A DNA stretch of 64,000 nt from Acidobacteriaceae bacterium (GTDB taxonomy: Bacteria > Acidobacteriota > Terriglobia > Terriglobales > Acidobacteriaceae), in the NCBI GenBank assembly GCA_030037545.1, contig JASHRF010000053.1:22966-86965 (forward strand). The letters run 5' to 3'. The notes beneath the pieces were generated by a model. The model was not told the origin of the DNA and did no database searches. It saw nothing but the letters and a program-made list of their open reading frames with translations. Of this stretch, positions 1 through 64,000 are shown piece after piece. How positions within the stretch are numbered: the stretch's first letter is position 1; each line of letters opens with the position of its first letter. A program made the translations under genes and the position numbers.

Positions 1-240
1 GACGACGCCCCTCGATCTTGCGCTGCTCCACGCAGGTGGCGCAGGGACAAGCCTCGCGCAGCCACGCAAAGCTCCACGCGCTCCTGTGCCCGTCGGCCCA
101 GTCGATCTCCAGTCCCTTGCCCTCGGTCAGCAGCACCCGAACCTTCTCCGGCGTGATGGCGCTGCGGCTCAGCGGCCGGTTCTCCGCGCTTTCCCGGGCT
201 TGCTCCTCCTCCGACAGAATGCGTATGCCCTCGTGGCTCA
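1..240 (-). CDS. DUF971 (gamma-butyrobetaine hydroxylase-like N-terminal) domain protein, truncated by window edge
   Basis: Open frame on - strand from ATG at 240 to the window edge: MSHEGIRILSEEEQARESAENRPLSRSAITPEKVRVLLTEGKGLEIDWADGHRSAWSFAWLREACPCATCVEQRKIEGRR; CPCATCVEQ motif typical of DUF971. Not in the ORF track because it is open-ended. Confidence 0.75.
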
Positions 241-244
241 TAAA

Positions 245-378
245 TACAGTTTACAGTTCACAGTTCGTAGTTCACAGTTCTTGGCTGGCAATTGACAAGC
301 GGGGCACTGTGAACTGAGAACTGCTTTTACTCACCAGCGCGGTACTGTGAACTATGAACTACGAACGTGAACTGTCTT
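245..378. repeat. 7-nt periodic intergenic array with inverted partner
   Basis: tacagtt-tacagtt-cacagtt-cgtagtt-cacagtt (245-279), then inverted units tgtgaac-tatgaac-tacgaac-gtgaac at ~345-376. Confidence 0.85.
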
Positions 379-1189
379 ACTGTTTCCAGAAAAACCACGC
401 CGCCATCGAGAGCCCGATCGCCACCACCAGCCCGCGCAGCACCGGCTGCGGGACGCGTTTCGCCAGGCTGGCCGAAGCGTAGCCGCCGATTCCTGCGGCA
501 ATCATGGCAGCAAAACAGTAGCGCCACACAACCTGCCCGTCCGCGATAAAAATCGCAAAAGCAATGCCGTTCGCCAGCAGGTTAGCGACCACCTTGAGCG
601 CGTTGATGGCATTGATGTCGTCGTAGCCGAAGAGCGCCAACATGGTCATGAAGAGAAAGCCTGCGCCGGCGCCAAAGTAGCCCACATAAAAGCTGACCGC
701 GACGGCGGCAAAAAACAGCGGCACGCGGCGCGGCGCATGCACTTCTCCGGCCCTTACGCGCCCGCGCCGAACCTGCTTCAACCGCTCCAGCCCGCGCGAG
801 ACCGGACCGCTGACGGCAAAGATCGAAGCCGCGCCCAGCAGTAACCACGGCACCAGATGAAGAAATGTCATTTGCGGCGTGTTCAGCAGCACCAAGGCTC
901 CGGCCGTTCCCCCAACTAGCCCGGCCAGCCCCATCAGCCCCGCCGCGCGCAGATTTTTCCGCACGTCCTCGCGATACGCGGCCACCGACGTAAGCTGGCC
1001 TGGCCAGATGGCCACCGTATTGGTGGCATTTGCGTTCACCGGCAGAACGCCCATGCCCAGAATCGCGGGAAACGACAGAAACGACCCGCCGCCGGCCACG
1101 GCATTCAGCACCCCGGCCAAAAATCCGGCTACAGTGAGCCAGATCCATCGCCAGTCCATGCTGGAGAAAAAAACCGGAGTGTGCGCCAT
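377..1189 (-). CDS. TauE/SafE-type sulfite exporter family membrane protein
   Basis: Multi-TM ORF with GFLAGVLNAVAGGGSFLSFPAILGMGV and C-terminal repeat typical of TauE/SafE. Confidence 0.85.
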   Translation of the reverse strand: MAHTPVFFSSMDWRWIWLTVAGFLAGVLNAVAGGGSFLSFPAILGMGVLPVNANATNTVAIWPGQLTSVAAYREDVRKNLRAAGLMGLAGLVGGTAGALVLLNTPQMTFLHLVPWLLLGAASIFAVSGPVSRGLERLKQVRRGRVRAGEVHAPRRVPLFFAAVAVSFYVGYFGAGAGFLFMTMLALFGYDDINAINALKVVANLLANGIAFAIFIADGQVVWRYCFAAMIAAGIGGYASASLAKRVPQPVLRGLVVAIGLSMAAWFFWKQ

Positions 1190-1497
1190 TTCGCTTCATT
1201 GTAGCGGCCGACCATTCGCCGCTCGCGCCCGCTAACTTGCCCAATTCGCCATGTGCGCTCGAGGCGCGCCAAATCGCTGCCCTTGTCTTCCCAATTCCTC
1301 ATCCTGTTCCGCCGGATCTTTTGGGCGGACCGCCAGACCAGACTGCCAAGTGACCGGAGCCCGCCGCAAATGAGGGGCTTGACACGAAGCGGGCGCATCC
1401 CTTGGGTCAGACATCGATGTTCCTCAATGCAATGGGTGGTTGAAGCCAGTATGTATGCGCGGAAGCGAAGCAGCATGGTATTGGAGTAGTAACTGCG

Positions 1498-1638
1498 GGT
1501 AAAGCAGACGATTATGAAACTTGGGACGAATTGGTTGAACCTGTCCGCCACGAACCCGACCCCGAGCGCATGAATGATTTCCTGGCAGTTCAAATGTCCC
1601 AAGGGTTCCGCGAACAGATCATTAAGTGGTTCAAATAA
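1498..1638 (+). pseudogene. Short gene remnant (C-terminal fragment)
   Basis: Frame reads AGKADDYETWDELVEPVRHEPDPERMNDFLAVQMSQGFREQIIKWFK*, protein-like but with no start or upstream gene body. Confidence 0.3.
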
Positions 1639-1709
1639 TGGTTGGGCCGCTCAGCGTTGCTGAGCTCCCCGCGATTTGCGCGGAACGCGCGGTAGCTGCA
1701 TGCAATGCC

Positions 1710-2033
1710 CTACATCAGGACCTTCAGGCCGTGTTTCTGGACAATCGATAGCAGCTTGAGGGCCATGCCGCTGGGCTTTTTGGCGCCGGTCTCCCACTTC
1801 TCCACCGTGGACTCGCTGGTGTTGAGATAGCGCGCAAAGAGGGGCTGGCTGACCTTGTGGCTTTCGCGAATCTGCTTGATCTGCCGCGGTGCAAAGGACT
1901 CGGGAACGGCGAGGCAGGCGGCGTCGAAGCGACGCATGGTGGCCTTGTCGATAGTTCCGGCGCGATGCATGCCCGCGGCTGCGCTGTGAATGGCCTCAAA
2001 GGCCTCGCTCTTGTACTTACGGCCGGCGCTCAT
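1710..2033 (-). CDS. XRE/HTH antitoxin of HigBA-type TA pair
   Basis: ESFAPRQIKQIRESHKVSQPLFARYLNTSESTVEKWETGAKKPSGMALKLLSIVQKHGLKVL; directly downstream of a RelE-like ORF. Confidence 0.85.
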   Translation of the reverse strand: MSAGRKYKSEAFEAIHSAAAGMHRAGTIDKATMRRFDAACLAVPESFAPRQIKQIRESHKVSQPLFARYLNTSESTVEKWETGAKKPSGMALKLLSIVQKHGLKVLM

Positions 2034-2098
2034 CGGCAAATCTCCTCCAGTTCGCCGCACTGCAGTTCGCGCGCGGCCTCGGCATCGGTTTTGCGAGC

Positions 2099-2401
2099 CT
2101 AAACCGCCGCCAAACCGCGAAATGCAGCCAGTTCGCCGTCGTCGATATTCGCGCGGTCCTGTTTAGCGAACAGATAAACATAAACCCAGTACCGGCAGCC
2201 CCGGGCGAGAACAATCGAGCGATAGAGATTGCGGCCCAGACGCTTCTTGAAGACGCCGCCGCCGAGGTCGTCGGCTTGACCGAGCATGACCTGATGGATA
2301 GCGGTACATAGCTCCGCGTCGCTGATACGCGCCTTGCGTGCTCTCCTTGAAAACCAGGCGGTCTTGAAGATCCGCCAGGGCTCTTGCTTCTGGATCGCCA
2401 C
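2099..2401 (-). CDS. RelE/HigB-like toxin
   Basis: 100 aa, WRIFKTAWFSRRARKARISDAELCTAI...GGGVFKKRLGRNLYRSIVLARGCRYWVYVYLFAKQDRANI; toxin-first order as in higBA. Confidence 0.8.
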   Translation of the reverse strand: MAIQKQEPWRIFKTAWFSRRARKARISDAELCTAIHQVMLGQADDLGGGVFKKRLGRNLYRSIVLARGCRYWVYVYLFAKQDRANIDDGELAAFRGLAAV

Positions 2402-2526
2402 AAATCAATTGTAGCACCAGGTGCTATCAAAAAAGAGCGAATATTTTCAGGCTGATGCACAAAGTCCGTCCGCAATGCGGACGGACTTTGGTAATACGCC
2501 GAAGGCACGGTTGCTGCATGCAGGGC

Positions 2527-4680
2527 TCAGTCCCCGGCAACGGGCTCGCCTTCTTCTTTGCGGATGCGGTTGATGGGGCTGGCAGCGTTGTTCGATGCGG
2601 GGCGGATGCTGTCGAGGCTCACCAGGCCGTCGGCGGGCTTTTCACCGAGGACGTGCTCGCGATACAGCTTGGCCATCCTGGCGTTTTCGGCGTCCTGCTT
2701 GAGCTTGGCTTCGAGACTTTGTTTTTCCAGGCTCTGCTTGTCGCGGGCACGGATGCGTTCTTCGCGCGCGTTCTTGGCGATGCCCAGGTTGTCGAGCGTG
2801 TGGTTGGCTTCGGCGTTCACGTGCTCCATGTTGAGCTGCAGATGGTGGCCCACCTGATTCATGCCCACCTTCTTGCCGCCGGCGAAGATCTCGTGGCGTC
2901 CATGCTCCTCGTACCACTTGGTGAGCGTGGCCGTCATGTGCATCTTCTCGATGATGTTGCGCCAGCCGATGCCGGTATTGTACGCGCAGAAGCTGATTTC
3001 GCCTTCCTGCGTGGCGTAAGGAATGATGCACTGCTCGGTGCGGCGGAAGTCGTAGTTGAACAAATCCTGGAACCACATGCCGGCGATGAAGAGGAAGTTC
3101 CAGCGGTCCTGGCGGCGCTTCTTGATGTCTTCCATGGTCCGGTCGCCTTTCACGCTGCCGTAGTTCTTGCCGGTGGCGTTGAAGGTCTTGTCCATCTTCT
3201 TCAGCATGTCAGTGATCTTGAAGTGGGTGGGCGCCTGGAAGGGATCGTAATTACGCAACAGCGAGAGACCAAGGCCAATTACAGAAAGCCATCTGCCGCG
3301 AGCGGCGTCGTTCACCTTGGCCAAGTCCTTAGCCACCTGGTCCATGTGCAGGAAGGCCGTTACGGGCGCGGCTTCCTTGGTTTCCTTGTCGATCATCATG
3401 GCCATGCCGATGCCGCAGTTGGGATGGCATCCGCAGGAGAGCTGGCCCCACTCGGCCTGCGGCCCGTGCACCAGGTCGGCCCAGTCGGAGAAGGTGCTCA
3501 TAAAGCTGATGGGGAACCAGTCGCGCTCGGGCACGCCGAAGCCGCACTGATTCTTGATGTCGTGGGCCATGTGGCTGAGTGTGTAGCGCTGGGCCACACG
3601 GCGCTCGTCGGTAATGTCCTCATCGCGGCCGGTAAAGCTGACCGGCTGGAAGCTGAGGAAACTGATGGTCTTGGGATTGTCGAGCGCGAACTGGATGATG
3701 CGGCCGACCTGCTCGTTGTTGATGCCGTTCACGATGGTGGTGACGGGCACGATCTCCACGCCGGCTTCGTGAAGGTTGTTGATGGCCTGCAGCTTTACGT
3801 CGAAGAGGTTGCCAACCTTGCGGTGCGAGTTGGCGGCATTACCGATGCCGTCGAATTGGAGATACACGTAGCGCAGGCCTGCTTCCGCGGCGGCGCGGCA
3901 CAGCTCCTTGGACTTGGCGAACTCGATGCCGTTCGAGGCCGCCTGCACGCTGTTGTAACCCACCTTGCGCGAGTAAGCCACGGCGTCAAGGAAGTAGGGC
4001 GAGAGCGTGGGCTCGCCGCCGCTGAACTGCACACTCATCTGCCGCTTGGGCTTGATGGTGATGGCGTTGTCAAGCATGGTCTTGATCTCGTCCCACGTGA
4101 GCTCGTGGACGAAGCCCACCTGGTTGGCGTCCATGAAGCAGGGATCGCACATCATGTTGCAGCGGTTGGTCAGGTCGATAGTCAGCACCGAGCCGCGGCC
4201 ATTGGTAATCGTGGAGGTGCCGTGATGGTGCAGATCCTGGTCGCCCTTGCCGTGGGCGCGCATGTCGCGACCGGGGAAGCTCTGTTCGAGATGCTTGAAG
4301 AACGCCGGATCGATCGACATTACGTCTTCGAAATGGCCGTGCTTGGGGCAGTCCTTCACCATCAGGATTTTGCCGTCGCGCTCGATGATCTGGGCCTTGA
4401 TCTCCCCCACTTTCTCGTTGAGCAGCACTTCGTGGGGCAGCTTTCCGTCGAGAATCTGCTTGCGGATCTCGGGGACGCACCTGGGGCAGAGCGAGTCCGT
4501 GGTGCGCGGCCAGCCGAGCGGCGGCTTCTCCTTTTGCCAGGACTTCATCAGGGGCTTGTCGCTCCACTTGGGCGTGAAGGAGGGGTTGGGGCTGATGCGG
4601 TTCAGTCGGTCGAAGACGACCCACGCACCCCGCGCCGCGTAGACCGCGGCCTTCTCAACATACTTAACAGCTTTAGCCAT
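2527..4680 (-). CDS. Radical SAM protein of the Tes / membrane-spanning lipid synthase type
   Basis: TNRCNMMCDPCFMDANQVG (CX3CX2C), QFSGGEPTLSPYFLDA, N-terminal RTTDSLCPRCVPEI...KDCPKHGHFEDV, LSCGCHPNCGIG; likely ATG at 4680 (MAKAVKYVEKAAVYAARG). Confidence 0.8.
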   Translation of the reverse strand: MAKAVKYVEKAAVYAARGAWVVFDRLNRISPNPSFTPKWSDKPLMKSWQKEKPPLGWPRTTDSLCPRCVPEIRKQILDGKLPHEVLLNEKVGEIKAQIIERDGKILMVKDCPKHGHFEDVMSIDPAFFKHLEQSFPGRDMRAHGKGDQDLHHHGTSTITNGRGSVLTIDLTNRCNMMCDPCFMDANQVGFVHELTWDEIKTMLDNAITIKPKRQMSVQFSGGEPTLSPYFLDAVAYSRKVGYNSVQAASNGIEFAKSKELCRAAAEAGLRYVYLQFDGIGNAANSHRKVGNLFDVKLQAINNLHEAGVEIVPVTTIVNGINNEQVGRIIQFALDNPKTISFLSFQPVSFTGRDEDITDERRVAQRYTLSHMAHDIKNQCGFGVPERDWFPISFMSTFSDWADLVHGPQAEWGQLSCGCHPNCGIGMAMMIDKETKEAAPVTAFLHMDQVAKDLAKVNDAARGRWLSVIGLGLSLLRNYDPFQAPTHFKITDMLKKMDKTFNATGKNYGSVKGDRTMEDIKKRRQDRWNFLFIAGMWFQDLFNYDFRRTEQCIIPYATQEGEISFCAYNTGIGWRNIIEKMHMTATLTKWYEEHGRHEIFAGGKKVGMNQVGHHLQLNMEHVNAEANHTLDNLGIAKNAREERIRARDKQSLEKQSLEAKLKQDAENARMAKLYREHVLGEKPADGLVSLDSIRPASNNAASPINRIRKEEGEPVAGD

Positions 4681-4958
4681 AAATCCAATCTCCCCAATCA
4701 AAAATTTGTTCCCATAGCCGGTCCGCTTTGTTGGCCTGCTTGCTTGGCCGTCCATTTCGAAACTGAACGGCCTGAAAACCCATTGCAAGGGTAATCGGGC
4801 GGGCTTGGCATCCCAACCCTAGTGCAGTGAATGGTGGAAACCTGCGAGTGAATGGGGAGAATGGCGAGAGGAACGGGAGATCGCGAAGGGTTGCCCGGGA
4901 GGACCCTAAGTCGTTTCAGGAGATGGAAATGCAGCCGAGGCAGTTCCTGCAGCATCGC

Positions 4959-6482
4959 TCACTGCAGCGCGTAGCCCAGCAGAATACCCGCCGCGGCCTG
5001 GCCCTCGCAATTCGCCTCCGTGCTGACGAAGTGGTCGTGGGTGGTGGCGCAACTATAGAGAGGCACGGTTGACAGGCCCGCAGGCGGCTGCGTGTACGCG
5101 TAGCCTTCGAGACCGAGAGCCAGCGCGCCTCCGCAGGCGCTGTCGGTAGAGACGAAATAATCGGTTGCGCCGTTTTTGCAGGCATAGAGCGCGAGGGTTG
5201 CGTCTTGGCCAGCTCCATTCTGGGGGCTTTCATAGAGATGGCCAAGCGTGGACTCGAGAGTGAACCCTCCTGCCTGATCGATGTATCCAGTGGTGGTCTC
5301 GTGCACGCTCGAATTCTGGTAAAGATTGAGCGCCATCAGCGGCTGGCCCGGCTTCCAGTTGTCTACGCCTACATCCCACTGGTTGGGTTGCGCGGAGCTG
5401 CTTATGGCAGCGGGCGAGGCGTTCCACGCCGGACGGGGATTGGAAATCGAGGTCAGCAGTTGGACGATCGGATACGAGCCCACGTCGAGGCTGCCGTAGG
5501 GGTCGCGCACAAATCCTGCGATGAAATTCGATTCATAGCCGGTGGCGTTGGTGTCGAAGGTGTGCAGCTCCTGCCACGGCGTGGCGCCCGTCAGCAGCGA
5601 AGCGGCGGGAATGCGGTAGAGCGTCACGCCCATCTGGCCGCGCTCCTGAACATTGCCGGTGGTGGAAGGCTGGCGCACGTCCGCATTGAAGACCGCGTAC
5701 CAGTATTGAGTGGCGGGATCGTAGGCCATGTCGCCCCAGCTTGCCTGGGGGTCTTCAAGGCCGTTGGTGGCCAGCGTGCCGACGAGTTGAAAGTGAACGC
5801 CGTCGGTCGAGGTCGCTTCACGGTGAACGGTGGCGGCGTTGGAGTCCTCGTAAAAGAGGGTGATGGCAGACTTGCCGTCGCCGTTATAGGGCGCGGGCTG
5901 GCCTACGCCGTAGTGGATTGCGGTAGCCGCGGCGATAATCGGATATGGATACTTCTTCCAATGGACGCCGTCATTGGAAAAGGCCACGCCGATGCTGTTG
6001 GCGAAGCCGGACTGGAGGGCCGTGCCCACGTAATACATGGCGTAGGAGTAGGTTTGGCCGTCGCCGAGCGGGTTTACGAACGCGCCGCCGGTCACCTGCG
6101 GATTGCAGGTGTAGGCCGAGTCCCACGTTCCCGGCGTTTCCCCCATCACCGTCACCGGATCGGAGACTTTTCCGGTGAGGGGATCGACGGTGGAGTACTG
6201 GATAGTATCAGAGTCCTGAGACGAGTCGTTGGGGTTGGGTGCGTAGCCGCACCACCAGATCTTGATCGTGCCGGCGGATTCGATGACCGAAGGCGAGTAG
6301 TCGTAGAGATTGGGACGGCCCACGATGGCACCGGCGGGAACGCCTTTGATAGAAGCGCCGCAGCCGGCGGCGAGTAGAAGCGCCAGGGAAAGAATCACAA
6401 GGGTTGGACGGTTCGCGGCAGAGAGCGGCGCACGCAGAGAGCCAGGAATGAAACGGCCATTCCGGCCGGAAGCAGTCGACAC
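4959..6482 (-). CDS. Predicted lipoprotein, beta-propeller/GH43-like body with two C-terminal LY(A/S)C...(Y/H)FVST repeats
   Basis: Signal and lipobox-like LVILSLALLLAAGCGAS; C-terminal repeats ALYACKNGATDYFVSTDSACGG / PLYSCATTHDHFVSTEANCEGQ. Confidence 0.6.
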   Translation of the reverse strand: MSTASGRNGRFIPGSLRAPLSAANRPTLVILSLALLLAAGCGASIKGVPAGAIVGRPNLYDYSPSVIESAGTIKIWWCGYAPNPNDSSQDSDTIQYSTVDPLTGKVSDPVTVMGETPGTWDSAYTCNPQVTGGAFVNPLGDGQTYSYAMYYVGTALQSGFANSIGVAFSNDGVHWKKYPYPIIAAATAIHYGVGQPAPYNGDGKSAITLFYEDSNAATVHREATSTDGVHFQLVGTLATNGLEDPQASWGDMAYDPATQYWYAVFNADVRQPSTTGNVQERGQMGVTLYRIPAASLLTGATPWQELHTFDTNATGYESNFIAGFVRDPYGSLDVGSYPIVQLLTSISNPRPAWNASPAAISSSAQPNQWDVGVDNWKPGQPLMALNLYQNSSVHETTTGYIDQAGGFTLESTLGHLYESPQNGAGQDATLALYACKNGATDYFVSTDSACGGALALGLEGYAYTQPPAGLSTVPLYSCATTHDHFVSTEANCEGQAAAGILLGYALQ

Positions 6483-6887
6483 GCAGAGGTCCTATCTCTG
6501 GATTCGGGGAAAAATGTGACGCAAAACAGTTTGCGGAGAGCCGGGCGGTGGTTCTTTATGCCCCTTATGAAATAAGTTGAAGCTTCTGCGCCGCGCCGGC
6601 TGCTTTTCTTCGCTTACCCGCGAAATCCAAACAGCAACCACCAGCTCCGGTGCGCACGAGGGACAGCGATATGGAAGTCAAATCGCCAGCCTGGACGGTG
6701 CGCGTCAGGTTTATCTGATAGTGATGCGCTAAATATAGCAGAAAAAATCGGCGTGTTTCGGGACAAAATCGGGAGCGTTCAAACGTTGAAGGGGCAGGAG
6801 TTGTGCGTCCATGGGGGGTGGGCGCTCCAGCCTGCCCGGCGCGCTGTGAGGCCGGCCCTGACATTAGTGGTTTTGGGGCCATCGCTT

Positions 6888-7904
6888 TCACGGCCCGGCT
6901 GCGGTGTCGGTGCGTGCTGCCTGGTTGATAATCTGCTGCACCAACACGATGCGGACGTGGATGTGGCTGGCGAGGTCGGGGAGGAATTCGGTGATGAAGT
7001 TGTCGATAGGCGCGGTGGACAGATCGAGTCCGTAGCGGGCGGTGCTGGCGCGGAGATTGGTCTTCTGGCCGGGCACGTAGAGATTGTTGATGGACTCGTC
7101 GGCGGCGAAGCCCACCAGGTCCGCGTAGTTGGGCATGCCTTTGCCGTTGTCGCCTTCGGTCCACGCAATCTGGGCGATGCAATGAACCGCGCGGCGCTTG
7201 ATGCTGGCGTTGGGCATGCGGTGGTAGTGCGGGTCCTGGTGGGTAATCGAGGGAATCAGGAAGGTTCCGAAGAACTCGCCCACCATGTCCTGTGTAAAGC
7301 TGACGCCCATGTCGTTCGCCCAGCCGTGGAAGCCAGGGCCCTCGGGCGAGTGCGAGTTTGTGGCCACGGTAAACGCCGATCCCCCGGCGATGGTCAGTAG
7401 GTTGAAGGGGTCGATGAGGTTGCGGCCGGCGAGATGCGCCTTCTGAAGCGGTGTGAGCGCTTTGACCTGCGGCCCATTGAGGAAGCGCGCGTACCAGTTG
7501 ATGATGGGAACGTGCGGCACGCAAAGGGTGACGCCGACGATGCGCGGCGGAGCGGCGAGCGCGGCGGTGTAGGCTTCAGAAACTTCTTCGGCGCGCACCG
7601 CCGCCGTGGCCGCCAGGGTGGCGGCGGCATTGCGCAGCTCGCAGGGACCGGCCGGAGCAAGATTGGGATGCGTTGCAGACTTGGCCTGGGGCGCGGAACT
7701 GGATTGAGGCGCGGACCCTTGTAGCTCTGGCGCCGACACCTGGGGTTGAGGCGCGTCAGGGAGGGCTGCGGCCAAGGACGGCCGGTTGCTCTGCGCAGGC
7801 CAAGCGGGAATGCCTGCGGAGACCAGGAGGCAGGCGAGCGAGCTTCTTTGCATCCAGCGTCTTGCGAGAACTGCCATCGATCTCCTATTTACGGCCAGCC
7901 CCAA
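6888..7904 (-). CDS. Conserved hypothetical exported protein
   Basis: Long ORF with signal-like N-terminus and a Pro/Ser/Gln-rich linker; coding strand favoured over overlapping shadow ORFs. Confidence 0.6.
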   Translation of the reverse strand: MGLAVNRRSMAVLARRWMQRSSLACLLVSAGIPAWPAQSNRPSLAAALPDAPQPQVSAPELQGSAPQSSSAPQAKSATHPNLAPAGPCELRNAAATLAATAAVRAEEVSEAYTAALAAPPRIVGVTLCVPHVPIINWYARFLNGPQVKALTPLQKAHLAGRNLIDPFNLLTIAGGSAFTVATNSHSPEGPGFHGWANDMGVSFTQDMVGEFFGTFLIPSITHQDPHYHRMPNASIKRRAVHCIAQIAWTEGDNGKGMPNYADLVGFAADESINNLYVPGQKTNLRASTARYGLDLSTAPIDNFITEFLPDLASHIHVRIVLVQQIINQAARTDTAAGP

Positions 7905-8184
7905 CCGGTGGGACGCTAATTAGTGGAAAAAGGTCGCACCCGACGTCGTTGCACGCAACGTCACTCGTGGTCGCACGCAACAAAGGTCCCTGGAACCGTG
8001 TTCGACTTCTACAGCATAGGTTCGGGAGCCGCGACCCTGTTAACGTTTGCGGCACGTTGCCCCGGGCAGGTATTGACGCAATAGAGTCCGTCCAGGAGAC
8101 TGAGATCAGGTTGGCTCGAACGGCGAGAGACGGCTGGATGTGTAACCGCTTCGAGAAGCGCTTATCCTCGAAGGTGACTCGAAT

Positions 8185-8466
8185 ATGAGCAGTTATCCCC
8201 CACCCGGCCCCAGTATTCCCGGTTTCGGCCAACGCATTGAAGAGGCCATCGAGCTGATGGAGATGGAACTGCGTCACGCCGTGGCCTATGTGAATGACGC
8301 CGTGGTGCCGCAGGTGCGGCGGGAGTCCATCTCGGCCATGCGCAGTGTGGCCGACACGCTGCACAACCTGGCCGACTGCTTCGAGGCGTCGGGGCGCCCG
8401 GCGGGTGAGCCCGCCCGCCCGGCGTCTGGCCCGCCTCAGAACCCGCCAAAGGATCCACGCACTTGA
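8185..8466 (+). CDS. Hypothetical protein
   Basis: 93 aa ORF overlapping the rlpA start by 4 nt; translational coupling likely. Confidence 0.55.
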   Translation: MSSYPPPGPSIPGFGQRIEEAIELMEMELRHAVAYVNDAVVPQVRRESISAMRSVADTLHNLADCFEASGRPAGEPARPASGPPQNPPKDPRT

Positions 8467-9272
8467 ATCTTCTCCGCTCTGGTCCGAGGCGCGGTATGCG
8501 CGCGGCTAGCCTGGCGGGGATGGGCATGTTGTTGCTATTGACGAGTGGATGCCGCCAACGCAGCCAGGTGGCGCAGTTGCCGCCGCAGCAACTGCCGCCG
8601 CCTGCTTCTGTTCCTCTGCCGGCAACTCCTGCTCCGGCAACCGAGCCTCCGGTGCGCATTCCCATCACGCCGGCTCCGCCCGGCGGCATCAGCGCCGGGG
8701 ATCTCGACTTTATCGCCACGCATCGGCCCATCGCCAGTCAGACCGGCTACGCCAGCTGGTATTCGGCGCCGTACAAGGGGCGCAAGGCCGCGAATGGCGA
8801 GGTCTTCGACGATCACGCTATGACGGCTGCGCATCGCACCCTGCCCATGGGGTCGCTGATCGTGGTCACCAATCTCGAAACCGGGCAGTCAGGCGCGATG
8901 CGCATCACCGACCGCGGACCGTTTGTGGAGGGGCGCATTCTGGACTTGACCATGGCTTCGGCAAAGGCTACCGGCATCTACCGTGCGGGAATGGCCAAGG
9001 TGCGCATGGATGTGTACGAGACGCCCAAGCCCATTGGCACGGGCGGACGCTGGTGCGTGCAGATAGGCGCCTATCACAGTGAGCACGCGGCGCTGCGCAT
9101 GAAGGCCAGGCTGGAGCGAGAGTATCCCTCCTCGAACGTGATCGAATTTCCCGGCGAGAACAGCTACTGGGTGCGCATCCGTCCGCAGGGTGACGATCGC
9201 ACCTCGGCCGAGTACATCGCACGTCATACGCATCCCAGCGAAGGCGACGCGTTCCTGACGCGGCTGGATTGA
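8463..9272 (+). CDS. rlpA: RlpA-like septal ring lytic transglycosylase / lipoprotein with SPOR domain
   Basis: GYASWYSAPYKGRKAANGEVFDDHAMTAAHRTLPMGSLIVVTNLETGQSGAMRITDRGPF plus C-terminal WCVQIGAYHSEHAAL...YWVRIRP (SPOR). Confidence 0.9.
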   Translation: MNLLRSGPRRGMRAASLAGMGMLLLLTSGCRQRSQVAQLPPQQLPPPASVPLPATPAPATEPPVRIPITPAPPGGISAGDLDFIATHRPIASQTGYASWYSAPYKGRKAANGEVFDDHAMTAAHRTLPMGSLIVVTNLETGQSGAMRITDRGPFVEGRILDLTMASAKATGIYRAGMAKVRMDVYETPKPIGTGGRWCVQIGAYHSEHAALRMKARLEREYPSSNVIEFPGENSYWVRIRPQGDDRTSAEYIARHTHPSEGDAFLTRLD

Positions 9273-9374
9273 TGAAGGCCGGCGCAGATTCTGGCTGCTG
9301 GCTAGTCCACGATGCGGGAACCCGCCAGATTGTAAAATCGTGCCCTGTTGCAAGGCCGATCTGCGCGATCGGCC

Positions 9375-9645
9375 CTAGGGCCTGTTAACTCTACTGGGGT
9401 GGCGGCGACAGGAGCCGATTTTCCGAGTTCCAGGAGCGAGGAGCGACGCCTACCGGGTGTCTGCTAGCGAGGAGCGACAACGAAATTGGGAAAATCGGCC
9501 CTGTCCCTTGGGGTTGCGGCCAAAATCGGGTCATACTTCGTTGTCGTCCTAGGCGGTGGGCCCGCCACAGCCGTCGTCCTCCGCCTCGCCTGACCCGATT
9601 TTGGCTGGCAACGCCATCCACCCCACTAGCGTTAACAGGCCCTAG
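9375..9645. repeat. 271 bp structured intergenic element: terminal inverted repeat enclosing two long hairpins
   Basis: Outer IR ctagggcctgttaac (9375-9389) / gttaacaggccctag (9631-9645), extended to 28 bp with 2 mismatches; hairpin A 9407-9424/9489-9505; hairpin B 9519-9533/9591-9605 (15 bp perfect). Confidence 0.9.
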
Positions 9646-10169
9646 CACTTGGGATGGGGGTTTTTGAATGGAAGCTCGATGGGCAGCCAGTCGGAGAGGC
9701 GGTGGGCATTGATCTGGTCGTCGGTGGGGTTGGCGGGAATGGAAGAGCGGGTAAGGGCGACAGCGATCTTGATCTTCCCCTTGACGCAGTAGGCGGCGAG
9801 CATTGCGGAAAGGTCCGTGCTGGCCTTATTCACATAATCGGCGGGAAGCGTGCCCTGCGCGCCTGGGATATCGATCGCGCCCATGGTCATCTCGTCCATG
9901 ACCGGCCCCTGGCTCTTGGCGCCCGAAATATCGTATTGGACTACGAGATCGGCGCGGGTCTCCAACATTTCAGGATTGGCCGCGTATTGGATGGGCGGAA
10001 TGGTGAGGCCTGTGGGGTTTGGCTTGGCGGGCGGCGCGCCAAACGCGAGATGGTAGGGAGCGCCCTGCCATTTGGGCGTGACAGGAATGCCGGAACCCGG
10101 GTTACCGGCGCTTCCGCACCCGGCCAGCAAGAACATGGCTGCAAAGGCAATAATCGTGCTTTTTCTCAC
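9642..10169 (-). CDS. Predicted lipoprotein, hypothetical
   Basis: MRKSTIIAFAAMFLLAGCGSAGNPG lipobox; stop codon lies within the end of the 9375-9645 element. Confidence 0.65.
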   Translation of the reverse strand: MRKSTIIAFAAMFLLAGCGSAGNPGSGIPVTPKWQGAPYHLAFGAPPAKPNPTGLTIPPIQYAANPEMLETRADLVVQYDISGAKSQGPVMDEMTMGAIDIPGAQGTLPADYVNKASTDLSAMLAAYCVKGKIKIAVALTRSSIPANPTDDQINAHRLSDWLPIELPFKNPHPKC

Positions 10170-10685
10170 GTCATCCTCCTCGTGCTAATCGATGACGCGC
10201 CATCATAGCACCGTCGCGTCGGATTGGGTGCGGTCCTCGGCACAGCGTGCCCACGCCTGGCAGTGACGCTGCGCCGCCGTGCTGCTTCCGGAACCGTATG
10301 GCGGCATTACCAAAGGTATACCCGCGGCTGCTTAACCGCACGAATCCGGATGCCGAGCTCGCAAGAACCAGCCGATCAGTTCAATGCGGGACTGGACCGT
10401 TTGCCCGCCGCCTCAAAATATGGAGCATCTCGGCTGGGAATTGCGCGTCTAACGGTGCAAAGGCAGTAGGAACGCGGGCTCCGGAAGGCCGAATCAATCG
10501 CACTTAGGCTTCGCGTTGCGGGCCGGGTGTGAACCAGTACGTCTCCGGGCTGAATTGGAGCGGTTTCAGAGTTCACTCGGCTTTTTGAGGATGACGAGAG
10601 GTGGTTTTCTTGAAGAGAAAGGCCACCTGGCGGCAACGCCTTCGAGGTGCGGGAACTCTGAACCCGCTGTGGAAAGAGGCCAATC

Positions 10686-10826
10686 ATGCACACTCCCCCT
10701 ATCTCCGCATTTTGCGATCGCTCTCCGCATTCAGCTTTGCCCCGGGACCGAAGTGCCGAAGCCGTCTATCGCGGCTTGACGATTGCGGCCATGCTCCTGT
10801 TGCTGGCCAGCCTGTGGGTGTTCTAG
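10686..10826 (+). CDS. Small membrane protein (46 aa)
   Basis: ATG..TAG reads MHTPPISAFCDRSPHSALPRDRSAEAVYRGLTIAAMLLLLASLWVF*; purine-rich gaaagagg upstream; below the ORF track cutoff. Confidence 0.5.
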   Translation: MHTPPISAFCDRSPHSALPRDRSAEAVYRGLTIAAMLLLLASLWVF

Positions 10827-11221
10827 AGAGAGCGCATCCGAGGACGCAGATTTTACGCCGTGTCATCCTTGAGCAGCCCCTTTGCAGCCCGACTCGCTTT
10901 TTGCGAGTTGCGGATGGGGCCCGGGCATCGACGGGCTTGTCAGAGGCAAACGCCTTCGGCGCATCGACATGGTTGTGAGCCTGATCTTCTCGTTGCTATT
11001 CCTCACGCTTTGTGCTGGCCTGAGATTTGGTTTGACTGCTGCCGAGCGTGAAGGCCAGAACCAACCAGTCTGGTTCATTGCTGGGTTCGCACTATGGGGC
11101 ATATTCTTTGGAGTCCCTTCCCAGCTTGGCGCCGGCAAAGGATTTAGCTTCGATCGGGGCGGCCATCGCGCAGGAAGCATCAGTGGCTGAGTGCGCTGGG
11201 GGAAACTGCGCTCGGCCAACC

Positions 11222-11690
11222 TCAGGCCGGCGCGGTCGGACCTACCATTGCCAGCGGCTTTTCCCGATCCGTCTTCAGCGTGGGCACCGCGGCTAGCAGG
11301 CTTTTTGGCGTACCGGTGTTGCGGGCGCGTCAGCAACCTCGCACAAGGCCCCATTTCCACTACCCGACCGGCGCGCATCACGGCGATCCGGCTGGCCGCT
11401 TCGCCCACTACAGCGAGATCGTGCGAGATGAAGAGCATGGCCAGCCCCTGCTGCTGCAGATCGGCGAGCAGCGCCAAGATCTGGGCCTGCGCCGTCACGT
11501 CGAGCGCCGTGGTGGGCTCGTCGGCGATGAGCAGGCGCGGCCGGTTGATGAGCGCCATGGCAATCAGGACGCGCTGCCGCTGCCCGCCGGAAAACTGGTG
11601 CGGATAGTCGCCGTAGCGCCGCGCCGCATCGGGAATGGAAACCGCCTCCAATGCGGCGATGGCTTCGCGCCTGGCCGCGGTTGACCAAAC
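11222..11690 (-). pseudogene. Oligopeptide-type ABC transporter ATP-binding protein, 5'-truncated and frameshifted
   Basis: [100 protein letters not shown]...HRYAKK; C-terminus [18 protein letters not shown] continues in another frame after a 1-nt shift near 11303; no Walker A. Confidence 0.85.
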
Positions 11691-11739
11691 CCGCGACCAC
11701 GCCGTCCAGGATCAGCCGGCCAATGTTGATTTTGCCCAT
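11691..11739 (-). pseudogene. 5' stub of a small membrane protein gene fused to the ABC remnant
   Basis: [19 protein letters not shown] then abrupt switch to ABC sequence. Confidence 0.45.
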
Positions 11740-12283
11740 TTTAACTCCTCCTCTTTGGGGACTGCCGGACTATACGCGTGCCGCAAAATGAGACGCAATG
11801 AGATAAGGTAAATTGGCCCGTGCCGGTGCGCTCGGACCATATCGGTGACACTCAATATGCGCCCTTTCGCACCCAGCGCTTGACGCGCGGCAGACGGTGG
11901 CGTAGGTTGGGCGTACACGGGAAAGGAGGTTGATCCAGCCAATGAATAAAGATTCTTCCAGTTGTAACTTACGTGAGGTGACTGAGGCCTGAGGCCCTTG
12001 CGCCTACGGCTCAGGTAAGACCCGGCAGAGGGGTCTCTGCCATGGCTCTGGCATTCGCCCCAAGCGCGAAGGCTTCAGTCCAATCTAAACAGATCACCGG
12101 CAGCGGCCTGGGAACGCACGTTTCCGGGCCGTTGTTGCGTTTGGACACCGTCGGCGTTGACGTGGCTCCAGCGCGGCCGCGCCGCGAGAACGCCGGAGCC
12201 AGGCGCTTGGTTCAGGAACACACGCCATCCGTCACGCATCGGAGTGAGCAGAGGAAGTGTGCAAATAAGCGCAGGGATTCTTC

Positions 12284-12884
12284 ATGAAAGGCACGCTGTC
12301 GAACCTGATAACGGGCGTGCAGATCGCCTTTGCGCAGCCGTTCCGCGTGAGGACACGGTAGTGACCGAAGGCAATTGGGGATGGATCGAGGAGATCGGAA
12401 TGATGTACGTGGTGGTGCGCATCTGGGACCTGACCGACTGGTGGTGCCGCTCTCGTATTTTCTCGATCATTCCTTCCAGAACTGGGCGCGCACCAGCGCC
12501 GATCTGTTGGGCCACTGCTATATCTATTTACACGGTTCCCGTAGAGCCCTTGCGCGCGGAACTGCGCAGGATCTGCGAATCCACACCGCTATGGAACAAA
12601 GGGTGTGCATGTTGCAGGTTTCCGATGCTTTCCAGGGCACGCTGCAACTGCGCGCGCTGATGGACGTGCGCAATTCCGGTGATGCCTGAGATCTGCGATG
12701 TCCGGTGAGGGAAAAGCTGGTGGATTTCCTGCAGAAGAACTACCCGGGGAACCTGCCTCGCTATCGCGCCGAGGTGGAAACAAAATTGGTGGGCCGTGCC
12801 GAACAGGAAGACGAGCATGGGCCACGCCTGATTCCATCCAAAGCTGCACCGCCCGGCGACCAACCGCTGCGCAAGACCGGGTAG
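12284..12884 (+). pseudogene. MscS-family mechanosensitive channel, multiply frameshifted
   Basis: GTLSNLITGVQIAFAQPFRV / TEGNWGWIEEIGMMYVVVRIWDL / RLVVPLSYFLDHSFQNWARTSADLLGHCYIYL / VPVEPLRAELRRICESTPLWNK / RVCMLQVSDAFQGTLQLRALMDVRNSGDA in successive different frames. Confidence 0.85.
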
Positions 12885-12925
12885 CGGCGAACGGGCCCGC
12901 CTCAATCCGCTAAAATTCACACAGT

Positions 12926-13393
12926 ATGAAATGTCCATTTTGTGGATTCGGGCAGGATCGGGTGGTGGACTCGCGCGAAAGCAAGGAGGCCGACTCGATC
13001 CGGCGGCGGCGGGAGTGCGAGCGCTGCAACCGACGCTTCACAACCTACGAGCGCATCGACGAAATTCCTTATATGGTGGTGAAGAAAGACGGCCGTCGCG
13101 AGCGCTTCGACCGCCAAAAAGTGCTGAGCGGGCTGCTGCGCGCGTGCGAAAAACGGCCGGTTTCATCGTCGCAACTGGAGAAGATTGTCGATGCCGCGGA
13201 AGGTTTCCTGGTGGACGCGCCGGAGCGCGAGCGCTCTACGCGCGAGATCGGCGAGCTGATCATGGAGCAACTGAAGGGGCTGGACACGGTGGCTTACATC
13301 CGTTTCGCGTCCGTCTACCGCGACTTCACCGACGTGCGCGAGTTCAAAGAAGAGCTGGAAGGGCTGTTGCGGAGCCATGGGAAGAAAAGCTAG
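12926..13393 (+). CDS. nrdR: Transcriptional repressor NrdR
   Basis: MKCPFCGFGQDRVVDSRESKEADSIRRRRECERCNRRFTTYERI. Confidence 0.97.
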   Translation: MKCPFCGFGQDRVVDSRESKEADSIRRRRECERCNRRFTTYERIDEIPYMVVKKDGRRERFDRQKVLSGLLRACEKRPVSSSQLEKIVDAAEGFLVDAPERERSTREIGELIMEQLKGLDTVAYIRFASVYRDFTDVREFKEELEGLLRSHGKKS

Positions 13394-13499
13394 CTGCTAG
13401 CCTCCAGCTTCTGCCTGCTAGCTTCGTCAGTGCTCTCTCTGACGCTCTCGATCAAGTGATGCAACGTATCACGATTGCTTCTTCCGCAAGGGGAATCCG

Positions 13500-14513
<1,014 letters not shown>

Positions 14514-14582
14514 GCGCTGTTTCCGGTGGCGCTGCCAGGTTGCGTCAATTGCTCTTCCTCGGTAAATTGACAAGCGTAAGAG

Positions 14583-15134
14583 CTACTTCCGCGTCATCCG
14601 CAGTTCGAAAATCATCCGTTCGTTCCCCTTGTCATCGATCAGGAAATGCCGATAGACGAGAATGCGGCCGCCTTCTTCCAGATGGGCGCGTGCGACAGTT
14701 TTGCGCCCAGGATGATCGGGATCGAGGGGTGTCGACCAGAGGACGATGTTCTTACCGTCGAAGGTGCCGTCGCTCTGGCGAATCGACATCGTCGTCTGCC
14801 GCGAGTCGTACCACACGGTGGTGAAGCGATTGGTTTTGGAATCGAAGCCGGAGACTCCGGTGCCGGTACTCCCGGTTCCATTAGAGCCGAAGAACGTAAA
14901 ATCCGACTCCAGAAACTTGCCGTCCTGGACCATTTTCTGCTTGCACACGCCTTGCGCTACTCTCGGCTTCCCGTTCGCCGGAAAGAATGTTTGGACGACG
15001 TTCCAGTCGCCGGCAAATTGGGCAAGCAGCTTCTGGCCGGCGCCGGGTGCGTTGGGCGGCTCGTACTGGTTGTGGGTTTGTTGCGCGGCTGCCAAGGTGG
15101 CAACGAGCCACACGACGCTCATCCATTTCCTCAT
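14583..15134 (-). CDS. DUF1579-like exported protein
   Basis: Signal MRKWMSVVWLVATLAAAQQ; FAGDWNVVQTFFPANGKPRVAQGVCKQKMVQDGKFLESDF. Confidence 0.6.
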   Translation of the reverse strand: MRKWMSVVWLVATLAAAQQTHNQYEPPNAPGAGQKLLAQFAGDWNVVQTFFPANGKPRVAQGVCKQKMVQDGKFLESDFTFFGSNGTGSTGTGVSGFDSKTNRFTTVWYDSRQTTMSIRQSDGTFDGKNIVLWSTPLDPDHPGRKTVARAHLEEGGRILVYRHFLIDDKGNERMIFELRMTRK

Positions 15135-15242
15135 ATCGACTGATGATATGCGAAAATCGCAAGCCAATCCATCGGAGGTTAAAGCACAGGGTAATCGCAC
15201 CTAGAAAGGCGCGCCGGCAGGGTTGATTTCGGGTTCATATGT

Positions 15243-15260
15243 ACCCCCCCCGGGGGGGGT
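15243..15260. repeat. Perfect C8/G8 palindrome
   Basis: a-cccccccc-gggggggg-t. Confidence 0.9.
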
Positions 15261-15355
15261 GCGTGGGATTCTGCCATGAAGCTCCTTGTTTTCTGATGGT
15301 TGGATGCGTTTTCGGGTGCGATTAACATGCGATTTTGCGCAAGAAAACTTAGAAT

Positions 15356-15480
15356 TAGAAGTGGTTTCATAACCCGTCCGTCATCGTCTCTCAGGGGCTT
15401 CTAAAGCCCCACGTTTTTGGAACTTATTGGCACGGCTGAAGCCGTGCCCTTTCAAAACAGGGTTATGAAGCAGCTTCTAG
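15356..15480 (+). repeat. Palindromic ~125 bp dispersed repeat, copy R1
   Basis: tagaagtggtttcataaccc ... gggttatgaagcagcttcta ends; internal caggggcttctaaagcccc and ggcacggctgaagccgtgcc hairpins. Confidence 0.92.
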
Positions 15481-15867
15481 CTTTCCTGCGCTTTTTTGCG
15501 CCTGCCGGCCCCCGGATTCTCGAGCAGCCAAGAGTGACTTGGCAACGTTTCTTCACAGCATAGCGGAAGGGCAAAATTAACCTGCAACGAGCGGCGAAAA
15601 TATATTTCCCGCCGAATGAGCGCGGTGCGGGCGATCTGGCCCTTGCAAGGCCTTGACAACGGCAAAGCGAAGGAGAGGAATCTTCAAGAGGATTGCTGGT
15701 TTATGAAACGCGATTGCCTGGGGCGTCCATACCCGGCGCTCTTTTTCTTCATGCTTTCCCGGTGCTATGATTCCTGCACGTCAATCTCAGGCTGGGATCG
15801 GCAACGTGCGGGCCGACATGTGCGAAGGCCGGATCGGCTTCTTATTTGTGGCAGGGACGTTGCCGGA

Positions 15868-17667
15868 ATGGCTGGGCAGGCGAAGATGGAACTGGATGCC
15901 TCGAGCGCAAGCGCGGATGTGTGTGCCGAAACGGCGTCCTCCGGTCACGCGCCCGAACCCCCGCCGGCCGGCAATTTCGAGGAGGAGCGCCGCGAACTGG
16001 AGCGGGTGCTCGCGCATCCTGAGATCAGCCGCTCGGCCAGCCTGGTGCGCTTCCTTTCATTCATCTGCAACAAGTATTTCGAAGGCCAAGCCGAAGAGAT
16101 TCGCGAGTATTCGATCGCCGTCGAGGCGCTGGGCCGCAAGGATTCCAGCTTCGATTCCCATATCGACCCCATCGTACGCGTCACCGCCCGCGCGCTGCGC
16201 AAGAAGCTCGAAGAGTTTTATAAGGACGATGGCCGCGACCACGCGCTGCAGATCGTTCTTCCGCTCGGTCACTACGTTCCGCAGTTTGTGCGCCGCGATG
16301 CAGGCACCGCGCCGCACACGGCGGCCGCTATCGGTGCGCCCTTCGCGGCCGCAAGCGAGCCGGCCGCCCCCCGTACCGCGCGCCATCCTTCTGCCCCACT
16401 TCACTTCCTGCGCGCTCACGGCACGGCGTTTGCCGTCTCCGCTGTGCTTCTCCTGCTCGTTCCCGCCGTTTTCCTTGCGGGCTACTACTTCGGACAAGCC
16501 AGGAATCGCCAGCCGCACCCGGTGAGCGAATCGCTCCGCTGGGGCGATCCGGTGTGGAGCGACGAGTTTAACGGCGCGGCCCAGCAATCGCCAGATCCGT
16601 CCAAGTGGACTTATGACGTGGGCAACCAGGCCGGCTGGGGCAATCGCGAGATCGAAGTCTATTGCGCACCCAAAGGCGGACCGCGGGACTGCGATCCGCG
16701 CCGTCCCAACGCCTTTCAGGACGGCGCCGGCCACCTGGTGCTGCGCGCCGTGCGCAATTCCGACGGCACCTGGACTTCAGCCCGCATCACCACGCGTGGC
16801 CTCAAGAATTTCCAATTCGGCCGCATCGAAGCGCGCATGAAGCTGCCCGTAGGCACCGGCTTGTGGCCGGCTTTCTGGATGCTCGGCTCCAACTTCCAGA
16901 CCGCAGGCTGGCCGGCCGCGGGAGCTCTCTCCATTGTCGAAAATGTTTCCAGCATCGCAGGCAGCAACGGCCTGGGCCCTACCATTGTCCGCTCCACGCT
17001 CCACGGCCCGGGCTACTATGGCGCCAACGGCCTCTGGCACGATTTCAGGCTGCCCAACGGCGCTCGCGTCGACGATGGCAGCTTTCACACCTACGGCATC
17101 ATCTGGTCGCCGGGCATGATTCAGTTCTACGTCGACGATCCGGCCAACATCTACTTCGTAGAGGATTCGAACGACTTACCCGAGGGAGGCGAATGGGTCT
17201 TCGACCATCCTTTTTATATGGTCATGAACCTGGCTGTGGGCGGGGACTGGCCCGGCAATCCCGACACCACCACGCCCAGCCCCGCCGACGTGCTGGTGGA
17301 TTACATTCGCGTCTACAAGATTCCGCCTGTCTCCGCGCCCTCCATCCAATGGCAACCCGTGGATGTGAAGGCCGGCTCATCGGTGGCCAGCATCATCAAA
17401 TTAAAGGCGTCCAGTTATCTGGGCCGCGTGCATCTTTCCTGCAGCACGGAGCCCGCCAGCGTGTACTGCGATCTGGGCCGCTCGGTGGTGAATTTTTCCG
17501 ATACGCTTTCGCAGGAAGACAGCCTGACCCTTTCCACGGATTCGTTCACGGGAACCGGCCGCGTGGCCGCGCCCATCGGCCGCTACAAAGTCATGGTCAC
17601 AGCCACCACCATCAGCGGCGACCACTCCCAGCTCAGCGCGCCCTTCGAGGTGAAGAACACCGATTGA
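15868..17667 (+). CDS. N-terminal regulatory-type domain + TM helix + GH16-like (laminarinase) domain
   Basis: EERRELERVLAHPEISRSASLVRFLSFICNKYFEG...DPIVRVTARALRKKLEEFY...ALQIVLPLGHYVPQFV; TM AVSAVLLLLVPAVFLAGYYFGQ; GH16 body WSDEFNG...FGRIEARMKLPVGTGLWPAFWMLG...HTYGIIWSPGMIQFYVDD. Confidence 0.82.
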   Translation: MAGQAKMELDASSASADVCAETASSGHAPEPPPAGNFEEERRELERVLAHPEISRSASLVRFLSFICNKYFEGQAEEIREYSIAVEALGRKDSSFDSHIDPIVRVTARALRKKLEEFYKDDGRDHALQIVLPLGHYVPQFVRRDAGTAPHTAAAIGAPFAAASEPAAPRTARHPSAPLHFLRAHGTAFAVSAVLLLLVPAVFLAGYYFGQARNRQPHPVSESLRWGDPVWSDEFNGAAQQSPDPSKWTYDVGNQAGWGNREIEVYCAPKGGPRDCDPRRPNAFQDGAGHLVLRAVRNSDGTWTSARITTRGLKNFQFGRIEARMKLPVGTGLWPAFWMLGSNFQTAGWPAAGALSIVENVSSIAGSNGLGPTIVRSTLHGPGYYGANGLWHDFRLPNGARVDDGSFHTYGIIWSPGMIQFYVDDPANIYFVEDSNDLPEGGEWVFDHPFYMVMNLAVGGDWPGNPDTTTPSPADVLVDYIRVYKIPPVSAPSIQWQPVDVKAGSSVASIIKLKASSYLGRVHLSCSTEPASVYCDLGRSVVNFSDTLSQEDSLTLSTDSFTGTGRVAAPIGRYKVMVTATTISGDHSQLSAPFEVKNTD

Positions 17668-17736
17668 GCAAGCCCGCCTCTTCTTTTGCCGCGAAGCGGC
17701 AACAACCTTCCGTGCGGCCAGACCGCGCATTCCAAC

Positions 17737-17898
17737 AACGTGCCCTTTGAACTCACCCAGCAGGGCGATGAAGTGCATATTACCGGCACGCTGCCGCTCA
17801 CCTGCTCCGACTTCAAAATCCAGCGCCCTTCGTTCCTCACCGTCGCTATCAAGAACGATATCCCGGTGCGCGTCGATACGAAGTGGCACGCACAATAA
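17737..17898 (+). pseudogene. YceI-like 3' fragment
   Basis: NNVPFELTQQGDEVHITGTLPLTCSDFKIQRPSFLTVAIKNDIPVRVDTKWHAQ*, lacking the N-terminal two thirds. Confidence 0.5.
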
Positions 17899-17931
17899 GC
17901 TCCTGGAGCCGGTTGCAAATATGCGGTCACA

Positions 17932-18000
17932 TCCCTCAAGGGTTAAAGCCCGAGCCCCTTTTGATCTTTTCGGCACGCCTGAAGCCGTGCCCTTTCAAAG
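17932..18000 (+). repeat. Degenerate copy R5 of the palindromic repeat family
   Basis: ccctcaagggttaaagcccgagccccttttgatcttttcggcacgcctgaagccgtgccctttcaaag. Confidence 0.75.
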
Positions 18001-18055
18001 CGCTCATAATTTAATCATCTCGAGTCCCGAGTCCCTCAGTCCCTGTTTTTCCGTT

Positions 18056-19531
18056 TCACCGCAGGCCGCGCAGCGCCGGATACAGCTTTCTCCATTTCGC
18101 GTAGCCGTTTTTATACGCGGCCACGTCGGCCGCATCGGGCTCCACGCGCTCGGCCACGTGCAGCGCCTGCGCGCAAGCCTGGTCGAGATTCTCCCAGTGA
18201 CCCGCGGCCACGCCAGCCATCAGCGCGCATCCAAATGCTCCGCCTTCTTCGGCCACCAGAATCTCCACGGCGTGCCCGTAGATGCCCGCCTGGATGCGCC
18301 GCCACAGCGGGCCGCGCGCGCCGCCGCCGCCCAGGCGGATGCCGCTCACCGGAATCTGCAGCTCATGGAAAAGGGTAAACGTGTCCTCGAGCGAGTAAGC
18401 CACGCCCTCCAGCACCGCGCGCACGCAATGCGCCGCCGTGGTCTTGGCGCCCAGGCCCACAAAGGCCGCGCGCACGTCGGGATCGAGATGCGGTGTGCGC
18501 TCGCCGAGCAGGTACGGCGCCCACTCCACGCCGTCGCTCCCCGCCGGAACGCCCGCGGCCTGCGCGTTGAGCGCGTCGTAACCTTGCCCGCAGAAGAACG
18601 TCTCCTTCAGCCAGCTCAGGCTCAATCCCGCAGCCTGCGTCACTCCCATCACGTGCCACAAGCCCGGAACCGCGTGGCAGAAAGTGTGCAGGCGTCCCTT
18701 GGGATCTTTGGTGGGCTCGGCGGTGGCCGCAAACACCACGCCCGAGGTGCCGATGGTGGCCGAAACGCTGCCCGGCTGCAGAATGCCCATGCCCACTGCG
18801 CCCGCGCCCTGGTCGCCCGCGCCCGCCGCTACCGGCGTGCCGGCGTTCAATCCCGTAAGCGCCGCTGCCTGCCCGGCGATGCGCGCGCAAATCTCCGGCG
18901 ACTCGTAAACCCGCGGCAGCCAGCGCTCGGGAATTCCCGCCGCTTCCGCAACTTCTCGCGACCAGCGCCGGTGCGTGACGTCGAGGAGCAAAGTGCCGGA
19001 AGCTTCCTGCACATCGATCGCGAACTCGCCGGTAAGCCGGTAGCGCACGTAGTCCTTGGGGCACATCACGTGGCGGATCTTGGCGAAGATCTCCGGCTGG
19101 TGGTTCTTCACCCAGAGCAATTTGGTGAGCGTGAAATTGGGCAGCGCGGGGTTGCAGGTGAGCTCGATGAGCCGCTCGTAGCCGATCTTCTCCGTGAGCC
19201 AGTCGCACTCCGGCTGGGTGCGCGTGTCGCACCAGATGAGCGCCGGCCGCAGCACCGCTCCGTTTTCGTCGAGCATGACCGCGCCGTGCATCTGCCCGGT
19301 GAGCGCGATGGCGGCCACGCGGTCGCCGGGATTCGGGGACGAGGCGAAGGCGCCGTGAATGGCCTCCACGGCCGCGCGCCACCAATCCTCGGGGTCCTGC
19401 TCTGCCCATCCCGGATGCTCGGCGCGAAAAGGCGCATGCTCGCTGGAGGATGAGCCCATGAGCGTCCCTGCCGCGTCGACAATCACCGCCCGCGTTCCTC
19501 CCGTGCCCACATCGATGCCCATGAACCACAT
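18056..19531 (-). CDS. xylB: Xylulokinase (FGGY family)
   Basis: MWFMGIDVGTGGTRAVIVDAAG, ALTGQMHGAVMLDENGAVLRPALIWCDTRTQPEC, GGGARGPLWRRIQAGIYG. Confidence 0.92.
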   Translation of the reverse strand: MWFMGIDVGTGGTRAVIVDAAGTLMGSSSSEHAPFRAEHPGWAEQDPEDWWRAAVEAIHGAFASSPNPGDRVAAIALTGQMHGAVMLDENGAVLRPALIWCDTRTQPECDWLTEKIGYERLIELTCNPALPNFTLTKLLWVKNHQPEIFAKIRHVMCPKDYVRYRLTGEFAIDVQEASGTLLLDVTHRRWSREVAEAAGIPERWLPRVYESPEICARIAGQAAALTGLNAGTPVAAGAGDQGAGAVGMGILQPGSVSATIGTSGVVFAATAEPTKDPKGRLHTFCHAVPGLWHVMGVTQAAGLSLSWLKETFFCGQGYDALNAQAAGVPAGSDGVEWAPYLLGERTPHLDPDVRAAFVGLGAKTTAAHCVRAVLEGVAYSLEDTFTLFHELQIPVSGIRLGGGGARGPLWRRIQAGIYGHAVEILVAEEGGAFGCALMAGVAAGHWENLDQACAQALHVAERVEPDAADVAAYKNGYAKWRKLYPALRGLR

Positions 19532-19635
19532 GCCCGCGCTCCTCGCTGTAAATCGGTTTTCTCTGCGCCCGCAGCATAGCAGCTTGGACCGCTCCGGGCA
19601 AAACCTAGCTTATCGTCGGGTCCTGGACGGCCAGT

Positions 19636-20322
19636 ATGAATTCCGGTGAGTATGAATTGTCATCTGAGCCGAAGTACAGCGAAGAGGGAACCGTGCTGGC
19701 CGAGCTGGCCGATTCCGAGGCCGAAATCCGCGGCCTGATGGAACTGGACGGCGCCAGCAACGCGCGCCTGCTGGGCGAGGAAGGCCGGTTGCCCGGCATC
19801 GGCGTACACGAGCTGCTCTACGGAGTGGCTTACAGCCAGATTGTGAACGCCTCGTTCACCCACGCCTCGCCCTACGGCGGACGCTTCAACAGCAACCGGC
19901 GCGGCGCGTGGTACGCGGGCCTGGAGCGGGCCACCTCCATCGCCGAAGTAGCGTTTCACCAGCGCGAGCAGTTATGCGAAATCAACTGGCCCGATGAGGA
20001 AGTCTTTACCTGCCCCGACTACCTCGCCGATTTTTCCACGCCGTTTCACGATCTGCGCGGCGGGGACAGGCGCTACAGAAAATTTCTCAAGCCGGAGCCG
20101 ATTCCCGCGTGCTACGCCGAATCGCAGCGCCTGGCCGCCAGCCTGCTGGAGCAGGGCGCCAACGGAGTTGTCTATCCCAGCGTCCGGCGCGCCGGCGGAA
20201 CATGCGTGGCCTGCTTCCGGCCAGCGCTGGTCTACCACGTGCGTCGCGGGGCGAAGCTCGAGTTTCGGGTCCACGCTGAAACTCCGTTCACGGCCGGCCG
20301 CGTTCGGGCGGTAAAGAACTAA
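19636..20322 (+). CDS. RES domain protein
   Basis: GGRFNSNRRGAWYAGLERATSIAEVAFHQ...GANGVVYPSVRRAGGTCVACFRPALV. Confidence 0.75.
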   Translation: MNSGEYELSSEPKYSEEGTVLAELADSEAEIRGLMELDGASNARLLGEEGRLPGIGVHELLYGVAYSQIVNASFTHASPYGGRFNSNRRGAWYAGLERATSIAEVAFHQREQLCEINWPDEEVFTCPDYLADFSTPFHDLRGGDRRYRKFLKPEPIPACYAESQRLAASLLEQGANGVVYPSVRRAGGTCVACFRPALVYHVRRGAKLEFRVHAETPFTAGRVRAVKN

Positions 20323-20462
20323 AAGCGGCGAGATTGCACCGTATTGCGATACGCAATTTCGCGGTGTGACCGAAGGCACATGAGCTTTTGCTGCCCCACG
20401 GCACAATAAGACTGTGAGGCCGGGCTGCCCGCGCGCCGTCCGCGCCAGGAGGAATTTGAAGC

Positions 20463-21449
20463 ATGAGCGACTTAGCCACGCTGGTGGATGCCGTAGCCGT
20501 CGATCCGCTGGTCGGCCACCCCGCGGATTATCACGTGTTTCACAAGTTCATTGCCCGCTGCAAGGATCTGGCGGCCATCGCCACGGCGGTAGTGTGGCCG
20601 CTCTCCGATGTGGCGCTGCTGGGCGCAGTCGAAGCTACCACTCATGGCCTCATCGAGCCGGTGCTCATCGGCCCTGGCGACGCCATGAAGAAGCTGGCCG
20701 GCGAAACGGGCGTGGACATTTCAAAACTCACCATCGTCGAAGCCGACTGCGAGTCCAAGGCCGCGGAAATCGGCGTGGCCATGTGCCGTGCGGGGACTGC
20801 CCAGGCGCTCATGAAGGGCAGCCTGCACACCGATGAGATGATGAAAGCCGCCATGCAGCGCGACACCGGCCTGCGTACCACGCGGCGCATCTCCCACGTC
20901 TTCGTCATGGATACGCCGGCCTACGCGCGTACCCTGCTCATCACGGATGCGGCCATCAACATTGCGCCCGAGCTCGAAGACAAGGTCGACATTGTGCAGA
21001 ACTCCATCCACCTGGCTCATGCGCTGGGCATTCCCGAGCCCAAAGTGGCGCTGCTTTCAGCGGTCGAGACCGTGAATCCCAAAATCAAATCCACGCTCGA
21101 CGCTGCGGCTCTATGCAAGATGGCCGAGCGCGGCCAGATCACGGGCGGCATCCTCGACGGGCCGCTGGCCTTCGACACCGCGGTGAGCGAGAAGGCGGCC
21201 GGCATCAAGAAGCTGGTTTCGCCGGTCACTGGCCAGGCGGACATTCTGGTGGTGCCCGATCTGGAGAGCGGCAACATGCTGGCCAAGCAGCTTGAGTATC
21301 TGGGCGGCGCGCAGTTGGCGGGCATCGTGCTGGGCACGCGCGTTCCGGCCATCCTCACCAGCCGCGCCGACTCGGCCGAAACGCGACTCACCAGTTGCGC
21401 CGTGGCCGTGCTGCTGCACTACGCAACCCATCCGGCGGTGAAGGTCTAG
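20463..21449 (+). CDS. Phosphate acetyl/butyryltransferase family protein
   Basis: LMKGSLHTDEMMKAAMQRDTGLRTTRRISHVFVMD, ITGGILDGPLAFDTAVS, PDLESGNMLAKQL. Confidence 0.88.
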   Translation: MSDLATLVDAVAVDPLVGHPADYHVFHKFIARCKDLAAIATAVVWPLSDVALLGAVEATTHGLIEPVLIGPGDAMKKLAGETGVDISKLTIVEADCESKAAEIGVAMCRAGTAQALMKGSLHTDEMMKAAMQRDTGLRTTRRISHVFVMDTPAYARTLLITDAAINIAPELEDKVDIVQNSIHLAHALGIPEPKVALLSAVETVNPKIKSTLDAAALCKMAERGQITGGILDGPLAFDTAVSEKAAGIKKLVSPVTGQADILVVPDLESGNMLAKQLEYLGGAQLAGIVLGTRVPAILTSRADSAETRLTSCAVAVLLHYATHPAVKV

Positions 21450-21698
21450 CGGCATTTTCGGAAATACGTGAACTGTTGAGGGCTGCGAAGGTGGATTTTA
21501 ATTTCACCTCAGCGACACCGGCTCTGCGAGCCGTCTGCCGCTGGGGGCCCGGAGAGGAAGAATCCACTCAGCAGTGGCGGCTTCGGTCTACACCTTTTCC
21601 GAAAATGCGATCACGTTCTTCATTTGCGGTGCCAGTCATTCATGGTTTGCAGATTTGTTCTGTGGGAGACCAGCTTGCGACACGAACCATTACTTTCG

Positions 21699-22319
21699 CT
21701 ATTTTCTGAGATATTTCTCAGGCAGCGTCAATCCCGGCCGTTCCTCGTCCCATAGAATGCTGGCCACCCAGTAACGTCCGTGGGCGCGCACGATCTGGAT
21801 GGAGTTAATGCCTCGCGCGAAGGGCCTGGAATCATTGACCGCGTGGCGGCTTTCGTAGGTGCTCCAAACATCCACGAGGTTCCCGAACTCCTCGACACGA
21901 TTGGCGATGCTGCGTTCGAAAAAGCCGTGAGCTTTGAAGTACGGATCGTCGCGTTCGACATACATGTCAGGGGTCAGGAAGACAACGTCGCTCATGCGCG
22001 CCGGCTGATTCCCGCTGGCGGCAACATCGGGACGGATGACGCCGAGCCGGCCATCCGGCAGGAACAGCGAACGAAAGCGAGTCCAATCTCGAGGTTTGCC
22101 GGCGGGTCCTGAGATTACGTCATAGAGCGCGGCTACCAGGTGCTCGACGGTGTCCACGTCGCCCGCGTTCTTCGCGGCCGGCCACCCCGGGTGAGCCGCG
22201 ATTGACCCTACGAGCGGAGGCGGCGCAGGCTGAGCAGCTTTCGATGACTGTTGCGGCAGTGCCTGCAGAGCGAGGCCTGCCAGCAGCATGCTTGATGCAA
22301 TGAGCGGTATCGCTTTCAT
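21699..22319 (-). CDS. Hypothetical exported SnoaL/NTF2-like protein
   Basis: Signal MKAIPLIASSMLLAGLALQA; FERSIANRVEEFGNLVDVWSTYESRHA. Confidence 0.6.
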   Translation of the reverse strand: MKAIPLIASSMLLAGLALQALPQQSSKAAQPAPPPLVGSIAAHPGWPAAKNAGDVDTVEHLVAALYDVISGPAGKPRDWTRFRSLFLPDGRLGVIRPDVAASGNQPARMSDVVFLTPDMYVERDDPYFKAHGFFERSIANRVEEFGNLVDVWSTYESRHAVNDSRPFARGINSIQIVRAHGRYWVASILWDEERPGLTLPEKYLRK

Positions 22320-22401
22320 GATGCGCTCCTTGAATTGGGCTCGACTGGTGAGGGTATCCCGCCCATTGTTCTCTTGGTTCCTGGTTCTGTTTTTCCCTGC
22401 C

Positions 22402-23757
22402 TCATCCCACTTTCACCAGCCTGCTCTGCAACTCCTCGAGCGTGTGGCCCTTGGTCTCAGGATAGAAAAGGGTGATCACGACCAACTGCAGCAGGGTGGC
22501 GGCGGCAAAAAAGATAAACGGCGTCTGCGGGCTTAGGGCGTGGGCCAACACCGGGAACACGAACAGAATCGCCATGTTGAAGGCCGCCATGCTGGCGTTT
22601 CCCACCCCCTGGCCCTTGGAGCGCACGGAGTTGGGAAACACTTCGCCGATATAAACAAAAACCACCAGTCCCTGCGACAGCGCGAAGAAGGCAATGAAGG
22701 CCACCAGCAATCCCAGCAGCGCCGACTGATGGCTGTTGGCGGCGAAGACCCAGGCCACGCCGGAGAGGCAGGCAGCGGTGCCGATGGCGCCCACAATGAG
22801 CAGGCTTTTGCGCCCGAAGCGGTCGATCATGGCCATGCCCACCAGCGTAAAGATCAGGTTGGTGGCGCCGATGGTGATGGCCTGCTGATCGCTGGAAAGC
22901 TGGCTGAAGCCGGCAGCGATAAAGATGGTGTGCATGTAGCTGAGGATAGCGTTGATGCCGGTGAGCTGATTGAATGCGCCGATGCTGATGGCCAGGAACA
23001 GCGGGTAGCGGTACTTCCAGCGGAAGACCGGCTCGTGCACGGTAGCGTGTTCGGCGCTGATGGCCGACTGGATCTCGGCGAGCTGGGACTGCGCATCGGG
23101 CGCGCCCATTTCAGCCAGCACCGCGAGCGCTTCGTGGCCGCGGCCGCGCGCCACCAGCCAGCGTGGCGAGCGCGGAATGCCGAAGAGGAGAATGAGGAAG
23201 ATGAGTGCAGGCAGCGCGCCCACGCCGGCCATTACCCGCCAATCCGCTCCGCCGCCAAGCCCCAGATGGCTTCCCGCATGGGTCAGCCGCACCAGGAAAT
23301 TCGACGTGTACCCAACCAGGATGCCGGAGACCACGTTGATCTGGAATGCGCCTACCAGGCGACCGCGCAGCGCCGCGGGCGCCAGCTCGGCGATGTAGAC
23401 GGGTCCCAGCACCGACGCCGCGCCGATGGCCAGCCCGCCGGCAAAGCGCGCCGCCAGCAGCATGGGCCAGCTCACCGAGCAGGCCGCGGCCAACGCCGTC
23501 AGCACGTAGAGCGCGGCGGCCAGGCGCAGTGCCGCACGCGCGCCCAGCCGCTGCCCGATGACTCCGGCCGCAAAGCAGCCCAGGATGGTTCCCACCGGCG
23601 AAGCGGCTACCGTCAACCCCATGCTGTGCGGGCTCAAACCATACTTGCGCACCACCGGGTCGATCATGCCCGAAATCACCACCGTGTCGAAGCCGTAGAG
23701 AAGCCCGCCGAGGGCTCCGGTGACGGTCGCATTCATCAGCCTGGAATTGGGACGCAT
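22402..23757 (-). CDS. MFS sugar porter family transporter
   Basis: GALGGLLYGFDTVVISG, GGLAIGAASVLGPVYIAELAPAALRGRLVGAFQ, FYPETKGHTLEELQ. Confidence 0.92.
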   Translation of the reverse strand: MRPNSRLMNATVTGALGGLLYGFDTVVISGMIDPVVRKYGLSPHSMGLTVAASPVGTILGCFAAGVIGQRLGARAALRLAAALYVLTALAAACSVSWPMLLAARFAGGLAIGAASVLGPVYIAELAPAALRGRLVGAFQINVVSGILVGYTSNFLVRLTHAGSHLGLGGGADWRVMAGVGALPALIFLILLFGIPRSPRWLVARGRGHEALAVLAEMGAPDAQSQLAEIQSAISAEHATVHEPVFRWKYRYPLFLAISIGAFNQLTGINAILSYMHTIFIAAGFSQLSSDQQAITIGATNLIFTLVGMAMIDRFGRKSLLIVGAIGTAACLSGVAWVFAANSHQSALLGLLVAFIAFFALSQGLVVFVYIGEVFPNSVRSKGQGVGNASMAAFNMAILFVFPVLAHALSPQTPFIFFAAATLLQLVVITLFYPETKGHTLEELQSRLVKVG

Positions 23758-23831
23758 GAAAAGTGTCGCACCTCAAAAATCCCCACCATGGTTACAGAGA
23801 GACCAGTCCGCGAGCAAGGCGCACAACCCAT

Positions 23832-24419
23832 TTAGTGCGGCCGCGCCAGCACCGCCAGCACCCGGCAGCGGTGTTTGTCGGCGGCGCACCAGGCCAGCGG
23901 CATCTCGCTGTCAAGCCACAGGCAGTCGCCCGCGTCCAGCACATCGCGGACCCCTCCCGCATCGAGCGCGAGTTTGCCTTCGAGCACATAAAAGACGCCC
24001 GCGACCGGACCCGCAGCGGACAGCGGCGCGGGGTTGCCGTGGCCAAGTTCTATGATTTCGGCGGCCAGAAGCGGACCGGCGTCGGCGCCATTCAGGGGTG
24101 TGGTTCGGGCCGTCTCGGGACCGCGCCCGTTGCCTTGCAGGAGCGCCTTGCGGGTGATGGATATGACGTGGCGCGCGGGCTCGGCAAAAAAATAGCCCAG
24201 CCCCACGCCGTAGATGCGGCTGATGGCGGCCAGTGTAGGTAAAGTGGGAATCATGCGGTCGGTTTCCAGCTTGGAGAGCAGCGCCGTCGACAGGCCTGTC
24301 TCCGCGGCCAGCCGCGCCAGCGTCAGCCGCTTGCGCGTGCGCAGTGCGCGCAGTTTGAGGCCGATGCAGTAGGGCTCCAGCCACGAGTGGGCGCGCGAAA
24401 CCTTGCTTGCCATCGCCAA
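23832..24419 (-). CDS. XRE regulator with C-terminal cupin domain
   Basis: LRALRTRKRLTLARLAAETGLSTALLSKLETDRMIPTLPTLAAISRIYGVGLGYFF then cupin-type C-terminus. Confidence 0.88.
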   Translation of the reverse strand: MAMASKVSRAHSWLEPYCIGLKLRALRTRKRLTLARLAAETGLSTALLSKLETDRMIPTLPTLAAISRIYGVGLGYFFAEPARHVISITRKALLQGNGRGPETARTTPLNGADAGPLLAAEIIELGHGNPAPLSAAGPVAGVFYVLEGKLALDAGGVRDVLDAGDCLWLDSEMPLAWCAADKHRCRVLAVLARPH

Positions 24420-24575
24420 CCCCTTTTGCTCAGGGAATTATCGATACAAGTTTAATCTCTGGCTTGCCGGTCGCAACTCCTGGGTCGCGGAAAACCTTCG
24501 CCTACCGGCTCCCAGCCCGGCCCCGCCTGCAACGGAATCCCTGCCACCCCGCATGGAAATTGGTACAATAACCTT

Positions 24576-24709
24576 TAGCAGCCTGTGGCGAAAGTCAAAA
24601 GTTTGAGAAAAACCATTCTCAGCGGCTAAAGCCGCATTGATTTGAGACTACTTACGGCACGGCTGAAGCCGTGCCCTTTCAAAACTCGACTTTTACCTAC
24701 AGGCTGTTA
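24576..24709 (+). repeat. Variant copy R4 of the palindromic repeat family with different terminal repeats
   Basis: Ends tagcagcctgt / acaggctgtta; internal agcggctaaagccgc and ggcacggctgaagccgtgccctttcaaaa. Confidence 0.8.
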
Positions 24710-24770
24710 GCGGTCGCCCTGGGCCCAGAATCTCTCCCGGCAAATTCCTTATCGAAAGGCTTTCTTTCTC

Positions 24771-25946
24771 ATGCATACAACTGCTCTTGTCTTTCATTGG
24801 CGGGTGTGGGGCCTGGCGGCGCTCATGGCGCTGGTGCCGGGAGCGCCTCTTGCCGCGCAGGCCAGCCCTTCGCCCGACGTGCTGGTGCTCAGCAACGGCG
24901 ACACCTTGCACGGCAAGCTGGTGAATGAGATCAACGGCGCCGTCACCTTCCACACTGACGCGCTAGGCGACGTGAAGGTGAAGTGGAGCGACGTCAAGGA
25001 GCTGCACACCGGCCAGAAGTTCGCTGTCCTCAATAAGAGCTTCAAGCCGCAGGGCCGGAAAACCGCGGCCCAGATTCCGGTGGGAACGCTGGACGTGGCC
25101 GGGAAGGCGGTGACGGTGCACGAGCAGAATGGCGTCACGCCCCCGCCGATTCCGACCGCGGATGCGGCCTACGTGGTGGACCAGTCCACGCTCGACCAGC
25201 AGGTTTACCACCGTCCCAGCATCTTTACCGGCTGGAACGGCGCGGCCACGGCCGGCGCCACCATCGTTGAGGCCACGCAGAACCAGTACACGGTGTCGGG
25301 CTCAGTGGGCCTGGTGCGCACCGTGCCGGGCGTGAGCTGGCTGGACACGCGCAACCGCACTTCGGCGGATTTCAGCGGCTCCTTTGGCAAAATCACAGAG
25401 CCGGGAACGGCTGCCGTCAAGACCGCCATCTTCCAAGCCGGCGCCGAGCGCGATGAATACTTTTCCACGCGCTTTTTCGGCCTCGCCCAGGTGGGGTTCG
25501 ACCACAACTTCGGCCAGTTGCTGGCCCTGCAGTCGGTGTACGGCGGCGGGATTGGCTTCACAGCTCTGAAGACTCCCAAGCATCAGCTCGATGTGAAGGC
25601 GACCATCCAGTATGAGAGCCAGCAGTTTATGGTTCCCGCGCCTCCGTCCCCCGCCAGCCCCAACCAGAACCTGATTGGCTCTACCTTCTCCATCAGTTAC
25701 CTGCTCAAGCTCAAGCTTTTTTCGCTCACGCAGGAGGCGGCCTTTATTCCCGCCTATGACACGCCACACGACTACTCGGCCAACGAGACCGATACGCTCT
25801 CCTTTCCGGCTTACAAGAACTTCAGCTTTTCCGTCGGCACGCTGGACAGCTATCTGAACGATCCTCCGTTATCGACCCCGCCCACCAAGCCCAATTCATT
25901 TCAATTCACCATGGGCCTGACCTACGCAATCAAGTCGAAGTACTGA
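24771..25946 (+). CDS. DUF481-type outer membrane protein
   Basis: LSNGDTLHGKLVNEINGAVTFHTDALGDVKVKWSDVKELHTGQKFAV; beta-barrel-like C-terminus. Confidence 0.75.
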   Translation: MHTTALVFHWRVWGLAALMALVPGAPLAAQASPSPDVLVLSNGDTLHGKLVNEINGAVTFHTDALGDVKVKWSDVKELHTGQKFAVLNKSFKPQGRKTAAQIPVGTLDVAGKAVTVHEQNGVTPPPIPTADAAYVVDQSTLDQQVYHRPSIFTGWNGAATAGATIVEATQNQYTVSGSVGLVRTVPGVSWLDTRNRTSADFSGSFGKITEPGTAAVKTAIFQAGAERDEYFSTRFFGLAQVGFDHNFGQLLALQSVYGGGIGFTALKTPKHQLDVKATIQYESQQFMVPAPPSPASPNQNLIGSTFSISYLLKLKLFSLTQEAAFIPAYDTPHDYSANETDTLSFPAYKNFSFSVGTLDSYLNDPPLSTPPTKPNSFQFTMGLTYAIKSKY

Positions 25947-26274
25947 GCTGCCGGCGGTACAAGGCGTTATCTTGGAGCTGCTCGTGGCCTGGGGGTAATC
26001 AGCCGCGGATTACCGCAAATCTCCCCGGAAGTACCACAAAGCAGAAATAATTTGTATTCCCAACCATCGGCAAAAGCAGATAATGGTGGCGTCATTCCCA
26101 AAGGCCTTGGGATTTCAACAGATCAGGGCGCCGATCTCATCGGGCCAGAGAACGATTTTTCCTCATGAATGCGAGGGCAGGTGTAGTGTGCCGGAAACAG
26201 CGGCTCTGTCACTTTTCAGGAGCCCGGTTCCAGCCGCAGCGTGTACCGGCCCGCGCGGAATTGCGCTGGTTCGG

Positions 26275-28170
26275 ATGGAAAGCCCTTCCCGGGAATCGGC
26301 GGAGGCGCCGGGCTCCGCGCTGATTTTTGGCAACTTCCGGCTCGTTGCCGGCGGCAGCCTCTTCCGCGGAGAAACGCGGTTGGAGATTACGCCGGCAGAG
26401 CTAGCAGTGTTGCGCCTGTTGCTGACTCACCCCGGCCAGATCGTCTCCGCGGCCCAGGTTCGCGAGGCCATGGGGAGTGCGAGCAGCCCGGCCCGGGCTG
26501 TTCCTGCCTGCATCGAGTCCCTGCGCGCGAGCCTTGGCCCCGAAGATCTCATTGAGACGGTGTACAAGCGCGGCTACCGGTTACGGGCTGGAGTGCGTCC
26601 ATACCGCAGCGGATTGCTCTCTGCCGAGCCGGGTTCGCCTTTCGCTCCGCTGCCCGCTCCGATCCTTGTGCCGAGTCTTGCCATCGTTCCATTCAGCGCC
26701 GCAGCCGGCACCCCGGAATACCTGGCCTGGGCGCTCGCGGATGAAACTGCCGCGCATCTGGCGCAGGCCAGGCCGATCTCTTTTCGCATCGCGGCTTCGC
26801 AATCGGTGGCCACTCTGGCCGGCCGCGGACTGAGCGCGCAGCAGATCGGCGCCGCCATGGGCGCCAGCCTGGCTCTTACCGGTAAAGTCTGGGCCTCGCC
26901 CACACACTTCCGCGTACGCCTGCAGATGATTCAGGTCGCCGGCGACCGGGAGTTGTGGTCGGAAGACCTGCTGATCGAGCTGGGCCAGGTTCCGCAACTG
27001 AGCCGTAGACTGGCCGCGCGGATTCAGTCGCGCCTGGAGGCGAGCATCACGATCTCGGCCGGGACCGGAGGGGAGCCCGTGCTAGAGCCGCCCTCCGTTG
27101 CTCCGCCAGCCGTTGAAAGCGTCCGGCGGACTCCGGAAGGAAGCTCCAAAACGATTCTCGAGCAAGACGAATCGTGGGAACTGCTCGCGCGCGCACGCAG
27201 CGAATGGCGCAGCCTGGAGCGCCACCAGATGCAGGATGCCCTGCAACGGCTGACCCGCGCCGCCGATCTCGATCCCACGCTGGCGGAAGCGCGCATCGAG
27301 CTGGCGAATCTGTGCGTGGCGCAGGCCCTGCACGGCTATTTGCAGCCGGGGACTGCCGCGCAAATGGTGCATCGCGCGGCGCAGCGGTTCCTTGATTCCG
27401 AGGATCGCACTCAGAGCGCTGCGACTGGAGCAGCAAATCTGCTTCCGGCAGCCATACTTCCCGCGCTCGGATGGGTCCACTTCTACGCCGATCGCGATCT
27501 GCCCGCGGCGCTCCAGGCCTTCGAGGGATCCGCGCATCTGCCCCACGACTCCCGGGTTACCAGCGCCCGCACTCTGTTTCCGCTCAGCCGCCGCCGCTTC
27601 ACTGAGGCCATCGACCTATTGAGCGCGGCACTGCGCCTGGACCCCTGGTCAGCCCTGCTGCACGCGCGGATGGCCTGGGCTCTGCACCTGGCCGGCGAGG
27701 CTGCGGCCAGCGTCAAGCAGGCCGAGTACGCGCTTGCGGAGTTTCCTGACGACGAATCCCCCGCGCTCATCGGAGCCCTGGTGCTGGCGGCCAACGGCCA
27801 GGCGGGCCAGGCGGTGAAGATTGCCAGGGAGCTGGCGCGCCAACGCCCCTATTTCGACGCTGCCTCCGGCGTGCTGGCCCACGCGCTGGTTTGCGGCGGG
27901 CATCCTGAAGAGGCGCGCGAGATCCTCGAACGGCTGGAGTGGCTCAGTCGCGAACGCTATGTTATGAGCACCTTCAATGCCGCGGCCTGGGTGGCGCTGG
28001 ATGAGCCTGAGGCTGCGATCCAGCAGTTACGCGCGGCAGAGCAGGCCCGCTGCCCGTGGTTCTTTCAGATGATGGCAGACCCTCGGTTGGCCGCGCTCCA
28101 CGCGCACCCGGAATTCCAGGCCATGGAGGCCATTCTGGCCGGCATGGAAGCGACGGCTGTGAACCGCTAA
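26275..28170 (+). CDS. Winged-helix (CadC/OmpR-type) regulator with TPR-like C-terminal region
   Basis: FGNFRLVAGGSLFRGETRLEITPAELAVLRLLLTHPGQIVSAAQVREAMG...ETVYKRGYRL; long helical repeat region. Confidence 0.8.
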   Translation: MESPSRESAEAPGSALIFGNFRLVAGGSLFRGETRLEITPAELAVLRLLLTHPGQIVSAAQVREAMGSASSPARAVPACIESLRASLGPEDLIETVYKRGYRLRAGVRPYRSGLLSAEPGSPFAPLPAPILVPSLAIVPFSAAAGTPEYLAWALADETAAHLAQARPISFRIAASQSVATLAGRGLSAQQIGAAMGASLALTGKVWASPTHFRVRLQMIQVAGDRELWSEDLLIELGQVPQLSRRLAARIQSRLEASITISAGTGGEPVLEPPSVAPPAVESVRRTPEGSSKTILEQDESWELLARARSEWRSLERHQMQDALQRLTRAADLDPTLAEARIELANLCVAQALHGYLQPGTAAQMVHRAAQRFLDSEDRTQSAATGAANLLPAAILPALGWVHFYADRDLPAALQAFEGSAHLPHDSRVTSARTLFPLSRRRFTEAIDLLSAALRLDPWSALLHARMAWALHLAGEAAASVKQAEYALAEFPDDESPALIGALVLAANGQAGQAVKIARELARQRPYFDAASGVLAHALVCGGHPEEAREILERLEWLSRERYVMSTFNAAAWVALDEPEAAIQQLRAAEQARCPWFFQMMADPRLAALHAHPEFQAMEAILAGMEATAVNR

Positions 28171-28429
28171 CGCGCCGTTTCCACAGCACGCGGACGCTGC
28201 CTTGCGCCGCCGATTTGATACTCGATTTAATTAGTCATGTCTTAAAAGAGGACTAATTAGTCGCAATTTTGAGGAAAGAACTGTTCCGCGTTTCCTTTTC
28301 AAGGCTACAGCCACAAAACCGATCAAAGAGACGGGTTCTGCCCGAATGAAGGGCTTGGCAGCCGTGTTCAAAAGCAAACTTCAAAGTCCACGGCTCGCAA
28401 CCCGGGACCAGCTTGCAAGGCAGTTGTCC

Positions 28430-28553
28430 TAGGAGTGGTTTCATAACCAGTCTGTCATCGTCCCTCAGGGGCTAAAGCCCCACGTTTTTGGGGAACTCAT
28501 CGGCACGGCTGAAGCCGTGCCCTTTCAAAACAGGGTTATGAAACAGCTTCTAG
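28430..28553 (+). repeat. Palindromic dispersed repeat, copy R2
   Basis: taggagtggtttcataacca...caggggctaaagcccc...ggcacggctgaagccgtgccctttcaaaacagggttatgaaacagcttcta. Confidence 0.92.
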
Positions 28554-28568
28554 CCTTAATCCTGAAAC

Positions 28569-28582
28569 GTGATCTAAATCAC
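28569..28582. promoter_or_regulatory. CRP/FNR-type palindromic site upstream of TonB-dependent receptor
   Basis: gtgatctaaatcac, perfect 14-bp dyad very close to the CRP consensus TGTGATCTAGATCACA. Confidence 0.5.
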
Positions 28583-28708
28583 AGACTGAAATAGGACTGA
28601 TTGTGTCCTATATAAGCATCGGCTGGCTCGATTCGGCTTTGCGAGAAACAAGCGCCAGAGTGCCGGCGCCGCGCAATCTGGAAAGCCGATGCCGCGGAGG
28701 AGTCGTTC

Positions 28709-31700
28709 GTGAAACGCCTTGCTGTTCTTCTTCTTTTTTTCTCGATGGCCGCAGGATGGCTCCGCGCCCAGGATCGCAACGCAGGCGTCAATCAGATCGC
28801 AGGCGTGGTTCACGACCCAAGTGGGGCTATCATTCCCGGCGCTCAAGTCACGGTGATGCGCGGGTCCGGCGTGGTGGCTTCCGCAGTGACCGACGGGGAG
28901 GGCCACTTCCAAATCGCTGTTCCCGCGCCAGGCAGTTACACGGTGCAGGTGAAGGCCGCGGGCTTTGCGGACTTCAATGGCCAGGCCACGGTGACGGCTG
29001 CCGTACCCTTCGCGAGCCTTGACGTGATCCTCGAGATAAGCGCCAAAACCGAAACCGTGGAGGTGACGGCCGATGCGCTGGCCGCCGAAACCACCAGCAC
29101 CCAGTTGGGCGAGACCCTGGAAACCAAGAAGATCGAGAGCGTGCCATTGAACGGCCGCGACTTTACCGACCTGATGGCAGTGCAGCCGGGCATTGTGCCG
29201 GTGAACAGCACGCAGCCCGGCGCGGTGGTGATGACTGGCGTGGCGTCCACGCCGCCCTCCGGCGACGCCGATGCTGGAAATTTATCCATCAGCGGGCAGC
29301 GCGAAAATTCCAACGGATTTCGCGTGGATGGCGCCGACGTGGAAGAGGACGTGAACATGGGCACCTCGATCGTGCCCAATCTCGATTCGATCGACAGCTT
29401 CCGCGTGCTGACTTCGAACTTCGACGCCGAATACGGCAACTCCAGCGGCGGCCAGGTGCTGGTGACCACCAAGTCCGGAACCAGCCAGCTCCACGGCAGC
29501 GCCTTCGAATTCCTGCGCAACACGGCGCTGGACGCGCGCAATTATTTTTCCTCCGATCGCGCCGCGTACCGGCAGAACCAGTTTGGGGGAACGCTGGGCG
29601 GCGAGCCTTTTCATCGCGGCGTAATGCTCTTCGGCGATTACCAGGGCACGCGGCTGACCGAGGGCATCGATACTGGCGATATTGCCGTGCCGACCGCGGC
29701 CGAGCGCGGCGGGAACTTCAGCCAGGTTCCGCTCACCGGCAGCGTGAATGGCAATTACTGGGCGGCGCAGTTGTCATCGCGGCTGGGCCAGACGGTCACC
29801 GCCGGCGAGCCGTATGCGCAGGTCTTCCCAAGCGGACAGATTCCGCAGGAAATATGGTCCGCGCCGGCCAAGTACCTGCTGAGCTCGATTCCTGAGCCCA
29901 ATGCTGGCTCGGGTCTGTTTGAGACCGCCGATGCCGCCGAAACACTCCAGGACGATAAGGCCGGGCTGCGCGCCGATTGGAGGCACGGCAACGGCGCGCT
30001 CTCCGCCTACTATTTTCTCGACCACTACGCGCTCGACAATCCCTATCCCACCGGCACCGGCGGCGCCAGCGTGCCCGGCTTCGACGCCACTTCGAACGGC
30101 CTTGCGCAACTCTTCATCCTGGAGCACACGCAGACCATCGGCGGCTCGATGCTCAACGACGTCCACCTCAGCTACATGCGCAATTTCAACTCCGTGGGCC
30201 AGCCGCGCGGCGGCGTGGGGCCGACGCTCGCCGGGCAGGGCTTCAGCGGCATCGTGCCGTTGCAGCCGTCGACCGAGGGCGTCGAAAACATCTCCTTCAA
30301 CGACTTCACGATGGGCGTGGACACCTCGGCGCTGGTGCAAGCCGAGAATATCGTCGAGCTGAGCGACGCTTTTTCGCGCATCACCGGACGCCACGGGCTC
30401 AAATTCGGCGGTGAGATTCATGCCAGCCAGATCAACACCAATCCCGACGTCGATTTCAACGGCGCCTTCAGCTTCAACGGCTCGGAAACCGGCGTCGATT
30501 TTGCCGACTTCCTGCTGGGCGTCGCTTCCAGCTACACGCAGGGCCAGGCGGGGAGCTTTTACAACCGCAATCTGTACATGGCCGCCTTTGCCCAGGACAG
30601 TTGGAAGGCCACCGACCGGCTCACTGTCAATTACGGCGTGCGCTGGGACCGCATCCGGCCGTGGAGCGAAAAATACAACCAACTGCAAACGTTGGTGAAA
30701 GGCGAGCAATCGCAGGTGTTTCCGGGCGCGCCGCAGGGGCTGGTTTTCCCCGGCGATCCCGGTGTGCCCGATTCGCTGGCTCCCGCGCGCAACGATTTTT
30801 CGCCCCGCGCCGGCATCGCCTATTCGCCCTCGCGCTCCTCGAACGGCAGCTTTTTGGACAAGATCGTTGGCCCGGCGGGAAACACCAGCATTCGACTCGG
30901 CTACGGCATGTATTACACGGCCTACGAGGGATTGTCGGCAGGCATCATGAGCGCCAATCCACCCTACGGCTACACCTACACCTCAGCCGCGCCACCGTTG
31001 TTCGCGTCTCCGTTCACGGTGGCCGCGACCGGCGCCAACGCCGGCCAGCGCTTTCCGCTGCAGCACGTGGCCTATGGCGCCAGCCGCGCTCATCCCGACT
31101 CCAGCGTGAACTGGAGCCAGTTTGAGCCGCTGGTCGGCATTCCCGCGGTCGATCCCAACGACGTGACGCCTTACGCGCAGCACTGGATGATGAGCGTGGA
31201 GCGGCAACTGGGCAGCGCCACGTTGGTCACGATGAGCTACGTGGGCACGTCGTCGCATCATCTGCTGGTGCTCGAGGAGGCCAACCCGGCCAATCCCGCG
31301 CTTTGCCTGAGCCTGGGTTCGGCCTGCGGGCCGTTCAACGAGCAGGAAGCACGTACCGTCTTCGGTCCCGAATTCGGCAGCGTAGAATTGCAGCGCACCA
31401 TCGCCAACGCCAACTACAACGCTCTCGAAGCCACACTGAACCACCGCTCGCACGGCCTGGATCTGCTGGCCGGCTACACCTATTCGAAGTCCATCGACCA
31501 ATCGGCAGGCTTGCCCGAGCCGGTAAACCCGGTCGATCCTTCGCTGAGCCGCGGCCTCTCTGCGTTCGACATGCGCCATAATTTCGTCACGTCGTTCCAC
31601 TATGCTCTGCCCAAGCTTGCCTCCAAACCGCTCCACGCTATGGCGGACGGCTGGGCAGTCGCGGGCATCGCGCGCTTTACCTCGGGCCTGCCCGTTACGC

Positions 31701-32122
31701 TGTTGAACAACAATGACACCTCGCTGCTGGGCACGATTCCGAACGGCATCAACAATAACGGCGTGGACACGCCCAACTGGAACGGCGCATCGCTGCACTT
31801 GAACACGAATCCCCGCGGCGGCGCGGCGGTCTTCGACGCAGCGCAGTTCAGCCTGCCCGCTCTGGGGACGATGGGCAATGCGCGACGCCGCTTTTTCTCC
31901 GGTCCCGGGATGGAAAACCTGGACGCCACCGTCACACGCGAATTTTCGATGCGCGAGAACCGCAGCTTCGAGTTTCGCGCCGAGGCTTTCAATGCCTTCA
32001 ACGACACCCAATTCCTGGGCGCGGCCGCAGTGGATGGAAACATCTCCGATCCCACCTTTGGTCAGGCCATCAGCGCCATGCCGCCGCGGCTGATGCAGAT
32101 GGCGGTGCGTTACCGGTTCTAA
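28709..32122 (+). CDS. TonB-dependent receptor with N-terminal carboxypeptidase-regulatory-like domain (Oar-like)
   Basis: IAGVVHDPSGAIIPGAQVTVMRGSGVVASAVTDGEGHFQIAVPAPGSYTVQVKAAGF; VPLNGRDFTDLMAVQPGIVP; C-terminal MAVRYRF. Confidence 0.92.
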   Translation: MKRLAVLLLFFSMAAGWLRAQDRNAGVNQIAGVVHDPSGAIIPGAQVTVMRGSGVVASAVTDGEGHFQIAVPAPGSYTVQVKAAGFADFNGQATVTAAVPFASLDVILEISAKTETVEVTADALAAETTSTQLGETLETKKIESVPLNGRDFTDLMAVQPGIVPVNSTQPGAVVMTGVASTPPSGDADAGNLSISGQRENSNGFRVDGADVEEDVNMGTSIVPNLDSIDSFRVLTSNFDAEYGNSSGGQVLVTTKSGTSQLHGSAFEFLRNTALDARNYFSSDRAAYRQNQFGGTLGGEPFHRGVMLFGDYQGTRLTEGIDTGDIAVPTAAERGGNFSQVPLTGSVNGNYWAAQLSSRLGQTVTAGEPYAQVFPSGQIPQEIWSAPAKYLLSSIPEPNAGSGLFETADAAETLQDDKAGLRADWRHGNGALSAYYFLDHYALDNPYPTGTGGASVPGFDATSNGLAQLFILEHTQTIGGSMLNDVHLSYMRNFNSVGQPRGGVGPTLAGQGFSGIVPLQPSTEGVENISFNDFTMGVDTSALVQAENIVELSDAFSRITGRHGLKFGGEIHASQINTNPDVDFNGAFSFNGSETGVDFADFLLGVASSYTQGQAGSFYNRNLYMAAFAQDSWKATDRLTVNYGVRWDRIRPWSEKYNQLQTLVKGEQSQVFPGAPQGLVFPGDPGVPDSLAPARNDFSPRAGIAYSPSRSSNGSFLDKIVGPAGNTSIRLGYGMYYTAYEGLSAGIMSANPPYGYTYTSAAPPLFASPFTVAATGANAGQRFPLQHVAYGASRAHPDSSVNWSQFEPLVGIPAVDPNDVTPYAQHWMMSVERQLGSATLVTMSYVGTSSHHLLVLEEANPANPALCLSLGSACGPFNEQEARTVFGPEFGSVELQRTIANANYNALEATLNHRSHGLDLLAGYTYSKSIDQSAGLPEPVNPVDPSLSRGLSAFDMRHNFVTSFHYALPKLASKPLHAMADGWAVAGIARFTSGLPVTLLNNNDTSLLGTIPNGINNNGVDTPNWNGASLHLNTNPRGGAAVFDAAQFSLPALGTMGNARRRFFSGPGMENLDATVTREFSMRENRSFEFRAEAFNAFNDTQFLGAAAVDGNISDPTFGQAISAMPPRLMQMAVRYRF

Positions 32123-32217
32123 CGGCAGCGAGTCAGCAAGTTAGCGGGTCAGCCAGTGAGCCGATGACCGTCGCGGAAGGCTGACTTGCCGGCTTGCCAG
32201 CACGCTGATTTGCTAGG
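32123..32217. repeat. 8-nt periodic array, inverted pair
   Basis: cggcagcg-agtcagca-agttagcg-ggtcagcc-agtgagcc, then aggctgac-ttgccggc-ttgccagc-acgctgat-ttgctagg. Confidence 0.85.
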
Positions 32218-32284
32218 GGGCCGTTTACGCTTGCGGGTGGAGCGATTTATCTTGATCTCGCTCTTCAAATCGCGAGGCGCAACC

Positions 32285-33217
32285 ATGCGAACCGGAATCT
32301 TTGCTGCATCGCTTCTTTGCCTTTTCACCGCTGGAGCGCTGACGGCGCAGAATGCGCCCCAGCGCCCCAAGATTACCGGCCTGTCGCATTTGGCCATCTA
32401 CACCTCCGATCCGGCTGCCACCGAGCACTACTTCACCGTGATCCTGGGCGCGGTCCGGGTGGGCGATCCGGAGACGATCCAGGGCGCGCGCTACATGATC
32501 AGCGCCACGCAGTTTATCGAGGTGCTGCCGCTGCCCGCGGACGCGGGCGTCAACAGGCTCGACCACTCGGCGTGGAACGTCTCGAGCGCCGAGGACATGC
32601 GCAGATACCTCGCCGCCAAGGGATGGAAGCACCTTGGGCCGCTCGAGCACGGCTCCGACGGCAGCCGCTGGTTCGAGACGCTCGATCCCGAAGGCAACAA
32701 AGTGCAATTCGTGCAGCCGCCGGCACACCCCAAACCCATTAACGCACCCAACGCAATCGGCCATCACATCATTCACATCGGCTTCCTGGTTCACAGCCGT
32801 GCGACCGAGGACGCGTTCTATCGCGATCTGCTCGGCTTTAGGCCCTATTGGTGGGGTGGAATGCAGGAGGGCAAGATGGACTGGGTGAGCCAGCAGGTTC
32901 CCAACGGCCACGACTGGCTGGAATACATGCTCTCGGCCGGGCCGGGCATGGGCATTCCGGCCAGCATGACGCAGCGCGAGCTGGGCGTGCTCGATCACTT
33001 TTCGATCGGCGAGGTTTCGGTGCCCGCCGCATACGAAATCCTGGTCAAAGGCGACCGGCTCGACTGCCGGCACGACCAGGGGCCCAAGATCGGCAGGGAT
33101 GGAAAATACCAGTTCAACCTCTACGACCCAGATGGAATACGGACCGAGCTGATGAACTTCCACGCTACGGAGAAGCCATGTTGCTCGCCGTTTACGGCTG
33201 CGGACCCGGCGGAATAG
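32285..33217 (+). CDS. VOC (glyoxalase-like) family protein, exported
   Basis: Signal MRTGIFAASLLCLFTAGALTA; ITGLSHLAIYTSDPAATEHYFTVILGAV; second half HHIIHIGFLVHSRATEDAFYRDLLGFRPYW. Confidence 0.85.
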   Translation: MRTGIFAASLLCLFTAGALTAQNAPQRPKITGLSHLAIYTSDPAATEHYFTVILGAVRVGDPETIQGARYMISATQFIEVLPLPADAGVNRLDHSAWNVSSAEDMRRYLAAKGWKHLGPLEHGSDGSRWFETLDPEGNKVQFVQPPAHPKPINAPNAIGHHIIHIGFLVHSRATEDAFYRDLLGFRPYWWGGMQEGKMDWVSQQVPNGHDWLEYMLSAGPGMGIPASMTQRELGVLDHFSIGEVSVPAAYEILVKGDRLDCRHDQGPKIGRDGKYQFNLYDPDGIRTELMNFHATEKPCCSPFTAADPAE

Positions 33218-33254
33218 CGAATCAGCGAGCCGGCCGGTCATCGAGCCAGCAGTA
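33215..33254. repeat. 8-nt periodic array beginning at the VOC stop codon
   Basis: tagcgaat-cagcgagc-cggccggt-catcgagc-cagcagta. Confidence 0.75.
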
Positions 33255-33370
33255 GCCCGCAGCCAGGCCTTCCTGTATACTTTTTAAGAGCCTGAAAAGA
33301 CGAGGGGAGGCCTTGTCTAAACGGCCAATCGCCGGCGATGGCACGCCCATCGACCAAAACGAGTAGAAAA

Positions 33371-33568
33371 ATGCCCAAGTTGAAGACCCATTCGGGCGCG
33401 GCCAAGCGCTTCAAGAAGACCGCGACCGGCAAGATCAAGCGCGGCCACACCAAGACGCGGCACATCCTTACGTCGAAACCGCAGAAGGCCAAGCGCAAGC
33501 TCGGAAAGAGCGCGCTGGTTTCTGATGGCGACCACGCCAAGGTGGCGCGCATGATTCCCTACGCCTGA
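33371..33568 (+). CDS. rpmI: Ribosomal protein bL35
   Basis: [65 protein letters not shown]. Confidence 0.97.
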
Positions 33569-33730
33569 CCACCGCGTGGGGCAGCTCTTTGGACAGGAGT
33601 TGTGCCACGTGAGCTGATGGGATCTGCCGTGCGCAGTACCCCCGCCGAATGCGAAATGCGTTCGTCATCGGCGAGAAATCAGGCTTGAACTGAGCGAGTG
33701 AAGAGGCCCAACCTGCCTCCAGCCGCGTAA

Positions 33731-33758
33731 CGCCAGCCGTTAGCTCTTAGCTTCCAGC
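33731..33758. repeat. 7-nt periodic array between rpmI and rplT
   Basis: cgccagc-cgttagc-tcttagc-ttccagc. Confidence 0.7.
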
Positions 33759-33839
33759 TCGACGTGCTCGAACCCGGTTTTGCGATTCTCCGCCGAGAGA
33801 CGGAAAGCGAATCGAAGAGACCGAAAAAGGAGAAAAAAC

Positions 33840-34205
33840 ATGCCCCGCGTAAAACGTGGCACCAAGCGGCACGATCGCCGCAAGAAGATTCTGGACCGCG
33901 CCAGCGGTTATTTCCTGACAAAATCGAAGCTCTACCAGGCGGCCCAGGAGGCCGTGGAACGCGGCCTGAAGTTTGCCTATAAGGGCCGGCGCGAGAAGAA
34001 GCGCCAGTTCCGCTCGTTGTGGATCGTGCGCATCGCCGCGGCGGCCAAGCTGAACGGCACCAGCTACTCGCAGTTCATTCACGGGCTGAAGAAGGCCGGC
34101 ATCGAGTTGGACCGCAAGATCCTGGCCGAAATCGCCGTAAAGGACGCGGCCGGATTTACGAGGCTGGTGGAGCAGTCGAAGTCAGCGCTAGCAGCAAAAG
34201 CTTAA
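33840..34205 (+). CDS. rplT: Ribosomal protein bL20
   Basis: [65 protein letters not shown]. Confidence 0.97.
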
Positions 34206-34227
34206 CCTGCAAGATGACTGGCGGAAG

Positions 34228-34262
34228 AGCGGCCCGGAATCTATAGGGATTCCGGGCCGCTG
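34228..34262 (+). terminator. Strong hairpin terminator after rplT
   Basis: agcggcccggaatc-tatagg-gattccgggccgct followed by T-rich gttcgttgtt. Confidence 0.8.
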
Positions 34263-34274
34263 TTCGTTGTTGCG

Positions 34275-34387
34275 GCGGTTTAGGGAACCATGTAGGGTCG
34301 CCAAAATCGTGCAGTGCAGGCCGCTGCTCCTTGGTGTCGCGTTGGCTTAGCTTCTTCGGCTCCTCCCTATAGCATTTCCTAAACCGC
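34275..34387. repeat. Possible MITE-like element
   Basis: Terminal inverted repeats gcggtttagggaa / ttcctaaaccgc (one bulge) ~113 bp apart. Confidence 0.45.
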
Positions 34388-34407
34388 TATAACGGACGCC
34401 TTTAGTC

Positions 34408-34785
34408 TCATTTGCCGAATTTATCCAAACGCCAGCCGTACACAGTCCTCAGATCTTCCGCACGGTGCCTTGTCATTGCTTCGAGACAAGCCAGTCTTAC
34501 CGTCGGTCCCGCGCTGCCGCGTTGGTACAAATCGTATTCGGCCTTACAATTCGCATTCCTGAATTGAATCCAAAGCCTCTGAGCGTCTTTGAGGTTTGCC
34601 AGGTCCACGCCTGATTCGAGAGTCTCGATTCGCTGATAGTATCGGTTCAGTTCGGTGTCCGCGTTTCGAAGAGCCGCATTGAAACACGCTGCTTCCTTTG
34701 CCGTACTCGAGGGTCCTTGGCAGGGCGCATCCTTCAAATTCATGTGCTGAGCCAAGCTACCGGTGCAGGCAGCAATCCATACCAC
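34408..34785 (-). CDS. LprI-like (DUF1311) protein
   Basis: CFNAALRNADTELNRYYQRIETLESG...LKDAQRLWIQFRNANCKAEYDLY...ACLEAMTRHRAEDL. Confidence 0.75.
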   Translation of the reverse strand: MVWIAACTGSLAQHMNLKDAPCQGPSSTAKEAACFNAALRNADTELNRYYQRIETLESGVDLANLKDAQRLWIQFRNANCKAEYDLYQRGSAGPTVRLACLEAMTRHRAEDLRTVYGWRLDKFGK

Positions 34786-34870
34786 AATTGACCGCCGAGA
34801 TTGAACCGATTCTGCCTGGCATAGATCGTTCCTTTCTATCTCAGTACAACGTGTTATTTGAAATCAGTCT

Positions 34871-35257
34871 CTAATCCCGCGCCAGGGCTCCCGGCCATCG
34901 CCGCGCCTCCATCACCAGCAGGCAAATGGCCAACGCAATCGAGAGCAGCACACCCAGAATCAATGGCCAGTCATAGGTGTGCGCGCGGAGCGTGAAGCGG
35001 GTGGTGGTAGCAGCGATGAAGGTTCCGTCGGCGACCAGCCATACACACGCCGCGCGCCGGTGCCAGAACGCAAGCAGACTCGCCGGACCCACGGTCAGGC
35101 AGTTGATTACCACTGCGAGCGTGTCCAGCAGGGTGCCTTGGCTGCCCGGCGTAATCGCAAACACCAGGAGTTGCACCAGCAGAAACCCGCCCCAAATTAG
35201 GCCGACTGTCAGCACCGTGCGCATATAAAACTGCTGCAACCGCCGTTTTTCATCCAT
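34871..35257 (-). CDS. Hypothetical membrane protein
   Basis: Four hydrophobic segments, start MDEKRRLQQFYMRTVL. Confidence 0.6.
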   Translation of the reverse strand: MDEKRRLQQFYMRTVLTVGLIWGGFLLVQLLVFAITPGSQGTLLDTLAVVINCLTVGPASLLAFWHRRAACVWLVADGTFIAATTTRFTLRAHTYDWPLILGVLLSIALAICLLVMEARRWPGALARD

Positions 35258-35888
35258 GATTGCCAAGAAATCCCTCGACGGCCTGCTGCCACAGGTGGGG
35301 TTGATCTTCAAAATTCATGTGCCCGGAGTTGGGCAGGATCACGAGTTTCGATCCGGCAATCTTCTCGTGCATTTCCTTGCTCAAACTGGGATCGCACTCG
35401 TCATGATCGCCGGCGATAATTAGCGTGGGCACGTGAATGGTATGCAGCCGGTCAACATATTCCACCGACTTGAGATTACCATCGATCACGAACTCGCCGT
35501 CGGAGCCCCACATCTCGCGGTAGAGCTCCCAATTGGTGGGCGCGTTGCTGGCCGGCACGTAATTCGCATCGGGCCGCGCGCCGTAGAGGAACGGGAAATA
35601 GCCCCAGGCGAGAGTCTCGTACTCATCCGGATAGCGGCCATGCTCCCACGGCGCGCCTTTTCCGTAGAGGCCAGCGGCTTCCAGCTCATCGAGCCGTTTT
35701 AGCTTGTCGGGCGGCATGGCGGCCTTCTCGCGGGCCAGAACTTCGTTCATTTCCCGTGTCGACGCGAAAATGCTGTTCAGAATCAGGTGGTTCAGGTGTT
35801 GCTGCCACCAAATCAGAACTCTGACGAACCATCCGGAGCGAGAGAATCCCTTCGGGAAACAGAACCTCCTGCGTCGTTCGCCGTGCAA
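35250..35888 (-). pseudogene. Alpha/beta hydrolase (proline iminopeptidase-like), N-terminally truncated
   Basis: C-terminal half only: LILNSIFASTREMNEVLAREKAAMPPD...IHVPTLIIAGDHDECDPSLSKEMHEKIAGSKLVILPNSGHMNFEDQP; nucleophile-elbow half absent. Confidence 0.6.
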
Positions 35889-35945
35889 AATGTCCGCACA
35901 TACTTCTCACGATAGCCCCGCGGGCCTCGAGCGCGAACCGGCTCG

Positions 35946-36863
35946 CTAGGCCACGACGGGAGCAGCAGCAAGACCGGTCGCCGCGGCCTGCTCGTGAGCA
36001 TGGTAACTGGAGCGCACCAGCGGGCCGGACTCGACATGGCGAAAACCCATCTTCAGCGCTTCGGCCTTGAGTTCGGCGAATTCGCGCGGCGTGTACAGGC
36101 GCGCCATAGGCACGTGGTCGCGCGAGGGGCGCAGATACTGGCCGATGGTGAGGATGTCGCAGCCGACCCTGGCGAGATCGCGGAAAACCTCGAGCAGCTC
36201 GCGCGTTTCTTCGCCCAGGCCGACCATGACACCGGACTTGGTGAGCCCATCCGGCCGCAGTTCCTTCGCATAGCGCAACAGCTCCAGCGAGCGCTCGTAA
36301 CGCGCGCCTGAGCGCACCACGCGATAGAGCCGGGGCACCGACTCGGTGTTGTGGTTCAGGATCTCCGGCTGCGCCTCGACCACGATGCGGATGGCCTCCC
36401 GGTCGCCCTGGAAGTCGGGAATCAGGACCTCCACGCGGCATCCGGGCGCCTGGCGGCGAATTTCGTCGATGACCATGGCGAAGACACGCGCGCCGCCCAC
36501 AAGATCGTCGTCGCGATTGACACTGGTAACCACTGCGTGGAGCAGCCCTAGTTTAGCGACTGCGTCTCCGACCCTCCGCGGCTCGTCGAAATCAATGGGC
36601 TCCGGCCGGCCCTTGGGCACCGCGCAAAAGCCGCAGCGACGCGTGCACAGATTGCCCAGCATCATGAAAGTCGCGGTCTTGTGGTGCCAGCACTCGCCGA
36701 TATTGGGGCACTGCGCGCTTTCGCATACCGTGTGCAGTCCCAGCGAGCGCGCCAGGCGCTTCAGGTCGTGGTAATTTTCGCCCATGGGGGCGCGCACCCT
36801 GAGCCACTCCGGTTTGGGCGCCGGAATGCGCCGCGCCGGCTCAATCTGCACCAGATCGATCAC
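35946..36863 (-). CDS. lipA: Lipoyl synthase
   Basis: [39 protein letters not shown]; likely GTG start at 36863. Confidence 0.95.
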
Positions 36864-37083
36864 CTTCTCATTGTAGCGGGCGCGGAACAGGCCGCCGGCC
36901 GCGGTTGGTTTCCATCCCGTCTCCAGTCCCCAAACAACGGCAATCCGCCGGCAAGAGCGAGGGAGCAATTCGCGGATCACCATTCCAACAGCAAATGCAT
37001 CCAATCGACTGTGTTGTCCCGCCCGGGACGCCGTCGCCGTTCGCCTGAGCATCCCGCGCACCATTCCGCATCGGGAGGCTAAA

Positions 37084-37368
37084 TTGAAGCCTGACCGTCC
37101 CCTGATCTTCTCCGTGCTTCTTCTGGCTGGCGGGCTGGCCGTGATTCTCGGCTACTGCCACGGTAATACCAACTTCACCGCCGCTTATCCATTTTCCGGC
37201 ACCATTCTCCATGTTGATTTCACCACGGTGGGGCCCGGAGTGCTAGGCGGACTGGCGCTCACTTTCCTCGGAGCGATCCTTCTGGTGTGGTCGTTCCTGG
37301 CCGCGATCGTGAACCAGTTCCGGCTGATGACGGCATCCGAGACCCAGCCAGAACGGCTTCTGGATTAG
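37084..37368 (+). CDS. Hypothetical membrane protein
   Basis: 94 aa with two predicted TM helices. Confidence 0.5.
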
Positions 37369-37472
37369 CTCCACGCCCGATTCCTCCAGACTACTTTCTG
37401 AATGAATCTAGGGAGGATTGCGCGCTCATCACGCGCGACGCCACGCCAATGTTTGTAAAACGCTGGTGCTTC

Positions 37473-37895
37473 CTACCGCAGACGGCTCCGCACCTCGATC
37501 CGCACCAGGTAGAGGAAAAAAACGAAATTGAGCAGCGCCTGGATAAGCAGGGGAATGGCATTTTGATGCGCGTACTGGTAGAGGAAAGTGGCCAGCAGGA
37601 GCACGACCGCTGCCAGCGTGAGCGCCCATGCCCAGCGAAACAGCATCATCAGGCCTAACCCGGCCGCAAAAAAGAAGACCGGAAAGAGCAAATAGAGCGG
37701 TGGAAAATGCCGCGTGGCCACGCCCAGAATCACCGTGCCAGCGAGGAAAAGCATGTAGAGAGCAATGGCGGCCAAGCCGGGGAGCTGCATCACCACCGGC
37801 CAGCGCGGTCCGCCACTGCCCGGCGATACGTCGCCGCGGTCGGGCAGCCCGGCATCTTCTTTGCGGCTTTCTGCCATCTTGGTCTCGTCGCTCAT
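37473..37895 (-). CDS. Hypothetical membrane protein
   Basis: Four TM segments; 4-nt overlap with the downstream cytochrome c gene. Confidence 0.55.
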   Translation of the reverse strand: MSDETKMAESRKEDAGLPDRGDVSPGSGGPRWPVVMQLPGLAAIALYMLFLAGTVILGVATRHFPPLYLLFPVFFFAAGLGLMMLFRWAWALTLAAVVLLLATFLYQYAHQNAIPLLIQALLNFVFFLYLVRIEVRSRLR

Positions 37896-38257
37896 AATGT
37901 GTGCAGGTAAGCCAGCAGATCGCGAAGCTGGTCGTCGCTAAGCGACGTCGGCGGCATCATGCCGTAGCCGTGCAGGATTCTGTCCGTCAGGCGCTCGTCG
38001 CTGGGCGGCGCGCCGCTGGGCATCGATTTGAGTTTGGTCAGCGCCTGCAGACCCGGCCCATGCAAGGAGTGCGTGTTGGTCGGGTAATGGCAGCGCGCGC
38101 ATTTAGTCTGGTAGACGGCAGCGCCGCGCGCCTCCTGTTCTGTCCACTCCGAGGCTGGTTTGGAGGGCGGCAGCGGCTTGCATCCGGCCAGCAGCAAGGC
38201 AAATCCCACCGCGCACGCCGGCAGGGCCGCAGGCCAATGAATCGTATGAGAGCGCAT
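37892..38257 (-). CDS. c-type cytochrome lipoprotein
   Basis: Lipobox LLLAGCKP; CARCH heme motif; GYGMMPPTSLSDDQLRDLLAYLHTL. Confidence 0.88.
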   Translation of the reverse strand: MRSHTIHWPAALPACAVGFALLLAGCKPLPPSKPASEWTEQEARGAAVYQTKCARCHYPTNTHSLHGPGLQALTKLKSMPSGAPPSDERLTDRILHGYGMMPPTSLSDDQLRDLLAYLHTL

Positions 38258-38302
38258 TCGCCTTTCATGATACTGCGCGGACCGCACGCAGCCTTCCCGA
38301 AC

Positions 38303-38704
38303 TTAGTTCCGCGGCGTCGCTGTGGGAAATTCTTCCACGTGAGATTCGCCTTTGCGCCCGAAATAGATCACGCGCTTGCCGGTAAGGAAGGCCCAGTAGC
38401 CGATAACTCCAGCCGCCGTGGAGCACCTGACGAATTCGGGATAGCGAATCGCGTCAGCCTGGGCGGCGCGGATGGCAGCCATGAGCGCGGAGTCCGAAAA
38501 CTCGCCGGCTACCGGGCTACGCTCGAGAATCATGGCCTCGTCATGCGTGCCGCCATCGCCAAGGTAATGCGTCCTGCGGCCTGCGGCCAAGTCCACAAAG
38601 TAAGATTCGACACCGACCTCCAGCAGTCTGCGCACCCCTTCCGGAAAAGTCATCCTGCCTTCCTCCGATTCGATTGAGACTTCGTGAATGGCTTGAATAT
38701 TCAT
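38303..38704 (-). CDS. DUF1398-like protein
   Basis: FPEGVRRLLEVGVESYFVDLAAGRRTHYLGDG...YPEFVRCSTAAGVIGYWAFLTGKRVIYFGRKGESHVEEFP. Confidence 0.75.
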   Translation of the reverse strand: MNIQAIHEVSIESEEGRMTFPEGVRRLLEVGVESYFVDLAAGRRTHYLGDGGTHDEAMILERSPVAGEFSDSALMAAIRAAQADAIRYPEFVRCSTAAGVIGYWAFLTGKRVIYFGRKGESHVEEFPTATPRN

Positions 38705-38728
38705 CCATTTCTCCTTTGCTTCGGCGTT

Positions 38729-39165
38729 TTAGAAGGCGAGCCGGTCGCGCAATAGCCTGGCCTGGCGGCGCGATACCGCAACCCAGGGCCACCGCCCAAG
38801 CTCACGCTGTAGCCGTCCACATGGGTTCCCGCAATTCCGGCAGCGCAGTACCAGATCCGCCGCCATGGGCCGGATTCCAAAGGCGCGAAAGGCGGACGAC
38901 TCATCGCTGTGGGTTCGCCTTCGCGGAGGCCATGGTATTTCCCGCTCCCAGGTTCCATCCCACGTTGCGCCTGACGAGACGAGGCCGGGAATCATGATGA
39001 TCGGCTGCCCCTGACCGGTGGTTTTCACCGTGAACGATGGGTGCGGCTTGGTGGCTGTGGGGTCGCCGGACATAATGGACTTGCGGAATTCTGTGCCTGC
39101 AGGGTTGCGGCCGTCAAAGCTGTCATCGTGACCAGCGTAACAAGTTTGAGCCGCCTGGATCCGAT
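38729..39165 (-). pseudogene. Exported alpha/beta hydrolase, N-terminal fragment with frameshift
   Basis: Signal-like SRRLKLVTLVTMTALTAATLQAQNSASPL in one frame, FTVKTTGQGQPIIMIPGLVSSGATWDGT in another, then loss of hydrolase similarity. Confidence 0.5.
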
Positions 39166-39320
39166 CCGCATGGAGCGGACTGCCTGAAACTGGCTTGGCA
39201 CCGGAAACCTCCTTGGGACATCGGCGCCGGAACCGGGAGATTTCCCTGAAAACATGATAAACGGCGGCAATCGAGGTGTGAGCTGCGCGCTTGCGGACAG
39301 CGGCGCTAGGCCCGCAGGCG

Positions 39321-39791
39321 CTACGTCCGTGCTGCCCGTTCCAACTCCGCCAGGTCGATCTTCTTCATGCCCAGCATGGCTTTGAACGCCTTTGGATTCC
39401 GGATCAGCTCCGGTAAACGGCCGGGCGTGATTTGCCAGCTCAGTCCGAACTTGTCGCGCAGCCAGCCACACTGGACTTCCTGGCCGCCGGCGGTGAGCCG
39501 CGACCAGTAGTAATCGACCTCCTGCTGCGAATCGCACCGGACGACCAGCGAAACTGCTGCATTGAACTTGAAGTCGGGGCCGCCGTTGAGAGCGGTGAAC
39601 TTCTGGCCGTCGAGCTCAAAGGCGATGGTCAGAATGCCGCCTTTCGGGCCGGGCGCGTCGCCGCTGTTGCGCAGCTCCGACAGGCGGCGCGAGTTGGGAA
39701 AGATGGAAACGTAGAAATCGACCGCCTCCTCGGCGTTGGCGTCGAACCAGAGAAACGGCGTGATGCGGGGAAACTGGGCGAGTGTGCTCAT
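39321..39791 (-). CDS. PhnB/VOC-type protein
   Basis: ITPFLWFDANAEEAVDFYVSIFPNSRRLSELRNSGDAPGPKGGILTIAFELDGQKFTALNGGP. Confidence 0.9.
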   Translation of the reverse strand: MSTLAQFPRITPFLWFDANAEEAVDFYVSIFPNSRRLSELRNSGDAPGPKGGILTIAFELDGQKFTALNGGPDFKFNAAVSLVVRCDSQQEVDYYWSRLTAGGQEVQCGWLRDKFGLSWQITPGRLPELIRNPKAFKAMLGMKKIDLAELERAART

Positions 39792-39849
39792 AGCGCCAAG
39801 TTACAGAAATAGCTTGCAAAATGCAAGTCATTTTTGTATCATCGTTTCG

Positions 39850-40323
39850 GTGACTAAAAAACCCAGCGCGGAGCGCCGCTCGGGATGTCCGGTGAGCATG
39901 GCGCTCGACCTGCTCGGCGACCGCTGGTCGCTGCTTCTGGTGCGCGACATGATGGTGCGCGGCTATCGCACCTTCCGCGAATTCCAGCGCTCCGGTGAAG
40001 GAATTGCCACCAACATTCTGTCCGCCCGCCTGCAGAAGCTGGAGGCCCGCGGCGTGGTGGAGCGCGAAGCCGCGACTGAAGACGGCCGCAGCACGCATTA
40101 CCGGCTCACGGCTAAAGGCATTGCGCTGGCGCCCGTGCTGCTGGAGATGCTGATTTGGAGCGCGCACCACGAGCAGACGGACGCGCCCAGCGCCGTGATT
40201 GAGCAGATGGAACACAACCGCGCCGCTATGCTGGCTGAAACCTACCGGCGCTGGGCGAAGCGCGATTCCACGCCAATTCTTCCCCCGTTTCCATCGCCGA
40301 TCACGACGCGGACAAAAATGTGA
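39850..40323 (+). CDS. HxlR-family transcriptional regulator
   Basis: CPVSMALDLLGDRWSLLLVRDMMVRGYRTFREFQRSGEGIATNILSARLQKLEARGVVER. Confidence 0.92.
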   Translation: MTKKPSAERRSGCPVSMALDLLGDRWSLLLVRDMMVRGYRTFREFQRSGEGIATNILSARLQKLEARGVVEREAATEDGRSTHYRLTAKGIALAPVLLEMLIWSAHHEQTDAPSAVIEQMEHNRAAMLAETYRRWAKRDSTPILPPFPSPITTRTKM

Positions 40324-40369
40324 ATGCAAGGCCCACAGTAAAGAATTCCCTGAAAGGAAAATTGCGACC

Positions 40370-40801
40370 ATGAAGGTGAACACGTATCTGAACTTTCCCG
40401 GCAATTGCCAACAAGCTCTAGACTTTTACGCGCAGCATCTGGGCGCAAAGATCCTGATGAAATCGACGTTCGCGGAGATGCAGTTGCAAGGCGCCCCGCA
40501 GAACCTGCCGCCGGGCCTGAACCGGGAGGGCATTCTGCATGCGCGCTTCACAATCGGCGACACGCTGGTGATGGCCAGTGACGGCCCGCCGGAGCGCGTC
40601 CAGCCGATGCGCAGCGCCTATCTGTCGCTGAGCGTGGACAGCAACGAGGAAGCGGAGCGGATCTATAACGCACTCAGCGACGGCGGTGAGGTCTTCATGT
40701 CCATGGGCGAGCAGTTTTTCGCCCATCGCTTCGGTCAGTTCCGCGATAAGTTCGGCATCAATTGGATGGTGATCCACGAGAAGACGATGGGCAGCCGCTG
40801 A
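40370..40801 (+). CDS. PhnB/VOC-type protein
   Basis: MKVNTYLNFPGNCQQALDFYAQHLGAKILMKSTFAEM...FFAHRFGQFRDKFGINWMVIHEK. Confidence 0.9.
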   Translation: MKVNTYLNFPGNCQQALDFYAQHLGAKILMKSTFAEMQLQGAPQNLPPGLNREGILHARFTIGDTLVMASDGPPERVQPMRSAYLSLSVDSNEEAERIYNALSDGGEVFMSMGEQFFAHRFGQFRDKFGINWMVIHEKTMGSR

Positions 40802-40929
40802 ATAGGAGGATTAGCGCTCGTGGCCGCCCATCTTACGCGCAAAAACACGCGGCTCAGAGTTCTCCCCGGCGGGGCACCCAGTCTCTCCGGAGCGAGCAGA
40901 GCCCTTCAGGCCCGGAGACGACCTGAAAG

Positions 40930-41226
40930 TCAGCTCTCCACGTAATCCCAGAACGAATCAGAGAGGTCGGCGCCCATTTCTACGGCCATGCGCCGCGCGG
41001 CGCGCTCCACTTCTTCGATCAGCCCGTGCAGGTAATCGCGCGAACGCGAAATCGCCACCACTCCCAGCGTAGCCGACTGCCAGGTCACGGCCTCGTCCAT
41101 CTCCGCTACAGAGACATTGAAGCCCTGGCGCAACTGGTCCTTCATGGAGCGCACCACCTGCCGCCGGTCCTTCAGCGACTGGGCGTGCTCGATGCGGATT
41201 TCGAGCGTAAGCTGGGCAACGGGCAT
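40930..41226 (-). CDS. DUF503 family protein
   Basis: LTLEIRIEHAQSLKDRRQVVRSMKDQLRQGFNVSVAEMDE...TLGVVAIS. Confidence 0.85.
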   Translation of the reverse strand: MPVAQLTLEIRIEHAQSLKDRRQVVRSMKDQLRQGFNVSVAEMDEAVTWQSATLGVVAISRSRDYLHGLIEEVERAARRMAVEMGADLSDSFWDYVES

Positions 41227-41538
41227 CGCGAACTCGGGAGGTCACCGACAGTGTAAGACCGATTTTCCCGAGTGCAAGTCTTTTTTCTGGCTTTGTAACA
41301 GCGCATGACTTAGCCGAGCCGTAACGGCCGGCAAGAATGGTTCAGGGCTTTATGAGTGCCTGCATAAGAAATTTCCTGAAGCGGACCGAAAGACAACCGC
41401 AGATCCTTCGACTCCGTTGGCGCAAAAAGCCGCGCTAACTGCGCTCAGGATGACAGTTCCTGGCGGAATCGAGCCAGGGATGAACGCGGTCATTGCTTTT
41501 GCAGGAATCAAAAGCTCCTGCGGCAACTCGATGCGCCA

Positions 41539-43041
41539 TTACCGCGACACAGCCTGCTCGTTGCTCTCGGCAAACTGCGCCAGTTGCGCCGCCCGCGGCT
41601 TGGGCGTGAACGCGCTTACCACAATCAACGCCGCCACGGCGGCGAGCAGCGCGGGGAAAATGGCGTCTCGCTGGGCCAGGATCGACGGCAGATGCATGGA
41701 TGCCTTCAGCGGCGCGTTGTCCCAGGCCAGCGTAACCACCGTACCCACGCCGATGGCCGCCACGGCACCCCATGCCGTGGCGCGCTTGGAATAAAACGCG
41801 GCCAGCACCACGGGCGTGATGGCGGCCGAGTAAATGGTGTACGCGTAAAGCATCTTGGCCAGAATGCTTTCAGCGTAAATAGCCTGGTAGAGCGCCCAGC
41901 ACCCGAGCAGGGCCACGCACAGCCGCGACACCAGGAGCACGCGCTTGTGCGAGGCGCCCGGCGCCATGTAGCGCACAAAAATATCGTTCACAAGATTCGT
42001 GGCCGGCGAAAAAAGATAATTCGAGGCCGTGGAAATCACTTTCGCAAACACCGCGCCCAGCAGCAACGCGCCCATGAATGCGGGTAGGCCGTGGCGGGCC
42101 GTGTAGGGAATAATCTCGCGCGGGCGCAGCGCCACTTCCCCGGTGGAATAGAGCGCGCGCCCAAAGACGGCAATGGCCACGATGAGCGTTTCCAGCACGA
42201 TGGTGCCCACCGTCCATCCCACCACCGAAATCCGCGCATCGCGCTCCGAGCGCGCGGAAAAGAATTTCTGATACATCACCTGGTTGCCGAGCATGAGCAG
42301 CAGCGTGGGCACCAGAAATTCCATGGCGCGGATAACCCCCATGCCGACGGATTCTTCCACGCCTGCCGGGCTAAGCCGGTAATTGCCCAGCACCTCAAAA
42401 TACTGGCGCGGCAGTTCCGCGTGCAGGCCGCTCCAGCCTCCGCACCTGGCCAGCAACATGGGCACGGCAATGACGCAGATGACGGTCACCGTGGAGCCGA
42501 TCACCACGTCCATATAAGCCACCGACGACATGCCGGCCAGGGCCGTGGTCACGATTACGAAAGCCGCGATCATGAAGGTGCCCATATTCGACGTGACCGC
42601 GCCGGGGAAGATGAGGTGCAGCACGTCGCCGCCGCCGCGAAACTGGTAGCTGGTGATCCCAGTGAAGGCGAAGAGAATGGCGATGGTGCCCAGCACGCGC
42701 GCCGTCTGGTTGTAGCGTGCTTCCAGCAGGTCGGGCAGCGTGAACTGCGCAAACTTGCGCGCACGCGGCGCAATGAAATAGATGAGCACCAGGCCCAGCC
42801 ATCCCCCGGCGGGCTGCCACAGCGAGGCAAAGCCGTTGCGGTAGGCGTTCTCGGCACCCGCAAACAGCGAGCCGGCGCCAATCCACGATGTCAAAAGTGT
42901 GAGAACCAGAACGAATGCAGAGAGCGAGCGGCCGGCCACCAGGTAGTCGGCCTTGGTCTTCACGTAAAACGTGCGATGGACCGCGACCCCCATCAGCACC
43001 AGGACAATCACGGCCAGAACAACAACGTAAAGCTGGGACAT
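41539..43041 (-). CDS. Sodium:solute symporter family protein
   Basis: KTKADYLVAGRSLSAFVLVLTLLTSWIGAGSLFAGAENAYRNG; ~13 TM. Confidence 0.9.
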   Translation of the reverse strand: MSQLYVVVLAVIVLVLMGVAVHRTFYVKTKADYLVAGRSLSAFVLVLTLLTSWIGAGSLFAGAENAYRNGFASLWQPAGGWLGLVLIYFIAPRARKFAQFTLPDLLEARYNQTARVLGTIAILFAFTGITSYQFRGGGDVLHLIFPGAVTSNMGTFMIAAFVIVTTALAGMSSVAYMDVVIGSTVTVICVIAVPMLLARCGGWSGLHAELPRQYFEVLGNYRLSPAGVEESVGMGVIRAMEFLVPTLLLMLGNQVMYQKFFSARSERDARISVVGWTVGTIVLETLIVAIAVFGRALYSTGEVALRPREIIPYTARHGLPAFMGALLLGAVFAKVISTASNYLFSPATNLVNDIFVRYMAPGASHKRVLLVSRLCVALLGCWALYQAIYAESILAKMLYAYTIYSAAITPVVLAAFYSKRATAWGAVAAIGVGTVVTLAWDNAPLKASMHLPSILAQRDAIFPALLAAVAALIVVSAFTPKPRAAQLAQFAESNEQAVSR

Positions 43042-43463
43042 ACTCTCCCTCGGCAAACTGAGCCGCGGCAAGGGCGGGCCAGCTTCGATCTCCGCAGTGT
43101 ACCGGATGGGGCCGAGTGGCGGAAAAACCGCAGCAAAATCGGTTGCGGTGAGGGCTGGCGTGGGGAGGGCCTGAGATTGGCTGCTGCCAATCCGCGGATG
43201 GGGTCCAAAGCGGCACTGCGGGGCCGATTGCCGACGGGTTGTCTGATTTGCCTCCCTTGCGGCAGATTCCGATTGACGCCGCGCTGTATCTAACCTATCT
43301 TCGTATCACCCCCCTCATTGTAAAAGCTGCGCTCAACACGCCCAACTGGGCCGAAATGCTCGGCTTTCCCCCATTTTGTCGAGCGATTCGGCTCCGGGCC
43401 CAAAGGGTAATACGTTTCGCCTTTGTTTTCCGGGACTCGTCGTGAGATGCATTTGGAGGCAAC

Positions 43464-44336
43464 GTGAAAAAGGTCACCTTCCTTGTCCTTACCCTGCTGG
43501 CCGCGCCTGCGTGCCTGCTCGCTCAAACCGGTTCGTCAACCGCTGTCCCTTCGCCAAGTTATGCAGGAGGCTCGGGAGCAGTGATAACCAGCACCCCTCA
43601 GGGCGGTTCGCCGGTGCCTTTCTCACGGCTTGCCTTCTCAGGCGGCATTGGACTTGGCGGCATCAACCTGCAGGCCGCCGTCGAGGCCAACCGATATCTC
43701 AACATTCGCGGCATCGGTAACTACTTCTCTTACACCGTCAGCAATATCAAGATCGACAACAGCGGCGGATCGAACGGCGTGGACATGAGCGGCAAGCTCA
43801 ATCTTGCCGAGGGCGGAGCCGCGGTGGACATCTATCCGTTTCCCAATCATGGCTTCCGTTTGAGCCCGGGCCTCACGTTCTACAACCAGAATGGAGCCTC
43901 GGCGAGCGGCGTAGCCTCGGCCGGCACCAGCATTACGCTGAATTCGATCAAATACTATTCCGACGAGGCCACAGCGTCGAGCTCGCCCATGAGCGTCAAC
44001 GCCAACCTGGGCCTGAATACGCACAAGCAGGCTTTCACGATGACTACCGGGTGGGGAAACATGATCTCGCGCAAGGGCGGCCACTTGTCGTTCCCGTTTG
44101 AGCTCGGAGCCATCTTCACCGGCGCGCCGAATCTGGCTCTCAATCTCACCGGCTACGGCTGCACCAGTGCGGCAGACGCCTCAGATAATGGTTCCTCGTG
44201 CGTAAACATGGCCACCAATACCACGGCGCAGACCAACATCAACGCGCAAATCGCCAAGTACAAGAACGATCTGAACGTGTTGCAGGTGTACCCGATCTTT
44301 TCGTTTGGAGTGGCGTACAACTTCAAGATCCACTAA
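43464..44336 (+). CDS. Outer-membrane/exported hypothetical protein
   Basis: Signal [22 protein letters not shown]-terminal [15 protein letters not shown] barrel-like end. Confidence 0.65.
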
Positions 44337-47263
44337 GCCAGCAATTCGGCCACGATTCCCGGGGCGGCCTTCAGCGCCGCCCCGATTTGCGTCTGGTCTT
44401 TGCCACCGGCCTCGGCAATTTCCGGCTTGCCGCCTCCCGATCCGCCCACGAGCTTAGCGACGGCCCCAACCAGCTTGCCCGCCTGGATGCGCTTGACCAG
44501 GCCCGGCGTTACTCCGGCGATGATGGCCACTTTGCCTTCCGGCTGGGCGGAGGCGAGCACCACTACGCCCTCACCCACCTTCTGCTTCAGGTTGTCGACG
44601 AGCGTGCGCAACTGTCCGCGTTCCAGATTGTCGGCGCGATGCGTGAGCACCTTTACGCCCTTCACATCGCGTGCGTGCGAGAGCGCTTCGTCCAGCGCGC
44701 CGGCCGCGGACTTCATGCGCACCTCCTCGAGCTCGCGGCGCAGGCGCTTGAGCTCGTCTTCCTGCGTGCCCAGCTTCGCACGTAACCCATCCAAAAGACT
44801 GCCCCCGGCAAGGGCAGGCGCCGCAACTGAAGAAGTAAATTGCGCCAGCTCGAAATCGCGGCGGAAGGTATCGAGAGAACCCAGGCCGCTGATGGCCTCG
44901 ATGCGTCGCACGCCCGACGAAACTGAACTCTCGCCGGTCAGCTTCAGCAATCCGATCTCGCCCGTGGCCTTGGTATGCGTGCCGCCGCAGAGCTCGGTCG
45001 AAAAACCATCGTCGAGCTTCACCACCCGCACCTTGTCGCCGTACTTTTCGCCAAAGAGCGCCATGGCATGGTACTCGTTCACGGCCACGTCGATGGGCAC
45101 GTCTTCGAGCGTCTCCACGCGCGCGTTTTTCAGCACCTCGCGGTTCACGATGTCCTCGATATCCTGCAGCTCCTCGTCGGCCACCTGCGCAAAGTGCGAG
45201 AAATCGAAGCGCAGCCGCGCCGGCTCGACCAGCGACCCCGCCTGCTTCACGTGCGTGCCCAGGACCTGGCGCAGCGCCGCGTGCAGCAGGTGCGTTCCCG
45301 TATGGTTGCGCCGAGTGGCGTCGCGCCGTACGCCATCCACGATGGTGTTCACGCGATCGCCTACGGCCAGCGGTTGTTTCAATATGGCCCTGTGTGCGCG
45401 CACACCCTGCACCGGCAGCACGCAGCCGGTGATTTCGGCGATGGTCTCGTTGCCGTCGGTGGAGGTGAACCAGCCAGTGTCGCCAACCTGGCCGCCCGAG
45501 TCGCCGTAGAAGCTGGTGTGGTCGAGGACGATTTCAACCTCGTCGCTCGCCGCAGCCGCGGGAAGGCCCACCCCGTTCTTCACAATAGCCATCACCTCGC
45601 AGTTGTTGGAGGTGAGCTGGCGATAGCCCTCGAAGACGGTCTTGGGCAGATCGCGAAACACGGGGCTGGCGGTCTTCTGGCTGCCGCCTTTCCATGAGGC
45701 GCGTGCGCGTGCCTGCTCCCCGGCGCGGGTGCGCTCGAAGCCTTCTTCATCGAAGAACACGCCAGCATCGCGGGCTGCATCCTGGATGAAATCTTTTGGT
45801 AGCCCAAACGTCTCGTAAAGGTGAAACGCCTGTTCGCCGACCAGAGCACGACCGCCAAAGCCGGAACTGTCGCCAAACCCCGCGCCACCTCCCGAACCGC
45901 CGCCGAATCCCGTTCCATCTCCGTAGCCCGCACCTTCGTCAGTTCCGCTGCTTGACTTGGAAATGCCGAGGAGGTCGTTCAGCTTTGTCATTCCTATTTT
46001 CAGCACGCGATCGAACTGCTTCTCCTCCGCCTCAACCACCTTCGCTACGCGATCCACCGAATCGTTCAGCTCCGGATACGCGCAGCTCATCAGGTCGCGG
46101 ACGGCGTACACCATCTCGAACAGAAACGGCTTCTCCTGCCCGAGCAACCGTCCATGCCGGATGGCCCTGCGCAGGATTTTGCGCAGCACGTAGCCGCGAC
46201 CTTCGTTCGAGGGCAGCACACCGTCGCTGATCAAAAACGTAGCCGCGCGCGCGTGGTCCGCGATGATGCGCAACGATGCTCCATTCCTTTCCATCCAATC
46301 CTGTACAAAGTCTGAAGTGAAAAGCGATATTTGGATGTCGTCAAGCTGCTCAGGAGTGAGCGGCTCCGGAGTTCCTCGTGTCAGAGATTTGATGTCAAGC
46401 GGGGGTGCTGGCTGCGGTCCAGCGAGACGGAACGCGCGTTTGATCAGCGGCGTGAACAAATCCGTCTCAAAGTTGCTGACCTTGTCCTGCAGCACCGCGG
46501 CCACGCGCTCCAGGCCCATGCCCGTGTCGATCGACGGCTTGGGCAGCGGCGTTAGCTTGTAGGTGGTGGCTTTGTTAACCGGGTCGACCACCGCCGCGCG
46601 ATCAAACTGCATGAAGACCAAGTTCCATATCTCGACGTACCGCGCATCGTCCTGCCCAAACGGCTTATCGACACCAGGCTCCTCGGCCGCTTCGATGCCC
46701 ATGTCATAAAAAATCTCCGAGCACGGCCCGCAGGGGCCGGTTTCGCCCATCTGCCAGAAATTATCCTTCAAGCCGTACTCGCCGATCCGCTCTTTGGGCA
46801 CGCCCACTTCAAGCCAGTACTGCTCGGCTTCATCGTCGCGCGGCACATCGGCAGTCCCCTCGAAGATCGTCACGTAGAGCCGATCTTTGGGAATGCCCAT
46901 CCACTCTTCGCTGGTGACCAGCTCCCACGCGAACTGGATGGCTTCGCGCTTGAAATAATCGCCGAAGCTGAAGTTTCCCAGCATCTCGAAAAAGGTATGA
47001 TGGCGGCGCGTGAATCCCACGTTTTCAAGGTCGTTGTGCTTGCCCCCGGCGCGCACGCATTTTTGCGAAGTGGTCGCGCGGCTGTATTCGCGCTTTTCCG
47101 CGCCCAGAAAAAGGTCTTTGAACTGGTTCATGCCCGCGTTGGTGAATAGCAGCGTAGGATCGTTGGCAGGCACCAGCGAGGAAGAGTGCACGCGGCGGTG
47201 CCTCTTGGACTCAAAAAAGCGCAGAAACAGCTCGCGAATCTCATTTCCCGTGCGGTATTGCAT
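44333..47263 (-). CDS. alaS: Alanyl-tRNA synthetase
   Basis: [75 protein letters not shown]. Confidence 0.97.
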
Positions 47264-47282
47264 GGCTCTTTTAGTGTAATTT

Positions 47283-47424
47283 GTCGTGGGTCGTGCTTCG
47301 TGGCTCGTGGTTCGGGCGCCGCAGGCGGGGAACGGCACCCCGCAGTCTGAGGTCACATTCGCCGCCGGCCCGTACAATCGCCGCCCACGAGCCACGCACG
47401 AATCACGAATCACGATGCCCGTCC
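47283..47424. repeat. 7-nt periodic arrays, inverted pair, between alaS and ndk
   Basis: tcgtggg-tcgtgct-tcgtggc-tcgtggt-tcgggcg ... ccacgag-ccacgca-cgaatca-cgaatca-cgatgcc. Confidence 0.85.
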
Positions 47425-47470
47425 ACTAAAATGAAATCCGGAACACTTTCTCTTCAGGAGCAGGAACTCA

Positions 47471-47887
47471 GTGCCGCAACGTACGTTCAGCATCGTCAAG
47501 CCGGACGCGATTCGCGCCGGCCACGCCGGGGCCGTCCTGGCCGAACTCGACAAAGCCGGCTTCCGCATTGTCGCCATCAAGAAGCAGTCCATCTCCAAGG
47601 CCCAGGCCGAGGGCTTCTACTACGTTCATCGCGAGCGGCCGTTCTTCGCCGCACTTACTGACTTCATGTCTTCCGGCCCGCTGGTTCTTATGGTTTTGGA
47701 AAAGGAAAACGCCATTGCAGACTTACGCAAGCTGATGGGCGCCACCAACCCCGCCAATGCGGAGGAGGGGACCATCCGCAAAAAGTTCGCAACGTCGATC
47801 CAGGAGAACGCCATCCATGGCTCCGACGCCGAGGAAACGGCGGCCTTTGAGATCGGCTACTGGTTCGCCGGGTACGAGCTGATCTAG
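47471..47887 (+). CDS. ndk: Nucleoside diphosphate kinase
   Basis: [37 protein letters not shown]...[20 protein letters not shown]. Confidence 0.97.
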
Positions 47888-47888
47888 C

Positions 47889-47965
47889 CGTGGATCGTGG
47901 TTCGCGGATCGTGTGCAGTGCACGCATCACGAGTCACGACCCACCCGTCACGGATCACGAACCGC
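47889..47965. repeat. 7-nt periodic array (11 units) starting 1 nt after the ndk stop codon
   Basis: cgtggat-cgtggtt-cgcggat-cgtgtgc-agtgcac-gcatcac-gagtcac-gacccac-ccgtcac-ggatcac-gaaccgc. Confidence 0.9.
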
Positions 47966-47981
47966 GAAAGGAGCATCCTCG

Positions 47982-48494
47982 ATGACCGTCGAAACTGCCC
48001 AGCTCTTCCTCGACACCGCCCGCCGCGCGCTCGTCGAGGAGCACTGGCCGCGCCTCCGCGAGTGCGCCTGCTCGCTCACCGAGGAGCAGATCTGGTGGCG
48101 GCCCAACGAGTCCAGCAACAGCATCGGCAATTTGCTGCTACACCTCAACGGCAACATCGGCCAGTGGATTCTGGCCTCGTTCAACCGGGCCCAGGACAAT
48201 CGCAACCGTCCGTCGGAATTCAGCGAGCGCGGCCCAACTCCCGTCTCCGGCCTTCTCGCCCGGCTTGGCGGCACGGTTGAGGAGGCGGGCGCCGTCTTCG
48301 CGCGCCTCACCCCAGCCGATCTCGAAGCCACCTACCAGATTCAGGGCTACACCGTCACCGGCGTCTACGCCGTCTTTCACGCCGTCGAGCACTTCGCCAT
48401 GCACTACGGCCAGATTGCCTACATCACCAAGCTGCTGGCGAACCGCGACCTGGGCTTCTGGAGCGCATTGGACAAGACCGGGCGGGCCAAGTAG
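47982..48494 (+). CDS. DinB-like (DUF1572-type) protein
   Basis: LTEEQIWWRPNESSNSIGNLLLHLNGNIGQWILASF...HAVEHFAMHYGQIAYITKLL. Confidence 0.85.
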   Translation: MTVETAQLFLDTARRALVEEHWPRLRECACSLTEEQIWWRPNESSNSIGNLLLHLNGNIGQWILASFNRAQDNRNRPSEFSERGPTPVSGLLARLGGTVEEAGAVFARLTPADLEATYQIQGYTVTGVYAVFHAVEHFAMHYGQIAYITKLLANRDLGFWSALDKTGRAK

Positions 48495-48495
48495 G

Positions 48496-49347
48496 TCAGA
48501 ATGGGCGTCGTGCCGAAGCCACCCGCGGAATTCCCTGCAAATCGCCGGTAAAGCCGATCTCCTGAAAGCCGGCCTCCGCAAGCAGGGCCTGAATCGCCTG
48601 CTGCTGTCCATAGCCAATCTCCAGAATGAGCCATCCTCCGGCATCGAGCGCCGTGGAAGCCTGAGGAATCAAGAGGCGATACACCGCCAGGCCGTCGGCC
48701 CCGGCAAACAGCGCCGCTGCCGGCTCAAACTCGCGCACCTCCACCGCCAGCGAAGCACGATCCGTCTCCGCCACATACGGCGCATTGGAAACAATCAGGT
48801 CGAACTGCTCATTCGCCGCCTTTGCCAGCAAATCGCCCTCAAGAAAACGGATGCGCCCTGCCAAGCCGTTGCGTTCGGCATTCTCGCGCGCCACAGCCAG
48901 CGCGCGGCCGCACTGGTCGGTCGCGGTGATGATTGCTTGAGGCAGAGCGTGCGCCAGCGCTACGACAATGGCTCCCGATCCCGTGCCGATATCGGCAATG
49001 CGCGGCTGCTCGAATCCGGCGGCCAGCTCAAGCGCCTTCTCCACCGCATGTTCCGTCTCAGGTCGCGGAATCAGAACGTCGCGCGTAACGTGAAACCGAA
49101 GCCCGTAGAACTCTGTCTCGCCGGTAATGTATTGCACCGGCTCCCCGTTGAGCCGTCGGCCGATCAATGCATAGTAGCGGACCGCGCCCTGAGCCGTCAT
49201 CGTGTCTTTGGCGTGCGCAATCAGAAACGCGCGGTCGCGGTCCAGCAGGTGCTTGAGTAGCGTTTCGGCGTCGCACCGCGCGCGTTCCGGGTGCGGCCCC
49301 GCGCGCAACCGCGTCGCGCCCTGCTCCAGGCAGTCATGCAGGCGCAC
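48496..49347 (-). CDS. prmC: Peptide chain release factor N5-glutamine methyltransferase
   Basis: VLIPRPETEHAVEKAL, IADIGTGSGAIVVALA; adjacent to prfA. Expected NPPY is read as NAPY (SNAPYVAE). Confidence 0.92.
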   Translation of the reverse strand: MRLHDCLEQGATRLRAGPHPERARCDAETLLKHLLDRDRAFLIAHAKDTMTAQGAVRYYALIGRRLNGEPVQYITGETEFYGLRFHVTRDVLIPRPETEHAVEKALELAAGFEQPRIADIGTGSGAIVVALAHALPQAIITATDQCGRALAVARENAERNGLAGRIRFLEGDLLAKAANEQFDLIVSNAPYVAETDRASLAVEVREFEPAAALFAGADGLAVYRLLIPQASTALDAGGWLILEIGYGQQQAIQALLAEAGFQEIGFTGDLQGIPRVASARRPF

Positions 49348-49349
49348 GC

Positions 49350-50435
49350 TTACGCCGCCTGCGTGGCGCTGTCGCCGCCGCCCTTGAGCTGTTCCGACTG
49401 GTAGTGGGCAATCAGCGCATCCACGATGGGCTGCAGCCGGCCTTCCATCACCAGGTCAAGCTGGTGCAGCGTGAGGCCGATGCGATGGTCCGTGAGCCGG
49501 TTCTGCGGAAAGTTGTAGGTGCGGATCTTCTCGCTGCGGTCGCCGGTGCCCACCTGCTGCTTGCGTTCCCGGGCCAGTTCCGCCTGCTGCTTCTCCATTT
49601 CCATCTCATAGAGGCGCGAGCGCAGCACGCGCATGCCCTTTTCGCGGTTCTTGATCTGCGATTTCTCGTCCTGGCAGCTTACCACCGTGTTGGTGGGCAG
49701 GTGGGTAATGCGCACCGCGGAGTAAGTGGTATTCACACTCTGCCCGCCCGGACCCGACGAGCAGAAGGTGTCGATGCGGAGGTCCTTGGCCTCGATCTTG
49801 ATGTCCACTTCCTCGGCTTCGGGCAGAACGGCCACCGTTACCGCCGAGGTGTGCACACGCCCCTGCTGCTCGGTTTCCGGAACGCGCTGCACGCGATGCA
49901 CGCCGCTCTCCCACTTAAGCTGCGAGTAGACGCGGTCGCCCTCGATAATAGCGATCACTTCCTTGTAGCCTCCTACGCCCGATTCGGAGAGCGAAAGAAC
50001 TTCCACCTTCCAGCGCTTCTGCTCGGCAAAGCGCGTGTACATGCGGAAGACCTCCGCTGCAAAGAGCGAAGCCTCGTCGCCGCCGGTGCCGGCGCGAATT
50101 TCGAGGATTACGTTCTTCTCATCGTTGGGATCCTTGGGCAGCAGCAGCACCTTGAGCTCTTCTTCGAGAGCGCCGGCGCGCGGCTCCAGGGCCGCAATCT
50201 CCTCCTGCGCCATGGCGCGCAGGTCGGCGTCGCTTTCGGCCAGCATGGCGCGCGCACCGGCGAGCCCCTGCCGCACCTGCTTCAGCTCGCGATACTTTTC
50301 GACCGGAGCCTCAATCTCGCGCAGAGCCTTGGCGGTCTTCTGGTATTTTTCGTGGTCGCTCAGGACCTCGGGCAGCGCGAACTGCGCCTGCAGCTCGTTG
50401 TAGCGCTGCTCCATCTGTTCCAGGCGGTCAATCAT
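49350..50435 (-). CDS. prfA: Peptide chain release factor 1
   Basis: [56 protein letters not shown]. Confidence 0.97.
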
Positions 50436-50559
50436 AAGGCCCCTCCGGGCTCTTGAGTCTTGGAGTATTGAAGTGGAAAAGGCGCAGAACCGTGAGAGCG
50501 GCGGGCGCCGCTAGAGGAGGGCCGAAATGGGCTGGTGGAGGGTCACTGCGTCTTCTATT

Positions 50560-50766
50560 TTACCGCGAAATAGGGCTATTTGGGCCGGCGAGACCTGGCC
50601 TGCGCCCAAATTGCGGCCGCGTGTCGAGCGGGTAAGGCTCAACTTCTCCGGATGCAATCTTCTCGATTCGCTCGCGAACGAGCTGGTTTTCAGTCGTGCC
50701 CATCGCCTCCGCCTTCAGGCGTGCTCTTCGAAGCAGCTCGGCGTCTACCCGAAATGTTATTCGCAT
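50560..50766 (-). CDS. Ribbon-helix-helix-like small protein (orphan antitoxin-like)
   Basis: MRITFRVDAELLRRARLKAEAMGTTENQLVRERIEKIASGE. Confidence 0.55.
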   Translation of the reverse strand: MRITFRVDAELLRRARLKAEAMGTTENQLVRERIEKIASGEVEPYPLDTRPQFGRRPGLAGPNSPISR

Positions 50767-50798
50767 AATTCGATGATCGGACCATTCGGACGTATGGA

Positions 50799-51545
50799 TT
50801 ACGCGACCCAAGTATCCACGGTAACGAACCGGTGGCTGCGCTTGTAATGCCCCAACATCAGCCCCGCAGCAGCAAGCGACGGCGCGCGGTAGGCGGCCGC
50901 GTCCAGATGGCCGCCATCGTGGAGCACGATATTGGCTGCCCAGCCTCGCTTTAAGAGCCGGTCAATCCGCGCCATCAACCGCGCGGCGATGCGCTCGCCG
51001 GAGGGATCGCACCAGTCTGAGGTCATAGCGTTCCACAGCACGGGAACCATGCCCAGCTCGCGCGCCACAGCAAGGGCCGCCGGCCGGCGCGCGCCAAACG
51101 GCGGCCGGAAGTAGCGCACCTGCATGCCTGCCACCTGCTCCAGCACGTCGCAGGTCTGCGTCAGCTCAGCGCGGATGCGCGCGCGGCCGCTCAGCGCCAG
51201 GTTGGGGTGGGACCAGGAGTGATTGCCGATCAGATGCCCCGCCGCAGCGATGCGCCGCACCAGTTCCGGCTCTGCCTGCGCGTGGCTGCCCAGCAGGAAA
51301 AACGTGGCGTGCACATTGTGGCTGGCGAGAATCTCAAGCAGGCGCGGCGTCCAGGCAGGGTTGGGCCCATCGTCGAAGGTCAGCGCCAGCTCGCCCCGCC
51401 GGCGCGGCGCAATCAGCGCGTCGCCAAAGATGCGCGAACCGGGCCACATGGCAGCGTAGGCGCATCCGCCCGCTGCCAGCCCGACCGCTCCCACCCCCAC
51501 AATCCATCCCAGCGACGCCATGGTCCCTACAGTTTGCGTCGCCAC
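50799..51545 (-). CDS. Polysaccharide deacetylase family protein
   Basis: ELALTFDDGPNPAWTPRLLEILASHNVHATFFLLGSHA...GNHSWSHPNLA. Confidence 0.93.
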   Translation of the reverse strand: MATQTVGTMASLGWIVGVGAVGLAAGGCAYAAMWPGSRIFGDALIAPRRRGELALTFDDGPNPAWTPRLLEILASHNVHATFFLLGSHAQAEPELVRRIAAAGHLIGNHSWSHPNLALSGRARIRAELTQTCDVLEQVAGMQVRYFRPPFGARRPAALAVARELGMVPVLWNAMTSDWCDPSGERIAARLMARIDRLLKRGWAANIVLHDGGHLDAAAYRAPSLAAAGLMLGHYKRSHRFVTVDTWVA

Positions 51546-51596
51546 CCCTCAGCCACGCAAGAAGTCCCATGCCGGCCGGTCCTGGTTCCTCCGCTG

Positions 51597-52778
51597 CTAG
51601 ATCCTCACCAGCTCCCGCTGAATCTTTCCCGTCACGCAGGCTTCGCCCGGCGCCGTCATCATGTCTACCTCGCTGCGCACGCCGAACTCGGGCAGGTAAA
51701 TCCCCGGCTCAACGGAAAAGCAGGTATAGGGCAGGATGCGGCGCTCATCGTGCGTCTCCAGGTTGTCCAGGTGCGCGCCCGATCCGTGAATCTCCTGCCC
51801 GATGTTGTGTCCGGTGCGGTGCGTGAAGTACTCGCCGAAGCCGGCGTCGCGAATCACCGTGCGCGCCGCGTCATCGCCCTCAAAGCCGCGCATCTCGCGA
51901 CCTTCCTTGAAGGCGGACTCAACTGCGGAAATGGCGGCGTCGCGGGCGCTGCAGACGGTTTCAAAAACCTGCTGCTCGTACGCCGAGGGCTCGCGACCCA
52001 CCACGCCCGTCCAGGTGATGTCGTAGAACACCGTTCCAGGCTTGTCCACACGTCCCCAAATATCGATGAGCACGAAATCGCCTTCGCGAATGGGTGCGGA
52101 GCGCTCGGCGGTGGGCTCGTAGTGCGAATCGGAGCTGTTGGCGTTCACGCTCACATTCGGCCCGTTCTCCCAGGCCAGATTTTCGCGACGCATGGCTTCG
52201 CTCAGCCAGGCCACATGGTCGTATTCTGAGAACTGGCCTTCGCCGCCGAAAGTCGGGCGCAATCGCCGGCCCATTTCCTGCCATCCTTCCCACAAAATCG
52301 CGTCGATGGCCCGTTGCGCCACGGCGTGGCTTTCCATCTGTTCGGCGCTAAGCACCGCTTCGAACTGGCTCACCAGATCGGCGGAGCTCACAATCTGCTT
52401 GCCCAGCGAACGCAGGAACTCCACCGTCCCGGCATCCACCATCGAGACGTACATGATGTCATTGTTGGGTGAGTACTGCATGGCGATGCGCCGAAAGCCG
52501 CCCAGCATGGCGGCGAGGCGCGTGTGCAGCTCCTGCCAGCTCGAATAGACGGCCTTCGAGCCTGGCAGCGTGTCGAGCCTGCCCTGCTCGATGCGATGCA
52601 CCAACCGACGCGGCTCGCCTTCGGCGGGAATGAAGTAGTACCAGCGCCGCGTGACGTGCGCCTTCTCGTCGAGGCCCAGAATATGTGCCGCGATCGGGTC
52701 GCGGTGATGGTGATCGTAAAACAGCCAGCCGTCAAAGCCGGCTTCGCGAAGAGCTGTCTGAATAGCGTCGAGGTTCAT
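51597..52778 (-). CDS. M24 family (Xaa-Pro) metallopeptidase
   Basis: FVLIDIWGRVDKPGTVFYDITWTGVVG; THRTGHNIGQEIHGSGAHLDN; YTCFSVEPGIYLPEFGVRSEVDM. Confidence 0.9.
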   Translation of the reverse strand: MNLDAIQTALREAGFDGWLFYDHHHRDPIAAHILGLDEKAHVTRRWYYFIPAEGEPRRLVHRIEQGRLDTLPGSKAVYSSWQELHTRLAAMLGGFRRIAMQYSPNNDIMYVSMVDAGTVEFLRSLGKQIVSSADLVSQFEAVLSAEQMESHAVAQRAIDAILWEGWQEMGRRLRPTFGGEGQFSEYDHVAWLSEAMRRENLAWENGPNVSVNANSSDSHYEPTAERSAPIREGDFVLIDIWGRVDKPGTVFYDITWTGVVGREPSAYEQQVFETVCSARDAAISAVESAFKEGREMRGFEGDDAARTVIRDAGFGEYFTHRTGHNIGQEIHGSGAHLDNLETHDERRILPYTCFSVEPGIYLPEFGVRSEVDMMTAPGEACVTGKIQRELVRI

Positions 52779-52813
52779 AGAGGCAATGATACGAGCGCCC
52801 GGCGGCTTCGGGC

Positions 52814-54202
52814 CTAAAACAACTCCGGAATGCTGTGGAACGCGATGCGCGTGGGCGCGGCCTTGTACGCCGCCAGCATGGTTGCCGGCGCCAGCGTGCT
52901 CGTCCCATACTTGTTGTTCAGCTCGTCCATGGTGGCCAGCAGGCGGCTGCGGCGCTGCTCACAGTCGAGCGCGTCGAACAGGTTGAGCGAGTGCAACCGG
53001 TCGGGAACCAGGTTGTTCAGGCTCACGCCGATGAAGTAGGAGTGGTCGAAGTTTCCGCCGGATGGACGCGATTCCCACAGCCGGCGCAGCGCCGCAATCA
53101 GCGTGGGATTGTCCTGGCATTCGGAAAGGCGCAGTTCAGCATGCCAGCCGCGGGTGGGCACGCCGTAAGTGGAGACCGGAGCTTTCTGCCTGCGCGGCAC
53201 CGCAAACCCCATCGCCAACCCAATCGACCCTGCCCACAGCCCGTGCGAGCGCAGACGCATGGCGGCCTTATGCAGCAGCTTATGGGCTACGGCGTATGCT
53301 TTTTCTGCGCTGCGCATCTCCGGCGCCAACACGTGCTGATGGCTGAGCGATTTCAGGTCCTCGTGCTCCGCCATCTCGAAGTCTTCGCCGCGCAGCCAGT
53401 GCCACAGCCGCTCGCCCCACACCGAACCCCAAACCTGGCCGGTCTGCTCGCAGTTGAGAGCCATCAGCTCGTCCATGGTGCAGATGCCTTTTTCGTTCAG
53501 GCGCATTTCCGTCTTGGCGCCGATGCCGGGCAGGTCGCGCAGGGTAAGCTGGCGCAGGGCTTCGGGCAGGATATCGAGGGTTAGCGCCACCAGGCCGTCA
53601 GGCTTTTCCATGTCACTGGCTACTTTGGCCAGATAACGGCTGGGGGCCAGGCCGACGGAGCTGCGCAGGCACTCGCCCACCTGCTCGCGGATTGCCTTCT
53701 TAACCCGGATTCCAAGATCCAGGGCGGCCCGAAGTGCACGCTCCCGGCCCATCAACCGGCAAGCCATCTCGTCGATGGAGCAGACCGCTGTCACTGGCAC
53801 GCAACTTTCCACGGCCTCCACCACTTTGTGGTGCATCTCGGTGTAGAGATCGTGGCGGCCCTCGACCAGGACGATCTCCGGGCACATCCTTTTGGCGTCA
53901 GCCACGATGGTTCCAGTGCGCACGCCGAAGGCCTTGGCCTCGTAACTGGCCGCAATGCAGCAGGTTGTGTCTACCATGGCCGGGACCACCCCCACCGGCC
54001 GACTGCGCAGCTCCGGCCGCACCTGCTGCTCGATCGAAGCAAAGTAGGAATTCAAATCGACGAAGAGCCAGTTGACGTAAGGGCCTTGAATCTCGCTGCC
54101 GGGCTCGCCAGGTGCCGGCGGCGCGGGAGAGGCAAGCGTCCGCAACTCCTTCGCCAGCTCATCGGGAGCGAGGATGGAATCTGGAATGAAATCCGTACCC
54201 AT
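52814..54202 (-). CDS. Y-family DNA polymerase
   Basis: VNWLFVDLNSYFASIEQQVRPELRSRPVGVVP; SYEAKAFGVRTG; VCSIDEM; GLAPSRYLAKVASDMEKPDG; LPGIGAKTEMRL. Confidence 0.93.
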   Translation of the reverse strand: MGTDFIPDSILAPDELAKELRTLASPAPPAPGEPGSEIQGPYVNWLFVDLNSYFASIEQQVRPELRSRPVGVVPAMVDTTCCIAASYEAKAFGVRTGTIVADAKRMCPEIVLVEGRHDLYTEMHHKVVEAVESCVPVTAVCSIDEMACRLMGRERALRAALDLGIRVKKAIREQVGECLRSSVGLAPSRYLAKVASDMEKPDGLVALTLDILPEALRQLTLRDLPGIGAKTEMRLNEKGICTMDELMALNCEQTGQVWGSVWGERLWHWLRGEDFEMAEHEDLKSLSHQHVLAPEMRSAEKAYAVAHKLLHKAAMRLRSHGLWAGSIGLAMGFAVPRRQKAPVSTYGVPTRGWHAELRLSECQDNPTLIAALRRLWESRPSGGNFDHSYFIGVSLNNLVPDRLHSLNLFDALDCEQRRSRLLATMDELNNKYGTSTLAPATMLAAYKAAPTRIAFHSIPELF

Positions 54203-54366
54203 TTTGTGTTACTAGTTTCGCTTTTTATTCTCTTGAATACAAGCAAAATCCATTGAAGAATGGCTATCAAACTCCGGGCGGCGCGCAAGCGTCCTAATAA
54301 GCGGGCTCCGGGTGAGAGAATGAAGTCCCGGCAGCATCCAGCGCAAAAATGCGCGGTATACACCAT

Positions 54367-54510
54367 ATGATGCATTGGCTACTGATGAACGGCGGCATTT
54401 TGGCGGTCCTCGTGACCGCAGGCATAGCGGTGCTGCTGGTCTGCTGCCTGGAGTGCTCCGACTGTTCCAAGCGCGAGAAAGACGATCTGTTTCACCGCAA
54501 CGAGCTGTGA
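54367..54510 (+). CDS. Cys-rich single-TM small protein (47 aa)
   Basis: ATGATG..TGA reads MMHWLLMNGGILAVLVTAGIAVLLVCCLECSDCSKREKDDLFHRNEL*; below the ORF track cutoff. Confidence 0.5.
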   Translation: MMHWLLMNGGILAVLVTAGIAVLLVCCLECSDCSKREKDDLFHRNEL

Positions 54511-54529
54511 GACCTTGCAGCCGTAGCAT

Positions 54530-54892
54530 TCAAGGCGCAATCGTTCCCTGGTGAAAGCGCAACCGCCACCCACCTGATTCTTTCGTCCACAAAGAACTGC
54601 GCAAGGCTGTGGTGTGTATTCCTGTCGTCAGATCGGTGCGCATCGTGCGGTAAGTAATCAACGCCACGGTCGCAGCAAGAAGCGTGCAACGAAACTCACC
54701 TGCTCGAATCTCCTGGTTCGCTTCCATTGCCAGCGCATCAACGATCTGTTGGCGGGTCCACACGCGCCCCGAGGAGCCGAACTCTTCGAAATCTCTTGCC
54801 AGCAGGTTCTCAACCCGAGGGCGGTCGCGGCGAACCGCTGGATTCAGCAGTGCTCGTTCCAGGTCCAGCAACTCATCGGCGGGCGATTTCAT
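54530..54892 (-). CDS. DUF4440/SnoaL-like protein
   Basis: LLDLERALLNPAVRRDRPRVENLLARDFEEFGSSGRVWTRQQIVDAL...SSLWTKESGGWRLRFHQGT. Confidence 0.85.
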   Translation of the reverse strand: MKSPADELLDLERALLNPAVRRDRPRVENLLARDFEEFGSSGRVWTRQQIVDALAMEANQEIRAGEFRCTLLAATVALITYRTMRTDLTTGIHTTALRSSLWTKESGGWRLRFHQGTIAP

Positions 54893-57111
54893 TGCCCCGC
54901 CGGCGGCATCAGGTAATTCTCAAACTGCGCCAGAATGCGATTGAAGAGCTCCGTGCGCACATCCGCCCCGGCGATGGAGTGCGTCTTGCGAGGGAAGATC
55001 TGCAGATCGTAGGTCTTTTGGGCTTCGATCAGTTGCTGGATCAATTGCACGGTGTTTTCAATGTGCACGTTGTCGTCGCCCGTGCCGTGGCAGATCAGCA
55101 GGCGGCCCTTCAGGTTGGCCGCAGAAGTGACCACCGAATCCTCCCGATAGGCCTGCGCATCCTCCGACGGCAGTCCCAGGTAGCGCTCCGTGTAAATGGA
55201 ATCGTAGTCGCGCCAGTTGGTGACCGGAGCTACGGACACGCCGGCGCGGAAACGATCGGAATGGGTCATGGCATACAGCGTAAAAGTGCCGCCCCAGCTC
55301 CATCCCCACCACCCCAGCCGCTGGGGATCGAGCCGCGGAAACTGAGCCAGGGCGGCATCTATCACGGTCAACTGATCCTCGAGCTGAATGGGGCCGAAGT
55401 CGTGATAGGCGAACTGCGCGAAGGTGCGCCCGCGCCCCGCCATACCGCGATTGTCGGCGTGCAGCACGGCAAAGCCATGATCGGCCAGCACCTCGTCAAA
55501 GAGCAGCGAATCGCCCCAGCGGTCGGCCACATCCATCACCCCTGGCCCGCCGTAGGGGTTCACGATCAGCGGCACGCTGTGGACCGCGGTGCTTTCGGGT
55601 AGCAGCAGCGTGGCGTAGAGGGGAGTGCCGTCATGAGCCTTCACCTCAAGCTGCCGCGGCGCGCGCAGATGGTAGGCGTCGAGCGCATGCGTCTGCCAGA
55701 AAACGTTGCAATGCCCCGGCGCGGCGCACAGGCTCAGCGTAGGCGGGTCCGTGAGCGTGGATTGCCTCTCAGTGTATGCGGTTCCTTGCGGCGCAAAATC
55801 GCCCACGTGAAATCCCGCGCCGCTGCTGAGCTGCTTGCTCTCCCCGTCGAAGTTCACCTGCCACAATTGCTGCTGCAGCGCATTGCCCTGGTTCGATGCG
55901 TAATCGATGAGCTTCCCCTTAGTATCGACGCGGTAGACGGAGCTCACTTCAAAATCGCCGCTGGTAAGCTGGCGCACCAGTTTGGCCGGCGCGTTCAGGG
56001 GGTGCGTCCGGTCGTAGCTGTAGAGATAAATCTGGTTGTGCCCGCTGGTCCAGTTAGTGAGAATAATGTATCCGTCCTCGACTGTCACGTCGTAGTCTTC
56101 ATCGAGAAACCTGTTGTCGCTGATCTCCAGCACCGGCTGCGATTCGGCGCTGTATACGTCGGCAAAGTAGATAGTGCGGTGCTTGTGGTCGCGGGTGAGC
56201 GCCTCGATCCACACCGTCTTGTCGTCGACCCAGCCGAAGCGCGGAATGTAATCGTCGCCGGCGTGGACGGGGACCCGCATCCAGCCGGTCTTGCCGCCAT
56301 GCGCGCTCACCACGCCCACGTGCACCTCGGGATTGGGATCGCCGGGTTGCGGATAGCGCTGCATTTCCACACTGGCGTGCACCGGAATCCAGTCCGTGAT
56401 GGGATACTGCGGAACGTTGGTTTCGTTCATCTGCAGGTAGGCGATGGCCTTCGAATCCGGCGACCAGAAGTAGTTGCTGCGCGTATCCAGCTCTTCCTCG
56501 TACACCCAGTCCACGGCGCCGTTCAGTATGTCCTGTCCGCTGGAGGGGTTGGGCGCAGCCGCAATCATTTGCGTAGACGCAGCAGGGGTACGCATGTCGA
56601 TCACCGCCAGGCCATGGTTGCGCAGAAACGAAATCGAATGGCCATCGGGCGAGAACTTGGGATCGTCGCCGGAGGCGGCATCCGAATCCCCCACCTGCAC
56701 GCCCGTCCCGGTCTTCAGGTCGTAGTACCACAGGTGGCCGTTGGAGTCGAAAAGCAGGTGCTTGGAATCAGGTGCCCACAGGTAGCTGGCCATGTGATAG
56801 CGCAGGCGATTGGCACGGTCCTCCTCCGTGCCGCCGCTTTCAGCGAGCGATGACATCTTGTCGCGGCTCACCAGGATGTGCGGCTTGCCGGTGCCGGGAT
56901 CGAGGTCGATCAGCTCGCCGCTATCGATATAGGTCAGGTGCTGGCCATCGGGCGACCAGGTGAGCTGCTCGGGGGGGTGGCCGAGAAGCGACCCGTGCCC
57001 ATAAATCGCCTCCACCGAAAGCGTCTCGGCGGGCGTCTGGGCGCATGCGGAGCGGGTAGCGAAAGAACAGGCAACAAGAATGAAAACAAGAAGAGCGGTT
57101 GCTGGCTTCAA
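54889..57111 (-). CDS. S9 family (DPP IV-like) prolyl oligopeptidase
   Basis: LGWWGWSWGGTFTLYAM (GWSWGG nucleophile), CHGTGDDNVHIENTVQLIQQL; likely TTG start at 57111. Confidence 0.92.
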   Translation of the reverse strand: MKPATALLVFILVACSFATRSACAQTPAETLSVEAIYGHGSLLGHPPEQLTWSPDGQHLTYIDSGELIDLDPGTGKPHILVSRDKMSSLAESGGTEEDRANRLRYHMASYLWAPDSKHLLFDSNGHLWYYDLKTGTGVQVGDSDAASGDDPKFSPDGHSISFLRNHGLAVIDMRTPAASTQMIAAAPNPSSGQDILNGAVDWVYEEELDTRSNYFWSPDSKAIAYLQMNETNVPQYPITDWIPVHASVEMQRYPQPGDPNPEVHVGVVSAHGGKTGWMRVPVHAGDDYIPRFGWVDDKTVWIEALTRDHKHRTIYFADVYSAESQPVLEISDNRFLDEDYDVTVEDGYIILTNWTSGHNQIYLYSYDRTHPLNAPAKLVRQLTSGDFEVSSVYRVDTKGKLIDYASNQGNALQQQLWQVNFDGESKQLSSGAGFHVGDFAPQGTAYTERQSTLTDPPTLSLCAAPGHCNVFWQTHALDAYHLRAPRQLEVKAHDGTPLYATLLLPESTAVHSVPLIVNPYGGPGVMDVADRWGDSLLFDEVLADHGFAVLHADNRGMAGRGRTFAQFAYHDFGPIQLEDQLTVIDAALAQFPRLDPQRLGWWGWSWGGTFTLYAMTHSDRFRAGVSVAPVTNWRDYDSIYTERYLGLPSEDAQAYREDSVVTSAANLKGRLLICHGTGDDNVHIENTVQLIQQLIEAQKTYDLQIFPRKTHSIAGADVRTELFNRILAQFENYLMPPAGQ

Positions 57112-57399
57112 ATGAGGTTCCTCCAGGGATTGGGGCCGTGAGCCTTTGCGCAGCGATTCAGGAAAAGAGCAGGCGCCAAAGCGGTTCTCCAATCGGTGTA
57201 GAGCGCAGCCCAATCTCTAAGCGGCGTTTTGATCACCGGGGTAGCGTCGCCGGGGGCGGCAGGTGGCTCGAAGAGCCAGTGTCGCTGGGGTGGAAGTAAA
57301 CGCCACTTTGCACGCCCCTCAAGACTTCGCGTTCATTGGAGTACCGCCGTAACAGCAACAAGTTTAAACTACCCTGTCCGGCCTCCGGTGCAGAAATAG

Positions 57400-57515
57400 C
57401 CGGTCACTTTGAATCGGCACTCATTGAAGTGCCCCTGTGGTGAAGGACTGGGTTCCAGCCCGTACATGAGAGGCCACAATATGACTCGGGGGCTTAGCCC
57501 CTGAGGGATATCGGC
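57400..57515 (-). repeat. Degenerate copy R6 of the palindromic repeat family
   Basis: Reverse orientation: tccctcaggggctaagccccc ... ggggcacttcaatgagtgcc. Confidence 0.55.
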
Positions 57516-57572
57516 CTTCCTACTGTAAAGCTTCCGTTGCACTGCCCGCGCAGACCGTGTATGGTGCGCACT

Positions 57573-58883
57573 ATGCACTGGATGAGCGTGGAAGAGCGAC
57601 GCAGGCTGGGGCGAGCACAGCGCAAGCTGGCGCGGCGGCATGCGCACGAGAGCCTGCAGCCACAGCAGCGGCCGACGTCCGCACTCGAACTACTGGAGCA
57701 CTCCATGCTGGGCCGCGTCCCGTCGCTGATCCGGCTCAAGTACAAGATGATGGCCGAGTCTCCGTTCGCGTACCTTCGCGGCGCAGCCCCGGTGATGGCA
57801 GCCGACCTGGCGGCGCTTCCGCGCACCGGCATCGTGACCCAGATTTGCGGCGACGCGCACGTACGTAATCTGGGCGCATATGCTGCACCCGACGGACGCC
57901 TGCTCTTCGACATGAACGACTTCGACGAGACCGTCGCCGCACCCTTCGAGTGGGACCTGAAGCGCATGGCGGCTTCATTGGTGCTGGCCGGCCGCGCGGC
58001 TGGCCACAAGCAGGTTTCGGCCTGCGAAGCCGTGGAGGCGTGTGTCGCGAGTTACGCCGCCCTGATGCGCGAATTCGCGGAGATGCCGCACATCGAGGTG
58101 GCGCGCTTCCAGGTGCATCGCATGGATCTGGCCAAACCGGTACACGCCGCGCTCCTCAAGGCCGAGCGCGCCATCCCGCAGCACACCCTCGAGCACCTGA
58201 CTGAGCCCGTGGGAAAAAAGAACGCGCTGCGCCGCTTCAAAGAATCGAAGCCCATGCTCTCGCGCGTCACCGGCGCACGCGCCAAAGCCGTGCTGCGCTC
58301 GCTCAAGGCCTACACCGCCATGCTGGAGCCGCAGCGCCAGCACTTGCTGTCGCTCTACCGGCCCGTGGACGTGGCTTTCAAAGTGGTGGGCACGGGCTCC
58401 GTAGGCCTGCGCGACTACTGCGTCTACTTCGAGGGCAACGGCTCCAAGGATCCGCTCTTCCTGCAAATCAAGGAAGAGACGCAGTCAGCCTACGCCCCGT
58501 ATGTGGAGGATGGGCGCGCCGCCCATAACGGCCAGCGCGTAGCCGAAGGCCAGCGTGCCATGCAGATGCAATCGGACCCGTTCCTGCACTGGACGCACAT
58601 AGGCCGCCGCCAGTTCCTCGTCCGCCAGCTTAACGACCACAAAGGCTCCATCGAGATCGACGATCTGGCCGGCGACAATCTGAAGGCCTACGCCGAAGTC
58701 TGCGGCGAACTGTTGGCCCGCGGCCACGCCCGTGCCGGCGATGCGCTGGTCATTGCCAGTTATCTGGGCAATGGCGAAAATTTCGCGGAAGCGCTCAGCA
58801 AATTCGGTGCCCGCTACGCCGACCAGACTGAGATGGATTGGGAGGAACTGAAGCGGTCGGGGAAGGCTAAGAGCAAACGGTAG
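57573..58883 (+). CDS. DUF2252 family protein
   Basis: RVPSLIRLKYKMMAESPFAYLRGAAPVMAADL...ICGDAHVRNLGAYAAPDGRLLFDMNDFDET. Confidence 0.92.
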   Translation: MHWMSVEERRRLGRAQRKLARRHAHESLQPQQRPTSALELLEHSMLGRVPSLIRLKYKMMAESPFAYLRGAAPVMAADLAALPRTGIVTQICGDAHVRNLGAYAAPDGRLLFDMNDFDETVAAPFEWDLKRMAASLVLAGRAAGHKQVSACEAVEACVASYAALMREFAEMPHIEVARFQVHRMDLAKPVHAALLKAERAIPQHTLEHLTEPVGKKNALRRFKESKPMLSRVTGARAKAVLRSLKAYTAMLEPQRQHLLSLYRPVDVAFKVVGTGSVGLRDYCVYFEGNGSKDPLFLQIKEETQSAYAPYVEDGRAAHNGQRVAEGQRAMQMQSDPFLHWTHIGRRQFLVRQLNDHKGSIEIDDLAGDNLKAYAEVCGELLARGHARAGDALVIASYLGNGENFAEALSKFGARYADQTEMDWEELKRSGKAKSKR

Positions 58884-58905
58884 GCTTGCGCAAGCCGTCT
58901 CTCTC

Positions 58906-60132
58906 ATGGGCAATTCTGTGACCAATGCAACTTCCAACCGAACCGCACGCCTCACCGGCGCGCACGCGCGTTCGCTGGCCTTCGAAGCCGGCTTCAGCGA
59001 CTCCGGCGTGGTCGCGCTCCCGCACGCCGAGGACGAGCGCGATGCGCGGCGCTTCGCGGAGTGGGTGCAAGCGGGACGCGCGGGCACGATGCGTTATCTT
59101 GAGCGCACGGCCGAAAGCGGCGAACTGGCGCGGGCACGTGTGGGTCTGCCGTTCCCGTGGGCGCGCTCGGCTGTGGTCTGCTTTGCGCGCTATGACAGCG
59201 CGCATCCACATTCGACAGCCCCAGCCGATCCGAGCACAGGCTGGATCGCGCGTTATGCCTGGTCGAGTTGTAGAGACGCAGCCGGCGCGCGCCGGCCCAG
59301 CGACTATCACAAGGTTCTCTTGAAGCGGCTGAAGGCGCTCGAAGCCCGTCTGCACGTCAAATTAGGCGAGTTCGAGGCACGCGCGTATGTCGATACCGGG
59401 CCGCTTGTCGAGCGGGCCCTGGCCACTGCAGCGGGCCTAGGCTGGACGGCCAAAAACACTTGCCTCATCCATCCCGAGTTCGGATCGTTCGGATTTCTAG
59501 CTGTCCTCCTTACATCGCTGCCGGTCCAAGAGGAAAATTCGCCTCCGGCGCCAGCCCCGGCGCATGCGCCGGCATGTCACGCGCAGCTTGTTCCCGATCG
59601 CTGCGGAAGCTGCCGGCGCTGCATCGACGCCTGCCCCACCGGTGCGCTCATTGCTCCCTACCACATGGACGCCGTGCGCTGCATCTCCTACCTGACCATC
59701 GAGCACAAGGGACCAATTGCCGAAGAGCTGATGCAAGGCATGGGCCGTCAGGTCTTCGGCTGCGACATCTGCCAGGACGTGTGCCCATGGAACGATCGCG
59801 CGCTGCGTCGCGCGCCGATCGTCGCCGACCCGGAGCTGGAACCGCGCGAGGAATTGGTGAATCCGGCGCTGGAAGCTCTGGCGGCAATGAGCGAGACGGA
59901 TTTTGAGAAGCGTTTCAATGGGTCGCCGGTGCGCCGCGCGGGGTTCAACGGCTTGCGGCGCAATATTGCTATCGCCATGGGCAACAGCGGTTTGACGCAG
60001 TTTACTGCGCGGCTTGAAGCGTGGGCCGCGGACGCCGACCAGGGCCTGCGCGCCGCGGCCCAATGGGCGTTCCGCCGGCTTGCCGAGCGCAGAGGAGGCG
60101 CAAAGGAATATCCTGAAACAAAGACATCCTGA
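58906..60132 (+). CDS. queG: Epoxyqueuosine reductase
   Basis: YVDTGPLVERALATAAGLGWTAKNTCLIHPEFGSFGFLAVLLTSL; CGSCRRCIDACPTGALIAPYHMDAVRCISYLTIEHKGPI; CDICQDVCPWN. Confidence 0.95.
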   Translation: MGNSVTNATSNRTARLTGAHARSLAFEAGFSDSGVVALPHAEDERDARRFAEWVQAGRAGTMRYLERTAESGELARARVGLPFPWARSAVVCFARYDSAHPHSTAPADPSTGWIARYAWSSCRDAAGARRPSDYHKVLLKRLKALEARLHVKLGEFEARAYVDTGPLVERALATAAGLGWTAKNTCLIHPEFGSFGFLAVLLTSLPVQEENSPPAPAPAHAPACHAQLVPDRCGSCRRCIDACPTGALIAPYHMDAVRCISYLTIEHKGPIAEELMQGMGRQVFGCDICQDVCPWNDRALRRAPIVADPELEPREELVNPALEALAAMSETDFEKRFNGSPVRRAGFNGLRRNIAIAMGNSGLTQFTARLEAWAADADQGLRAAAQWAFRRLAERRGGAKEYPETKTS

Positions 60133-60195
60133 CCTTTCCGGGCTTTTCGAGCCCATCGAGTACCCGCATTTTTCCCGCTTCGAAAGGAGAAGCTG

Positions 60196-61164
60196 TTGGT
60201 GGAGTTGACGGAATCCGCAGCCACGAGTACGCAGGTAGCGGCGACCGAGCCGCCAGCGGCAAGCGTACCCGCAAACCAGTCATTAGCCGCGGCCCCCGCG
60301 CCTTCGAAGTGGTACCTGTGGCGCGTCCAGGGCAGGCAGGTTATCGATTATCTGCTCGACAGCGAAATACACACCTACGCCTTCAGCGTAGCCGCCAACG
60401 CGATTCTGTCCTTCATTCCGTTTTGCGTGCTGCTTTACACGCTGGCGCTCTCGGTCTTTCACTCTTCGGCCATGGTTGACGTGATTAACAGCATGGTGAA
60501 CTACTTTCTGCCCTCACACACATTCCGGCCGGATTGGCTGGCAAAAAACATCGAGGCGACGGCAATCCGATCTTCCGTGGGCGGCGTTCAGGCGCTTTCT
60601 TTGGTTATGATCCTGATTGCCTGCACGGGAATTTTCCTGCCCCTCGAAGTGGCGCTGAACCAGGCATGGGGCGTGACCAGGAGCCGCAACTACCTGTGGA
60701 ACCAGATTGTGGCTTTTGGGCTGGCGATCCTGATGGTGTTGTTGGGCGTGGGTAGCATCTTCCTGAACCTGGGCGCACAGCAGATTCTTACCGTGGTCTT
60801 TTTTCATCACACCGACAACTTTGTCTTCAATACCATAAGCTACTTGTGGCTGGCTCTGTCGACGGGCGTTGCGGCCATCCTGTTCTTCTTTTCGATTTAC
60901 TGGGTTTTGCCCAATCGGCGCGTGCCCTGGCGCCCGGTGCTGCGCACCTCGATCGTTACCGGGATCGTGTGGCTGCTGGCCAGACTCGTTTTCGTGGCTG
61001 TGCTGCCGCACCTGCACCTTAGCGATCTTTATGGCCCGTTTTATGTCTCGGTGGGACTGCTGTTCTGGGCCTATGTTTCCGGACTGATCCTGTTTGCCGG
61101 CGCGCAGTTCAGCGTGCGGCTGCTGGGAGACCGTTCCACCAAAGCCAAGAGGTTGCTTTCCTGA
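60196..61164 (+). CDS. YihY/BrkB family membrane protein
   Basis: DSEIHTYAFSVAANAILSFIPFCVLLYTLAL...YGPFYVSVGLLFWAYVSGLILFAGAQFS. Confidence 0.9.
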   Translation: MVELTESAATSTQVAATEPPAASVPANQSLAAAPAPSKWYLWRVQGRQVIDYLLDSEIHTYAFSVAANAILSFIPFCVLLYTLALSVFHSSAMVDVINSMVNYFLPSHTFRPDWLAKNIEATAIRSSVGGVQALSLVMILIACTGIFLPLEVALNQAWGVTRSRNYLWNQIVAFGLAILMVLLGVGSIFLNLGAQQILTVVFFHHTDNFVFNTISYLWLALSTGVAAILFFFSIYWVLPNRRVPWRPVLRTSIVTGIVWLLARLVFVAVLPHLHLSDLYGPFYVSVGLLFWAYVSGLILFAGAQFSVRLLGDRSTKAKRLLS

Positions 61165-61221
61165 GCGCAGCGAGACGAACGATCTGCAGTTCGCCTTTCA
61201 AAAGCAAACCGGTCGGGCGCC

Positions 61222-61476
61222 TCAGCGTCGCTTCGGCGTCTTCGCCATCATCTTCCCCTGCTTCCGCTGCTCGATGCGTCCCTGCCCGCGGCGGCCGATG
61301 CCCACCACGATCAGGCCGACGAGAAACACCACCCAGCCCCACCACAGATTGGCGTTGATGCCGAAACTCCTTGCGTAGAGCTCGGGCCGGGTGCGCGTGG
61401 CCAGGCCAAACGACAGCAGGATGATTCCGGTGATGGAGAGCATTAAACCCATGGGCAGGCGCAGATCGAGATTCAT
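61222..61476 (-). CDS. Small hypothetical membrane protein
   Basis: MNLDLRLPMGLMLSITGIILLSFGLATRTRPELYARSFGINANLWWGWVVFLVGLIVVGIGRRGQ. Confidence 0.7.
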   Translation of the reverse strand: MNLDLRLPMGLMLSITGIILLSFGLATRTRPELYARSFGINANLWWGWVVFLVGLIVVGIGRRGQGRIEQRKQGKMMAKTPKRR

Positions 61477-61489
61477 GGCGCGTGACTCC

Positions 61490-63316
61490 TCATAGAAAGA
61501 TCAGGCTGACCGCTATGGCGGCGAGCAGAACGATACCGGCGAAGACCGCGGTCAAGCGAGCGCCGGAACCCTTTGCCGGACCCGCGGGCATAAGCGAGTA
61601 AACCAGGCCGGCCAGCTCCGCCTCAGGCCGCGCGCCGGTAAACAGACTCACGATGCCCGTGACGGCGAGATTTGCCAGGATGGCGCAGAGCGCCGCTCCC
61701 ACGTTCTGCTCGAGCGCGCTCGCAGGGTGATGCAGCACAGCGATCCATCCGCCGGCGATGCCGCGCACCGCACCGGCCGGCAGCGTGAGCCCGTAATGCG
61801 CCAGGGCGACCGCGAATCCGGCGATCATGCCTGCGAATGCGCCGTGGCCGGTGGCGCGTTTCCAGAACATGCCCAGCAGGAACGTGACCAGCATGGGCGC
61901 GAAGAAGACCGCAAACGCCACCGCGAGCAGATCGAGCAGACCGGGCATGTTGGGCGCGTGCAGCGCGGCGCAGGCCAATCCCGCCGAAAGAATGACGGCT
62001 GCCACGCACGTCCAGCGGGCCACGCCGAGATAGTGCTTCTCCGCTGCGCCCTTGCGAAAATACGGCTCGTACAGATCGCAGGTAAAGATGGTGTTGACGG
62101 CGGCGATGCGCGCGGCCACGCCGCCGGTGAGGCAGGCCAGCAGCGCGGTAATGGCCAGCCCGATCAACCCGGTGGGCAGGTTATAGGGCAGCAGGTTGGG
62201 CGTAGCCATGGCGTAATCGAGCAGCGGATGGCCGTGCGCATCGCGGAGGATGCTGCCGCCCATGGGATCGGCCACGGAGCTGGTGCGCGCCGGGATCGCG
62301 CCCTGGCCCTCCTCGGCTGGGCGCGGAACAACATTGATCTCGTGGTAAATCGCGCCGTTTTCGGTGCGTATCACCATGGACGTGTGCGGCGTGGGCAGGC
62401 CGATGGCAATGATGCCGGGCACGACCAGCAGAAACGGCAAAAATACTTTGACGGCCGCGGCGATGAGCGGAGCCCGGCGAGCAGCAGGAGCGTTTTCTGC
62501 GGCCATGGCCGTTTGCAGCACACTGAAATCCGTGCACCAGTAGCCGGCGGTAAGCACAATGCCGATGCCGGTGGCGATCGCGAGAGTGCTAAATCCCGGC
62601 GCGGGTGCGCCGCCTGTCGCCTGGGATGCAACGGAAGCGAAGTTGGCCTTCAATCCGCTCCAGCCGCCAACCTGCTTGAGGCCGAGCAGCACCATGGGCT
62701 GGAATCCGGCCACCAGCACAAAAAACTGCATCACCTGCGCATACATGGTTGCGCCCAGGCCGCCGAGCAGCACCACCACCAGCACGATGGCCCCGGGCAA
62801 CGCGATGGAGAGAACGAAAACGCCCTGGCTGCCGATCGTCTGCGCGTGAAAGATGACGTTGAAAATACCCAGTGCAACCAGGATGTGCGCCATCACGTAG
62901 AGCGATAGTGCCGCGTAGAGGATGGAGATGGCAAGAAACAAGACCGCGTTCAACGTGCGCGTTTTGGCGTCGAAGCGCAGGCCTAGATAGCCGGGCACGG
63001 AGCTGGCTTTTGACGTGTAGTAGACCGGCATCATGAACCATCCGGCAAAGAGCAGCGGAACCATGGAGCCGAGACCGAAGAAAGATGCGGTCGCAAAGCC
63101 GTAGCGCGCGCCGGCCGCGCCCATGCCCAGCACTTCAAGCGAGCCCAGGCTGGCGGCCACCAACGCCAGGCCGCAGAGCCACGCCGGCAAGGCGCGGCCG
63201 GCCAGCAGAAAATCGCCGCTGCCGGCGATGAACTGCCGCAGGCTGATGGCGATGCTGATCACGAAGAAGAAGTAGATCAGCACAATCATCCAGTCGATGG
63301 CGGCGAAGTTGGGCAC
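61490..63316 (-). CDS. Sodium:solute symporter family protein
   Basis: FIAGSGDFLLAGRALPAWLCGLALVAASLGSLEVLGMGAAGARYGFATASFFGLGSMVPLLFAGW; likely GTG start at 63316. Confidence 0.9.
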   Translation of the reverse strand: MPNFAAIDWMIVLIYFFFVISIAISLRQFIAGSGDFLLAGRALPAWLCGLALVAASLGSLEVLGMGAAGARYGFATASFFGLGSMVPLLFAGWFMMPVYYTSKASSVPGYLGLRFDAKTRTLNAVLFLAISILYAALSLYVMAHILVALGIFNVIFHAQTIGSQGVFVLSIALPGAIVLVVVLLGGLGATMYAQVMQFFVLVAGFQPMVLLGLKQVGGWSGLKANFASVASQATGGAPAPGFSTLAIATGIGIVLTAGYWCTDFSVLQTAMAAENAPAARRAPLIAAAVKVFLPFLLVVPGIIAIGLPTPHTSMVIRTENGAIYHEINVVPRPAEEGQGAIPARTSSVADPMGGSILRDAHGHPLLDYAMATPNLLPYNLPTGLIGLAITALLACLTGGVAARIAAVNTIFTCDLYEPYFRKGAAEKHYLGVARWTCVAAVILSAGLACAALHAPNMPGLLDLLAVAFAVFFAPMLVTFLLGMFWKRATGHGAFAGMIAGFAVALAHYGLTLPAGAVRGIAGGWIAVLHHPASALEQNVGAALCAILANLAVTGIVSLFTGARPEAELAGLVYSLMPAGPAKGSGARLTAVFAGIVLLAAIAVSLIFL

Positions 63317-63507
63317 GTGCTCTCCCTGCGGTTTCCGGTTCCAGGATCGGGTGTTCGTTTCCAGGATCAACTGTAAGGAGTTGCGCCACGTCACGTCCAG
63401 ACGCGGACATGGAGCGCGATCTGGTTGGGCGCTCCGAGCGCCCCGGAGCGATGCTGCGAAAATAGCCGCTTCCAATCTTTGCGCTCACAACACGGTATGA
63501 AAATGCT

Positions 63508-63631
63508 TAGAAGCTGTTTCATAACCCTGTTTTGAAAGGGCACGGCTTCAGCCGTGCCAATAAGTTCCCTCAAAACGTGGGCCTTTAGCCCATGAGGTAC
63601 GATTACAGACGGGTTATGAAACCACATCTAG
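63508..63631 (-). repeat. Palindromic dispersed repeat, copy R3 (inverted)
   Basis: tagaagctgtttcataaccctgttttgaaagggcacggcttcagccgtgcc...gggttatgaaaccacatcta. Confidence 0.92.
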
Positions 63632-64000
63632 GGAAGCTCTGCACAACCGGCAGTATTGGTAGTGGGCAGAAGGCTGAAATCCTGTAGAGTGCTTGACGCG
63701 GATCTGCGGGACGGTGGTTGTTGTTTTGGTCCGCAGAATGCGCTTTTGGGCACTCTGCGGACCCCCTACGCCGTGCTCGCAGCCAATCGTTTGCGGTGTT
63801 GGTAGAGGTTGACCAGCGCGAAGGCGGCCAGCAACCACTCATGGTTCTTCTTTAAGCCGCGATAGCGTACCTTCACCAAGCCGAATACACGCTTGAGAAT
63901 GCGAAACGGCCATTCCACTTTGCTGCGCACCTTGGCCTTGGTCCGGTTCTTACGCTTCTGCTCTTCGTCCACGCCCGCCTTGGTCTTCACCCGCCGAGAG
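63632..64000 (-). mobile_element. IS5-family insertion sequence, 3' end, truncated by window edge
   Basis: Transposase C-terminus at 63766-63990 (KAKVRSKVEWPFRILKRVFGLVKVRYRGLKKNHEWLLAAFALVNLYQHRKRL); gtccgcagaatgc/gcactctgcggac hairpin at 63729-63762. Confidence 0.8.

Follow-up and report, generated by a model that had tools for sequence, protein, structure and literature searches.

Described families of small mobile repeats

MITEs are a known kind of mobile repeat, recognised by their ends (PMC10969869, PMC2229807). Most bacterial MITEs have been described by these, with the folded transcripts generally regarded as by-products. ERIC, Correia/NEMIS and RUP are small, bounded by terminal inverted repeats (TIRs), end in TA, occur in many copies, give strongly folded transcripts and are moved in trans; each is a single stem-loop formed by pairing of the 5' and 3' ends, and is armless (PMC2229807). 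CIR repeats of Caulobacter consist of two long hairpin arms and a linker, but are only partly MITE-like, and their mobility is unclear (PMC2229807). REP, BIME and REPIN sequences contain an inverted pair of hairpins, and are characterised by RAYT-type mobility with no TIR-bounded duplication. Finally, the IS427 group of the IS5 family comprises autonomous insertion sequences, which in Paracoccus are 832-865 bp long and mostly generate 2-bp duplications (PMC3281130).

The window analysed here is a stretch of 64,000 nucleotides from an Acidobacteriaceae bacterium, and the 271-bp piece at 9375-9645 of it represents a single copy of a mobile DNA element, small and transposase-dependent, that occurs in soil Acidobacteria. 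It resembles ERIC, Correia/NEMIS and RUP in size, TIRs, TA ends and copy number, and probably in strongly folded transcripts and movement in trans, but not in the single stem-loop: its TIR stem holds two conserved, covarying arms with a putative tandem G.A helix, and it is often inserted in stop codons, which also sets it apart from these families. Its likely partner is of IS5 type, whereas that of RUP is of IS630 type. The two-arm layout with a linker is that of CIR repeats, from which the element differs in having TIRs, a TA duplication and empty sites. With the IS427 group it shares a 2-bp duplication, short TIRs and, in one subclass, a TIR match to a ~905-bp DUF4096 element, but it has no transposase, and its noncoding structured core is missing from the IS. 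The inverted hairpin pair recalls REP, BIME and REPIN sequences; in contrast to those, the element has DDE-type ends, a TA duplication and modules of ~100 nt with a predicted non-canonical helix. No description of the element was found in the literature searched, and its module may represent a structured motif not described before. The features of the window copy and its neighbours are as follows.

8463..9272, plus strand: upstream 269-aa ORF (ORF table), conserved across the genus
9376..9377, no strand: left TA target-site duplication, from the empty sites of two other copies (TTAA against filled T-TA-GGG...CCC-TA)
9378..9642, plus strand: element proper (MITE), 265 bp, of a multi-copy family with defined ends
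9378..9402, plus strand: left terminal inverted repeat, 5' strand of the outer stem; 25 double compensated changes on the tree
9407..9424, plus strand: arm A stem, 5' strand, covarying
9431..9446, plus strand: predicted tandem G.A helix of arm A, 5' purine strand; G.A columns and interleaved Watson-Crick columns with GC/CG swaps in 34 representatives
9447..9464, plus strand: variable cap hairpin of arm A; pairing kept, sequences differ (GCATAC/GTCTGC, GGATAC/GTATCC)
9465..9480, plus strand: predicted tandem G.A helix of arm A, 3' purine strand, where the direct repeat recurs; from the same 34-representative columns
9489..9505, plus strand: arm A stem, 3' strand, covarying
9506..9518, plus strand: linker, mini hairpin CCC-NNN-GGG with a loop that is TTC in the majority of copies and elsewhere GAA
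9519..9533, plus strand: arm B stem, left strand; 17 double compensated changes
9534..9590, minus strand: arm B interior, the same predicted G.A-helix module (arm-A model matches on the opposite strand in relatives; tandem G.A pattern)
9591..9605, plus strand: arm B stem, right strand, covarying
9619..9642, plus strand: right terminal inverted repeat, 3' strand of the covarying outer stem
9643..9644, no strand: right TA target-site duplication, completed by element base 9642 to the TAG at which the minus-strand gene stops
9642..10169, minus strand: 175-aa lipoprotein-like ORF (ORF table), its stop TAG built by the element border; matches to homologues in relatives start at that stop codon

The product of the 269-aa ORF is, by its motif, putatively RlpA/SPOR-like.

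Borders, insertion sites and copies

The element is almost certainly a non-autonomous transposon (MITE). By its sequence and the ORF table it has terminal inverted repeats and lacks a transposase gene; neither a promoter nor an intrinsic terminator was detected in it. A preliminary description of this DNA had located a terminal repeat at 9375-9389 and 9631-9645. The repeat is indeed there and its pairing is real, but the CTAG at its ends lies partly outside the element, as can be seen from empty orthologous sites at two loci. One filled site (L042) reads CACT-TA-GGGCC...GGCCC-TA-GTCGG where genome G004 has the empty CACTTAATTGG; a locus common to G004 and G010 is filled, T-TA-GGG...CCC-TA-AGCC, where the relative G016 has TTAAGCC. 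The target-site duplication is TA, which sets the limits of the window copy at 9378-9642, and the empty loci support the mobility that had been suspected.

At both of these loci the TA is part of a TAA stop codon, and, since TA and the first G of the element make TAG, the reading frame still terminates. Such repair is frequent: 138 borders were examined, 54 of them with an adjoining ORF of at least 120 codons, and an in-frame border TAG was found at 38 of the 54, with 18 expected (p = 3e-8). The orientation of neighbouring genes is unskewed (29 co-directional, 16 convergent, 12 divergent). An assignment of convergent genes at one empty-site locus was rejected; the two genes there share a TAATG, the stop of one overlapping the start of the other.

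Five near-full copies and two fragments (about 6-7 copies) were found in the genome of the window itself. In a set of 61 genomes (this one, 36 of the same genus and 24 from outside it), BLASTN matches occur in 20, every one within the genus, so the family is multi-copy and the possibility of a single-copy sequence can be set aside. A pattern scan of public genomes matched peat and soil Acidobacteriaceae MAGs (Terracidiphilus/Silvibacterium-like), as well as three further records taken to be chance hits. Among the relatives, genomes assembled into one contig carry 4-12 copies. In genome G015, TIR ends number in the dozens and many lie at the end of a contig, a pattern suggestive of a recent burst.

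Candidate partner transposase

An IS with the exact TIR of the window copy (GGGCCTGTTMACAC) was not found in eight draft genomes and one complete genome, nor was a transposase found for the unpaired TIR ends in G188, and we therefore infer the partner from related elements. The TIR subclass TAGAGCCTGTTATKAACTTT is found on elements that have both arms as well (L050, L089, L116-L118, L122) and on L139, a ~905-bp insertion sequence from the same genus, which encodes a DUF4096 (IS5-type) transposase and lacks the arms and the structured core. The 2-bp TA duplication fits the norm of the IS427 group (PMC3281130). These likenesses point to IS5-family (IS427-like, DUF4096) transposases as the enzymes that probably move the element in trans.

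Two further observations concern IS5-type ends. At about position 886 of L186 (contig C213 of G015) an IS5-type end abuts a TIR1-like end at the same TA, as though either had landed in the other's border. A second MITE, AT-rich and about 143 bp long (TIR TAGAGCCTGTTATTAACTTT), has the IS5-type TIR in common and no structured core; in the genome of the window it occupies loci L123, L125, L126, L128, L130 and L131.

Fold and covariation

The 271 bases fold into an outer stem, arm A, a short linker hairpin and arm B. The MFE as DNA is -83.7 kcal/mol, compared to -48.4 +/- 3.9 in shuffled sequences (z -9.1; 0 of 200 as low), and as RNA it is -153.7 compared to -105.5 (z -8.5). The closed stem enclosing two hairpin arms, drawn in the preliminary description from repeats that were all found, is thus far beyond chance.

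Across 77 copies, the 88 predicted pairs are Watson-Crick in 91% of their non-gap cells, and this falls to 23-37% when partners are slid by 1-4 columns. Double compensated changes mapped on the tree are seen in the outer stem (25), arm A (19) and arm B (17), and a separate alignment of 32 copies has a compensated change in 47 of 86 pairs. When pairs were tested one by one for covariation against a strict null that preserves the tree, 3 of about 38,000 were significant, so that the case for covariation leans on the pooled event counts. Recurrence in a multi-copy family, compensation and register-specific pairing agree with the earlier claim of selection for structure. Against Rfam, neither the window copy nor any of seven divergent loci gave a significant match.

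Two arms, one module

The purine-rich "loop" of arm A is predicted to be a conserved non-canonical helix, in which three tandem G·A pairs alternate with covarying Watson-Crick pairs below a hairpin cap. The register, derived over 34 representatives each less than 85% identical, is G.A, WC, WC, [A.G G.A], WC, [A.G G.A], WC, WC, [A.G G.A], WC. Its G.A columns are kept at 71-94% and the interleaved Watson-Crick (WC) columns at 97-100%, with GC/CG/TA swaps; three of the latter have the compositions GC30/CG3/TA1, GC27/CG6/GG1 and GC34. Of the ten registers tested, it alone yields eight G.A columns, a covarying WC column, or more than one WC column at 90% or higher. RNAalifold, which allows standard pairs only, recovers these interleaved pairs independently in both arms. 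The 13-bp direct repeat AGCGAGGAGCGAC at 9435-9447 and 9466-9478, correctly reported before, would then represent the two strands of the G.A helix. In the window copy a G replaces C at a covarying S position, leaving one G.G mismatch.

When relatives are searched with a covariance model of arm A, several show a match in arm B on the opposite strand (L311, for example, with 45.5 bits, E 7e-7), and the minus strand of arm B has a similar G.A pattern, less regular than that of arm A. Arm B is an inverted homologue of arm A, and each strand of the element therefore carries one purine (folding) arm on its 5' side and one pyrimidine arm. Complementarity between the arms had been taken for an alternative fold; the match TTCGTTGTCGTC exists, beginning at 9537, one base earlier than reported, and it is explained by the inverted homology.

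Restriction to the genus, suggested by BLASTN alone, was overturned by the same model, which detects the arm-A module in 28 of 399 genomes of the class, spread over several families and 17 of 135 genera, with up to 29 and 21 copies per genome; the weakest matches have E about 1e-4, and these E-values are rough. Many of the distant elements inspected bear different TIRs (GGGYGTGTCATCAAACTC, GGGTGTATCGAC, AGTGTYCTGTCTCAGAAATAG, AGCAGCCCGTGGTGAAA), likewise beside TA or CTAG, and the purine-rich interior is the part kept across elements with different TIRs. We lean, with modest confidence, towards regarding the arms as an undescribed hairpin module with triple tandem G.A, which persists throughout the class on MITEs of changing TIRs, in inverted pairs or singly, and which serves the element or the host, under selection, as a single strand of RNA or DNA. 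Here it is the core and not the ends that is kept across families, including non-Watson-Crick pairs beyond what simple palindrome maintenance gives, which raises the testable question of why certain MITEs bear selected folds.

Why the fold may be kept

Structure-breaking changes number 232 on tip branches and 76 on internal ones, as opposed to 198 and 177 in unpaired columns (odds ratio 2.7, p = 1e-9, counted by parsimony on one tree). Most of them being terminal, copies decay after insertion and the propagating lineages retain the fold. Counted over both arms, each on its purine strand, G.T events exceed A.C events, 57 to 27 (p = 0.0014), in a split by strand chosen after the unsplit whole-element test had come out flat (81 to 66, p = 0.25). 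G.T is also tolerated in ssDNA. The preliminary description saw the fold as selected either as ssDNA in transposition or as structured RNA; selection and mobility both stand, with folding of a specific strand in each arm now indicated in addition. The TA duplication in stop codons, the likely IS5-type partner, the inverted modules, the predicted G.A helix and its spread through the class go beyond that description. Selection on the modules as single strands is quite probable, and the whole is rather likely to be a MITE whose two modules, inverted relative to each other, fold as single strands and are selected in propagating lineages, presumably at the level of RNA.

The element inserts at TA, often within stop codons, where TA and its first G restore a TAG, and an IS5-family transposase would act in trans. 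Each module would work once its purine strand is single-stranded, most likely in RNA at the transcript 3' end of the gene upstream of the insertion; given an inverted pair, the 5'-proximal hairpin would be the working one in either landing orientation. Stop-codon repair and an mRNA end that is protected or insulated would make insertions harmless, and so the element could spread. The inverted pair and the rebuilt stop codon suggest an orientation-independent design that spares the host gene. The 3'-end role itself is tentative, with a somewhat less than even chance of being correct: it is inapplicable to the fifth or so of copies that lie between divergent genes, and is weakened by the lack of orientation bias and of a terminator.

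The modules might instead serve as ssDNA, with hairpins on the replicating or excised strand bound by transposase or a host factor, boosting transposition or targeting. Purging of structure-breaking changes in propagating lineages and their tolerance in resident copies is what a fold serving mobility would show, the unbiased orientation of neighbours agrees with it, and tandem G.A pairs can form in DNA too. We nevertheless consider it unlikely, as IS5-type DDE transposases work on double-stranded ends, the IS relative is armless, and solo-TIR and one-armed elements occur, though these may be deletion derivatives.

Stem columns change about as fast as unpaired ones (3.40 changes per column compared to 3.67), so that sequence is free and pairing is kept. 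The same rates could be produced by passive palindromes, in which template switching during replication and arm-to-arm conversion would maintain pairing without selection; the linker loops TTC and GAA resemble loop inversions, and precise arm deletions are known (arm B in L102; both arms, cleanly, in L174, where a 59-bp remnant at 1526-1584 on contig C451 of G015 has the outer stem only). Under such correction G.A would give way to Watson-Crick pairing, whereas it is the tandem G.A pairs that are best kept across families; the wobble bias tracks the purine strand of each arm, and broken pairs are depleted on internal branches, which makes a purely passive origin improbable.

A stand-alone regulatory RNA gene, or a riboswitch of the adjoining gene, would account for the strong fold and covariation, but is highly improbable for a multi-copy, promoterless sequence that is polymorphic for presence, has no Rfam match and is contradicted by empty sites. 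Slighter still is the chance of a REPIN/BIME-type element moved by RAYT (Y1) and not by a DDE enzyme, for although two inverted hairpins are as in BIMEs (PMC2817692) and a separate 38-bp hairpin family behaves REP-like, the long TIRs, the TA duplication and TIRs in common with a DUF4096 transposase element speak against it.

Solo arms and nested hairpins

Arm A alone is found at L183. Another solo arm A, with no recognisable TIRs (L030, 1494-1596, in G005), lies about 50 bp downstream of an RNase P RNA gene (Rfam RF00010). The separate hairpin family has members of 38-43 bp, of the form CCACCCCA-stem-GGGGACCCCGG with variable stems, in 3 to 60+ copies per genome of the genus; examples are G000:C26:15965-16002, C68:27182-27219 and C76:4168-4206. 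These hairpins also nest within MITE arms (L115, L116, L118) and form tandem arrays (L115).

Follow-up and report, generated by a model that had tools for sequence, protein, structure and literature searches.

The window, the whole 64,000-nucleotide stretch analyzed here, encodes a protein that is most likely a CadC/ToxR-like one-component transmembrane (TM) transcription activator for the use of laminarin-type beta-1,3-glucan. Computation establishes that its GH16 domain has lost the catalytic nucleophile and kept the groove, and also establishes its topology, the neighbours of its gene, and a DNA element associated with it. In an earlier note on this DNA, the protein had been interpreted as a one-component transmembrane receptor in which an inactive laminarinase senses glucan. 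That reading is supported by the clade-wide loss of the nucleophile, the kept groove, the beta-1,3-glucan neighbours, and a candidate operator whose occurrence follows that of the sensor. Further support comes from the N-terminal domain (N-domain), whose relatives hold the position that CadC-like and STAND proteins give to their DNA-binding domains.

Protein layout and the N-domain family

On the + strand, one reading frame is free of stop codons between 15616 and the end of the gene at 17667. Its start codon is likely ATG 15886 (MELDASS...), in agreement with several orthologues; other in-frame ATGs lie at 15868 and 15616. The features of the gene are as follows.

15886..17667, + strand: sensor gene, 593 aa; orthologues L008-L010 and L012 likewise begin M[EQ]LD..
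15976..16296, + strand: N-domain, residues 31-137, cytoplasmic, a putative DNA-binding winged helix whose acidobacterial family is uncatalogued
16297..16425, + strand: linker, low-complexity and fast-evolving (dN of the linker plus TM stretch is above that of both domains)
16426..16494, + strand: single TM helix, residues 181-203, with a hydropathy peak of 2.5 at residue 181
16534..17325, + strand: periplasmic domain resembling GH16 laminarinases, residues 217-480, predicted to lack catalysis (Pfam PF00722; 2hyk alignment; AlphaFold2 and Foldseek)
16921..16941, + strand: degenerate active site G-A347-L-S349-I-V-E352 (gga gct ctc tcc att gtc gaa; from alignment; loss in 19/19 sensors)
17326..17664, + strand: Ig-like C-terminal beta-sandwich, residues 481-593, all-beta in the AlphaFold2 model and kept in orthologues

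The earlier note had placed one TM helix between the N-domain and the GH16 domain. Indeed, the 19-residue Kyte-Doolittle mean locates such a helix at residues 181-203, and all orthologues have a hydrophobic segment. The protein shows a single hydropathy peak (residue 181) followed by a C-terminal GH16 sensor, which is the CadC/ToxR-type topology. Pfam recognizes only GH16-type domains in the whole protein, with no histidine kinase or receiver as in Bacteroides HTCS. Similarly, no RsgI-type family is among the Pfam and NCBIfam matches of the sensor protein or of the N-domain family.

Searches of Pfam, NCBIfam, and PDB sequences with the N-domain, alone or as a 41-member alignment, gave no match. 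Its relatives are numerous in Acidobacteria, with up to 19 per genome, and occur also in rhizobia and Azospirillum; some are annotated as TPR proteins. Fusion partners of the domain are malectin, TPR, PD40 beta-propeller, and NB-ARC/AAA plus TPR, and such partners also accompany winged-helix domains in CadC-like and STAND regulators. When compared by hhalign with local Trans_reg_C domains, the OmpR-type winged helix of PF00486, the DPIVRVTARALRKKL helix aligns with the recognition helix in a local alignment of 30 columns. The resemblance is weak and its probability low (12%), but all 400 column-shuffled profiles and all 32 natural slices without an HTH score below this local alignment. A global hhalign alignment of the N-domain to Trans_reg_C is no better than decoys, and a single-sequence AlphaFold2 model (pLDDT 58) puts helices in plausible places, is unreliable, and has no fold match. 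The N-domain is probably a diverged winged helix.

The window also encodes, at 25999-28167 (+), a 722-aa protein with a Trans_reg_C winged helix and TPR, a second CadC-like candidate with the classic layout. In other genomes, proteins that combine the N-domain with a malectin sensor (L238, L239, L243-L251), several of which adjoin TonB-dependent-receptor-like (TBDR-like) or intact GH16 genes, probably form a sister group of regulators that sense carbohydrates. The protein at L252:6237-8972 (genome G462) joins the N-domain to NB-ARC/AAA and TPR in a STAND layout, where the slot of the N-domain normally holds a DNA-binding domain. At L337:2237-4438 (G489), a trypsin domain lies ahead of the N-domain in one open frame, perhaps two genes read together. 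A large subgroup (L202, L157-L160) comprises N-domain-TM proteins of 400-450 aa with an unclassified extracytoplasmic domain, for which the one member scanned, L202, has no Pfam match.

A laminarinase fold without its nucleophile

Sequence and structure model both identify the extracytoplasmic domain as a GH16 laminarinase fold. The domain matches PF00722 (GH16) with an E value of 5.7e-15 and 2hyk with an E value of 1e-60 in a PDB sequence search. Structure prediction, which the earlier note had suggested as a check, yields a confident fold: an AlphaFold2 model made with 43 sequences has a pLDDT of 88.6 and a pTM of 0.87, and its Foldseek hits include two laminarinases, 3atg and 2hyk, with E values near 1e-27 and a TM-score to target of 0.93-0.96.

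The E-x-D-x-x-E triad of the enzymes is absent, and the canonical block G-E-I-D-I-M-E reads G-A-L-S-I-V-E. The earlier note had also proposed an alignment with active GH16 proteins; alignment to the solved GH16 laminarinases 2hyk and 3atg shows Ala347 in place of the nucleophile Glu and Ser349 in place of the helper Asp, with the acid/base Glu352 retained. The earlier note had therefore read the motif and its missing nucleophile correctly; its coordinates, 16920-16940, were one base off, the correct ones being 16921-16941.

A search for homologues in genomes of the family and order added 18 full-length proteins, giving 19 sensors, and showed that the loss is not a one-off. The nucleophile is missing in 19/19 of these N-domain-fused GH16 proteins, the position being occupied by Ser in 17, Ala in 1 (the window protein), and Thr in 1, whereas unfused GH16 entries in the same data keep E-D-E in 112/112 (about 107 distinct); the genomes in all our counts are related, so the counts are not independent. 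Of the 18 close sensors, 7 retain the helper Asp and 11 have lost it; every one of them retains the acid/base Glu. The 19 sensors are monophyletic (FastTree support 0.92). A divergent orthologue from another family of the order (L237:10466-12475, G326:C37) reads G-S-I-G-I-M-Q, with both Glu residues gone (S and Q); a GH3 gene follows it, with an element-like site in between. No other captured dead glycosidase was found in the 29 other N-domain proteins scanned.

Outside the active site, the domain has changed little from the active enzymes. At 57 columns that are at least 88% conserved in those enzymes, the sensors clearly differ only at E347 and D349, with drift at 329 and 351. The groove residues W327, W331, W342, and R300 and the acid/base E352 are retained in 17-18 of 18 sensors. 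The binding groove thus appears intact, and its residues may contact ligand in the sensor protein as well. The dN/dS of the window gene against L007 is ~0.09 for the N-domain and ~0.12 for GH16, which indicates purifying selection on both domains. A pseudogene is ruled out by the dN/dS of about 0.1, and a sequencing error by the occurrence of the nucleophile loss in 19 genomes.

Laminarinase mutants with a Glu-to-Ser change serve as non-cutting binders; one of these, ZgLamA E269S, is inactive and binds laminarin with a Kd of 1.78 uM (PMC4606783). The substitution recurs in further PDB entries, namely 6xqm (E144S), 4crq (E142S), and 4bow. By analogy, the pseudo-GH16 domain may bind beta-1,3-gluco-oligosaccharides without cleaving them.

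Gene neighbours and a candidate operator

In the window, the sensor gene stands by itself among unrelated neighbours (DUF1579, FGGY kinase, phosphotransacetylase). In relatives, it adjoins, on the same strand, genes for a TBDR-like outer-membrane protein (CarboxypepD_reg plus OMP_b-brl_4) and two GH16 proteins with intact triads, in the order TBDR-GH16-GH16-sensor or sensor-TBDR-GH16-GH16. The sensor adjoins a gene of GH81, an endo-beta-1,3-glucanase family, in genomes G197, G131 (with a TBDR beyond GH81), and G591, and a GH3 gene in G326. Altogether, beta-glucan genes (TBDR and/or GH16, GH81, GH3) are adjacent in 17/18 relatives; G600 has neither such neighbours nor a detected element. The window genome carries its TBDR-GH16-GH16 cluster on another contig (C26:649-6402). 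We propose that the sensor has been separated here from its operon, which on C26 still carries the element.

Alignment of the regions upstream of TBDR reveals one near-invariant block, CGTAAATTTATC-N4/5-CTTACGTTTCCA, within otherwise unalignable DNA. Upstream of the block lie palindromes of the form TTTAC-CC-GTAAAT with half-sites GTAAAT/ATTTAC, which look like the operator of a dimer. Allowing up to 3 mismatches, the element occurs once in the 4.17-Mb window genome, at C26:533-561, just upstream of TBDR, and a reversed-pattern control finds no match in the same 4.17 Mb. Across 300 family genomes, the strict pattern matches 10, comprising 9/13 sensor-bearing genomes versus 1/287 others (Fisher 1.5e-13, ignoring kinship). 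The lone strict match without a sensor (G113) is at an unrelated gene. A relaxed pattern gives 74 matches versus 85 in shuffles and thus no excess; the operator results were taken from the strict pattern and a position-specific score only. Half-site density is 5.05/kb in element promoters versus 0.48/kb, the former having been picked for carrying the element.

The position-specific score upstream of TBDR is 18-24 of 25 in 11/11 testable sensor-bearing genomes, versus 14-16, the shuffle level, at 11/11 TBDR orthologues from genomes without the sensor, five of which are 60-71% identical. A generic TBDR promoter element is ruled out by this absence. In G177, the TBDR is only 36% identical, yet the strict element is present upstream of it. 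The element seems to travel with the sensor rather than with the receptor, because close TBDR orthologues without the sensor lack it. Its reader could alternatively be another regulator inherited with the cluster.

Proposed mechanism, alternatives, and known systems

The neighbouring genes suggest that TonB-type receptors together with GH16 and GH81 proteins would bring beta-1,3-gluco-oligosaccharides into the periplasm. There, the pseudo-GH16 groove would hold them intact; non-cleavage is predicted from the presence of Ser, Ala, or Thr at the nucleophile position. A bound ligand may then change the oligomerization or conformation of the domain, with an effect that crosses the single TM helix, upon which the N-domain would bind the GTAAAT/ATTTAC operators (the conserved block and the palindromes) and activate the receptor-GH16-GH16 operon.

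This mechanism presumes that GH16 is no longer an enzyme. That another residue or an unusual mechanism stands in for the nucleophile is extremely improbable: the acid/base Glu352 persists in 18/18 close orthologues, as it might in an enzyme, but all 112 unfused entries have Glu where the sensors have Ser, Ala, or Thr, the helper Asp is gone in 11/18, the acid/base of the G326 protein is Gln as well, and ZgLamA E269S, the corresponding laboratory mutant, has no activity (PMC4606783). It is also quite unlikely that the protein is a non-regulatory, membrane-anchored glucan-capture protein of the surface or periplasm, with the N-domain as scaffold or interaction module. Capture needs neither an inner-membrane TM helix nor a cytoplasmic domain, members of the N-domain family are found in proteins of many unrelated layouts (TPR, propeller, NB-ARC), and a sensor-specific element lies upstream of the operon, although an inactive binding domain encoded beside transport genes does recall glycan-capture proteins and the N-domain has no catalogued function.

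The remaining alternative accepts regulation and makes it indirect, with the N-domain acting on a partner (as an anti-sigma factor or by protein-protein contact) and another factor, such as an ECF sigma factor or a separate cluster-borne activator, reading the element. RsgI6 of Clostridium thermocellum, a GH sensor working via a sigma factor, offers a precedent (PMC4711584), the element is at promoter distance and could belong to the core promoter, and DNA binding by the N-domain is itself a prediction. We consider this unlikely, since no second regulator is a constant neighbour in the compared stretches, the upstream palindromic half-sites resemble a dimer operator, and the presence of the element follows that of the sensor even when a different contig carries the operon. 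The one-component activator is the reading that we prefer.

More tentatively, the protein may represent a new signalling class: one-component TM regulators built on an uncatalogued DNA-binding family expanded in Acidobacteria, in which a single capture of a whole glycosidase, followed by inactivation at the nucleophile, gave rise to a sensor for polysaccharides that has an operator of its own. If so, the N-domain family would be a major unrecognized carbohydrate-sensing route in Acidobacteria, and its varied sensor domains could serve as a catalogue of stimuli for hard-to-grow soil bacteria. The sensor would be a clean natural example of how nucleophile loss can make a receptor out of an enzyme, by the same substitution that structural biologists use for trapping substrate. 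A testable ligand (beta-1,3-glucan oligosaccharide), a target operon, and an operator sequence are supplied together. In the open-access literature, we found no comparable GH16 pseudo-enzyme sensor and no account of the N-domain family.

Insect beta-glucan recognition proteins are natural inactive GH16 domains, and to our knowledge neither these nor Rv0315 of Mycobacterium are known as TM-regulator fusions. Rv0315 is likewise a natural inactive GH16, without laminarin binding (PMC4606783). The sensor shares its fold and groove with 2hyk, 3atg, and the mutants ZgLamA E269S, SCLam E144S, and ZgLamC E142S, whose Glu-to-Ser change is found in most natural orthologues; unlike the sensor, 2hyk and 3atg are stand-alone enzymes, and the mutants are laboratory-made. 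Acidobacterial malectin paralogues share the N-domain and TM layout and a carbohydrate-binding-type sensor, and some adjoin GH16/TBDR genes, but they carry malectin in place of pseudo-GH16.

RsgI6 is an anti-sigma factor with a weakly active GH10 sensor (PMC4711584). It uses this GH domain of very low activity to sense extracellular polysaccharide and control glycanase genes, much as we propose for the pseudo-GH16 domain here. RsgI6, however, is a Gram-positive anti-sigma factor with GH10, whereas the present sensor has a GH16 domain whose nucleophile is wholly lost, and the sensor protein would apparently bind DNA directly. One-component TM regulators of the CadC/ToxR type are a known kind (survey, PMC10269533). 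Like these, the sensor combines in one polypeptide a putative DNA-binding domain at the cytoplasmic N-terminus, a single TM helix, and an extracytoplasmic sensor at the C-terminus; unlike them, its N-domain is not recognized as Trans_reg_C or another catalogued HTH, and its sensor part is a captured, inactivated glycosidase.
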